A stretch of 35,367 nt of DNA from a virus. Under the pieces are notes generated by a model. The model searched no databases and was not told the origin of the DNA. It was given only the letters and a program-made list of their open reading frames with translations. Within the stretch, counting starts at the first letter, position 1. Each line of letters starts with the position of its first letter. The translations under genes were made by a program, and so were the position numbers. This document shows, one piece after another, positions 1 to 35,367 of this stretch. The DNA lies in the IMG/VR virus record IMGVR_UViG_3300048838_000259, positions 1 to 35,367 of that record; one strand, 5' to 3'.

Positions 1-820
1 CGCCCATATGCCACGTGTCAACCGTGTACTCTGTCGAGGAGTTAGCCCCGACCTCCGGCGAAGCGTTGCCGCGAAACGCCGCTCGCACTACTGGATCGCC
101 ACTGGCAGTGCCCACTGTAATCACCCGCGCTTGATTGTTCGAGCTCTCGGTCGTATCGAATAGTCCCGCTACGTTGGCGTTTGCACTGTCACTGTCCGCG
201 TCAAAAAACGTGAGGATAGACATCGGCGCGGCAGACACCACGGCACCGGAATAACGCAGCGAGTTTGTGCCGCTGAAATCGCCGGACTCCAGCCCGCGCC
301 CCGGCCCCGCGCCGCCCATGGTAACGCTGCCGGTATTTGTCATGTCGCCACCATTCCCCGTCGCGTCAGTCAGCCCACCGCTACCCGTGAGCGTGTACAC
401 CGCCGCGAAATCAGCCCACACCGCGTTGCGCCCGTAGGTATCCGTTACAGCATACATCGAGACTGCCGCGCCCACATGGACGTTAAACGTCACGTCGCTG
501 CTCGCGCTCATCGTTGAGATACGAGCAGCAATCACGCCATCGTCCGCGCCGGTGTCAATATCGATAACGTGGATCGGAAATTCCGTCGCGTTGTCGCTGG
601 ACGAAACACGAATCGTCGCGCCGGTGGTATCGCTCGCGGCGGCCTGCGCGGTGTGCCAGTCTGCGGGCAGGTCGTCGAGGTCGATAATAACGACATAGAT
701 GGCTTCATCGATCTCCGCCGCGCTTAGCGTAACGGGCGCGTACCCGGCTGAGTCGGTGATGCCGTCTGCCCACGATAGCGGGGCGAGTAGGATAGCGAGT
801 ATTAGGCCGAGGCGCGTCAT
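1..820 (-). CDS. Secreted DUF2341/LamG-like adhesin, 3' end missing
   Basis: The reading frame is open from ATG at 820 to the window edge (273 codons), so the C terminus is missing. Residues 1-18 (MTRLGLILAILLAPLSWA) look like a Sec signal peptide with cleavage after SWA. About residues 30-130 resemble the DUF2341 layout: strand-rich sequence with DLPADWHTAQ, then GATIRVSSSDNATEFPIHV. From about 150 the sequence resembles a LamG/concanavalin-like lectin domain, with LTDATGNGGDMTN, GRGLESGDFSGTNSLRYSG and a final TWHMG. Such domains usually bind carbohydrate, so a host-surface or glycan-binding role is inferred. The start overlaps the previous stop as ATGA. It is the last visible gene of the tail-fibre cluster. 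Family assignment rests on pattern recall, not a search. Confidence 0.75.
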   Translation of the reverse strand, partial: MTRLGLILAILLAPLSWADGITDSAGYAPVTLSAAEIDEAIYVVIIDLDDLPADWHTAQAAASDTTGATIRVSSSDNATEFPIHVIDIDTGADDGVIAARISTMSASSDVTFNVHVGAAVSMYAVTDTYGRNAVWADFAAVYTLTGSGGLTDATGNGGDMTNTGSVTMGGAGPGRGLESGDFSGTNSLRYSGAVVSAAPMSILTFFDADSDSANANVAGLFDTTESSNNQARVITVGTASGDPVVRAAFRGNASPEVGANSSTEYTVDTWHMG

Positions 821-1410
821 TCCGCCGGAGCCTCCACCGTCTCGCGTTGCCATTTAATGTTTGCGTTGCCAGGCGTCACGCTGCCGTTAACGTCAACCAA
901 CCACATAACGTAGGTGCGGATCTCGCGAAGGTTATTTCCAACGTCGAAGCTGCCCGTCGCGCGAATCGTTTTTCCATCTACTGCGGAAACAGTCAGGCCA
1001 ATAATAGCGGACGAAGTTGGAACCGCATTTAACCAGATGGCCTGCACCGATGATTTAACCTGTGCCTCCGTGAAGCCGCCGCCCGTGCGTCCCGTAATAT
1101 ATTTTGTCTCTACAACCGGCAACAGTATCGGCGGTGTGGCCGCGAGCCAATAACTGGCCTCCTGCTCCGTACCGAGCGCGGTGATAATAACATCGGCACT
1201 GGATTTCTTCGCGATACCGTTTTCGGTATAGAACCATCCGATGGTCGCGGTGTAGAGTTCACCGAAAAACGGAACGCTCTGCGGCTCGCGCAGGTAGTTC
1301 GCTTGCAGCACGTTCGGTAGCGCGTTCAGCGAGTCGATCTTCGCCTGCGCCGTCTCGCCATAGGCCAACCCGGAAATCAGGACAGCCGCAATCAGTAGGA
1401 TTCGTTTCAT
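817..1410 (-). CDS. Signal-peptide protein of the tail-fibre cluster, unknown function
   Basis: A 197-residue protein not matched to a named family. It begins with a textbook signal sequence (MKRILLIAAVLISGLAYG, then ETAQA), suggesting export or membrane insertion. The rest has a helical N-terminal part, a Gly-rich turn (GRTGGGFTEAQV) near residue 107, and a beta-rich C terminus. The start overlaps the stop of the 41-codon gene (ATGA), and its stop overlaps the start of the LamG-like gene (ATGA). It therefore sits between two fibre-like genes and is probably a virion-associated or exported adhesion factor. Function is inferred from position only. Confidence 0.8.
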   Translation of the reverse strand: MKRILLIAAVLISGLAYGETAQAKIDSLNALPNVLQANYLREPQSVPFFGELYTATIGWFYTENGIAKKSSADVIITALGTEQEASYWLAATPPILLPVVETKYITGRTGGGFTEAQVKSSVQAIWLNAVPTSSAIIGLTVSAVDGKTIRATGSFDVGNNLREIRTYVMWLVDVNGSVTPGNANIKWQRETVEAPAE

Positions 1411-1532
1411 GGCGCAGTAGCCTCCGTTATTATGAGTTTCTTGTTGATCGGGTTGTAATTGAAAACGTAATTTGTTGATGGCGACGGCGGGCTTATCGAA
1501 TACTGACCGCCTAGCAAAACCTCGAACATCAT
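1407..1532 (-). CDS. Small tail-cluster protein, 41 aa
   Basis: A small frame beginning [16 protein letters not shown] and ending KKLIITEATAP. It fills the gap between the 604-residue fibre-like gene and the signal-peptide gene exactly: it starts in a TGATG overlap and ends in an ATGA overlap. This fit with the window's coupling style is the main support. The sequence is beta-prone (TNYVFNYNPINKKLIIT) with no cysteine or transmembrane segment. It is not recognised. An alternative is that it is only a coupling leader for the next gene. Confidence 0.55.
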   Translation of the reverse strand: MMFEVLLGGQYSISPPSPSTNYVFNYNPINKKLIITEATAP

Positions 1533-3346
1533 CAATACTCCACGTGTGCCAAAAGCACCCATTTAGTTAGCCCGGAAGAATAGAAATAAATATACGAACT
1601 CACGTCGCCGGAGGTCGTACCGACTGCCGGGATCGTCCCGCTGAATGTGTCGCCCGCCACAAACTGGGCGTTCCACGCGAGCGTGTAGACGCCCGCCGCC
1701 TGCGTGATGTGGAATACGATCACCTGTCCCTCGAACGGCGTGCCGCTCGTTGCCGCGATGGTCGTATTCTCGCTCAGGGTGTGCGTGAACGTCTGGGCGT
1801 TATCCGAGTTCCACGCTACGCTGTTCGTCGTGCTGGTAACCGCCACGGGCGTCTGTAGAATCGTGCGCACCTGCAATTCGGACAGCGCCGTAATATCGCC
1901 GGTGCCCGCCGATATCGCGCGGCCCGCGATAGTGTTCTGCGCGATCTGCGCGACGTTCGCAAGCGGGAGGTCGCCCGCGACTTCGGCGGTCGCGAGGTCC
2001 ACCGCATTCGACGTGCTGCCCGAGCCGACAAACAGCGACGCGGTCAACGTGTCTGATACCTGCGCGTCCGTGAGTCCGGTGCCAACCGCCGCAGCGGGCA
2101 GCGTGCCCGTCACATCGGCAGCCAGGTCTATCTGCCCGCGCGTAATCGTCTGGCCCGATATCGTGATGTAGTCCGGCGTCCCGGCCAGCGACACGTCGCC
2201 GGTGTTCGTGCCGTTTATGCTGGTGGTTCCCGCTACCGTGATAGTGTTGCCCTGGATACTGGTGAGGTTGGCGAGCGTATCAATCGCCGCCTCGATGGTG
2301 GCTTCGGTTTCGGTGTCGAGAGCGTCAACATCGTTAAGCGTGAGCGTGCCCGCGCTGTCGGTGAAAATATCCACCGCGCCGAACGCGAGCTTGCCCGAGG
2401 CCGCTATCACCAAGGTATCGTCCGTGGTGTCGAACGTGAGAGCGGAGTCGCCTTCGATAGTACCGTCGCCGGTCCAGACGCCGATCTGCCCGTCCGCCGG
2501 GGTGCCGACTTTCGACACATCGCCCGAGCCGGAGGGCGTCGCCCAGGTGCCGTCGCCGCGCCAGAACGTGGATGCGCTCGCGGACGTGCCGCTGTTCAGG
2601 TTCGCCACGGGCAGGTTGCCCGTCACGTCCGCCGCGAGGTCGATAGAGCCGCGCGTGATGGTCTGGCCTGATATCGTGATATAGTCCGGCGTGCCCGCCA
2701 GCGACACATCTCCCGAGTTCGTGCCGGTAATATCCGCGTTGCCGCTCAGGGTCAGTGTGCGGTTGCTATCGCCGGTCGTAATAGTCAGCGTCCGATCCGC
2801 CGCGAGGTCGGAACCGGGCGAAATAATCAGGTCGTGGCTCGCGTTGGTGTCGAGGATATGCAACCCGGCAACAGGAAACGTGAGGCCGGAGGTAAGCGTT
2901 GCGCCATCGGTGATGCCGCCGCCCGCGCCAAGGATATCGTCGATGTCGAATTTTTTCAGCGCGTCCCCGTCGCTGTCATCGGTGCCGATAATAAAATCGC
3001 CCGCCACAGGCGTCACCTGTGACAGGCTGGTGATTGTCGAGCTGGTGAAGCTGCCGCCGCTGCCAAGTACAGTATCCGTTCCTGCATCGTCCGTGAATAC
3101 CAGCACGTTGGGCGTCGTGTTATCCACCCAGAGATACCCGAAGCCCGCAGCGGGCGTGCTGCTGTGGTCAGCCTTCTCCGTGAATACCACGTCGCCGAGG
3201 CCGGTGATCTCCACCGTTGTAGTGCTCGGGTTTGGCCCGATCTTGATGCCGTTAAACCGCTGCTGCGCATAGGCCGCCAGCGCCACCGTTAGGAGTATGG
3301 CTAGCCCGATGCCCGCGCGCGGGTTGAATGGGGTGGAACGGTTCAT
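1532..3346 (-). CDS. Tail-fibre-like repeat protein with N-terminal signal sequence
   Basis: A 604-residue protein. Residues about 11-28 ([18 protein letters not shown]) form a hydrophobic signal or anchor segment preceded by two arginines. The body is Ser/Thr/Gly/Asp-rich and beta-prone, as in phage fibre shafts. It has an internal duplication: a block with [20 protein letters not shown] followed by [19 protein letters not shown] occurs twice, about 170 residues apart. The segment [12 protein letters not shown] is a common fibre motif. The C terminus (about 500-604) looks like a compact domain with [20 protein letters not shown]. By position and composition it is a receptor-binding or side fibre. 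A Sec-like leader is unusual for such a protein, and the hydrophobic segment could instead be a trimerisation or membrane-docking element. Confidence 0.8.
2111..2212 (-). repeat. Fibre-gene internal repeat, copy near 3' side
   Basis: About 100 bases inside the 604-residue fibre-like gene are closely repeated about 512 bases away at 2623-2726. Both copies encode the [20 protein letters not shown] module with flanking DLAADVTG. Third-position changes between copies show it is not a recent perfect duplication. Confidence 0.7.
2623..2726 (-). repeat. Fibre-gene internal repeat, copy near 5' side
   Basis: Partner of the copy at 2111-2212, in the same frame of the same gene. Amino acids are better conserved than bases, so the shaft module is probably under protein-level selection. 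Confidence 0.7.
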
Positions 3347-3355
3347 AAAAAACTC

Positions 3356-4333
3356 CTATGCTTGATCCGTTAGGACGGAGGCGAGATCGATATAGATGCG
3401 GGCAAGTAAATACAGCATACGTGCCCGTTTTGTTCCAGGGGATGAAAAAGAAAATGGCACAGTGCTAGGTTCAGTGGTAGTAATCTCGCAATCAATACTA
3501 CCACCGCCAGCCGCCGGAGTATCAGCACCGCTTGATTCACGCCATATATCTGTTGCTGAATGCGCGGCGGGCATTGAAAATGAAGCGCTTCCGATACTGT
3601 ATGCAACATCTATATCGGATTCATTAAGTTCCTGCATTCGATAACCGACACCTACAGATGTACCTAAAAATCCAGTAGACGGAAACAAAATACCGTAAAC
3701 GCCGGTTTGTATGCCTGCATCATATGACGGTGTCATATCACTACTGCGCACCATCAGCCATAGACCGCCAAACGCCGTAAATGTTGGTGTTCCCGCTGGA
3801 TTATCTCCGCGCGCGTCCCATGCGTCTTGTTCAGTGAAATACGTAGCGGGTAATGTTCCACTAGAAGTACCCGTAACGCTAGTATGATCAAGGGTCACAC
3901 TCGCCAGTGCGTATATCAGCCGGTCTAGCGCGTCTTGCATCGCCTGCCAGTAACGTTCTTCCTGTGGGCGTATCGGGTCCGCGTCGAGGTCCGCGCCGAT
4001 AGCCGTTTCTAAATTTGCCTTCGTCCATAGGGTTGCAACACCGCTTGACTCCGTAAATTTTCCAGATGCCACCATCGCCAATATCGCGTCCCGAATTTTC
4101 TTCAAATTCAGAAACGCATAGCTATTCGCACCGGTCGCGCGAATTCCGGCAAGGTCCGCACTCAACAAGTCCGCCGCAAGCGTACCGTCCGCTTTGTAGA
4201 ATTGCGTTTTTGTAATACCGACAGCGCCTTGCCGCTCATTCACGGCGCGGCAAAGCTCAAACATCGCAATGCGCGCGTTACTGGGCGAACCGCCCATGTA
4301 GGTGCCTGCATATGTCGGTATTGTCCAAGCCAT
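3356..4333 (-). CDS. Putative minor tail/baseplate protein, unknown
   Basis: A 325-residue protein beginning MAWTIPTYAGTYMGGSPSNA. It is not recognised. The first half is helical (FELCRAVNERQ, LKKIRDAILAMVASGKF, ERYWQAMQDALDRLIYALA) and the second half is strand-rich with Ser/Thr/Gly, ending in another helix (LYLLARIYIDLASVL). No signal peptide or catalytic motif is visible. It lies between the Tal-like gene and the fibre-like gene, three bases after one and nine before the other. About 3400-3950 is visibly AT-richer than its neighbours, which may mark a recently exchanged host-range module. A structural role is inferred from position. Confidence 0.8.
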   Translation of the reverse strand: MAWTIPTYAGTYMGGSPSNARIAMFELCRAVNERQGAVGITKTQFYKADGTLAADLLSADLAGIRATGANSYAFLNLKKIRDAILAMVASGKFTESSGVATLWTKANLETAIGADLDADPIRPQEERYWQAMQDALDRLIYALASVTLDHTSVTGTSSGTLPATYFTEQDAWDARGDNPAGTPTFTAFGGLWLMVRSSDMTPSYDAGIQTGVYGILFPSTGFLGTSVGVGYRMQELNESDIDVAYSIGSASFSMPAAHSATDIWRESSGADTPAAGGGSIDCEITTTEPSTVPFSFSSPGTKRARMLYLLARIYIDLASVLTDQA

Positions 4334-4336
4334 TTT

Positions 4337-6115
4337 CTATTCCCAGAAATTCAGCGCGTCCCATCCGGTTTTCGCCGGATTAGGAACCGCTACCATGCCG
4401 TTGTCCGCGCCGCCCCCATCTACGCGCCCAAGGCTACGCACGTCAACACCGCTCGCGGCAGTGAGTCCGGCTTTCGTACTCGCCACATAATGCAGTTCAT
4501 CACCATCACCTACATCCTGCCAATCGTCGCCATCGTGCATTTGCCCGCGCGGATCACCGCCGCCGCTGCCATCGTTCCAGCGTACATCACCCGCACGCGG
4601 GTCGCGCGCATCGCGCTCACTGTAGTTCCGGCCCATCGTCGGGTAGCGGTCGCCGTCAACGTCCAGCGGCTGCTGGAGCGCGTCTACAATATCCGAAATA
4701 AAATCGCTCAGCGTCCGCGTCTGGTTCGCAAGGTCAACACGAATCGGCACAGGCCGCGCGAGGTCTGACTCGATAGCGACGATCTCAATACTCGAATCAA
4801 GCCCGAGGTCGGTATCAACCACCCGGTAACGTCCGCCGATATGGATATCCGCGAAGCCTACCGGCGCGTCATCGGCCTTCGCGATGTCCAGCAAATCAAC
4901 GCGCACCGTAGTAGGCGGCTCGCTGAATTCCTCAAGTATTCGTTCCGCCACGCGTACAAGCGTTTCGGGATATCGTATCCGCCTATCAACCTTTATAAAC
5001 GGGTGCAGGCCCCACGTTGCCACGCTAGCCGCGTCTTCGAGATACTGTTGCGCCTCGCCTGCGTCAACGAGGTTCAACCGGTCCGCGCGGTCTTGCCCGT
5101 CGCCGTACATGTACAGCCGGTTAACTATCGCGTCGTAGTCAGTTTCAGCCTCAATGCTGCGGATATTCAGCGCGCGCGTGATAACCTGTTCTGTCGCGTC
5201 GCCCGGTGCCATGCGCCACTGTAGACGGCCCTGCGGGTCAAGGTACATCCGCCCGCGCTGCGCCTGCGGGAGCGCAAGCTGCAACTGCAACAGCGCCGCG
5301 TGGATGTTCGTATCGTAAGCGTAAAACGGCAACGCGATATCCGCGATCTCGCTGTCTATCGTGCCGAGTGTAATCACGTCCGTTTTTACCTGCAAGTCAA
5401 GCAACGCTGCCACATGGTCTATTACCGGGATGTCTGCACCGTTATATTCTAGCACGACCTCACCCGCGAGCTGCGTGATTTTGCCTTGGCAAACGAAATC
5501 CAAATACGATGCATCGCCCGCGCCGCGCGGCTTCCGACGCTGGATCTGAAACGTGTCAACCACAAAACCCCACCTATCGCGGAGCCACACGGTATTCGGT
5601 CTTACGAGGTCCGCAACGCCCGCCGCACTCGCGGGCACGGTGAATTCAAGCGTGCTAGCGGTGTCTAACACGCGCTTGAGTTTGCCCGATGTCCATTCGG
5701 TAATTTCGCTCAGCCGGTCGCCGTCTTCGTCGTAGACTTCGATGCGGTAAAACTTCCGACGGTTCGCCGCAATCTCGATCCGCGTCACGGTCCCGTCCGC
5801 ATTCACGATTACAAGCGTGCCGCCATCGCCTGCGCCACCGCCGCCATAGTCCCACCAATAGAAGCCGCCGCCGCCTACACCGCCGCCGAAGCCGCCAGAA
5901 CTACCGCCGCCATAGCCGCCATGGCTCCCGCCGCCGAAGCCGCCGCTACCCTCGCCGCTAAAATCATCCGGGCCACCGCCAAGGCTGCCATCGTCGGGGT
6001 TGTCGTCCGTAGGCCGCTCCCACGTGGGGCGATCGAAGAAATCAGAGGCGCTGACAGCGTTTGCCGGCCAGAGCTCCTGCACCCCGATCATAAAATCGCC
6101 CACGAACGCGCTCAT
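4337..6115 (-). CDS. Tail-tip hub / Tal-like prophage tail endopeptidase family protein
   Basis: A 592-residue protein. From about residue 110 it follows the plan of siphovirus tail-associated (Tal, prophage endopeptidase tail) proteins: EVYDEDGDRLSEITEW, SGKLKRVLDTASTLEFTVPA, then WGFVVDTFQIQRRKPRG and a later stretch with NIRSIEAETDYDAIVNRLYMYGDG. This family forms the hub under the tail tube and may carry a peptidoglycan-active or receptor-binding extension. Residues 44-101 are an unusual glycine-rich tract of GGF, GGY and GGS repeats with WW at its end, placed before the conserved fold. Residues about 470-592 are a hydrophilic C-terminal extension. Its position after Dit-like genes supports the call. 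No protease catalytic set was identified. Confidence 0.75.
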   Translation of the reverse strand: MSAFVGDFMIGVQELWPANAVSASDFFDRPTWERPTDDNPDDGSLGGGPDDFSGEGSGGFGGGSHGGYGGGSSGGFGGGVGGGGFYWWDYGGGGAGDGGTLVIVNADGTVTRIEIAANRRKFYRIEVYDEDGDRLSEITEWTSGKLKRVLDTASTLEFTVPASAAGVADLVRPNTVWLRDRWGFVVDTFQIQRRKPRGAGDASYLDFVCQGKITQLAGEVVLEYNGADIPVIDHVAALLDLQVKTDVITLGTIDSEIADIALPFYAYDTNIHAALLQLQLALPQAQRGRMYLDPQGRLQWRMAPGDATEQVITRALNIRSIEAETDYDAIVNRLYMYGDGQDRADRLNLVDAGEAQQYLEDAASVATWGLHPFIKVDRRIRYPETLVRVAERILEEFSEPPTTVRVDLLDIAKADDAPVGFADIHIGGRYRVVDTDLGLDSSIEIVAIESDLARPVPIRVDLANQTRTLSDFISDIVDALQQPLDVDGDRYPTMGRNYSERDARDPRAGDVRWNDGSGGGDPRGQMHDGDDWQDVGDGDELHYVASTKAGLTAASGVDVRSLGRVDGGGADNGMVAVPNPAKTGWDALNFWE

Positions 6116-6834
6116 AGGTAATTATCCGCTATAGTGATGTACCCGTTCGTCGCGTCATCCGTGTCTTTAACGCTGGTCATACCCACGCGACAATACACCG
6201 TCGCAAGCAGCAGCGCATCGGCGTCAACGGCAGGCGCGGTCGGGCTGCCTGCCGGGGTACCGGTCTTGATCTCCGCCTCGCCCGCCTGCGTGAGTTGCAC
6301 CGTGTCAATCCGCGGATTCCCCACCGGCGCCGCCACAGCAATCGCCGCCGCCGCCTCAAGTTCAACCACATCGCCAGCCACCAGCGCGAAGCCCGCCGTG
6401 ATGTTCACATTGAGGTCCGGCGTCCCTGTCGCAACCACCTGGAGCCCGCCATCCTGCACCACCCCGTCACGGCCTATCCACGCGCGGAGAAACGCCCGGA
6501 GCCGCGCATTCTCCCGGCTAACGGTGTTGTGGTGTTCCTCGTAATAGAAGTGCCCTACATAGGCGTCCGCCGCGTGGCTCGCGGGCGTCGTGCCGCCATA
6601 TCCACGCACAACCGTTAGCGTGTCGAGCCCCGCGCTGGGCGTATCCACGTCGATATCGGTAACCAGTACCTTCTCCGCGTCACAGTGGACGATCACCGCC
6701 TCCCGCGCCGTAGGCACCGGAAGCCCGTCCGCCCCGCTCGCCTGCAATACCCACGAGGTCGCGCCACTCAAAACGCTCGCGTTAAGCTGGGCGAACCAGC
6801 GGTCGGCAACAATATGTATCGGGCGGAGCGCCAT
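6112..6834 (-). CDS. Baseplate/tail structural protein
   Basis: A 240-residue protein not tied to a named family. The N-terminal 90 residues are beta-rich (ADRWFAQLNASVLSGATSW, VTDIDVDTPSAGLDTLTVVRGYGGT). Then comes a helix (NTVSRENARLRAFLRAWIG) and a C-terminal module containing LNVNITAGFALVAGDVVEL. That last pattern occurs in phage baseplate and fibre-connector proteins, where a quantity is defined per position and per unit. It overlaps the Tal-like start by ATGA and follows the 107-residue gene by three bases. A baseplate role is inferred. Confidence 0.75.
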   Translation of the reverse strand: MALRPIHIVADRWFAQLNASVLSGATSWVLQASGADGLPVPTAREAVIVHCDAEKVLVTDIDVDTPSAGLDTLTVVRGYGGTTPASHAADAYVGHFYYEEHHNTVSRENARLRAFLRAWIGRDGVVQDGGLQVVATGTPDLNVNITAGFALVAGDVVELEAAAAIAVAAPVGNPRIDTVQLTQAGEAEIKTGTPAGSPTAPAVDADALLLATVYCRVGMTSVKDTDDATNGYITIADNYL

Positions 6835-6837
6835 CGT

Positions 6838-7161
6838 CTAACCCTTCGCGGTAAATTCGTATTCGTGCGTCCCGGTTGTTGGCCCGGTCAACACAACGGC
6901 GTTTTCGACGCCGCCCTGTAGCTGGCAAATAACGCCGGTTACGTTGTCGTTTCGTTTAGTCCAATTTACACCCGAGTCAACACTCAGATCGCAACGCTGT
7001 GTTGCACTCGTAAATCGCAGCCACGCGTCCGCCGCCAGCGTGTTCGCCCATAGCACGGTTTCGCCGGTCGCAGGGTTATACACCTGCACGCTAGCGCAGG
7101 ATGCCGCGCCGTTCTTCACGGTAAGCACCCAATCCGTTATCTGTGTTCCGCCGGGCGTCAT
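6838..7161 (-). CDS. Small tail-tip protein, unknown
   Basis: A 107-residue, beta-rich protein (MTPGGTQITDWVLTVKNGAA, VQVYNPATGETVLWANTLA, RCDLSVDSGVNW). It resembles a jelly-roll or carbohydrate-binding-like sandwich in composition but no family was recognised. ATGA overlap with the Dit-like gene suggests it is made together with it. It could be a split-off C-terminal domain of a distal tail protein. Confidence 0.7.
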   Translation of the reverse strand: MTPGGTQITDWVLTVKNGAASCASVQVYNPATGETVLWANTLAADAWLRFTSATQRCDLSVDSGVNWTKRNDNVTGVICQLQGGVENAVVLTGPTTGTHEYEFTAKG

Positions 7162-7628
7162 AACGTCGTGGTTCCCGTCCCGCTATTGTTCCCGCTGCCC
7201 TCTGTAACTTCCACCGCAGACGGCCACGGGTCGCAGACAAATTCAAGGGTAAACGTCTCCATCCGCGCGCTCAGGTTCACCGTGATATCAGACACCAGCC
7301 GCGCGCCCGTGAACAGTTTGCCGGGGAACAGGTCGATAGCGAGGTCCGCCGCGCCGTTCGTCTGCGATAGAACCAACGCAGTCACCACGTTGTCTATCTG
7401 TATCGCGCGATTCTCCAACGTGCTGGCAACGAGTTTGCATTCAAGCGCAATCCTGCGGTGGCCGAACGTGCTACCCTGCATTACGCCGCCGTCGCCCTGC
7501 GCGAATTCGTCGATATTGACGCGCGGGCGCGGCATCTGCGGATAGGTTTTACCAACCACATAGACGCCATAATTCTCGCCGCCGAAATCCACGTCCCTGT
7601 AGGTGAAGCTGTGGCCGCTCGCGCTCAT
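7158..7628 (-). CDS. Distal tail protein (Dit-like)
   Basis: A 156-residue protein directly after the tape measure. The pattern GHSFTYRDVDFGGENYGVYV, then PRPRVNIDEFAQGDGGVMQG and a strand-rich body ending TFTLEFVCDPWPSAVEV, matches the N-terminal domain of siphovirus distal tail or phage tail family proteins, which close the tail tube and anchor the baseplate. It is shorter than full-length Dit proteins, consistent with only the N-terminal ring domain. ATGA overlaps on both sides. The family call is from motif and position. Confidence 0.75.
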   Translation of the reverse strand: MSASGHSFTYRDVDFGGENYGVYVVGKTYPQMPRPRVNIDEFAQGDGGVMQGSTFGHRRIALECKLVASTLENRAIQIDNVVTALVLSQTNGAADLAIDLFPGKLFTGARLVSDITVNLSARMETFTLEFVCDPWPSAVEVTEGSGNNSGTGTTTL

Positions 7629-9469
7629 ATCAGGACTCCCGCGCTGCGTAGGCCGAACTGTGTTTCGCGCGCGATCATCTGGCCGAGTTGCCGAATCATG
7701 GACGGGTCTTGCAGGTCGTAGGTGCCGTCGATATTGACGTTAATCGACACGTTAGCACCCTGTAACGCAGCCTGCGTCTGCTGCGCGTCGTAGACCGTCG
7801 CGCCCTGCGGCATCTGTACGAGTTCCGGGCCGCGCTCGCCTACAAGCGCCCAACCCGCCTGCTGTATCGTGCCGCCGGTCGCGAGTGCTGCGGGCGCGGC
7901 ACCGCCGCCGTAGCCGAAGAATCCGGCGGCGGACTGGAGTATGCCGAGGCCCGTGCTGGCAAGCCATTTTATTTGCTCGATAATCGGTCCGAACACAAAC
8001 CAGAACGCCGAACTAATAGCGTTGAATGTTGCCGTGAGAATAGCTTTGGCTTCGTCCCAGTAGTAGACAAGCGCAATCACGGTTGTAATTACAAGCCCAA
8101 CTGCGGCGGCAATCGCAGCCATAATGGCCGCGAACGGTGCCGCGCCCACAGCGGCAATCGCCGTGACGATGCCGCCGAGCCCGCCGATAAGCGTGCCTAT
8201 TACCACGATCACCGGTCCCATCACCAACATCATCGCGCCGATGGCCGCCGCGACTTTCGCGATTCCGGCGGTTAGTTCGGGGTTCGCGCGAATCCATTCG
8301 ATAACGGACATAAGCACGGGTCGCACGGCTTCGAGCATGCCGCGCAAAACCGGTATAAGCGCCTCGCCAACGAGCATGGCAATTTCCATAAACTCGTTTT
8401 TCAAAAGCTGCAACTGGCTGGCTGTGGATGCGAAACGTTTTTCGGCCTCTACGTTGTGTGCGTTATTTTCCTTGAATGCGGAGTTTCCGAGCCGCACACT
8501 GGCGGCCATCGTGTCAGCAGCCTGCGCGCTGGAAAGCAGCGCATTGCGCAAGCGTATTTCAGTGTAGCCAAGTTCATCCAACGTAGTAAATACGTTGCCG
8601 CCCGCCGTGTTGATATTGTCCAGTCCCTGAATAAACGCAACTATGGCCTGCGCCGGGTCCGCGTTGAACGCAGCGGCAAACTGCTGGGCGCTCATGCCCG
8701 CGACGGCGGCAAGGTTTTCGAGTTGCTTCCCGCCGCTCATCACCGCGTTTTTCATATCGATGAAAACTTTAGAAAGCGCGGTTCCGCCCGCCTCCGCTTC
8801 GATACCGACACCTACAAGCGAATTCGCAAGCCCCAGGATATCGCCCGCGCTCAGCCCTGCAATACTACCAGCCGCCGCCATGCGCTGTCCCATCGCAAGG
8901 ATCTCGGCTTCCGTAGATGTTCCCGCGTTGCCAAGGTCAACGATAGCCGCCGCAAGATTCGAATACTGAGACTGCGGCACCTGTGCGACGTTGGCGAACT
9001 GCGCCAGCATGGCCGCGCCCTGTTCGCCTGCGATATTCGTTGTTTCCCCAAGTATCGCGATCACTTTCGTGAACGCCAACAACTGCTCGCGAGGCACGCC
9101 CATCTGGCCGCCGATCTCGGCAAACTTCGCAAGCTCCGTCGCAGCCACGGGAATTTCAAGCGCCAGATCACGGATGCCGCGCGACAGTTCTTGGAACTGT
9201 TCCTCCGTCGCGTCAACAGTCTTGCGCACGCCGATAAACGCGGATTCCCAATCGATTGCAGCTTTCGCCGCCAGCGTGAACGCACCGGTCACCGCCGCGC
9301 CCGCCGCTGTTACCGCATAACCGATCCGTGTCGTGGCCTGTCCCACGCTCTGGCTGATAGCGCCGAACGATTTCTGAAATTCGTTTTGCGCCTTCACCAT
9401 TCCGGCGTTCACGTCGCGCATGTCCGCCATGATCCGCCAGATTACGTCTCCACCTTCAACTGCTCCCAT
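7625..9469 (-). CDS. Tail tape measure protein (TP901 type)
   Basis: A 614-residue protein that sets tail length and fills the tube. The N-terminal third matches the TP901-type tape measure core: VIWRIMADMRDVNAGM, a hydrophobic patch VTAAGAAVTGAFTLAAKAA, then DWESAFIGVRKTVDATEEQF and LALEIPVAATELAKFAEIGG. Residues about 395-505 contain several hydrophobic segments (IGAMMLVMGPVIVVIGTLIG, AAVGLVITTVIALVYYW) that may insert in the host membrane. The C terminus has TGGTIQQAGWALVGERGPEL, typical of these proteins. The ATG at 9469 is preferred over GTG 9472 because it has GGGGGT upstream. At 614 residues the tail should be short to medium. The upstream chaperone frame overlaps its start by 14 bases. 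Confidence 0.93.
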   Translation of the reverse strand: MGAVEGGDVIWRIMADMRDVNAGMVKAQNEFQKSFGAISQSVGQATTRIGYAVTAAGAAVTGAFTLAAKAAIDWESAFIGVRKTVDATEEQFQELSRGIRDLALEIPVAATELAKFAEIGGQMGVPREQLLAFTKVIAILGETTNIAGEQGAAMLAQFANVAQVPQSQYSNLAAAIVDLGNAGTSTEAEILAMGQRMAAAGSIAGLSAGDILGLANSLVGVGIEAEAGGTALSKVFIDMKNAVMSGGKQLENLAAVAGMSAQQFAAAFNADPAQAIVAFIQGLDNINTAGGNVFTTLDELGYTEIRLRNALLSSAQAADTMAASVRLGNSAFKENNAHNVEAEKRFASTASQLQLLKNEFMEIAMLVGEALIPVLRGMLEAVRPVLMSVIEWIRANPELTAGIAKVAAAIGAMMLVMGPVIVVIGTLIGGLGGIVTAIAAVGAAPFAAIMAAIAAAVGLVITTVIALVYYWDEAKAILTATFNAISSAFWFVFGPIIEQIKWLASTGLGILQSAAGFFGYGGGAAPAALATGGTIQQAGWALVGERGPELVQMPQGATVYDAQQTQAALQGANVSINVNIDGTYDLQDPSMIRQLGQMIARETQFGLRSAGVLI

Positions 9470-9758
9470 CACGCACCCCCTTTATCGTGTCGAGGTATTT
9501 CATAGTCTTCGTTTTACCTCGCTTTCGGGGTTGCGGTTTCTCAGCGGCGGCCTTCTCCGCTAGCGCCTTTTCGTTCAGGTATTCTGCGTTATCCCAATAC
9601 TGTTCCCAAGTAAAATCGCGAAGCAGTACCGGTGCGGCTATTCCGAGGCGGTCTGCGACGGCATAAACTTGGAAAGGTCCAGTCCGGCCTTTCTGAGGTC
9701 GCTCATTCGTTCGCCCATCGCCGCGAGCTTCGCCATCTGAATGCTTTGGGCTTGTTGA
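9456..9758 (-). CDS. Tail assembly chaperone, -1 frame extension (gpT-like)
   Basis: The 166 bases between the chaperone stop (9638) and the tape measure are open in the -1 frame, which stays open upstream into the chaperone gene. The extension reads YAVADRLGIAAPVLLRDFTW, then EQYWDNAEYLNEKALAEKAA, then a Lys/Arg-rich end, and stops at TGA 9458-9456. It has no good start codon of its own, so it is probably made by -1 frameshifting, as in lambda G/GT. A correctly phased CCCTTTT heptamer lies at 9758-9764 and would give a product of about 204 residues. That site is far upstream, and the first 30 codons after it look non-coding, so the real slip may be nearer 9670-9700. Confidence 0.6.
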   Translation of the reverse strand, partial: STSPKHSDGEARGDGRTNERPQKGRTGPFQVYAVADRLGIAAPVLLRDFTWEQYWDNAEYLNEKALAEKAAAEKPQPRKRGKTKTMKYLDTIKGVRDGSS

Positions 9759-10069
9759 AAAGGGTCATTGATCTCATACAGCGCATTCACCGCATGCACT
9801 ACCTGTTCAAACGTCAAGCCGTCCCAGTTTACGCGCTCGCGCTGCTCTATCCTGGGGTACGCTTTCAGCACGTCAATGCCCGCCTCTGCCAGTCCGTCAT
9901 AACTGCCGGGCGTCTGCATGCGCGCGTTGAACTCTGCGGCAAGCGGGCACCACTTCGCGGCATCGGCCATGCTGAGCGCTTGCGCCTTGAACGGCTTGTC
10001 GCGGCCATCCACCTCCACGGTGAATACGAGGAACGGCGTGTTCTGTAGTCGGTCGGTCTCAGATCTCAT
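9638..10069 (-). CDS. Tail assembly chaperone (gpG-like)
   Basis: A 143-residue protein between the tube protein and the tape measure, the usual site of siphovirus tail chaperones. The N terminus is beta-rich (FLVFTVEVDGRDKPFKAQAL) and followed by a helical domain (WDGLTFEQVVHAVNALYEIN, FQQAQSIQMAKLAAMGERM). It probably coats the tape measure and recruits tube subunits. ATG at 10069 is chosen because it overlaps the previous stop (ATGA). A -1 frame beyond its stop supplies a likely second, longer product. Confidence 0.75.
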   Translation of the reverse strand: MRSETDRLQNTPFLVFTVEVDGRDKPFKAQALSMADAAKWCPLAAEFNARMQTPGSYDGLAEAGIDVLKAYPRIEQRERVNWDGLTFEQVVHAVNALYEINDPFQQAQSIQMAKLAAMGERMSDLRKAGLDLSKFMPSQTASE

Positions 10070-10602
10070 GCGTAGTTCGTCCGCCGCCAGCCGCCGGGAA
10101 TCGTCGCACCCGCGCAAACCTTGCCGACGAATTCAATCTTACTCGCGCCGTCCGCTGCGATACCGGCAGGCAGATTCACGATGCCGAGCTTGACGTTAGG
10201 GAAGTAATCGAACAACAGCCCGTTGACTTCAATCACCACGGTACGGTGTACCGTGATGAGCGTCTTGGATGAGTTCGCACCGCTGGTGTCGATATCGGAC
10301 GCCAGCGCAAGCACCGCCTGCGTGGCGTCGTAGCAGGTGAAGCCGAACGAGTCAACGCCGTTCTGCATCGGTACGATGTCTTCGCGGGTCAACGATACCG
10401 GAGCCATGATTTCGCCATCTTCATCGAAAAACGAAATATCAACGCTCTCTTCGTCAAGGTTTGCGTCATCGCCGCGCGCCGTGCTACCGATTGCGGTGTA
10501 CCCGGAAATACTCGCAATATTGCTGCCGAGCGCGGGCGCGGTCGGTGCGGCGGTTTCCGCAGCGGGTGCAACGAGAATGCGCCAGATAAAGTTTGTGGAC
10601 AT
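10066..10602 (-). CDS. Major tail tube protein
   Basis: A 178-residue protein beginning MSTNFIWRILVAPAAE. It is rich in beta-strand sequence, with SVDISFFDEDGEIMAPVSLT, a long central strand region and FDYFPNVKLGIVNLPAGIAA near the end. Size, composition and position between the tail completion gene and the chaperones fit a siphovirus tube subunit. The ATG at 10602 lies two bases after the previous stop. No specific family motif was recognised, so the call rests largely on synteny. Confidence 0.7.
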   Translation of the reverse strand: MSTNFIWRILVAPAAETAAPTAPALGSNIASISGYTAIGSTARGDDANLDEESVDISFFDEDGEIMAPVSLTREDIVPMQNGVDSFGFTCYDATQAVLALASDIDTSGANSSKTLITVHRTVVIEVNGLLFDYFPNVKLGIVNLPAGIAADGASKIEFVGKVCAGATIPGGWRRTNYA

Positions 10603-10604
10603 AG

Positions 10605-11006
10605 TCAGGACTCCATGATTATTTGGAAGCGGCCAATGTGCGTCGGCCATCCGTGGTCCGGGTCATCCGGGCCTACAGTATCATTCAAGTAAAACACCTG
10701 CCGGATATTCCCCGCCGCAAGCGCAGTCTGTCCCGGCAAAAAAAACCTGTCATACAACGCTCGAAAAATCGCCCGCGCATCGCTGTCATTTTTCGTGCCG
10801 CCGTAGCAGCGCGCCATTACGATGTCACGGTGTTCATCGCCGGACACGTGCGCGGTGCCCGTCTCTGGCGTCACAACAACAAGTGGGTGCGTGTTCTTAA
10901 ATCCGGCGGGCACGCGGTTAATCACCACGTAATCGCCACCCAGTGCGGTGCGGAACGTGCTCGCTGCAAGCAGAAACTGCTGTATGATTTGCAGTTTATC
11001 AATCAC
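10605..11006 (-). CDS. Tail terminator / tail completion protein
   Basis: A 133-residue protein starting MIDKLQIIQQFLLAASTF. The alternating helix and strand pattern (YVVINRVPAGFKNTHPLVVV, FRALYDRFF, GWPTHIGRFQIIMES) and the position after an HK97 gp10-like gene fit tail terminator proteins (lambda gpU/DUF3168-like), which cap the tube at the head end. ATGA coupling to the upstream gene. Family assignment is by size and synteny. Confidence 0.65.
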   Translation of the reverse strand: MIDKLQIIQQFLLAASTFRTALGGDYVVINRVPAGFKNTHPLVVVTPETGTAHVSGDEHRDIVMARCYGGTKNDSDARAIFRALYDRFFLPGQTALAAGNIRQVFYLNDTVGPDDPDHGWPTHIGRFQIIMES

Positions 11007-11341
11007 AGTTTGTAATCCTTGCGCGCGTTCAAGATGCGTTCAAACTGGACTCGCGCCATTTCACAAGCCCACGCAAAAAACGGCCGCGCTACCATGCGCT
11101 TAGTACCGAAATGGACATACGCACCGTAGCCCGTCCGCGACTTCAACAGCAACGAGCGCGGGCGGTCGCTAACCATAATGTGGTTACGCGCAAGGTTGCC
11201 GGTGGCCCTGGGCGTCACGCCTTGCTCGCGCGATGCCTCAATAGCGAGGTTGCCGAACATCAACACATCGTCGTGCGTCACCTGCTCAAGTATTTGCTTG
11301 AGCCGTGGATTCGGACGAATATCGACGCGCGACTTAGCCAA
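11003..11341 (-). CDS. HK97 gp10-like head-tail joining protein
   Basis: About 112 residues. The conserved segment GYGAYVHFGTKRMVARPFF is the signature of HK97 gp10-like neck proteins (tail-side joining or completion). No ATG is available. TTG at 11341 gives a start close to the previous stop and a product beginning AKSRVDIRPNPRLKQILEQ; an earlier TTG at 11389 would add 16 residues inside the preceding gene. Neither has an obvious ribosome site, so the start is uncertain while the stop and family are firm. Confidence 0.8.
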   Translation of the reverse strand: MAKSRVDIRPNPRLKQILEQVTHDDVLMFGNLAIEASREQGVTPRATGNLARNHIMVSDRPRSLLLKSRTGYGAYVHFGTKRMVARPFFAWACEMARVQFERILNARKDYKL

Positions 11342-11804
11342 GGATAAAGCCCGCTTCGAAGGTCTGCGAAGATGTGCCAGCGATATCAATAGTCTTCACG
11401 GTGCCGGAGATATCCGCGCTGGCGTCGTTGTGGAAAATTGCCAGCGAACCGCCGGGCTGTACAACCACGCTGCCGGACGTGCCGAAAATCAGGTACGGAT
11501 TCGACGCGCCCTGTGTAATCGTCATCGCGTTCGCACCAAGGTTTTTGAAATAGAAACCCTGAACCTTCAGGCCGTTGCCGTCGCCTACCGCGCCACCCAC
11601 AGTGTAGAGCGCGCGCAAATCGATAGTGGCCGCGCCCGCTGTCAGCGCGTAAACGTCACCGCTAAAAATCGTCGCGGGCGAGGGCGTGATAGTTTCGTCA
11701 AACTGCGTGTGCTGTACCGATTTTGCGCTGGCGGATAGCGTGTCATCCGCCAGTACTTCGGTCGCGGTAATACCGATCTTGATTGTCGGGCTGGTAAGAC
11801 TCAT
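11334..11804 (-). CDS. Virion structural protein, beta-rich, unknown
   Basis: A 156-residue protein (MSLTSPTIKIGITATEVLAD) with long strand-forming, Ser/Thr/Gly/Ala-rich sequence including SGDVYALTAGAATIDLRALY, VQGFYFKNLGANAMTITQG and VVQPGGSLAIFHND. The jelly-roll-like composition suggests a capsid decoration or neck-decorating protein. It is coupled by ATGA to the head-tail adaptor gene. No named family recognised. Confidence 0.7.
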   Translation of the reverse strand: MSLTSPTIKIGITATEVLADDTLSASAKSVQHTQFDETITPSPATIFSGDVYALTAGAATIDLRALYTVGGAVGDGNGLKVQGFYFKNLGANAMTITQGASNPYLIFGTSGSVVVQPGGSLAIFHNDASADISGTVKTIDIAGTSSQTFEAGFILG

Positions 11805-12187
11805 TTTATGGATTCTCCGGTGATGAGCTTCAGGGTTAAAACATTCGCACTCGGACCGAGCTCGGGCGCGCCGACAACCGCATAGATCTGCGGAGATGCA
11901 AGCGCCGTGCCGTGTCGGTGCGTGAGTTCTACGCGGTCAATACTCGCCACGCTTGCCGTTACCGGCAGCCGCAGAATGGCATCGTAAATCGGCGCCTGTG
12001 ATCCGTCTTCGACTTCGCCGCGCCTGCCCGGCTCGAAGCCGCAGGGCTGGCCGTCGCTGTATAGCGGGTCTTCCGGCACGCTGTCCAAGCTTCCATATTC
12101 AAATTCAGGCACCGCGCCCAAGCGGCACGTATCGAAAAACGTGAGTGCCGCGGTCTCGCGCATGTAGTCAAAATCTATCGCGTTCAT
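11801..12187 (-). CDS. Head-tail adaptor protein
   Basis: A 128-residue protein (MNAIDFDYMRETAALTFFDT) in the connector cluster. The strand-rich C-terminal half (RVELTHRHGTALASPQIYAV, NVLTLKLITGESI) fits the small beta-barrel stopper or adaptor proteins of siphovirus necks. The mid-section DSVPEDPLYSDGQPCGFEPG is typical of proteins that describe a short oligomer loop. ATGA overlaps on both sides. Function is inferred from position and size. Confidence 0.6.
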   Translation of the reverse strand: MNAIDFDYMRETAALTFFDTCRLGAVPEFEYGSLDSVPEDPLYSDGQPCGFEPGRRGEVEDGSQAPIYDAILRLPVTASVASIDRVELTHRHGTALASPQIYAVVGAPELGPSANVLTLKLITGESIK

Positions 12188-12654
12188 ACGTCCACCGGTT
12201 CAAGCGGCGGCGTGTATCGCGGCAGGTCCTGTTCTACTTCAACGATGCGGCCATAGTTATCAATCTCGCGCTGGCTCGATACAAGACGCGCCGAACCGAA
12301 ACCAGCACGGCCACGGAACCGTTTCGCCATTTTTGTGTATTGCTCGAAAACTTTGGCCCGGTCGTAGCTCGCGCCGTCCGCGCTGAAATCGAAATCACAC
12401 GCGACAGCCGCCGCCTTCTCATCCCAGATATCAGCCGCCGCCGCATACAACGAATAGGTTGGTGTCCAGTAGGTATTCGCAATCTGCGTGGCTGGTGTCG
12501 TGAGGTAGCTCCAGACAAGCGGGTCTTGCCCGGCGGCATCGCGCACAGGGCGCGCTTCGATAGCCTGTACGATCATCGCGTCGGTATACGTCGCGTCGGT
12601 CGGCTCAGCTATAAGCCTGCGCATCTGGGCGATCTGTTCTGCCGTTGCGGACAT
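12184..12654 (-). CDS. Head-tail connector (gp6-like helical adaptor)
   Basis: A 156-residue, mainly helical protein. The N terminus MSATAEQIAQMRRLIAEPTD followed by TYTDAMIVQAIEARPVRD is the pattern of small phage connectors of the HK97 gp6/SPP1 gp15 type, in which a short helical domain counts residues from the portal. The middle AAAADIWDEKAAAVACDFDF and KVFEQYTKMAKRFRGR are helices. It lies in the connector cluster and overlaps the adaptor gene by ATGA. A good GGGAAA site precedes the ATG. Confidence 0.7.
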   Translation of the reverse strand: MSATAEQIAQMRRLIAEPTDATYTDAMIVQAIEARPVRDAAGQDPLVWSYLTTPATQIANTYWTPTYSLYAAAADIWDEKAAAVACDFDFSADGASYDRAKVFEQYTKMAKRFRGRAGFGSARLVSSQREIDNYGRIVEVEQDLPRYTPPLEPVDV

Positions 12655-12676
12655 TCACGTTTCCCTGTGGTCAACC

Positions 12677-12700
12677 GGGCCGCCACCGTAGCAGCGGCCC
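12677..12700. other. GC-rich hairpin between capsid genes
   Basis: GGGCCGC and GCGGCCC pair perfectly around a 10-base loop in the 60-base gap between the 135- and 156-residue genes. No U-run follows on either strand, so it is not a classical terminator. It could limit read-through, protect the upstream capsid messages, or be chance in GC-rich DNA. Confidence 0.4.
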
Positions 12701-12714
12701 AGTCATCGCGTAGA

Positions 12715-13122
12715 TTAAGCGGCGCGCGCGTATTCGACAAACAGGCGCGCGCGCAGTCCGACGGTCGAGGCGGAGCCGTTGACATTCAGAAACTTGTCCG
12801 TGGTCCAGAGCGCCGGAACAGTAATCTCGGTTTTCGTGGTGCCTTGGATGGTCGCGCCGTTGTACATTTTGCCGGCAGCCGCTGCCATCGCAAGCGCGTT
12901 GATGATGTCAGTGCCCGCCGTGGTAGCATCCGCCGCTATACCAGCGCTGAGGTTTGCCGCGTCGGTGCTGTTCGCGGATACGTACAGGGTCGTGCGCAGG
13001 ATGATCAGCGGCACGCCTTCGGGATTCGCCATGGAAAAGATCGCGCCGCCAGTCGTGGCGGCAACGCCTTCAAGGTCGATAACAAGGCCCTTGTTACCTT
13101 CGGTGGAAATTGCAGATGCCAT
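12715..13122 (-). CDS. Capsid-associated structural protein, unknown
   Basis: A 135-residue protein beginning MASAISTEGNKGLVIDLEGV. It is Ala/Thr/Gly-rich with strands (GVPLIILRTTLYVSANSTDA, TEITVPALWTTDKFLNVNGS) and ends RARLFVEYARAA. That strand composition and the place after the capsid gene suggest a decoration or minor capsid protein. The start at 13122 is preceded by AAGGAG. Not recognised as a named family. Confidence 0.7.
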   Translation of the reverse strand: MASAISTEGNKGLVIDLEGVAATTGGAIFSMANPEGVPLIILRTTLYVSANSTDAANLSAGIAADATTAGTDIINALAMAAAAGKMYNGATIQGTTKTEITVPALWTTDKFLNVNGSASTVGLRARLFVEYARAA

Positions 13123-13135
13123 GTTACGGCGCTCC

Positions 13136-13741
13136 TTAGATGAGGTAATCAACCATGACGGCGGTGCCGTCCATGGCCGAATTGAGGTCAACGGTATTCA
13201 GTGACAGTACCGTGCTCGATACGGTCACCGTCGGTGCGGTGCCTTCACGTACACCAGTCCGGTACGCAGCAACAACGCTATTCACAGGCAGCTTGTCCGG
13301 CAATCCGAGCTTGTCGGATACGCCCACGGTGTAGGTTGCGTTCGCGCCGTCCTGCACCGGAAATACGATACTGGTCACGGTCTTGAACGCTTTTGCGGTG
13401 CTCTGAATCGTGCTGGCGTTCACGGCAAACGTAATCACGTCGGTAATCACCGCGTCGGCAATATCGGTGCCGGTCACCGTGATATCGCCTGCCGGTACGT
13501 CGCCCGTAGTACCGCCCGGCGTCGCGCTGATACTGCGCGGCACGTCGGGCTGCGCGAGGAACGTGGTAACCGTAGTAACCACGCTATCGCTGGTTGCCGT
13601 CGCGGTAAGCAGCCGGTCAACATCGGCTACAACGGGCGAACCGAGTGAGGCGCGCACCGGAGAAAGCAACGTGTTAAACGTGCCTTGCAGGTCGGTGCTG
13701 GCCCGGCGTGCTACGTTCGTATTGAAAGGGTACAGACTCAT
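13136..13741 (-). CDS. Capsid-associated structural protein, unknown
   Basis: A 201-residue protein beginning MSLYPFNTNVARRAST, ten bases after the major capsid gene. After a short helical N terminus it is strand-rich and Val/Thr/Asp-heavy (GDITVTGTDIADAVITDVIT, AKAFKTVTSIVFPVQDGANA, YTVGVSDKLGLPDKLPVNSV) and ends LNSAMDGTAVMVDYLI. Proteins of this pattern occur next to capsid genes in other tailed phages and are usually counted as head decoration or structural proteins. That role is inferred. Confidence 0.75.
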   Translation of the reverse strand: MSLYPFNTNVARRASTDLQGTFNTLLSPVRASLGSPVVADVDRLLTATATSDSVVTTVTTFLAQPDVPRSISATPGGTTGDVPAGDITVTGTDIADAVITDVITFAVNASTIQSTAKAFKTVTSIVFPVQDGANATYTVGVSDKLGLPDKLPVNSVVAAYRTGVREGTAPTVTVSSTVLSLNTVDLNSAMDGTAVMVDYLI

Positions 13742-13751
13742 AGTCGCCCCC

Positions 13752-14732
13752 TTACGCTACAAGCGTGGCAAACGGGAACCGAGTCGCTTCGGTCTCGTTC
13801 ATGCGGTTAATCGGATTCGGAAGCGCGAAGCCGAGGCGCATCACGGCGCGCAACGCAACCATGTCCTGCTGCGCGAGGTTGTAAATGATGTTGCCGCTTC
13901 CGTCCTGAATCACGGCCTGATCCAAGACCTTGTATGTCATGTCCTGGCGCATCGCGTAAACGAGGTGCCGCCACATGCCCGCGATAAGCAGGCTAGAAGC
14001 CGCAACGATGCTACCATTCAGCGGGTACAGAATCGGCGCACCGTCAAGCGTGCCGGTCGCAAACGAGTTGCCTACCTGCTGGCCGGGATGAAAAATCGGC
14101 TGACCGTCCGCAGTGCGCGTGTTGCGCAGCTTGCCACGCATCGAAGTGTGCGCAATGTGGCCGCTAGCGATGAAGCCGTCGGCTTCGAGCGCCATCAACA
14201 CGCCTGCGGTGCCGCCGGTGGTCTCGCCCAGGAGGGCTTCGTACATGTCGGAATAGTTGGCAAGCGAAAGGTTCTGGCTGGCCGCCGTGGTACCGGCAAC
14301 GAGCCCAGCCGCACCGAGGTTGGTAGTCCAACTTGTCGGAATGTTGGTGCCGTACAGCACCGCCGCGTCGATGGCCTTACCGAACGCCTCGGAAAGCAAC
14401 GGCTTTACCATGCCCCACACGTCAAACGACGTATCGTCAAGCACTGCCTCGGGAATCGGCACGATAACGGCCAGTTCCTCGGCATCGATGTACTTGTTCG
14501 ACCAATTGACTTCGGTGGTCTGTTTCTGCGCGATGTCACCGCTCAGGAAATAAGCGGTCGGCAGCGCGGAAACGATGGGGAGCCGCGTCTGCTTCGTGCT
14601 CATGTTCGGCAAGCGCTGGGCGAGCCGCATGACAGCGGACATTTCCGGCGTTGTCTCAATGACCGTCTTCGCCGCATCCTCGGGGATGAGGGCTTGCGCA
14701 TCGCTGCGCGAAATCACGTTATTATATGCCAT
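13752..14732 (-). CDS. Major capsid protein, HK97 fold
   Basis: A 326-residue protein beginning MAYNNVISRSDAQALIPED. Features typical of HK97-fold capsid subunits are the helix AAKTVIETTPEMSAVMRLAQ, the E-loop region LPTAYFLSGDIAQKQTTEVN, the segment AEELAVIVPIPEAVLDDTSF then VWGMVKPLLSEAFGKAIDAA (spine helix), and a C-terminal VALRAVMRLGFALPNPINRM. There is no N-terminal scaffold or protease domain, consistent with a separate scaffold gene five bases upstream. The assembled shell is icosahedral. Confidence 0.93.
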   Translation of the reverse strand: MAYNNVISRSDAQALIPEDAAKTVIETTPEMSAVMRLAQRLPNMSTKQTRLPIVSALPTAYFLSGDIAQKQTTEVNWSNKYIDAEELAVIVPIPEAVLDDTSFDVWGMVKPLLSEAFGKAIDAAVLYGTNIPTSWTTNLGAAGLVAGTTAASQNLSLANYSDMYEALLGETTGGTAGVLMALEADGFIASGHIAHTSMRGKLRNTRTADGQPIFHPGQQVGNSFATGTLDGAPILYPLNGSIVAASSLLIAGMWRHLVYAMRQDMTYKVLDQAVIQDGSGNIIYNLAQQDMVALRAVMRLGFALPNPINRMNETEATRFPFATLVA

Positions 14733-14737
14733 GCTAG

Positions 14738-15220
14738 TTATCCTCTACCGGCGGCGGCGCGGATAAACGCATTCATGTCGCCGGTCGTGTTTGCGGCCCC
14801 CGCGCCAGCGCCAGCATTGGCGGTGGCCGTAGTGCCGAAAAATTCAGGGTTTTCCTTGCGAAACTTGTCGATATCCAACCGGCCCTTGTTGTCGATGTAC
14901 CCGCCGCCCGTGGCGACAAGGTATGCAGCCCGCGCGTTGCGGATACCGGCGGTGCTGGCTTGCTCCAAGAAATCGGCTTTGCGCTCAGCCTCAGCCGCAC
15001 GCGTTGCCGCGTCGGCCAGCTTCGTTTCGGCGTCCTTGGTTTTGTCCGCGATAGCCGCGTCAAGATCGGCCTTCCACGCTTTCTGCGCGGCGCTCACGCG
15101 GCGGTCGGCCTCGCGTTGCAGGTCGGCTTCGGTGAAAGTCTTTGGGGTCGCGCCCGCGTCCGCCCCGGATTTATCCGTTGCTTCGGCGTTCGTTTCGCCC
15201 TTGTCCTGTTCGTCTGCCAT
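14738..15220 (-). CDS. Capsid scaffolding protein
   Basis: A 160-residue, highly charged protein (MADEQDKGETNAEATDKSG). Residues about 28-95 form a long helix or coiled coil (FTEADLQREADRRVSAAQKA, KTKDAETKLADAATRAAEAE). After that comes a short region GGYIDNKGRLDIDKFRKENP and an Ala/Gly-rich tail. Size, composition and place just before the capsid gene fit scaffold proteins. Its GGAG ribosome site at 15235-15232 lies inside one arm of a 13-bp hairpin, so translation may be regulated or the site partly hidden. Confidence 0.85.
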   Translation of the reverse strand: MADEQDKGETNAEATDKSGADAGATPKTFTEADLQREADRRVSAAQKAWKADLDAAIADKTKDAETKLADAATRAAEAERKADFLEQASTAGIRNARAAYLVATGGGYIDNKGRLDIDKFRKENPEFFGTTATANAGAGAGAANTTGDMNAFIRAAAGRG

Positions 15221-15284
15221 AAAAGAAAAATCTCCGTAGGCATTAACCCCGGCGTCGTGCCGAGCGGTGTAGCCTACGGAGATT
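15221..15284 (-). terminator. Terminator-like hairpin covering the scaffold ribosome site
   Basis: A perfect 13-bp inverted repeat (15229-15241 with 15272-15284) encloses a 30-base loop containing a smaller CGGC/GCCG hairpin at 15250-15262. On the minus strand the stem is followed by TTTTTCTTTT and then the scaffold ATG. It therefore looks like an intrinsic terminator or attenuator placed inside the head operon. The only visible Shine-Dalgarno sequence for the scaffold gene (GGAG) is in the downstream arm of the stem. Confidence 0.65.
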
Positions 15285-15306
15285 CTATAGCGGTTTTTGG
15301 TAGCTT

Positions 15307-15348
15307 GCTATATCTGGAGTTTTACGCGTGCAAATTGCTAGATATAGC
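15307..15348. repeat. Inverted repeat at the zinc-ribbon gene end
   Basis: GCTATATCT at 15307-15315 pairs perfectly with AGATATAGC at 15340-15348 around a 24-base loop. It spans the stop codon of the 96-residue gene. On the plus strand it is followed by TTTTT. It is AT-rich and could be a weak plus-strand terminator or a protein-binding dyad. Confidence 0.5.
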
Positions 15349-15612
15349 TTTTTCGAGTAGCTTCATTGCATCCCTAACGACGGGGATGTGCCGCGCCGGA
15401 GGCTGGAGCCACCCAATAGCCTTGCCTACCGTCTGGCGGAGGTCCGCATTCTCGAACGGCGCTTCGCAGTCCGCGCGCTCGTATGATTCGTAGGAGGCAA
15501 ACTTAGCAGCGCATTTCTTGCACTGCCTGTACCGGCGCGTGGTTTCGCCGTCCGGTTCGTGAACCGTATTCGTTACGCGCGTGTGTTCGTTTCCGCACTC
15601 TGGGCACTTCAT
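15322..15612 (-). CDS. Zinc ribbon protein, NrdR/Ogr-like N terminus
   Basis: A 96-residue protein with C-X2-C pairs at residues 3/6 (MKCPECGNEHTRV) and 31/34 (QCKKC), connected by TRVTNTVHEPDGETTRRYR and followed by AAKFASYES. That order (CPxC, RRR, CxxC, F..Y/F.E) is very like the zinc ribbon of NrdR and phage Ogr/Delta activators. The helical C terminus (GKAIGWLQPP, VVRDAMKLLEKAISS) has no ATP-cone. It lies between the MuF-like and scaffold genes, coupled to the former by ATGA. A regulator acting on the late operon or on the adjacent attenuator is possible but unproven. Confidence 0.75.
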   Translation of the reverse strand: MKCPECGNEHTRVTNTVHEPDGETTRRYRQCKKCAAKFASYESYERADCEAPFENADLRQTVGKAIGWLQPPARHIPVVRDAMKLLEKAISSNLHA

Positions 15613-16391
15613 CCGTCGATAGCCTCCGTTAGTTCCTTCGCCGCAGCCGTGGCCGCAGCACGTTTCTCCGCGCGTTCCCGCGCACCGGCCAGTACTTCTT
15701 CGTGGTAGATATACGACACGCTACACCGGCAGCGCGGATGCTGAGGCGGCTCGCTGGCACCGCTGGTAAACGACTGCTTTACTGGTATCGGTCCCTGCGC
15801 CTCGTTGGCCTGACACTCATCGCTTACGCGGTTGTCGCCGGTCGTCTGCCAGATCTTCCACTTCGCGCCCGCCGCTTTTGCCGCCTCGGCATCGCCTTGG
15901 CTAACGGCTTTCGCCGTCTCCGTGCGCGCGATTACTTCGCGCCGCTCCTTCAGTAGTTGCTCGCGTAGCTTGTCTATTTCGGCCTGCGACGGTGGCGGGT
16001 CGCTGTCTATGAATTTCTGTAACTGTTTCGCGCGCACGCTGTCGAGGTTGTTCACGGCCTTCAGGTCGCGCGCGATAGCCGTTGGGTGCTTGCCGTCCTT
16101 CAGTCCCTGCGCGATGGTCTCGCCGATGTTTTTCAGTTCGGACTCGATAAACGAATTTTGTAACGATGTCGCCGCCGTCTCCGCAAGCGCGCGCGCGTTG
16201 TCGAGAATTTCTTGACTCACTTCGCCGCGAAACTGAGCCACCAACGTATCATAATACGTTTCAACCAGCGCACGCCGTACCACCTCGGATTCAGCAAACA
16301 GGTAAGCCGCGAGTTCAGCCGCCTCGCGACTCGGCAGGCCTTGTTCAACCATGAGCTCCAGTAGCTGTTCCTCTGTCAGCGGCGCATTCAT
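15609..16391 (-). CDS. Phage MuF / SPP1 gp7-like minor head protein
   Basis: A 260-residue protein. The C-terminal half contains the MuF signature: VIARTETAKAVSQGDAEAAK, then KWKIWQTTGDNRVSDECQAN and PQHPRCRCSVSYIYHEE with conserved Cys and His. This family (SPP1 gp7, Mu gpF) binds the portal and DNA and is needed for head morphogenesis. The N-terminal half is helical. It overlaps the portal gene by ATGA, the normal order. No fused toxin domain is present. Confidence 0.88.
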   Translation of the reverse strand: MNAPLTEEQLLELMVEQGLPSREAAELAAYLFAESEVVRRALVETYYDTLVAQFRGEVSQEILDNARALAETAATSLQNSFIESELKNIGETIAQGLKDGKHPTAIARDLKAVNNLDSVRAKQLQKFIDSDPPPSQAEIDKLREQLLKERREVIARTETAKAVSQGDAEAAKAAGAKWKIWQTTGDNRVSDECQANEAQGPIPVKQSFTSGASEPPQHPRCRCSVSYIYHEEVLAGARERAEKRAAATAAAKELTEAIDG

Positions 16392-17851
16392 GTCACGCTG
16401 GCCCGCATCCGGTCCAGCGCACCGCTGGCAACGAGCCGGTTGACGAGTTCGACGTTGGCCGCCTCAAGCGCGGTCAATAGCGCGGCCTGTATCGCGTTGC
16501 TTTGCCGTTCCACCGTCGCCCGTTGTACCGCCGCTTGTTCGTCTACGCTACCCTGCGGCCCCGGCGTCGCGGGCTGTGCCTGTCCGGCTGTCGGCTTCGG
16601 TGCAACAGCCATCATCGCGCGCGCGTCTTCCATAAGCTGGTTTAGTTGGTCTTCCGTCCAGCCTTCATCGCGGAGGATATTCAAGATCGGGATACCGGCC
16701 TGCGTGTTGGTGAGGCGCGTGGTAGCTTGGCTCTGTGGCTGTACGGTGTGCGGTTCCTGCCAAATACACTCAATGTCTTCCGGGTCCACCGTCTGGCCCT
16801 GAATCATGAGGCAAAACGCCATGGCCCGCTGCCACTCTTCGCCCAATATACCTTGGTATAGTTCGATCTTCGCGATCAGCGGCGCCTCCATCGCCTGCAA
16901 CGCTTCGCCGCTCGCGTTCGCACCTTGCCCGGTGAAGTAGTGCTTGGGCGTTGCGCTCAACACCGCCATCGCGTCCGCCATGGAATCTATCGGCTCCAGA
17001 TAATTGCCGGGGTCACCAACGGGGAACGCGCCCACACCGCTAGGCTGATCGCCCGCTTCCGCTGCGGGAATCTTCAACAACGTACCCGGCCCCACGGGTA
17101 GCCCGCCTGCCTGTTCGTCCCAATGGCCGATGCCCCAGCGCTGCGGGAAACTGGTGAATTCGGACGATACCATCATATCGTTGAGCAGCTTATTCATCGC
17201 GTCTTGCAGGGACAAAACGCCCGCTGTGAGTTCGCCGGTACAGACGCGGCGGCCCGTGCGGAAATGAAATACCGGAATCACGCCGTAGGGGTTTAGCTCA
17301 GACGATTGCAGCGTGTACGCGCTCGCGTTCATCGGCTCGTTTTTCGATTCGTAATGTTCGATGGTGCCGGGGTAGTACAGGTTCAGGTAGTAGGTTTTAT
17401 TCGACACCCAGCGCTTACAGGCCACGCGCGGCACGTCGGGATATTCATCTTCGTAGATGACGTGCGCCTGTCGCGGGTCGTGGTAGTACGCGACGGGCTT
17501 CCCTGTCGGCCCCTGCCACGCGACAAGGTACGATTCGCCCGTGGATAGCGCGGCGGTGTGCAGGTCGTTGGCCGCCCGGTGCAATACGCGCTTCCATATA
17601 TCTTCCATCGTTTCGATAGTCGCGTCATCGTCCGCGTTCCACGCCTGCACCTTGAGTCGGTTTCGGCTGGCGTCAACGATAACCTGGCACCAGTTCTTCT
17701 TAAACACAACGCCGTTCGGCACAACCTGATTCATCTTCGGGTTGATAAACGCAATCGGGTGCTGCCCGTCGTAATAGCGCCAGCGCAGCGAGTGCGCTAT
17801 CTGCTTCGCGGCCATCGCGTCGTAGCACAGTTTCAGGTCGTTTTCTATCAT
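16388..17851 (-). CDS. Portal protein (SPP1 gp6-like)
   Basis: A 487-residue protein forming the dodecameric DNA gate at one vertex. ATG at 17851 overlaps the terminase stop (ATGA). The sequence RWRYYDGQHPIAFI, then VVFKKNWCQVIVDASRNRLK, TAALSTGESYLVAWQGPTGK and FRTGRRVCTGELTAGVLSLQ then DAMNKLLNDMMVSSEF fits the SPP1 gp6-type portal family. TPKHYFTGQGANASGEALQA and the C-terminal helical crown (about 420-487) also fit. Order terminase, portal, MuF is standard. Confidence 0.93.
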   Translation of the reverse strand: MIENDLKLCYDAMAAKQIAHSLRWRYYDGQHPIAFINPKMNQVVPNGVVFKKNWCQVIVDASRNRLKVQAWNADDDATIETMEDIWKRVLHRAANDLHTAALSTGESYLVAWQGPTGKPVAYYHDPRQAHVIYEDEYPDVPRVACKRWVSNKTYYLNLYYPGTIEHYESKNEPMNASAYTLQSSELNPYGVIPVFHFRTGRRVCTGELTAGVLSLQDAMNKLLNDMMVSSEFTSFPQRWGIGHWDEQAGGLPVGPGTLLKIPAAEAGDQPSGVGAFPVGDPGNYLEPIDSMADAMAVLSATPKHYFTGQGANASGEALQAMEAPLIAKIELYQGILGEEWQRAMAFCLMIQGQTVDPEDIECIWQEPHTVQPQSQATTRLTNTQAGIPILNILRDEGWTEDQLNQLMEDARAMMAVAPKPTAGQAQPATPGPQGSVDEQAAVQRATVERQSNAIQAALLTALEAANVELVNRLVASGALDRMRASVT

Positions 17852-19128
17852 GAAGCCGTCGCCTCTTTGTTTCCGCGCCGTAGTAGCGACGCGCCAAGCC
17901 ATACGAACGCGTCAAGCCGGTTCGGCGATTCGCCGCGCTCCGGCGTCCAGCCGCATAGTTCGTCTTCAAGTTTTACAAACTCACCGACGAACTTGATTTT
18001 GTTCTGTTCCGTCAACGCGGCGATGGGTTGCGCGCGCGGCACCTTGCCCCGCGAAGCCCATACTTTTTGCATAGGCACGTTAGCATCAACCGTGCGCAAG
18101 ACGTGCCGCACCATTTCGCCGCCTTGATTGGCCTCATAAATAATTTTGTCCGCCTTGTGCCGGTGATACGCCCGCACGGTCGCGCGACCCCACGCGTCTG
18201 GGCTTCCCTGTAGCGTGTCATCGGCAATCACGTACATAAGTCCGTTGCTTCCCTTGCCGCCCGTCACGATTCCCGCCTCATCGCCGCCGGGCGTGGCTGA
18301 GGGGTCGAGCGCTACGTGCATCCGCACGATTTCGACGCCTTCCGGCACACGTAGAACGCGGTTCCTATCTATCCACTCGCGCCGCCAGAGCGCGCCAGGG
18401 TCATCAACCTGCCAGAGTCCCTCGCGTAGCTGTTTCCGTGTTGCGGGGTCGAGCTTAGATAGCGCTTCCTCATATTCCGCCTGCCCGATGTGCGGATTGT
18501 CTTCAAGCCGGGCCGAAATGAATGCCGCCGTCGCGGTCGCGGGGTCGATAAACCTGCGATGCACCCAAGCGTGCCCGATGCCGCCGGGATTCGTCGCGGC
18601 CCGCATCCGCACCGGCACCGTAGCGGCCACCAAGCGCCGCAGGCGGCTGAAGAGGTAGGTATATTGCTGTTCGGTGAACTGCGTAAGTTCGTCGAAGCCT
18701 ACGAACTGGAATTCTGAACCCTGATAGCGGTATTTGTCGTTGTCGCTATCGAGGTAGCCGAACGTGAGGCTAGCGCCGCTGGGGAATACGAACGACTTTT
18801 CCGAAGCCACCCATCGGGCATCGGTCCCCATGAGCCACTGCTTTGCACGGTCCATGATGGCGCCCGGCATCGCGAGGTCGGGGAACGTCCGGCGTAACAG
18901 CAGGGCGCGGTAGTCCGGCACATGGACGAACTGGAGCGCGGCCATAATCATAGCGTCGGATTTGCCGCCGCCCGCCGCACCGCCGTAGAGTAGTTCGGCC
19001 TCATCAATGTGCGCGAGGAATTCAGCCTGCTTCGTGGTCGGCAAGTGCGGGATGTAGCGGTTGCTCAGGACGGTGTGTCCGAACGTCGCGAATGTCGAGG
19101 CAAGGCTAGCCACGAGTAGAAACAGCAC
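17848..19128 (-). CDS. terL: Terminase large subunit
   Basis: A 426-residue packaging motor. The N-terminal ATPase has Walker A GGAAGGGKSD at about residues 49-58, RALLLRRTFPDLAMPGAIMD, Walker B FQFVGFDELTQF near residue 140 and coupling motif AATNPGGIGHAW. The RNase H-like nuclease begins near VALDPSATPGGDEAGIVTGG and ends NRLDAFVW, with the expected aspartates. It translocates and cuts concatemeric DNA at the portal. The GTG start at 19128 has GGAGG nine bases upstream and overlaps the small-subunit gene by 23 bases. The extra hydrophobic N terminus is unusual; GTG 19113 is an alternative. Confidence 0.95.
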   Translation of the reverse strand: MLFLLVASLASTFATFGHTVLSNRYIPHLPTTKQAEFLAHIDEAELLYGGAAGGGKSDAMIMAALQFVHVPDYRALLLRRTFPDLAMPGAIMDRAKQWLMGTDARWVASEKSFVFPSGASLTFGYLDSDNDKYRYQGSEFQFVGFDELTQFTEQQYTYLFSRLRRLVAATVPVRMRAATNPGGIGHAWVHRRFIDPATATAAFISARLEDNPHIGQAEYEEALSKLDPATRKQLREGLWQVDDPGALWRREWIDRNRVLRVPEGVEIVRMHVALDPSATPGGDEAGIVTGGKGSNGLMYVIADDTLQGSPDAWGRATVRAYHRHKADKIIYEANQGGEMVRHVLRTVDANVPMQKVWASRGKVPRAQPIAALTEQNKIKFVGEFVKLEDELCGWTPERGESPNRLDAFVWLGASLLRRGNKEATAS

Positions 19129-19525
19129 GCTGTATAGCCTCCATGTAGGTGGCTACGGCTTCGTCGGCTGAGATAGCGGGCTGGTACGGCTGTGTGCCGT
19201 CCGGGGTAGTGGGAGCGATCTTCGTCGCGCCGTCCCAGCCTTTGAGCTTGGCGAGCCTATCAGCGGCCTTGATGGAGTCCGCATCCGAACCGCCCAGCAT
19301 AATTTGCGTCATACGCTCGCACGTCTGTTCGTAAGTCGCGATGCTCGCGGACTGGACAGACGCGCGGAGTCTGGATAGCTCATCTATGATGTTAACGTTC
19401 GCTAACAACCGGGAAGCTTGCTCATTCGCTGTTCGTGGGGAGTAACCCGCCCGCGTGGCTGCTTGTGTCCCGTTCGAGTCCTTGAGGTACTCGCGGACGA
19501 ACGCGGCCTGTTTCGGTGTGAGCAT
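19106..19525 (-). CDS. terS: Terminase small subunit
   Basis: A 139-residue protein starting MLTPKQAAFVREYLKDSNGT then QAATRAGYSPRTANEQASRL, the helix-turn-helix of the terminase_2 family that recognises packaging-site DNA. A helical oligomerisation part (about 55-95) follows, and a Pro/Thr linker with a C-terminal helix (DEAVATYMEAIQRAV) would contact the large subunit. It overlaps the 42-residue gene by TAATG and the large subunit by 23 bases. Confidence 0.93.
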   Translation of the reverse strand: MLTPKQAAFVREYLKDSNGTQAATRAGYSPRTANEQASRLLANVNIIDELSRLRASVQSASIATYEQTCERMTQIMLGGSDADSIKAADRLAKLKGWDGATKIAPTTPDGTQPYQPAISADEAVATYMEAIQRAVSTRG

Positions 19526-19653
19526 TAGACGGTGGCCAGTGCTGCGGCGGCCACGAGGGCGAGCGCGCCGAACACGGTTATCAGGCAGCCTGCGCCCATG
19601 ACGCCGCAGCCGACGGCGGTGATAGCGTGGCCGGGGTTCTGGTTGTTGTTCAT
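19525..19653 (-). CDS. Small single-pass membrane protein, 42 aa
   Basis: A frame of 42 codons: a polar start MNNNQNPGHAITAV then a Gly/Ala-rich hydrophobic stretch (VMGAGCLITVFGALALVAAA). It has a good promoter upstream, and TGAGG lies before the ATG. Its TAA overlaps the terS ATG (TAATG). It is therefore the first gene of the structural transcript. It carries small-residue G-x3-G spacing, which favours helix packing. No lysis gene was seen elsewhere in this window; a pinholin or superinfection-exclusion role is speculation. Confidence 0.65.
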   Translation of the reverse strand: MNNNQNPGHAITAVGCGVMGAGCLITVFGALALVAAAALATV

Positions 19654-19683
19654 GATTGAAACCTCACACGTTTTGTACTTCTT

Positions 19684-19711
19684 AGTATAGCACATCTGGC
19701 GGCTGAGGCAA
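19684..19711 (-). promoter_or_regulatory. Extended -10 promoter for the structural operon
   Basis: On the minus strand, TTGCCT (19711-19706), a 16-base spacer and TATACT (19689-19684), preceded by TGC, form an extended -10 sigma70-like promoter. It lies between the end of the HTH-D5 gene and the 42-residue gene. Confidence 0.65.
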
Positions 19712-19719
19712 GGGCGCGG

Positions 19720-20154
19720 TTAGGCGTCCAGGAATTGGATGCCCGTGTAATAACGTTTACGGACTCCGTTTTTGCTTTCTCTGTAGTCGTATAATTCTGG
19801 AAAATAGTTTCTGATGGCCATACCAAATACCGCAATTGTTACAGGCCGGACACCTTTGTCCTTCGCCCATTCGGTGTAGGCTTTGTAAAGTTCGCTGCGC
19901 AAAATCATACCTTCGGAATCGATAGTGCATCGTTCTTTAAAAAAGTCGAAGGTGTCGATTTTTGTAACAACTCGATTCTGTGCCAAATATTTGTCGATAT
20001 CTTCAATAGCATATCGGATGCTTTTTTCCCCGATGATAAGGTATGGAAGATTCTGAATTGTTCCTGAGCTTTTCGATTTTCGCCGCCTTGATGCGAGGGT
20101 TTGTTTCGACAATCCCAAGATGTTTGCGGCCTCTTCTTCGGTTACTAACTGCAT
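19720..20154 (-). CDS. Excisionase-like HTH fused to D5 primase C-terminal winged helix
   Basis: A 144-residue protein. Residues 1-60 (VTEEEAANILGLSKQTLASR then RKSKS, ending DIDKYLAQN) are an HTH_17/MerR-excisionase-like domain. Residues about 68-142 (FFKERCTIDSEGMILRSELY, AYTEWAKDKGV, DYRESKNGVRKRYYTGIQF) closely match the end of the 760-residue primase (FIEDRCTLD, LYAAYLEWATDEG, DYRAKNYGARTRYYTGI), the Pox_D5-like winged helix. It lacks ATPase and primase domains. It has a perfect AAAGGAGG site eight bases before ATG and a consensus promoter with a dyad in the spacer. The gene is AT-richer than its neighbours, suggesting transfer. It is likely a DNA-binding regulator of replication or late transcription; no such fusion is known to me. 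Confidence 0.85.
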   Translation of the reverse strand: MQLVTEEEAANILGLSKQTLASRRRKSKSSGTIQNLPYLIIGEKSIRYAIEDIDKYLAQNRVVTKIDTFDFFKERCTIDSEGMILRSELYKAYTEWAKDKGVRPVTIAVFGMAIRNYFPELYDYRESKNGVRKRYYTGIQFLDA

Positions 20155-20162
20155 AAAAAAAA

Positions 20163-20170
20163 CCTCCTTT
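20163..20170 (-). promoter_or_regulatory. Strong ribosome binding site
   Basis: AAAGGAGG on the minus strand ends eight bases before the ATG of the HTH-D5 gene and is followed by a run of T. It is among the strongest Shine-Dalgarno sites in the window, so the protein is probably made in quantity. Confidence 0.8.
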
Positions 20171-20180
20171 AGTTGAGGTA

Positions 20181-20210
20181 ATTATACATGGACTATGTGG
20201 ACGTTGTCAA
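20181..20210 (-). promoter_or_regulatory. Consensus sigma70 promoter with dyad in spacer
   Basis: Perfect TTGACA (20210-20205) and TATAAT (20186-20181) are separated by 18 bases on the minus strand. The spacer (20187-20204) consists almost completely of the pair CATGGAC-TAT-GTGGAC (read on the plus strand), so a protein bound to these elements would block RNA polymerase. It drives the HTH-D5 gene with a predicted start near 20174. Confidence 0.85.
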
Positions 20211-20259
20211 AAACAAAAGGGTCCACGTTGTCCATGCTATCCCTATATCTATCTTATAT

Positions 20260-20272
20260 AGCGTATTACGCT
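20260..20272. repeat. 13-bp palindrome in the control region
   Basis: AGCGTA-T-TACGCT is a perfect palindrome around one base, in the AT-rich part of the control region. The arms touch, so it is a better candidate protein site than an RNA hairpin. Confidence 0.5.
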
Positions 20273-20402
20273 TTTTATAAGTTATAGAAAAAGGTCTGTA
20301 CGAACATGGACCCTTGGACACAGCCTTTATTTATAGGGGTTTTCTGCATGTTCGGGGTCCAAGCAAAACTGGCGTTAGCGCAGACGCCGAAAACCGAACT
20401 AC

Positions 20403-20437
20403 GAAAAATAAGAAACCCGCCGCGCGGTTGCGGCGGG
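20403..20437 (-). terminator. Intrinsic terminator after the primase gene
   Basis: CCCGCCGC (20416-20423) and GCGGCGGG (20430-20437) form a perfect 8-bp GC stem with a six-base loop. On the minus strand it is followed by TTTCTTATTTTT. It ends the long DNA-metabolism transcript 32 bases after the primase stop. A weaker GGCGT/ACGCC hairpin followed by TTTT lies just beyond, at 20371-20388. Confidence 0.85.
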
Positions 20438-20469
20438 GGTCCAAGTAGGGGGTCCATGCTGATAACCGG

Positions 20470-22752
20470 CTACTCCAGCTTGATCCCGGTGTAATACCGC
20501 GTCCGCGCGCCGTAGTTTTTGGCCCGGTAATCGTCAATTTCGGCGCAGGCCGCGCGCAGTTGCTGGCCGAATTTTGCCTTTCCGTATGGGCGTGTGAGCC
20601 CCTCGTCGGTGGCCCATTCGAGATAAGCGGCATAGAGCGCGTCGCGCGCCACGGTGGCCTGCGGGTCGAGCGTGCAGCGGTCTTCAATAAACGCGGTAAT
20701 CGGTGCCGACACTGCGCGGAACCCGGCAAGGATAGCGCGTGACTCGGCTGGTTCAGTAAACCGCCCTTGGGTGGTGAGCCGTTGCAGGCCGTCCAGCGCC
20801 CAGTTAAGGATGCCGGGTAGTTCCCGCCGTATTTTGGACTCCAGGAAGCGGTCCTCGCGCCCGAGGTGTGATTGGGTGGTTTGCAGCATGAGCAGGCGGC
20901 CCAAAAGCGCGCCCGAGGCGTCTGTGAGGTTCGGCAGTTCGTTCGATACCATCTGAATTTTGAGGGGGATGTGGCCCGTCCAGTCCGGCTTATAGAGCCG
21001 CCGGACGGTTTGTTTATCGCCGCCCGACAGGGATAGCAGGCGTTCCACGATGGAGGCTTGATCGTTCCTCCGTCCCAGCCGCGCGTCGGCGATTATGGCG
21101 AGGCGCATGTCTATGAGCACTTGCCCGCCGCGCGCGTCCCCGAGGCTGCCGAGGGTGGGGTTGCAGGTGCTGTCCGGCCCCATGAGTGCTTCGAGGGTGC
21201 GCGATATGACACCTTTGCCTGAGCGCTGCGGTCCTATTATCCAGAGCATTTTGTGGTGTGACATATCGCGTGACAGGCAATAGCCGAACCACTCGCCTAG
21301 AAGGAGGGCGCAGTCTGCGCCGCTGTCACCCGGCCACGTGCGGGTGAGGAAGTCCACCCACGTTTCCGGGCTGTCCGCGTCCGGCGAATAGGCGAACGGC
21401 AGTGTTGAGGTTACGAAGAGCGCCGGGGTGTGCGGGATAAACTCGCGGCTGCTGTCGAGCCGTAGCAGGCCGTTGCGCACGGAGATCCATTCCGAGGCGG
21501 AGGGGCGCGGTGTGCCGTCCATCCAGAACGGTGCTTCCTGCCGGGCGGGTAGCATGCAGAGGCCGCGTAGCTGTGACATAACGTCGCGTAGTAGGCCGTC
21601 CTTCAGGATGCAGCGGACTGTTTTAAGTTTATCCGAGTCGTTGTAGTAGTGCCAGCGTGACAGGGTTTCCGAGAGTTGCCGGTGTAGGGCTTCCACGTCC
21701 AGCACGCGGTAGTGTGTGCGGTCGTAGATGTACCAGTCGCCGCGCCAGTAGCGGAGGGTCCTCCCAGGGTGCGTTTCTGAATTGAATTTTTCTGCGAGGT
21801 CGCGGGGCGACGGCGTCACCACGTAGTTCGGCTGGTCCGGGTCACCCGTTGAGTTGCTTGCCCCGCGCGGCGGCACGTCCGTCGGTATCTGCGGTGGTCC
21901 CGCGGTGCCGGTGCGCGGCGCGTCACGCCCGGCGCGTGGCGGTGGCACCGGCACCGGTTTCTGTCGCCCTGCGGTAATACCGGATTTCAGGGTAGCATGT
22001 GACTCGCGTTCCGGCAGGCCAGCGGCCACGGCGGCGGGTAGCAGCGCGTTAATGATTTCGCCGTCCGTGAGTTCGGTTAGGCGTGCGAGGGAGTAGGCTT
22101 CGCGGTTCAGCGTGGCGTTGCGTTCGCCTTCGGGCGCGGTGGTAACGGTTGCAGCCGCCCGTTGCAAGGCGGCGGCTACGTAGCCAGAACCCGGCGTGGT
22201 TGCAGGTAGCGGTAGCTGTGGCGCGGCGGTGTTGAGTTTGGCGGGCGGCGTGTTGATGGCGTCGATCACCCACTGCGGGAGGTCGGCCAGTTCGATTTCA
22301 TCTGGGGCGCGTCCCGGCATCCACTCATAGAGTGCGCCGGTATCAGCGTGAACGCTGCCCGGCGCCACGACTTGCCCGCCCTCGCCCCGCGTGTCGGTAG
22401 AGGCGTGGATATGCCGCGCGGTGTTGCCTACTCTCATCTTGGGCGTGCCCGGCGGCACGCGGTAGTACAGATGCACCCCGCCTCCGCCGGTTTGTGCCGT
22501 GATGGTAGGCGGCAGTCCCGGTGGCGCATCGCCGTCGCAGTCTACTACGAGCAGGCCGTTGCCGGTGCGGATGCCGATGTTCCCGTCGGCGTCGAGCCAT
22601 GCTTGGGCTTCATCGGCGGTGATGCCGGGCCGTTTTTGCCAGTCGCGCGCGATGGGCCGCTTGCCGGGTGATGGTCCTTTGTCTGCCGGGCCGGACAGTT
22701 TAATAAGCGGCCACCCGAACCGGATGGCCGCCTGAATCGCGTCGGTGGTCAT
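20470..22752 (-). CDS. Primase-polymerase / SF3 helicase with D5 C terminus
   Basis: A 760-residue replication protein. Residues about 1-190 are a bifunctional primase/polymerase (Prim-Pol) domain, with IGIRTGNGLLVVDCDGD (metal-binding aspartates), TAQTGGGGVHLYYRVPPGT and GEGGQVVAPGSVH. After a Pro-rich linker (about 265-310) comes a D5_N-like part and an SF3 helicase: Walker A IIGPQRSGKGVISR near residue 500, LAIIADARLG, and VSNELPNLTDASGALLGRLL. The last 75 residues are the D5-type winged helix ending RYYTGIKLE. It would prime and unwind phage DNA; the iteron cluster starts 14 bases beyond its stop. ATGA overlap with the methyltransferase. Confidence 0.92.
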   Translation of the reverse strand: MTTDAIQAAIRFGWPLIKLSGPADKGPSPGKRPIARDWQKRPGITADEAQAWLDADGNIGIRTGNGLLVVDCDGDAPPGLPPTITAQTGGGGVHLYYRVPPGTPKMRVGNTARHIHASTDTRGEGGQVVAPGSVHADTGALYEWMPGRAPDEIELADLPQWVIDAINTPPAKLNTAAPQLPLPATTPGSGYVAAALQRAAATVTTAPEGERNATLNREAYSLARLTELTDGEIINALLPAAVAAGLPERESHATLKSGITAGRQKPVPVPPPRAGRDAPRTGTAGPPQIPTDVPPRGASNSTGDPDQPNYVVTPSPRDLAEKFNSETHPGRTLRYWRGDWYIYDRTHYRVLDVEALHRQLSETLSRWHYYNDSDKLKTVRCILKDGLLRDVMSQLRGLCMLPARQEAPFWMDGTPRPSASEWISVRNGLLRLDSSREFIPHTPALFVTSTLPFAYSPDADSPETWVDFLTRTWPGDSGADCALLLGEWFGYCLSRDMSHHKMLWIIGPQRSGKGVISRTLEALMGPDSTCNPTLGSLGDARGGQVLIDMRLAIIADARLGRRNDQASIVERLLSLSGGDKQTVRRLYKPDWTGHIPLKIQMVSNELPNLTDASGALLGRLLMLQTTQSHLGREDRFLESKIRRELPGILNWALDGLQRLTTQGRFTEPAESRAILAGFRAVSAPITAFIEDRCTLDPQATVARDALYAAYLEWATDEGLTRPYGKAKFGQQLRAACAEIDDYRAKNYGARTRYYTGIKLE

Positions 22753-23897
22753 GCAAAGAGTTCCTGTTGTGCTGGTGCGTTGATACGGTGTGTAGCGATC
22801 TCGAAATAGCCGGGGTCGCGCTCAATGCCGATAAATGAAAGGTCAAGGATCTGGCACGCCCTGCCGGTTGAGCCTGAACCCATAAATGGGTCCAGTACTG
22901 TTCCGCCGGGCGGCGTCACGAGTCGGCACAGATACACCATAAGGTCGGTCGGCTTCACGGTCGGGTGGTGGTTGCGATTGTTGGCTAGATCTTGATTTGG
23001 CTGTCCGCCTATACCGTTTCCCATTGTTTGGCGCGCTTTTTCCTCTAACCCGTGGCATCCTGTGTCCCTGTCCAGCTTGCTCGCTTTTGGCGTGTAGAAG
23101 TAGCGCGCTGCGTCGCCCATGCCTTGGGTGGCTTCGTCGCTGCCGTCGTGTATCAGGTTCGCGGGCCAGCGGCTAGATAATGAGTTCGGGCCATGAAAAG
23201 TTTCGCCTGATGTACTTCGGCCTGCGTTTTTATGACCAAGACATTTTCCATTTTCGTCGCGATTATTACACTGTGTTCCACCTCCAGAACTTCCAACCCT
23301 GCTCGCGTCGATATTCAGCGCGCCGGTACAGTGCTGAAGTACGTTGGTCGCGACGGTGCCGGGAAACGGCTTGCGTGCCAACGTTATCGGCTCCACGGCG
23401 GGCTTCAGCGCGGTTCCCCAGCCTTGCCATTGCTGCGCTGCTGGGGTGGCTGGAGTGGTGAGTGCACCATTCCCAAAGCTGTTAGGCCCACGATTATTAA
23501 AGGTTCCGCTTTTGAAATTGACGGGTGGCAGAGTGGCTTCCTGTAACACTTCCCGCTCCGCTCCCGCCGCCTTGTCAATCGCTTTCGACACGTCTAGCGA
23601 CTTCGGGAAGCCAGAACCATACACCCACATAATCATGTCGCGGATCTCGAAGCCCGCGTCTTCAATCCGGCACGCCATGCGGTGCTGCGTCCGCGTGCCA
23701 GCGAAGGCCAGCAAGTGCCCGCCCGGCTTCAACACGCGCAGGCACTCAGCCCACACTTCTACGCTGGGCACGTCGTAATCCCATTTCTTCCCCATGAACG
23801 CGAGGCCATACGGCGGGTCTGTTACTACGGCGTCAACACTTGAATTTGGAAAAGTCTTCAGAACATCGAGGCAGTCCCCGAGTCGCAGATCTATCAC
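22749..23897 (-). CDS. Beta-class DNA methyltransferase (N6-adenine or N4-cytosine)
   Basis: A 382-residue enzyme. Motif IV VVTDPPYGLAFMGKKWDYD is near residues 25-45, the variable target-recognition region fills the middle (YGSGFPKSLDVSKAIDKAAG onward), and motifs X/I are at the C terminus (HHPTVKPTDLMVYLCRLV, VLDPFMGSGSTGRA, FIGIERDPGYFEIA). That order is beta class. It methylates DNA using S-adenosylmethionine, probably protecting phage DNA from restriction. The start is taken as GTG at 23897, which overlaps the previous stop (GTGA); upstream sequence in frame is Arg-rich read-through of the preceding gene. No cognate restriction enzyme is visible. Confidence 0.9.
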   Translation of the reverse strand: MIDLRLGDCLDVLKTFPNSSVDAVVTDPPYGLAFMGKKWDYDVPSVEVWAECLRVLKPGGHLLAFAGTRTQHRMACRIEDAGFEIRDMIMWVYGSGFPKSLDVSKAIDKAAGAEREVLQEATLPPVNFKSGTFNNRGPNSFGNGALTTPATPAAQQWQGWGTALKPAVEPITLARKPFPGTVATNVLQHCTGALNIDASRVGSSGGGTQCNNRDENGKCLGHKNAGRSTSGETFHGPNSLSSRWPANLIHDGSDEATQGMGDAARYFYTPKASKLDRDTGCHGLEEKARQTMGNGIGGQPNQDLANNRNHHPTVKPTDLMVYLCRLVTPPGGTVLDPFMGSGSTGRACQILDLSFIGIERDPGYFEIATHRINAPAQQELFA

Positions 23898-24157
23898 TGC
23901 CCGCCTCCGTTCGCGCGGCGCTGCGCTTCGGCGGCGTCGATAGCCAGCACGCCGCGCAGCGCGACGTTGGCGGTGTCCATGAGTTCTTGCCGGACGCGCC
24001 ACGACTCGTTGCGCCGGATGGCCTCGATAACTTCATAGTACTCTTCGGTGAGCGCGCCCAGCACGGCCATGCTGTTGTCGAGCGCGCCGTGCTTGGTGTG
24101 CGCGCGGTTGATGAGGAAATTGAGATCGTCGATGATGCGCGGGGTGAGGGCGTTCAT
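23894..24157 (-). CDS. MazG-like helical protein
   Basis: An 87-residue helical protein. ALTEEYYEVIEAIRRNESW followed by ELMDTANVALRGVLAIDAA has the EExxE and D-containing spacing of MazG-like NTP pyrophosphohydrolases, which need two acidic helices for metal binding. Phage MazG-like proteins can alter nucleotide or ppGpp pools. It is at the short end for the family, so catalysis is not certain. ATGA on one side and GTGA on the other. Confidence 0.65.
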   Translation of the reverse strand: MNALTPRIIDDLNFLINRAHTKHGALDNSMAVLGALTEEYYEVIEAIRRNESWRVRQELMDTANVALRGVLAIDAAEAQRRANGGGQ

Positions 24158-24498
24158 TCCGACACCCCCACACTACGGCTGTACGTGGCGCAGCGCGCGC
24201 CGTGCGAGCCGGTTAGTGCTTCGTCACGTATCGGCACATAGACGGCGTCCCCGGCCTCCGCAAGGCTCGCGGCCCGGCGCGTTACACTGGGCGTTGGTGT
24301 GCCGAGATACTGGCGCAGTTCTCTGGGTGTCTTGAAATATAGCGGGCCTAGCTGTTCCTCGCGCCAGCCGCTGCCACGTTCTTGACGGCGAGCGCGTGCT
24401 TTGACGTTTGCGGATGCGGCGGCGCAGTCGCGGGAACAATACCGTTGCCGGCCACACGCGGGCTGAAACGGGTTGTTGCAGTGCTTGCAGAGTTTCAT
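24154..24498 (-). CDS. Zinc finger protein, 114 aa
   Basis: The N terminus MKLCKHCNNPFQPACGRQRY then CSRDCAAAS has four cysteines as C-x2-C and C-x3-C, with a fifth at ACGR, so a treble-clef or MYND-like zinc finger is likely. After a basic stretch (VKARARRQERG) comes GPLYFKTPRELRQYLGTPTP. Zinc finger plus basic patch suggest nucleic-acid binding. Coupled by ATGA both sides. Function unknown. Confidence 0.75.
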   Translation of the reverse strand: MKLCKHCNNPFQPACGRQRYCSRDCAAASANVKARARRQERGSGWREEQLGPLYFKTPRELRQYLGTPTPSVTRRAASLAEAGDAVYVPIRDEALTGSHGARCATYSRSVGVSE

Positions 24499-24731
24499 GA
24501 TTCAAACGCCCTCATGAGTTTAGGTATCGCTTCTAAGCATGCCTTCCGCGTCTTGCGGTGCGCGCAGATAGTCGCATCATCGTGGAAAATGTCGAGCATC
24601 CAGCCGGTGACAGCGCCGTCGTACGTGCGGTGCTTGTAGACTTCGATATAGACGCCGTCGCGGTCCAGCGAGTATGAATCCGTGATGTATTCGTCGCGCG
24701 CGAAGTCGCGGATGGTTAGGTCCCAGTTCAT
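24495..24731 (-). CDS. Small phage protein, 78 aa
   Basis: MNWDLTIRDFARDEYITDSY begins a mixed alpha/beta protein (GVYIEVYKHRTYDGAVTGWM, LDIFHDDATICAHRKTRKAC then LEAIPKLMRAFES). The ATG at 24731 is chosen because it overlaps the previous stop (ATGA). No family was recognised. Confidence 0.7.
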   Translation of the reverse strand: MNWDLTIRDFARDEYITDSYSLDRDGVYIEVYKHRTYDGAVTGWMLDIFHDDATICAHRKTRKACLEAIPKLMRAFES

Positions 24732-24943
24732 GGCTTCTCCTCCGCGTGCCGGTGCGCGGCCCGCTTGGCGTCGGCGAGGCGGCGCGGCTCTGTGTATTTT
24801 GGCGTGACGAGTATGTTGCCGACACAAACAACCCAGCCGCCAGGAAAGAATCCAGCGGTACGTTTGTATATAGTACAGGTGTGCCCGTTTATCACTTTGA
24901 AGTATTCGCCATCTTCGCGCTTCCATCCCGTCGTGTCGCTCAT
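24728..24943 (-). CDS. Small phage protein, 71 aa
   Basis: MSDTTGWKREDGEYFKVING then HTCTIYKRTAGFFPGGWVVC is a strand-rich start, and the end is a basic helix (LADAKRAAHRHAEEKP). The layout, a small sheet plus a helix, is seen in many phage accessory proteins. ATGA at both ends. No known family. Confidence 0.7.
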   Translation of the reverse strand: MSDTTGWKREDGEYFKVINGHTCTIYKRTAGFFPGGWVVCVGNILVTPKYTEPRRLADAKRAAHRHAEEKP

Positions 24944-25761
24944 GTCTTCCCCTCCGTGATGGCCTTAGCGCGGGTGTGGAGGCACTTTAATACACTCCAC
25001 TTTTCGAGTTCTTCGGACCACTCATTGAAATCGGCGAGCTTGTCCCTCATGGGTTTTTCATCCGGCTCCAGCAGCGCGAGCACTTCGTCCAGCCTGCGGC
25101 GGAGGTCGGCGGCCTCATCCATCAAGTCATCCCGCTCGCTGGTTACTTCATCAAGCTCGGAGCACAGCGCGGAAATATCAACCGGCGCGCCGTCCATGTT
25201 CATATACCGAGCCATGGCATTATGCGCCTCGGTGACGTTCGCGGCTTTAACCCGGTTCTCTTCGGCTGTGTGCCTCGCGTTATCCCGCTGCCTGATCGCC
25301 TCTGTGATGGCACGCTCGCGGGCTTCCAGGACAGCCTTCACGCGGGCGAGTTCTTCATCGCTGCGATCAAGGTCCGCAAGCACCTGCTCGTAAGCCGTCG
25401 CGACATCGGCGTGCGCGGCGTTGGCGGCGGCGAGTTCAACCTCTAGCACATTCACGCGCTTTTCAGCCTCCGCGCGGCCTTCGGACACTATTTCGTCGCG
25501 CCTGTTGGCCTTGGCGAGTTCGGCGCGGAGGTCCTCTATATCCATTGCTTGTTGCGCCAGCTCGGGAACTTCCGCCATTATTCGTGATCTTTCGTTAGCG
25601 AGCTTACCTTCCAGTTCCGCGATGCGCGCCTCGTAGGCGTCGCAGTCGGCGTTGAGTTTGCGCCGAAGCGAGTCCGCCTCTTTGTGGCTTTGTAGCCGGT
25701 ATTCATCGCCATCGGAGTTGCACAGGATGGCGGAGTACGTGTCTTTCAATCCCCAGTTCAT
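24940..25761 (-). CDS. Coiled-coil protein, 273 aa
   Basis: After MNWGLKDTYSAILCNSDGDE the protein is a long coiled coil from about residue 25 to 245 (KEADSLRRKLNADCDAYEAR, AELEGKLANERSRIMAEVPE, AADLRRRLDEVLALLEPDEK). There is no ATPase motif. The first residues are similar to the neighbouring 78-residue protein's MNW start. Long coiled coils of this type in phages may be scaffolds or spacers for a complex. Ribosome site AGAGAGGA precedes the ATG. Confidence 0.8.
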   Translation of the reverse strand: MNWGLKDTYSAILCNSDGDEYRLQSHKEADSLRRKLNADCDAYEARIAELEGKLANERSRIMAEVPELAQQAMDIEDLRAELAKANRRDEIVSEGRAEAEKRVNVLEVELAAANAAHADVATAYEQVLADLDRSDEELARVKAVLEARERAITEAIRQRDNARHTAEENRVKAANVTEAHNAMARYMNMDGAPVDISALCSELDEVTSERDDLMDEAADLRRRLDEVLALLEPDEKPMRDKLADFNEWSEELEKWSVLKCLHTRAKAITEGKT

Positions 25762-25762
25762 A

Positions 25763-25882
25763 TCATCGTCCTCTCTTCGGTTTGCGCACAGCGGCGCGGC
25801 TGAGTCTGTTGGTTCGCTGGTGCCTGTTGTTGTCCTGGATGGCGTGCCACAGGCGGCGCAGGAAGGCGGCGAGGCAGGTCAT
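25763..25882 (-). CDS. Very small basic protein, 39 aa
   Basis: The frame MTCLAAFLRRLWHAIQDNNR followed by an Arg/Lys-rich end (HQRTNRLSRAAVRKPKRGR) fits the gap between the XRE gene and the coiled-coil gene. It starts in ATGA with the XRE stop and its TGA is one base from the next ATG. The first half could be an amphipathic helix, the end binds nucleic acid or anionic lipid by charge. Expression is unproven. Confidence 0.45.
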   Translation of the reverse strand: MTCLAAFLRRLWHAIQDNNRHQRTNRLSRAAVRKPKRGR

Positions 25883-26082
25883 GGGCGGGTAATTTCACAG
25901 AGTTCGTCGAGTGACACGTAAAGCGCACGCGCAATTTTGATTAAGTTCTTCACAGATGGCACACGCCTTCCACGCTCGAAATGGTTGATAGCGGCAGGTT
26001 GAAGCCCACAGGCTTTTGCAAGATCGCTCTGCGTCATCCCTTGCCGCTCCCGCTCTTCTCGAATATTATTGGCGATGCTCAT
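25879..26082 (-). CDS. XRE-family HTH regulator
   Basis: A 67-residue, single-domain Cro/CI-type protein: SIANNIREERERQGMTQSDL then AKACGLQPAAINHFERGRRV and PSVKNLIKIARALYVSLDEL show the five helices of the HTH_3 fold. It would bind an operator as a dimer. It overlaps the macrodomain gene by 17 bases, so the two are co-translated. No operator was recognised next to it; it may act on a distant promoter or on a host system. Confidence 0.88.
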   Translation of the reverse strand: MSIANNIREERERQGMTQSDLAKACGLQPAAINHFERGRRVPSVKNLIKIARALYVSLDELCEITRP

Positions 26083-26524
26083 AGATCCACACCTCCACGT
26101 CGCAGTCCAGCCCGCCCAAGTGCTTCTCGTACAGCGGCCAGACGTCGGTCCAGTCCAGCCCGCCGCAGCCGCAGCCGAGTTGTGGGATGGCGATGGATGT
26201 AATATCGCGGACGGCAAATTCTGAGGCTAATTCAAACAGGCAAGAATTCACCCATTCAACTTTTGACGGATCGCGCCAATGTTTTTTGGTAGCGGCCAAA
26301 ATAACGTACCTCTCATGGGCGCACCAGTGGCGTGTTTCGCCCGGATCTATTTTGCTCACGCCTACTGATCGGCATAAGCTCGCGTACCACTCGAACATTC
26401 CCGGCCATCGCCGCTTAAACTCCAGCGCTAGCCCCTTGCCCATGACGCCGACGCAGTTCACGGGGCAGACGAGGACCTGGGCGGTGCTGTCGAAGATGCT
26501 GCCGTGTTTAAGAGTGATGGGCAT
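26066..26524 (-). CDS. Macrodomain protein, DarG-like ADP-ribosyl hydrolase
   Basis: A 152-residue stand-alone macrodomain. VLVCPVNCVGVMGKGLALEF and IPQLGCGCGGLDWTDVWPLY are the ADP-ribose binding loops. The exact PVNCVGVMGKGLA then GGLDW pattern is that of the DarG antitoxin macrodomain, which removes ADP-ribose from DNA. The phage has no DarT toxin in this window, so removal of host-made ADP-ribosyl marks (anti-DarT or related defence) is a reasonable inference. Start ATG 26524 overlaps the previous gene by 17 bases. Confidence 0.88.
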   Translation of the reverse strand: MPITLKHGSIFDSTAQVLVCPVNCVGVMGKGLALEFKRRWPGMFEWYASLCRSVGVSKIDPGETRHWCAHERYVILAATKKHWRDPSKVEWVNSCLFELASEFAVRDITSIAIPQLGCGCGGLDWTDVWPLYEKHLGGLDCDVEVWIYEHRQ

Positions 26525-26729
26525 CGGTAACTTCCTTCATAGTTATGTGCCATTTCTTTCCGGTTTCGCGGCATGTTATTGTCTGCTCGTATCCTCCCCA
26601 CATATCAATGGCGGCACGGTAGAATTCTTGGGTTTTATCCTCCCAATCCAGAAACGAAGTTCCAGCTTTATTGACTCGGCCTACTTGAATGCGCTCAGTG
26701 AGTGACGACATCTGAAGTCCGTATTTCAT
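26508..26729 (-). CDS. Small phage protein, 73 aa
   Basis: MKYGLQMSSLTERIQVGRVN then KAGTSFLDWEDKTQEFYRAA and YEQTITCRETGKKWHITMKE. Mixed strand and helix, AT-richer than average. It is not recognised. ATGA coupling upstream and 17-base overlap with the macrodomain gene make co-expression likely. Confidence 0.65.
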   Translation of the reverse strand: MKYGLQMSSLTERIQVGRVNKAGTSFLDWEDKTQEFYRAAIDMWGGYEQTITCRETGKKWHITMKEVTDAHHS

Positions 26730-27094
26730 CCCTCACCCCTCCATAGCGCCGCCGTAGCGTGCGCGAGTTTCTGGCACTCCGCGAGCGTCGGGCGGGTGGC
26801 GCAGTAGAGTGCGCCGAACGTTCTAAGTTCGTAGCACTCTTCACACTCACGACACTCAAATTGGTGTTTGCCTATGACCTTCGAGTGGCATTTATAGTCC
26901 CTTACCCACCCCTCCAACTCCGGGTCCGCTTCCGGCTCCAGCGCGGCCAGCGCGGCGCGCAGTATTTCTATGCGGCGGTTCTGGCAGGCAACACCCTCCA
27001 TCTCCCACCGGCACCTGTATTGGTCCGGCGGATACTCTAGGTTGTAGTACGCGCGCGCGGCACGCTCGATCTGTTCGTCGGTGTAGGTGGTCAT
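26726..27094 (-). CDS. Cysteine-rich phage protein, 122 aa
   Basis: An N-terminal segment TDEQIERAARAYYNLEYPPD, common to phage accessory proteins, is followed by a cysteine-rich stretch (CRWEMEGVACQ, YKCHSKVIGKHQFECRECEE then C) likely to bind zinc. ATGA at both ends. Function unknown. Confidence 0.7.
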   Translation of the reverse strand: MTTYTDEQIERAARAYYNLEYPPDQYRCRWEMEGVACQNRRIEILRAALAALEPEADPELEGWVRDYKCHSKVIGKHQFECRECEECYELRTFGALYCATRPTLAECQKLAHATAALWRGEG

Positions 27095-27432
27095 AACGTG
27101 GCCTCCGCCAGCGGCACGAGGCGGACAGGCTGGATAAGGGTTTCGTCATTGATGTGGTTGTAAAAACGATCTGGTCCAAGTGAAAGAATGGTATCCATGT
27201 CCTTTATGTGCAGTGAACCATTGGTAATGAATAGCAGGTCGTTCCCGTCCATCTGGAATGCCTGCACCTTGCCCCCGTCCGGCACGGCCACCAGCACGGT
27301 AGCGGCGGCGAGGCGGTCGGCCCAGGTTCTGATTTTTTGAGCCGCATCCGGTCCTTCGTACATCGGCCCGTAGGTCAAGTTATCTTCTAAAAAGTCTGCT
27401 GTTTCTCGCATCTCTTCGATGATGTTGCTCAT
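27091..27432 (-). CDS. Phage protein, 113 aa
   Basis: MSNIIEEMRETADFLEDNLT then ADRLAAATVLVAVPDGGKVQ and FQMDGNDLLFITNGSLHIKD. Helical N terminus with an alpha/beta C terminus. Not recognised; no catalytic motif. Coupled by ATGA both sides. Confidence 0.65.
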   Translation of the reverse strand: MSNIIEEMRETADFLEDNLTYGPMYEGPDAAQKIRTWADRLAAATVLVAVPDGGKVQAFQMDGNDLLFITNGSLHIKDMDTILSLGPDRFYNHINDETLIQPVRLVPLAEATL

Positions 27433-27899
27433 TCTTCCGGTGCTCCTGTCTCTGGTTCATCAAACGGGCTGCGGTCTAGGGCGTCAAGTATCTGCGCCGT
27501 GGTGTAGCGCAGCTTGAGGCTGTCGATGCCATACTGTAGCGACTTCGGCACCGTCGTCGGCGTGCTCGGCGGAGGGTCTGCGGGTGCGGTGCCTGGGTAG
27601 TAGATCCAGCGACGCGGGCGCTGTCGGTTTGGCTTACCTACTGTATCTCCAGCCATCAGAGACCAGGTCCCATTAGGCTCCAGCCGGAACGTGCGGTACT
27701 GGTCTATGTTGATCTCCGCGATTACTGGGCGGCCTACTTCGGGCAGGTCTGTTCGCCAGTCAGTGCCCACAGCCGCGCGGGCACGGGCGAGCGCGTGAAC
27801 GTGCTGTTCCCAGAGGCAAAAGTGGCCCTCTGGGTGCGGCTGTGCGCCGAACGTGAGTCGGTCTGGCGTGTCGGGCATGTATGGGGTTGCGTCGGTCAT
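27429..27899 (-). CDS. DUF551-like phage protein, 156 aa
   Basis: WRTDLPEVGRPVIAEINIDQ and RRWIYYPGTAPADPPPS follow the pattern of small DUF551-type phage proteins (W...P..G..V.., ...W.P.P). A basic segment (GKPNRQRPRRW) precedes the proline linker. C-terminal helices (GIDSLKLRYTTAQILDALDR). Function unknown; the neighbour at 27896-28222 has a similar core. Confidence 0.6.
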   Translation of the reverse strand: MTDATPYMPDTPDRLTFGAQPHPEGHFCLWEQHVHALARARAAVGTDWRTDLPEVGRPVIAEINIDQYRTFRLEPNGTWSLMAGDTVGKPNRQRPRRWIYYPGTAPADPPPSTPTTVPKSLQYGIDSLKLRYTTAQILDALDRSPFDEPETGAPEE

Positions 27900-28222
27900 G
27901 GCGTGGGCTCCTGGTAGGGGTTGAGTTCGGCAAAGGCGATAGGAGGATCGTGCTCACAGCAATCAGGATTACCACAGGTCCATTGCCCATCTTTCAGCCG
28001 GGTTAGTACGATGAGGTTATACGCGCAGCCTGTTGGTGTCCATTGCCAGCATAGTAGAGGTACTCCCTTCGGCGCATTCTCCACGTCCGTGCGCCACGGC
28101 CCGGCGGCGCAGGCGGCGAGTTGGGACTCAAGATCGTCTATCATATCTATGACATCCGAAATTGTGGCATAGGGCAAGTCTGCCGCACGGCTATTAAGAT
28201 CTGTTATGTCGTCGAAGATCAT
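27896..28222 (-). CDS. DUF551-like phage protein, 108 aa
   Basis: A helical N terminus (ATISDVIDMIDDLESQLAAC) is followed by PWRTDVENAPKGVPLLCWQW and a segment CGNPDCCEHDPPIAFAELNP. The core resembles the 156-residue protein next to it (WRTDLPEVG...), suggesting paralogues. The cysteine cluster could bind zinc. ATGA coupling. Unknown function. Confidence 0.65.
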   Translation of the reverse strand: MIFDDITDLNSRAADLPYATISDVIDMIDDLESQLAACAAGPWRTDVENAPKGVPLLCWQWTPTGCAYNLIVLTRLKDGQWTCGNPDCCEHDPPIAFAELNPYQEPTP

Positions 28223-28497
28223 CCCAACAGCTCATCTATCGCCGCGTCCCGCTCCGCGAGCGCGGCGTTACGGTTGCGCAGGCTGGCAATGGCGACCCCA
28301 TGCGCACCAACAGACACGCTCTGCATGGTTTCTCCATCTAATGAACTCAGCCCCGTCACCGCCGCGAGGTACACGGCGTCGTAGTGCGCGCGGAGATCCT
28401 GCACCACAGCCTTACGGCACTCATGGCAGTACTTTATGTTCCACGACGCCGCACTGTGCTCGCGGCCACACATCTTGCATCGGACATCGAATCCCAT
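28219..28497 (-). CDS. Zinc-knuckle protein, 92 aa
   Basis: MGFDVRCKMCGREHSAASWN then IKYCHECRKAVV has C-x2-C...C-x2-C, a short zinc knuckle. The remainder is a helix-rich region (DLRAHYDAVYLAAVTGLSSL, RNRNAALAERDAAIDELLG). ATG at 28497 overlaps the upstream stop as TGATG. Role unknown. Confidence 0.7.
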   Translation of the reverse strand: MGFDVRCKMCGREHSAASWNIKYCHECRKAVVQDLRAHYDAVYLAAVTGLSSLDGETMQSVSVGAHGVAIASLRNRNAALAERDAAIDELLG

Positions 28498-28766
28498 CAC
28501 TTCTCTCCTTTCGGCACGAAGGCCGGGCAGGCGGGCCATGAGGTATATATCGGAATCCAGTCGTCTTTCGACACAACCCGCCTACACGCAGCCCAGTTGC
28601 ATTTATCATGGATGACCGGGCCCCACGCGCACTCGCCACAGGTCTTGCCGTGAAAGGCTGACTCGCGCGCAGACATCGCTGCTACGCTTCGACAGTCCCA
28701 ACACAGACCCGTACTGGCATCTACGCCACGATGACCGGCTGGCAACTTGCATCCTGAGCAGATCAT
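28497..28766 (-). CDS. Cysteine-rich zinc-binding protein, 89 aa
   Basis: MICSGCKLPAGHRGVDASTG then LCWDCRSVA gives C-x2-C...C-x2-C, and the second half adds GKTCGECAWGPVIHDKCNWA then C and PACP. Ten cysteines in 89 residues point to two metal sites. The ATG at 28766 shares its A with the upstream stop (TGATG). Not recognised beyond that; may bind nucleic acid or protein. Confidence 0.7.
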   Translation of the reverse strand: MICSGCKLPAGHRGVDASTGLCWDCRSVAAMSARESAFHGKTCGECAWGPVIHDKCNWAACRRVVSKDDWIPIYTSWPACPAFVPKGEK

Positions 28767-29935
28767 CACACACCGCCTTTCGCGGCCTGCGCCTTGTCCC
28801 ACAGCGCGTGGGCGAGGGTGATTGCGGCGTTCGGGGTGAAGGTGAGGCAGGTATGCGGTGGCAGCAAGAGAATGATGCCTCCATAATCATTGGTGTCCGC
28901 CACCACTTTCAGATACTTGCCTTCTGCCTTCACCTCCACCGGCCCGGCGTCCGGCATGCGCACGTGCCAGCGAATGTGCCCACCACTATAAGTTACTTTT
29001 CCAACCTCGCACCTCGGCTCCAGCGCCATGAGCACGGCGCGGATGGCGGCAAGCCAAGAAAAGCGGATAATTTCCTTTCGCGATATATGTGGAAACTCTG
29101 CGCCGTTCGGGTGGCAACATTCATAATGCTCTGCGTTGTATGCTTTCTGTGCTATCTGTGCTATCTCCGCCAGCCGCTCCAGCTTCGGTGCGTCGGCGGG
29201 TTCGGAAAACTCAGCTTCATCCGGGACGCCCACGTATTTCTGCGTCCATTCCGCTGCTGCGATGTGCGCGAAGGCCGCGCGGGCCTCGATACGAAATGTC
29301 TCTTTATCTAGCTGGTTCGCGTCTAACTTGCAGTAGTCCGCATAGACTTGTCGCAGATGCACTGCCAGCGCCTCCACCTGGGCGTCAGTTGGCTGCGCGG
29401 GGTCCACCGGCGCGGCAAGGTACGGCGCGAGGTAAGACAGCACTGAACGACCAGCATCCACAGGGGTTCGATTGCCCTCGATTACGCCCGCCAACTCCTC
29501 CGCGCTCGGCACGCCCGGCGGCACGTCGATAACGGCGCGGGCGGCGAGGTAGTCCATGAGTACGCGTAAGCATTTCAACCCATCACCGCCAAGATCTGCG
29601 CCATTGAAGACGTTTGCCGCCTCTTTTTCCGTGCAGTCAAACCGCACCTTCACCGGCGCGGTGCGGGTGGCGGCAAGCTCCGCCCGCGCGGCGTCGCGTT
29701 CGGCCTTCAACCCCCGCACGGCATCCGCGAGGCTCGCGGTGCCGTCGATACCAAGCAGCACGCGCGCTTGGTGGATATCGTTATCCACCTCCGGCTGCGG
29801 CAGTTCAAACTCCGCCGCGCGCCGCCAGCGGTCACGGACTACCTGTTTAAGCTCCGCCCAGGGGATGCACTCACCGGCCTCCGTGCCGAGGTATTCGAGG
29901 CGCAACTGCTGCGCGCGTTCGTCGATCCTATCCAT
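28766..29935 (-). CDS. Multi-segment phage accessory protein, 389 aa
   Basis: The protein begins MDRIDERAQQLRLEYLGTEA. It seems built of units seen in phage accessory proteins: a helical start; AELAATRTAPVKVRFDCTEK; VPSAEELAGVIEGNRTPVDA; LAVHLRQVYADYCKLDANQL; AIRAVLMALEPRCEVGKVTY; and a C-terminal sheet ending AITLAHALWDKAQAAKGGV. No catalytic motif was recognised. It is a probable fusion of several small modules. It overlaps the VRR-NUC stop by eight bases. Confidence 0.75.
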   Translation of the reverse strand: MDRIDERAQQLRLEYLGTEAGECIPWAELKQVVRDRWRRAAEFELPQPEVDNDIHQARVLLGIDGTASLADAVRGLKAERDAARAELAATRTAPVKVRFDCTEKEAANVFNGADLGGDGLKCLRVLMDYLAARAVIDVPPGVPSAEELAGVIEGNRTPVDAGRSVLSYLAPYLAAPVDPAQPTDAQVEALAVHLRQVYADYCKLDANQLDKETFRIEARAAFAHIAAAEWTQKYVGVPDEAEFSEPADAPKLERLAEIAQIAQKAYNAEHYECCHPNGAEFPHISRKEIIRFSWLAAIRAVLMALEPRCEVGKVTYSGGHIRWHVRMPDAGPVEVKAEGKYLKVVADTNDYGGIILLLPPHTCLTFTPNAAITLAHALWDKAQAAKGGV

Positions 29936-30293
29936 GTTCGATGTCCTTTCTGAATGCGGCGACTGCCGCGCTTACGTTAGGCTGTTCGCGCAGCACGCCG
30001 GCGAATCCGCCGTGCCGTTTAACAGCGTCAATAAAGTTTTGTTGCACCGCTGATACGCGTCCCCGCGCGGCCTTCGTCTCGCAGGCTGTAAACACGCCCA
30101 AGGTACGGCCCACGTCGCCGGGCTGTACCACGTATTCAGTGATACCGATGAGATCGCTACTGCCGGGCGCGAGGCCGAACCGGATGAACCGCCCGTCCAT
30201 CGTAGTCGCGGTGCCGACGTTGTTCCGCAGCAGCCACAGGCCGTGCCGGTGCGCCTCCAGCATGGCGCGTTTCATGAAGGCGGTTTCGGTCAT
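29928..30293 (-). CDS. VRR-NUC domain nuclease
   Basis: A 121-residue single-domain enzyme. RFGLAPGSSDLIGITEYVVQ then FTACETKAARGRVSAVQQN and AVKRHGGFAGVLR match the VRR-NUC fold, a restriction-like PD-(D/E)XK core (D of SSDLIG, E and K of CETK). Such proteins cut branched DNA or act as Holliday-junction nucleases in phages. ATG at 30293 overlaps the dcm stop (ATGA); a 30308 start would add five residues. Confidence 0.88.
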   Translation of the reverse strand: MTETAFMKRAMLEAHRHGLWLLRNNVGTATTMDGRFIRFGLAPGSSDLIGITEYVVQPGDVGRTLGVFTACETKAARGRVSAVQQNFIDAVKRHGGFAGVLREQPNVSAAVAAFRKDIEHG

Positions 30294-31054
30294 GCTAAAA
30301 GTTCCCATGCGAGTCTTGCCACTCCCGGAACCTGGCCATTACCAATGGCTGCGTTACGTTTGTCCAGTTCAGTGGCCAACCCATCAACCATTCTCGGAAT
30401 ATTGTGGACTTGCTCAGGTCTTGACGGCCAAGCTGAATCAGAAATTGCTTTAGGTCTGTATTTCTTTTTACTCCGTTCACGTACGGCGCCGCCCCATTCC
30501 AAATTGCCCCGTTTAATTTTCCGTACGCTTCTATTTTCGTCGGCGTCGGCCACAATCCAGATACGGTCCCGTTTGTGCGGGGCACCAACGTCGCAAGCGC
30601 CGATAACGCCCCATCGCGCATCATACCCCAGCGCGGCAAGGTCGGCGAGGACAACATCGAGTCCTCGGGAAACAAGCAGGGGTGAATTCTCCACGAAGAC
30701 GTAGCGCGGTCGAACCTCGCTGATAACGCGGGCCATGTGAGACCATAGCCCGCTTCGGGCGCCGGTGATTCCGGCGCCTTTTCCGGCTGAGGAAATATCC
30801 TGGCAGGGGAAGCCGCCACTGATAACGTCAACCCTTCCGCGCCATGGTGTTCCGTCGAATGTGGTGATGTCGTCCCATATGGGGAACCTGGGCAGTATGC
30901 CGTCTCGCTGTCTGGCAAGCAATACCCGCCGAGGGTAGTCTTCGATTTCGACGGCGCAAACACAGCGCCATCCCAATAGATGTCCGCCGAGGATACCGCC
31001 TCCTGCCCCTGCAAATAGTGCCAGCTCACGTAGTGATTCTCCTTGGTCGGTCAT
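30290..31054 (-). CDS. C5-cytosine DNA methyltransferase
   Basis: A 254-residue enzyme with the usual motif order: motif I LFAGAGGGILGGHLLGW (about 13-29), motif IV GGFPCQDISSAGKG with catalytic Cys near 83, motif VI YVFVENSPLL, motif VIII GAPHKRDRIWIVADA, and motif X AAIGNGQVPGVARLAWE. It transfers methyl to cytosine C5, probably to protect phage DNA. It is short for the family and has only a small target-recognition region. ATGA overlaps on both sides. A full-length +1 frame is open across it (see nested ORF). Confidence 0.93.
   Translation of the reverse strand: MTDQGESLRELALFAGAGGGILGGHLLGWRCVCAVEIEDYPRRVLLARQRDGILPRFPIWDDITTFDGTPWRGRVDVISGGFPCQDISSAGKGAGITGARSGLWSHMARVISEVRPRYVFVENSPLLVSRGLDVVLADLAALGYDARWGVIGACDVGAPHKRDRIWIVADADENRSVRKIKRGNLEWGGAVRERSKKKYRPKAISDSAWPSRPEQVHNIPRMVDGLATELDKRNAAIGNGQVPGVARLAWELLA
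30295..31029 (-). other. Nested +1-frame ORF inside dcm, 244 codons
   Basis: Beginning at the ATG 25 bases into dcm, a +1 frame stays open for 244 codons and stops five bases before dcm does. Its translation contains ATSSWRIHPCLFPEDSM, PRWGMMRDGALSAL, SGLWPTPTK and FREWLMGWPLNWTN. I recall these as recurring elements in many unassigned phage proteins listed next to dcm genes. They align exactly with dcm motifs VI-X in the +1 frame: WGMMRDG lies over the GYDARWG region, GLWPTPT over RIWIVADA and EWLMGWP over RMVDGLA. Either dual coding or a frame kept open by dcm codon constraints. No ribosome site was identified for the start. Confidence 0.4.
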
Positions 31055-31227
31055 GCCGTTACTCCCAGCGCGGCGTTATGCGCGGCGGTTATCTGTGCCG
31101 CGACGTGCTCGCGGAACGGCCCGGCGATGATGTTATTCTCCGCGTCCCGCACGAAATACCACTCCATGGGCGGCGCGGTGTCGAGGTGAATATCAGCGCG
31201 CACGATGTGCCAGAGGTGAGGGGTCAT
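31051..31227 (-). CDS. Small phage protein, 58 aa
   Basis: MTPHLWHIVRADIHLDTAPP then MEWYFVRDAENNIIAGPFRE and HVAAQITAAHNAALGVTA. A plausible alpha/beta mini-protein (strand, strand, helix). It is bounded by ATGA overlaps with both neighbours, so it fills the gap exactly. Function unknown. Confidence 0.7.
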   Translation of the reverse strand: MTPHLWHIVRADIHLDTAPPMEWYFVRDAENNIIAGPFREHVAAQITAAHNAALGVTA

Positions 31228-31415
31228 GCTTCAATCTCCACGCAAAATGCGGTACCGCCCCAAATATCGACACGTTCACCGGTATCACAATATTTAAATC
31301 TTACTTCGCCGCGCCTGCTTCGGTAACAAAATACTATTCGTCCGTCTACTACATATAACCCAATAGGTGGTGTTTCGCACAGGCTGGTACTGTCTTCGCT
31401 CACCCTGATATTCAT
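31224..31415 (-). CDS. Small beta-rich phage protein, 63 aa
   Basis: MNIRVSEDSTSLCETPPIGL then YVVDGRIVFCYRSRRGEVRF and KYCDTGERVDIWGGTAFCVE. Mostly strand with four cysteines. ATGA overlap with the helicase and with the next gene. Unrecognised; expression is supported only by fit and coupling. Confidence 0.65.
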   Translation of the reverse strand: MNIRVSEDSTSLCETPPIGLYVVDGRIVFCYRSRRGEVRFKYCDTGERVDIWGGTAFCVEIEA

Positions 31416-32791
31416 GCCGTCGCTCCTGTTACTCGTTTCTGTTTAGCCTGCCAGCGGTGCCAAGCCCAGCCGGGCTTATACCCGCGCGCCTCCGCTATGG
31501 CCTGAAAATCTTCAAGCGAATTTGCTTTCCATTCGTCTACCTGCGCCGCGCGGTGTACGGGCTTCACCGCGCCCCACTGGGCGTCCAGCAGCGTTAGCTG
31601 CCCATCCATCTCTTCGATCTCGCGCTGCCGAATCGGGTACACATACCCGCAGAACGGGCACACCGGGAGCGGGACGTGTACGCCGCAGCACTGGGCGCAC
31701 ACGCGCACGCTCACCACGTCGACCTCGGCTTCCTTCTTCGTGCGCTTCGCGGATACCAGACTCCATTCACGCGGCGTCTCCGGCACCCCGTGTTTCAGCG
31801 CGTTTCCTACGTGGTCCAAGAGCACCGCGTGCTGCTTGCCCGGCGCCGCGCGCAGGATACGCCCCATCTGTTGCATCCATAGGCCCATGGACTGCGTTGG
31901 CCGCAGGAATATTCCGCACTCCACCACGGGCACGTCAACGCCCTCGGATATCAGGTCGCACGTCGTTAGTACCTGTAACGCGCCATTGCCGAGCGCCGAT
32001 ATGAGCGCGCGGCGTTCCGCGTTCGTTTTAGTGCCGTCGATCTGCGCCGCGCGGTATCCGGCGGTGTTGAACCGTTCGGCCCACGCATCGGCGTCCGCCC
32101 GTGAGATACAGAAACAGATCGCGGGCTTGCCATCCGCGTGTTGCCGGTAGTGGGCGATAACGTCACCGACGCGGACGGATTTTTCGCGGCGTTCCAGCGC
32201 CTCGGCTGCGATGAAGTCGCCCGCCTGAACGTGCAGCCCCGCGCGGTTGAACCCGGCAAAACTATACGTGCGCGCCGGGGCGAGGAACCCGCGCGCGGTG
32301 AGATCTGTTACCGACGGCCCTAGTATCAGGTCATCAAATCCGGCCTCGGCAAGCCCGGTGCCGTCGGTGCGGCAAGGTGTCGCGGTCACGCCCAGGCGGT
32401 ACGCGTCCGGGTAGGCGGCGGTAATTTTGCGCCACGTCGTAGCCGTCGTATGGTGTGCCTCGTCAATGATGAGTAGATCGAACTGATATCGGTCCATCCG
32501 GTTTACCAGGGTCTGCACGCTGCACACCTGTACCCGCGCGTGCCGGTTCGGCGTCTGGCCCGATAACACGACGCCGTGCGGCGTGTCACCGAGGGCGCGG
32601 CACGTCTGGTCTATGAGTTCGCGCCGGTGCATCAGGATACCGACGCGGAGCGGGGTATGCGCCGCGATGTGGCAAAACAAAACCGTCTTGCCGCCGCCGG
32701 TTGGCAGGACGTAAAGCGGTGCTCTACGCCCTGCCGCCCAAGCGCGGTTAATTCCGGCGATGCCAGCGATCTGGTAGTCGCGCAGTGGCAT
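31412..32791 (-). CDS. SF2 DEAD/DEAH helicase (phage recombination type)
   Basis: A 459-residue enzyme with RecA-like domain 1 (Q-motif DYQIAGI, Walker A LPTGGGKTVL at 30-36, DEAH at 110-113, VTATPCRTDGTG) and domain 2 (VLTTCDLISEGVDVPVVECG, motif VI MQQMGRILRAAPGKQ). After the core comes a zinc site (VCAQCCGVHVPLPVCPFCGY). It probably unwinds DNA in replication or recombination. The close pairing with an SSB-like gene and an SbcC-like gene supports this. Confidence 0.93.
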   Translation of the reverse strand: MPLRDYQIAGIAGINRAWAAGRRAPLYVLPTGGGKTVLFCHIAAHTPLRVGILMHRRELIDQTCRALGDTPHGVVLSGQTPNRHARVQVCSVQTLVNRMDRYQFDLLIIDEAHHTTATTWRKITAAYPDAYRLGVTATPCRTDGTGLAEAGFDDLILGPSVTDLTARGFLAPARTYSFAGFNRAGLHVQAGDFIAAEALERREKSVRVGDVIAHYRQHADGKPAICFCISRADADAWAERFNTAGYRAAQIDGTKTNAERRALISALGNGALQVLTTCDLISEGVDVPVVECGIFLRPTQSMGLWMQQMGRILRAAPGKQHAVLLDHVGNALKHGVPETPREWSLVSAKRTKKEAEVDVVSVRVCAQCCGVHVPLPVCPFCGYVYPIRQREIEEMDGQLTLLDAQWGAVKPVHRAAQVDEWKANSLEDFQAIAEARGYKPGWAWHRWQAKQKRVTGATA

Positions 32792-32792
32792 G

Positions 32793-33269
32793 CTAGAACG
32801 GTATCGCCGGTGCGGCGGTCGTGCCGGATATCGTGGCCTGTGCTGGCGTGGTGGCGGGTGCTGGCGCGCTGTCCGGCACGCCGTTCAGGAACGTGTAACT
32901 GCGGTCGTTGTACGTGCTCACTGCGATGTTCACCGCGCGTCCCGCGAGTTCAGGAAGGCGCCGCACGCAGCCACTGAAGTTCGGCTCGATGATGCCCATG
33001 AGTTCGAGGTGTCCCTTCGTCTTTCCGAGCTTCTTCGGGTCGAGGCCGTCGTTCATCCAAGTCTTGCGCCCGTCGCAGTCGCCGCCGATGACGCGGAATT
33101 CCCACTCCATCCTGGGCGAGCCGTCCTTCCACGCGCCCATTTTCACGCTCACGATTTCGGCGGCATATTTGCCGTCCGGCACGGGCTCGCTGGAGGTAGG
33201 CGCCTCACTGGGCGTCGTGCCCCACATCGCGTCGAAGTCATCGTAGTCAGTGTAATCTGTTTCAGCCAT
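32793..33269 (-). CDS. SSB-like protein (DUF669 type)
   Basis: A 158-residue protein. VPDGKYAAEIVSVKMGAWKD, then GSPRMEWEFRVIGGDCDGRK and TWMNDGLDPKKLG, LPELAGRAVNIAVSTYNDRS follows the phage DUF669 pattern, an OB-like single-stranded DNA binding protein. The Ala/Pro/Thr linker and last residues AIPF mimic the SSB C-terminal tip (IPF) used to dock partners, though it lacks the usual acidic residues. The ATG at 33269 has GGAGA six bases upstream. It lies between SbcC-like and helicase genes. Confidence 0.7.
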   Translation of the reverse strand: MAETDYTDYDDFDAMWGTTPSEAPTSSEPVPDGKYAAEIVSVKMGAWKDGSPRMEWEFRVIGGDCDGRKTWMNDGLDPKKLGKTKGHLELMGIIEPNFSGCVRRLPELAGRAVNIAVSTYNDRSYTFLNGVPDSAPAPATTPAQATISGTTAAPAIPF

Positions 33270-33417
33270 TGGTAGTCTCCGTGTTTGTTTCAAGTGTTTC
33301 GAGTTCGCGTGTGCTTACTCGTATCTGAGCATCATCGGCGGCGCGCTCGCGGCCCTGCGGCCAAATCGCGCCGTAGTAGTAGGTCCGGCCCGCGCGGGTG
33401 AAGGTATCGAATATCAT
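33262..33417 (-). CDS. Small phage protein, 51 aa
   Basis: MIFDTFTRAGRTYYYGAIWP then QGRERAADDAQIRVSTRELE and TLETNTETTNG. It starts in ATGA with the SbcC-like stop and ends eight bases into the SSB-like gene. The Tyr/Trp-rich start resembles small OB-interacting proteins only in composition. It is unrecognised. Confidence 0.6.
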   Translation of the reverse strand: MIFDTFTRAGRTYYYGAIWPQGRERAADDAQIRVSTRELETLETNTETTNG

Positions 33418-35219
33418 CCCTGTATCTCCCGATACGTCCCGGCGTCCACCAGCACCACGCGCATCGGCGTGAGCGCCTGTGCCATCGCGCGGTAGTATTC
33501 CGGCCCTATGTTGTTGGGTGTCCCCGCGAGGATAACCGTACCCGTCGCGGCCTCGCGCAGGCGGAGGCAGAGCGCGCCGCGCTGTATCGGGTCCAGTTCG
33601 TTGGTTTCGTCGAGTAGTACCGGCGCGCCGCAGTCCGCGAACGCGGTGGCAAACGCGAACGCGACGCGCGCCCGCTCCCCGGCGGAGGCGAGGTCCAACC
33701 GCCTACCACGGTAGAGTAGCTGAAATATCTTGCCGTCCGGCTTAATATCCAAGCCGCCGCCGCAGTACTGGTTCACCCGCGCGACTATAGGCGCGGCGGC
33801 CTCGGCTAGTAGTTCGCGGTAGGCTACGCCGTCGTGGAATTCACGGACGCCGAACGCGACGTGTGAAAGTTCCTCCGTGAGCGCGGCGACCATCGTTTTA
33901 CATTCCGCCAGCTCGCGGTGCTGTTCCAGTATCGAAAGCTGCGTGTTAATGAACTGAATATCAACTAGCAGCTTATCTAGTTGCTGTTCCACCTCAGCCA
34001 GCGGCGGGCCATCGTAGGGCGGCGGCATCCGGCGCGCGGCTTCCAGTTCGGCGGTGGCCGCTGTGAGCCGTTCCGCCGTGCCGGGTGGCGGCGGCGTGAG
34101 TTCGCGCAACGCCGCACGTGCCGCGTTCGCCTCGGCAAGCGCGGCCTCCTGTAACGCCTCTGCTGCTGTAACGGCTTCGGCACACGCGGCCACACGTTCA
34201 GCCACGTATTCCTCGCGTTTCGCTTTCGTGAATTTGCCGCCGCACGTCGGGCACGTTTTTGGCGCATCGGCCCGCGCCGCGTCCATCCCGTCCGCCGCCG
34301 CGCGCGCGGCCTCGTTCGCCGCGTTCATTTTCTCTTCAGTTTCGGCCACCGCGCGCTGTGCCGCCGCGTAGGCTTCGGCTTCCGCATGTGCTAGCTGCGC
34401 CGCTTTATGCTCGGCTTCCAGTTCTGAGAGCGGCAGTACGTTCACCGGCGCGGCCTCGGCCCGGCCTTTCTGCACGTAGAGTTCCCGCTGCGTATCGAGT
34501 AGCGCGGTCACCTGCTGCCGCAGGCGCGGCATATCGTCAACTGTAACGCCGGGGACGGGTTTCAGAAATCCGTACTCCGCGATCTTCGCGTTGGCGAATT
34601 TCAGATCGCGGTTGATTTCCGTGCGCCGGTCGTAGCAGACGCGGCCTAGGCTCTCGAAGCCTACCACGTCGCCCAGTGCGATATGCCGCCGTCCCGCGAG
34701 CGTCACGAGGTACTGCCGGTGCTCCGGTGTTATCCGGTCATCCAGCGCCCGCGCCGTGAGCGCGCCGCCCAAGTAGCTGGACAGGATATCCGAAAATTCT
34801 TTGCCGGCAACAATGCGGGCGGGGAACATGCACACCAGCGCGTGCCGCTGGTTGATGCCGAACGCGGCCCACAGCGCCGACGGTGACGCGATATCCTCGC
34901 GCACTTCGCCGGTGTCGATTTCGGTTAATAGCCACTCGCGTTTTTTGCCCAGCGTAAGGCTGATACGGTAGGCCGTGCCGCCGTGGCTGAATTCGAGTTC
35001 CACTACGGCCTGCGCCGCGCCGTCGCGTATCAGGTCGGCATAGCCCGCGCCGCGCGCGTCGGTGTGTTGGCACCAGCCCATGAGCGCAAGCTGGATGGCT
35101 TCGTGGATAGTTGATTTGCCCGCGCCGTTGAGCCCGATGAAGAACATAGAGTCGTGCAAGCAGAGTTCGGCGTACTCAACGTCTTTTAAATTCTGGAGGG
35201 TGAGGCGGTGGAGTTTCAT
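33414..35219 (-). CDS. SbcC/Rad50-like SMC ATPase
   Basis: A 601-residue protein with N-terminal Walker A IGLNGAGKST (28-37), a coiled-coil arm with a CPTC zinc hook in the middle (APKTCPTCGGKFTKAKREEY), and the C-terminal ATPase half: signature LASAGERARVAFAFATAF and Walker B APVLLDETNELDP. It is shorter than bacterial SbcC (about 1000 residues) as is usual for phage versions. It would tether and process DNA ends with a nuclease partner (SbcD type), which is not in the window and may lie upstream. ATG at 35219 has AGGAG upstream and overlaps the previous stop by ATGA; the earlier in-frame ATG is only in low-complexity DNA. Confidence 0.92.
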   Translation of the reverse strand: MKLHRLTLQNLKDVEYAELCLHDSMFFIGLNGAGKSTIHEAIQLALMGWCQHTDARGAGYADLIRDGAAQAVVELEFSHGGTAYRISLTLGKKREWLLTEIDTGEVREDIASPSALWAAFGINQRHALVCMFPARIVAGKEFSDILSSYLGGALTARALDDRITPEHRQYLVTLAGRRHIALGDVVGFESLGRVCYDRRTEINRDLKFANAKIAEYGFLKPVPGVTVDDMPRLRQQVTALLDTQRELYVQKGRAEAAPVNVLPLSELEAEHKAAQLAHAEAEAYAAAQRAVAETEEKMNAANEAARAAADGMDAARADAPKTCPTCGGKFTKAKREEYVAERVAACAEAVTAAEALQEAALAEANAARAALRELTPPPPGTAERLTAATAELEAARRMPPPYDGPPLAEVEQQLDKLLVDIQFINTQLSILEQHRELAECKTMVAALTEELSHVAFGVREFHDGVAYRELLAEAAAPIVARVNQYCGGGLDIKPDGKIFQLLYRGRRLDLASAGERARVAFAFATAFADCGAPVLLDETNELDPIQRGALCLRLREAATGTVILAGTPNNIGPEYYRAMAQALTPMRVVLVDAGTYREIQG

Positions 35220-35367
35220 GATGCCGCTCCTTTCGCGAGTACTGTGTTGATTATCGACTGAATATCGACCGCCACCGCCGCCGCCGCATCCGCCGCCGCG
35301 TCCGCCGCCGCCACCGCCGCCGCCCGCGCCGCCGCATCCGCCGCCCACGCCGCCGCATCCGCCGCCG
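35216..35367 (-). CDS. Ala-rich C-terminal fragment, 5' end missing
   Basis: The frame ending at TGA 35218-35216 is open from the window edge (50 codons). Its first 32 residues are an Ala/Asp low-complexity array (AADAAAWAADAAARAAAVAA), and the end is DIQSIINTVLAKGAAS. Such Ala-rich helices are common at the ends of phage DNA-metabolism proteins. Stop overlaps the SbcC-like start by ATGA, which supports this frame over the competing Gly-rich frame. The upstream product is unknown. Confidence 0.65.
   Translation of the reverse strand, partial: AADAAAWAADAAARAAAVAAADAAADAAAAVAVDIQSIINTVLAKGAAS
35266..35367. repeat. GCC/GCA triplet low-complexity tract at the window end
   Basis: About 100 bases made of GCC, GCA, TCC and related triplets run to the right edge. 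All three minus frames are open across it (Arg-, Gly- or Ala-rich). The tract may have stopped an assembly here. Confidence 0.75.

Follow-up and report, generated by a model that had tools for sequence, protein, structure and literature searches.

What does a phage gain from a small gene, placed between its primase gene and terS, whose product ends in the same type of domain as the primase itself? The question comes from a virus sequence of 35,367 bases, a whole record of IMG/VR, the entire length of which is called the window here. All genes discussed below lie on the minus strand (Table 1). On the right-hand side are genes for an SMC-like ATPase, a helicase, a VRR nuclease, a methylase, and a Cro/C1-type HTH protein, and the order continues with the D5-type primase, the small gene, here called the orphan, then terS, terL, and the virion genes. 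By our own reading of the sequence, positions 26066-26524 (minus strand) encode a macro-domain-like protein, directly followed by the Cro/C1-type HTH protein. A second, sister contig matches the window at every one of the 12,432 bases compared (100% identity) and also has the orphan gene.

Table 1. Coordinates of the features around the orphan gene in the window.
Feature	Position	Strand	Basis
Hydrophobic 42-aa ORF, candidate only, in the orphan/terS interval	19525..19653	-	sequence, context
Orphan regulator gene, 144 aa, ATG start, HTH_17-like part and RFX/Pox_D5 winged helix	19720..20154	-	ORF, Pfam
RFX/Pox_D5 winged helix of the orphan, residues 66-142, wing DYRESKNGVRKRYYTGI	19729..19959	-	Pfam, AF2, Foldseek
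HTH_17-like N-terminal part of the orphan, residues 4-61	19972..20145	-	Pfam HTH_17
Shine-Dalgarno sequence AAAGGAGG, ending 8 nt ahead of the ATG	20163..20170	-	read in sequence
Sigma-70 consensus promoter of the orphan, TTGACA-18-TATAAT	20181..20210	-	12/12 matches
Iteron pair 1, TGGACtatgTGGAC, in the promoter spacer	20189..20202	+	perfect TGGACn4TGGAC
Iteron pair 2, inverted, just 5' of the -35 box	20221..20234	-	perfect TGGACn4TGGAC
AT-rich stretch between iterons, candidate unwinding element	20240..20303		AT fraction 0.67-0.77
Iterons 5 and 6, TGGACCCTTGGAC	20307..20319	+	TGGAC scan
Iteron 7, GGGTCCA context	20357..20361	-	TGGAC scan
Hairpin resembling an intrinsic terminator, after the primase	20416..20437	-	sequence scan
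Iterons 8 and 9, GGGTCCAAGTAGGGGGTCCA	20439..20456	-	TGGAC scan
D5-type primase-helicase, 760 aa	20470..22752	-	Pfam: Prim-Pol, D5_N, DUF5906, Pox_D5
RFX/Pox_D5 domain at the primase C-terminus, wing DYRAKNYGARTRYYTGI	20476..20703	-	Pfam, alignment to the orphan

The initial annotation had described the orphan as an HTH joined to the C-terminal part of a primase whose primase and helicase domains were lost. Pfam searches bear this out, as Prim-Pol, D5_N, and helicase domains, all present in the adjacent primase, were not found in the 144 residues, and the C-terminal part matched RFX_DNA_binding (E 4e-10, 40.6 bits, cut-off 27) as well as, above its cut-off, Pox_D5 (E 1.1e-6, 29.4 bits, cut-off 21.4). 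Residues 4-61 are probably an HTH_17 domain (E 8e-6, 26.5 bits, half a bit short of the cut-off of 27), and the orphan matched the excisionase/regulator family phrog_66 at 7e-4. AF2, run on an alignment that comprised 71 domains of related loci, predicted the C-terminal winged helix with a pLDDT of 94-98, and the HTH part with a lower confidence of about 47-80 per block; from the orphan sequence alone it gave a model of low quality (pLDDT 55), the fold search of which was uninformative. The top Foldseek matches of the predicted winged helix were RFX5 (E 2.8e-5) and RFX1 (E 4.3e-5), and it superposes on these human domains (rmsd 1.5 Å, 73 columns; TM 0.85 by target versus 1dp7), in keeping with an RFX-like fold that includes a beta-hairpin wing. 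Moreover, a profile made from the same alignment matched RFX5 (5e-10) and RFX1 (1e-7) among the PDB sequences, with P4 alpha (1ka8) as a weak match. Because of the Pfam, profile, and Foldseek matches, the C-terminal domain is an RFX-type winged helix that is common to orphan and primase. This relationship goes beyond the initial annotation, as do the iterons within the orphan promoter described below. The profile link suggests that the origin-binding domain of phage primases and the DNA-binding domain of human RFX5/RFX1 are of common descent, and a robust sequence link between the D5 domain and human RFX transcription factors is a further yield of the comparison. Like the orphan, as profile and fold matches indicate, eukaryotic RFX factors have a winged helix, with a wing that reads DNA and would do so in the orphan, but they are cellular transcription factors, and the RFX half-site differs from TGGAC. 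In the RFX1-DNA complex the wing is the base-reading element, which reads the major groove (PMC4333399).

Orphan residues 71-141 align with primase residues 688-759 at 33/72 identical positions (46%, E 5e-20), in agreement with the resemblance of the two C-termini seen at first. When the orphan was compared with 83 phage primase domains, that of the resident primase scored far higher than any other (167, next 117), and the wing is nearly common to both proteins, with DYRxxxxGxRxRYYTGI in each. In all IMG/VR contigs, a DNA pattern for the wing, YR-4-GxRxRYYTG, was found only in the sister contig, within its orphan and primase genes, and in one unrelated frame (L094), which is a chance match. 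The orphan domain had originally been called a copy of that of the primase. Here the homology stands, with the resident primase as best match, whereas a recent duplication is ruled out by the aligned codons, which share 55% of their nucleotides and have an equal third base in just 11 of the 33 identical residues, and by the uniformly low GC content. The latter is 43.0% in the orphan gene, whereas the window as a whole has 60.0% and the primase gene 64.7%, in line with the initial annotation, which had recognised a gene AT-richer than its surroundings; the first and second half of the orphan gene are alike in their high AT content, and GC3 is likewise far under that of the neighbours. The match between orphan and primase therefore either dates far back or reflects selection for the same DNA site.

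The 315-bp gap between primase and orphan (20155-20469) harbors nine copies of TGGAC, with 0.39 expected; shuffling the gap 2000 times gave at most four, and other stretches of equal size in the window have at most three. The two perfect TGGACn4TGGAC pairs are the only ones in the window, and together they make an 88% inverted repeat with arms at 20187-20202 and 20221-20236. In SaPI Rep and SCCmec Cch2, which are D5-type initiators, this C-terminal domain recognises short iterons located immediately 3' of the initiator gene (PMC7581432), and the iterons flank an AT-rich stretch. The gap has the same arrangement, with short iterons directly 3' of a D5-type initiator gene and an AT-rich stretch between them. 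What differs is that in SaPI and SCCmec the binding domain belongs to the helicase itself, and the available part of PMC7581432 describes no orphan regulator. From this anatomy and precedent we infer that 20155-20469 is likely the replication origin of the phage and TGGAC the iteron of its primase.

Such an arrangement is not restricted to this phage. A scan with the primase alignment gave 80 loci (L111-L190), the sister contig among them, in which the 500 bp that follow the primase stop codon were examined for a 7-mer commoner than in any of 100 shuffles. Such a 7-mer was present in 43 of the 80 loci, compared with 2/71 upstream of the primase and 2/74 in the region 1.5 kb farther downstream. 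Iterons 3' of D5 primases are therefore a family trait, and the motifs vary from lineage to lineage. As a practical rule for locating phage origins, the region just 3' of D5 primases can be checked for lineage-specific iterons. Across the relatives, similarity of the D5 domain goes along with similarity of the iterons (rho 0.18), but that of the helicase core does so equally (rho 0.17, both significant). Since shared ancestry cannot be separated here, the co-variation of wing and iteron is no evidence for wing specificity. GTNC occurs on one strand in 18 of the 33 distinct iteron 7-mers, with a background of 14%, a pattern that was noticed post hoc among loci that are not independent. RFX half-sites are also of the GTN type.

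With up to two mismatches to the sigma-70 consensus allowed, the promoter of the orphan is the window's sole site, and its full match of 12/12, together with a strong Shine-Dalgarno sequence, confirms the very strong expression signals postulated for this gene. Iteron pair 1 is located exactly within the spacer between the -35 and -10 boxes, and pair 2 just upstream of the -35 box. The low GC and GC3 and the lack of a recent copying event could also be explained if the orphan were a foreign AT-rich gene, or the primase remnant of a second replicon, caught next to the origin without a function for this phage. However, the ORF is intact and has a consensus promoter and a Shine-Dalgarno sequence, its best match is the resident primase, the operator pairs match the repeats of the resident origin, and the layout recurs in a second phage (see below). 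We regard this explanation as very unlikely.

We favor instead, with a probability of roughly 0.55 for the whole model, that the orphan is an autoregulated origin-binding protein, which shares the TGGAC iterons with the primase and lowers initiation. Its RFX/D5 winged helix would read the iterons, as the C-terminal domain of the primase is expected to do, and the orphan promoter would be off when the iterons are occupied by primase, orphan, or both. Replication would then supply new, free origins at which the orphan promoter fires, and the accumulating orphan protein would cover the iterons without bringing a helicase, leading to less initiation and to silencing of its own gene. TGGAC binding by orphan or primase, repression, the decrease in replication, and a link to late transcription are what we infer for this locus; within the model, iteron binding and autoregulation are the likelier part and the negative effect on replication is the less likely one. 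The model gives the HTH half no known target. The initial annotation had proposed that the orphan competes with the primase for one DNA site, and several features argue for this idea: the wing that is nearly common to both, the resident primase as best match of 83, the likely primase iterons inside the orphan promoter, and a second phage of the same pattern. A similar principle is known from papillomaviruses, where the E8^E2 and E2C repressors are short competitor proteins in which the DNA-binding domain of a replication/transcription factor is retained. These repressors derive from the same gene as the full factor, whereas the orphan is a separate, diverged gene. If the model is true, the DNA-reading domain of an initiator in a separate gene, expressed from a promoter that consists of origin repeats, would form a compact self-counting circuit, and the layout suggests an inbuilt brake or timer on phage DNA replication.

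A small regulator could also act by protein contact, such that the orphan heterodimerises with the winged helix of the primase and poisons it, like Cnr, the copy-number regulator of phage P4, which acts with gp-alpha. P4 resembles the present case by role only, as it has a small regulator and a primase-helicase with a winged-helix origin-binding domain; unlike Cnr, the orphan bears the initiator's own type of domain. The winged helix of gp-alpha is regulated by homo- and heterodimerisation (title of Yeo et al., 2002, cited in PMC10516667), which together with the weak profile match to P4 alpha speaks for protein contact. However, orphan and primase have in common the putatively DNA-reading wing, beyond the domain core, and iterons within the orphan promoter are best accounted for by DNA binding, which makes action by contact improbable.

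Scanning 84,980 species genomes gave no relative of the orphan. The one identical contig is the sole relative that came to light, and it was also the only record related by terL with an RFX domain. tblastn against phages and plasmids gave weak matches only, the labelled ones being primases or replicases. The fusion of HTH_17 to an RFX/D5 domain was found nowhere else in the searched sequences, and in this respect the former statement that no protein of this design is described still holds; it does not hold for stand-alone RFX/D5 proteins, since these are already annotated in Vibrio phages.

L160 (IMGVR_UViG_3300005613_000127; orphan of 113 aa) and L165 (261 aa) contain the two further helicase-free copies of the domain among the 80 primase loci. 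The L160 orphan is encoded directly upstream of terS, as in the window, and its own primase is its best match of 83 (score 109, next 89), while it scores just 51 against the window orphan, compared with 167 and 109 for the two orphans against their own primases. Upstream of it, an AT-rich core is surrounded by nine GGAC repeats, of which five read TGGAC (p about 0.001-0.002, which is approximate because the motif was chosen after the window had been seen), and its promoter-like site has TGGACA as -35 box. It differs from the window orphan in that it has no HTH_17 and its Pfam match is weak. L160 is absent from the 80 loci recovered using the terL of the window. This unrelated phage repeats the design of the window: a D5-type domain nearest to that of its own primase, located upstream of terS, with GGAC repeats and an AT-rich core on its 5' side. 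The L165 orphan, in which the D5-like domain occurs twice, shows no resemblance to its own primase and stays below the Pfam thresholds, and therefore lends this pattern little weight. In L165, positions 2701-3400 contain a dense GAACCTC/AGGTTCG array of about 20 copies in 400 bp upstream of the primase, possibly an origin on the opposite side of the primase gene.

Furthermore, stand-alone RFX/Pox_D5 proteins without a helicase, namely NVP1032O_90 and relatives, are present in 62 Vibrio phage records, one of which carries the annotation "RFX-type winged-helix protein". In the nine regions read, from phages of about 60 kb, the gene is located 2-3 kb downstream of a D5 primase. An AT-rich non-coding gap of 500-600 bp lies 3' of it (L102-L110), likewise 2-3 kb from the primase, and is a candidate origin of these phages; GTTACA is moderately enriched there in some phages and little in others. 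Like the window orphan, the Vibrio proteins combine a helicase-free domain near a D5 primase with an adjacent AT-rich gap, but they have another N-terminal part and no HTH_17, and the gap is on the 3' rather than the 5' side. Since the Vibrio phages carry it too, a stand-alone domain next to a D5 primase is an uncharacterised theme that recurs. The wing of the Vibrio orphans is unlike that of their own primase, and a common specificity is therefore no rule for orphans.

These comparisons also bear on a positive role, in which the orphan, as an accessory initiator, would mark or open the origin and assist in loading the primase-helicase. In L160 and in the Vibrio phages, the repeat-bearing AT-rich region indeed adjoins the orphan and is 2-3 kb away from the primase. 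However, the majority of the primase relatives possess downstream iterons but lack an orphan within 5 kb, so that an accessory is not generally needed, and the layout of the orphan promoter looks repressive. We consider a positive role to be quite unlikely.

The position of the orphan at the primase/terS junction, together with that of the L160 orphan upstream of terS, would fit a late-gene transcription factor, which is anchored to the iterons by its D5 domain while its HTH acts on the promoter ahead of the 42-aa ORF and terS, with late transcription following replication. A promoter-like site with an extended -10 is present at 19684-19711, ahead of the 42-aa ORF. However, no iteron cluster surrounds this site, as all nine clustered copies are at 20189-20456, and no annotated terminase genes follow the Vibrio orphans in the nine regions read; we hold such a factor to be rather improbable. 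For the preferred origin-binding repressor, a switch from replication to late genes, as the initial annotation had imagined it, is possible, which is derived from the position of the gene at the primase/terS junction. Tentatively, and with more doubt than confidence, the observations may be generalised: D5-primase phages would repeatedly capture a stand-alone form of their initiator's domain for origin binding, encode it at the origin, and use it as an anti-initiator, the iteron-built promoter would count free origins so that replication yields to packaging, and in the window the HTH would add a late-gene target. The stop of the 42-aa ORF overlaps the start of terS.

Follow-up and report, generated by a model that had tools for sequence, protein, structure and literature searches.

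A cluster of short GTCCA repeats located directly 3′ of a primase gene in a tailed phage genome probably serves as a replication origin. The explanation that best accounts for the whole arrangement, and which we consider likely, is that the repeats form an iteron origin read both by the primase and by a 144-residue protein carrying a copy of the primase C-terminal domain, and that the same repeats double as an operator. The window, meaning the entire stretch of DNA analyzed, comprises the whole of an IMG/VR virus record (35,367 bases) and encodes head, tail and packaging functions. Terminase, portal, capsid and tape measure are all encoded, so this is not a PICI or satellite in the sense of an element that has no structural genes of its own.

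Every gene assigned to a known family is on the minus strand, in the order methyltransferase, primase, 144-residue protein, small terminase subunit, large terminase subunit, portal and the rest. The primase gene (20470..22752) encodes a 760-residue protein, the presumed initiator. The repeat cluster sits between this gene and that of the 144-residue protein (19720..20154), which heads the terminase operon. The small subunit gene (19106..19525; Pfam Terminase_2, 1.5e-21) is the first of the packaging genes and runs in the same direction, and it is followed by that of the large subunit (17848..19128; PHROG 979, 2.9e-90). The best GenBank phage match of the large subunit is to Methanothermobacter phage psiM100, an archaeal virus (39%), and it also has a 63% match to IMG/VR contig L009.

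Nine copies of GTCCA or its complement TGGAC, with strand given as a sign, begin at positions 20189−, 20198−, 20221+, 20230+, 20307−, 20315−, 20357+, 20439+ and 20452+, thereby spanning 20189–20456. GTCCA is the commonest pentamer within 20155–20470, where 5000 dinucleotide shuffles yield a mean of 0.38 copies and a maximum of 5, as anticipated by the original prediction of nine copies where under one is expected. Some pentamer of any sequence reaches at least nine copies in 47 of 3000 shuffles (∼1.6%). The bare count is thus unusual but not astronomically rare, and it is the structure of the cluster that adds weight. Three instances of GTCCA-N(2–5)-GTCCATG occur in 35 kb, all within the cluster, where none is expected, and the four perfect copies of GGGTCCAWG in the whole record are likewise confined to it. 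A count of the pentamer over the window, one of the checks proposed at the outset, gives 74 copies versus 58 ± 7. Because this excess is only mild, the density at the cluster is local. DnaA boxes were also considered; taking their consensus to be TTGTCCACA-like, we find no full fit at any site, and the flanking nucleotides favor GG-GTCCA-WG.

The repeats are organized as two sets that flank AT-rich DNA. Nearest to the end of the primase gene at 20470 is the plus-strand iteron GGGTCCATG (20450..20458), followed by two plus-strand copies of GGGTCCAAG (20437..20445 and 20355..20363) and by a minus-strand pair, GTCCAAGGGTCCATG, with 8-bp spacing (20305..20319), which had previously been missed. 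On the other side lie the pairs GTCCACGTTGTCCATG (20221..20236, plus strand) and GTCCACATAGTCCATG (20187..20202, minus strand), the latter being the candidate operator. Between the two sets (20187–20236, and 20305–20319 onward), the stretch from 20237 to 20304 is 71% AT and is a candidate melting site; within the window, AT content over 65 bp peaks at 20244–20308. Several architectural claims of the original prediction hold on inspection: the 16-bp units at 20187–20202 and 20221–20236 are inverted (88% complementary) with centers 34 bp apart, GGGGTCCAAG occurs twice in the cluster as an exact repeat, and the 13-bp palindrome AGCGTATTACGCT (20260–20272) and AT-rich DNA lie between paired units. 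The proposed check of GC skew gave no clear switch or origin signature at the cluster. Neither a tRNA nor an RNA family scoring over its cut-off was found at the site.

One repeat pair coincides with a promoter. The sequence TTGACA-18-TATAAT at 20210–20181 on the minus strand reads into the gene of the 144-residue protein and matches the sigma-70 consensus at 12 of 12 positions; it is the only such promoter in the 35-kb record, where 0.002 are expected. As had been predicted, a paired unit (20187–20202) lies inside its spacer, and indeed fills most of it. An intrinsic terminator with eight G-C pairs followed by TTTCTTATTT (20416..20437, minus strand) ends the primase operon, and this G+C-rich element separates the predicted primase transcript from the promoter.

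Two proteins encoded next to the cluster are candidate readers of the repeats. By Pfam, the primase combines Prim-Pol (1.2e-27), helicase and winged-helix domains in one protein, with D5_N (2e-10), Pox_D5 (2.1e-7) and DUF5906 matches, and its PHROG match is DNA primase (1.4e-72). Its C-terminal winged helix, at about residues 680–759, is Pox_D5/RFX-like, scoring 31.8 bits with Pox_D5 versus a cut-off of 21.4 and 24.9 bits with PF02257, which is below the cut-off for that family. The 144-residue protein consists of an HTH_17-like region (residues 4–61) and an RFX/Pox_D5 winged helix (66–141) that is 46% identical to the primase C terminus (E = 2e-17) and scores 40.6 bits with RFX (PF02257) against a curated cut-off of 27 bits. 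In the predicted model of this protein, pLDDT is 93–98 over the winged-helix core, and the HTH_17 part is poorly modeled. The closest folds to the modeled winged helix are those of RFX5 (Z 12.7), RFX1 (1dp7; Z 12.6 over 76 residues, rmsd 1.6) and the P4 origin-binding domain (Z 9.2). The C-terminal domain is thus predicted to have the RFX winged-helix fold. The original prediction had named the primase C-terminal domain and its copy as the leading candidates for binding the repeats, and this proposal gains from the domain assignments, from the modeled fold and from a second example described below.

Both genes together are present in only one other contig, which is 100% identical over 15 kb. 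When the 144-residue protein was used to look for near relatives, IMG/VR and GTDB genomes yielded this identical contig, distant primases or nothing; none was found among GenBank phages, and plasmids gave weak matches only, mostly to primases. Because only an identical contig carries both genes, the comparison was moved to distant relatives of the primase. Eighty were collected, and 70 non-redundant loci were analyzed for an over-represented hexamer in each 500-bp window, without reference to GTCCA, with 16 other 500-bp windows upstream and downstream serving as controls. In the window that begins where the primase gene ends, on its 3′ side, such a hexamer is present at p < 1e-6 in 44% of the 70 loci versus 0 to 7% in the other windows; at p < 1e-8 the corresponding values are 36% and 0 to 7%. 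A weaker replicate comes from 71 further loci in bacterial genomes, most of them Streptomyces, wherein the value 3′ of the primase (15%) is the highest of all windows (0 to 13% in the others). To judge from these sequence comparisons, repeats directly 3′ of such primases are a habit of the family.

The over-represented word is specific to the lineage, and includes GGTCCA, TGTGCC (the word of a large clade of relatives), GGTTAC, CCTGCA, GACTAC, CGTCTC and others. Three relatives, L374, L377 and L385, carry nine to ten copies of GGTCCA, paired at 9 bp and arranged as inverted sets with AT-rich DNA between them. In another, L425, GGTTAC/GTAACC occurs 14 to 15 times in the 550 bp that follow the primase stop (6220); this word is reminiscent of an RFX X-box half-site, and the winged helix of the L425 primase belongs to the RFX fold. 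The original prediction had set against itself the finding of relatives that keep the genes and lack the repeats. That outcome applies to lytic Vibrio and enterobacterial phages, whose distant D5 primases have no GTCCA cluster, and to the 56% of the 70 relatives that lack a strong word under the threshold applied; degeneracy of the words or an origin located elsewhere would account for these. The other 44% keep a word.

Repeats of this kind also adjoin other helicases. A pattern scan of IMG/VR revealed arrays of 9-bp GTCCA iterons that flank AT-rich DNA beside VapE or DUF5906 helicase genes. These GTCCAnnnn iterons form inverted sets at the 3′ ends of the genes, in non-coding or gene-end sequence (L161, 5737–5951; L208, 1849–2235; L244, 8053–8373; L249, 12391–12644; L292, 800–1065; L315, 1370–1659). 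The non-coding arrays adjoining these helicases suggested a general rule whereby repeats reside beside the helicase, and the pentamer may be widely used as an iteron core. The scan also found TGTCCACATTGTCCACA-type arrays that lack an adjacent helicase and lie directly upstream of a gene pair sized and ordered like those of the small and large terminase subunits (L106, 92–478; L228, 826–1154; L323, 3780–4095; L243, 4486–4766; L317, 2853–3236). Many other matches were rejected as noise, since they are collagen-like coding repeats in which 9 bp equal three codons. The GTCCANNNN tandem repeats in L256, L210, L211, L274 and others look like collagen-like Gly-Pro-X coding sequence and constitute a trap for searches of 9-bp iterons.

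Contig L384 appears to be an independent second example of repeats, a stand-alone reader and terminase genes together. A profile built without P0001 and L384 finds the winged helix in a 113-residue stand-alone protein of L384 (i-E 1.6e-9), and also recovers the P0001 winged helix (1.4e-17). In L384, CGTCC repeats flanking a very AT-rich stretch are followed by the stand-alone winged-helix gene and by Pfam-supported genes for the small and large terminase subunits, which is the gene order of the window from the repeats through the large subunit. Small reading frames occupy the ∼2 kb that separate the L384 repeats from the primase gene. The small winged-helix gene has a promoter that matches at 10 of 12 positions and whose −35 box is one of the repeats, seemingly a weaker echo of the overlap seen in the window. 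In both the window and L384, the winged helix closest to the stand-alone copy is that of its own primase; the winged-helix tree is too short to settle whether the copy is a duplicate that arose within the genome.

A residue code in the wing, involving R125 and R134, was also considered. R125 is present in 16 of 16 readers of GTCC versus 10 of 21 others when clades are not collapsed, and this striking pattern becomes weak once they are (p about 0.04). Tracking of the word by wing residues is then only suggestive.

We propose an origin of the type in which a primase-helicase that loads itself recognizes short iterons immediately 3′ of the gene encoding it. Through its C-terminal winged helix, the primase would bind the GGTCCA iterons in the two sets on either side of 20237–20304, and hexamers assembling there would melt the AT-rich DNA and prime synthesis. 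The 144-residue protein, in which a stand-alone copy of the winged helix is joined to an HTH_17-like domain, would read the same iterons and is presumed to be the second reader and an autoregulator. Because one iteron pair is inside the promoter of the first gene of the operon, its occupation by either protein should repress transcription of the 144-residue protein and terminase genes. The outcome would be negative autoregulation, and occupancy of the origin might be coupled to expression of the packaging genes.

The components of this model differ in strength. The proposal of an origin draws on comparison, namely the family-wide iterons, the GGTCCA arrays of L374, L377 and L385, and a layout shared with SaPI, PICI and SCCmec elements, and GC skew adds no signal. 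The proposal of a switch draws on anatomy, specifically a perfect promoter that has the repeat pair in its spacer and whose gene heads the terminase operon, and we give repression by this pair roughly an even chance. It is a tentative, and on balance doubtful, extension that the primase and the stand-alone copy compete for shared origin and operator iterons and thereby time the passage from replication to packaging, in an arrangement that arose or was kept independently in L384.

Other explanations were weighed against an iteron origin. The cluster might be solely a set of operators through which the 144-residue protein represses the promoter of the terminase operon, with the origin elsewhere. 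The pair in the promoter spacer and the two DNA-binding domains of the protein favor this idea, but on the upstream side of the promoter the repeats continue for 250 bp, as far as the end of the primase gene, and L374, L377, L385 and others keep iterons in the same place where no stand-alone winged-helix gene was found; we consider it unlikely. A cos or pac site, wherein the repeats are bound by the small terminase subunit encoded beside them, is less probable again. Terminase genes do follow iterons in the window, L384 and L354, as well as in several contigs such as L106, L161 and L228, where GTCCA clusters were recognized by pattern alone and terminase genes by order and size. However, the repeats track the 3′ end of the primase gene over 70 relatives, and iterons are present where the next gene is not a terminase gene, for example in L350, in which a ParB-methyltransferase follows.

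Structure formation by the DNA could also be considered, since the origin of pRN1 is a stem-loop immediately 3′ of a gene with the Prim-Pol/SF3/winged-helix plan (PMC4234260), and inverted repeat copies might act as hairpins rather than as iterons. The minus strand of 20155–20470, folded as a single strand, is indeed more stable than all 100 shuffles (z −5.2), chiefly through inverted iterons pairing across about 120 bases. Such pairing is an automatic consequence of inverted iterons, however, and a hairpin leaves unexplained both the 9-bp spacing within pairs and the direct pairs carried by relatives. Like the packaging site, this possibility is disfavored, and we rate it the more remote of the two. 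Chance or composition can match the bare pentamer count, as noted above, but is extremely improbable given the pairs, the confinement of perfect GGGTCCAWG to this site, the AT-rich center, the promoter overlap and the family-wide position.

If the iteron-origin explanation is correct, then the positions of origins in a large group of uncultured phages can be predicted from the primase gene alone. The matched winged helices and words, such as GGTCCA, TGTGCC, GGTTAC and CCTGCA, would provide a natural set for studying RFX-like DNA recognition. If the stand-alone copy truly competes with the primase, this would directly link the start of replication to the switching on of packaging. No paper in the literature collection searched was found to describe a separate copy of this domain next to its origin, a negative that argues only weakly for novelty.

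Known systems share various portions of this arrangement. Eukaryotic RFX1 and RFX5 are the best sequence and fold matches of the C-terminal domain of the 144-residue protein (Z 12.6–12.7, 22–26% identity), but they are otherwise different proteins with other roles; the iterons might resemble the RFX X-box. In iteron plasmids, an iteron-like site over a promoter is a device for Rep autoregulation. The window has such a site, except that two proteins share the reader domain and the promoter leads to packaging genes. The alpha protein of phage P4 has an origin-binding domain of winged-helix fold (1KA8), and this initiator reads repeats at an origin with a two-site layout; however, P4 has a Toprim-type primase, and the domain is 15% identical to that of the window.

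The ORF904 protein of pRN1 joins Prim-Pol, SF3 helicase and C-terminal winged-helix domains as the primase does, and its origin is likewise immediately 3′ of the gene, but that origin is a stem-loop of about 100 nt without iterons, and its small repressor, orf56, which shares a transcript with the replication gene, has not been described as copying the winged helix. The layout matches those of mobile elements in which an SF3/D5-type helicase carries a C-terminal DNA-binding domain. The iterons that this domain recognizes in SaPIs, and by binding assay in SCCmec Cch2, directly follow the helicase gene (PMC7581432), and PICIs have an AT-rich region between two sets of iterons (PMC6092414). The window has the same helicase plan, downstream iterons and AT-rich stretch between two iteron sets, with its nearest iteron at 20450–20458 adjoining the gene end at 20470, and by analogy with these elements and with pRN1 the cluster is probably an origin. 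Unlike SaPIs, PICIs and SCCmec, the window represents a complete tailed phage that supplies head and tail genes itself, and it encodes a stand-alone copy of the putative reader next door, with an iteron pair in the promoter of that gene.
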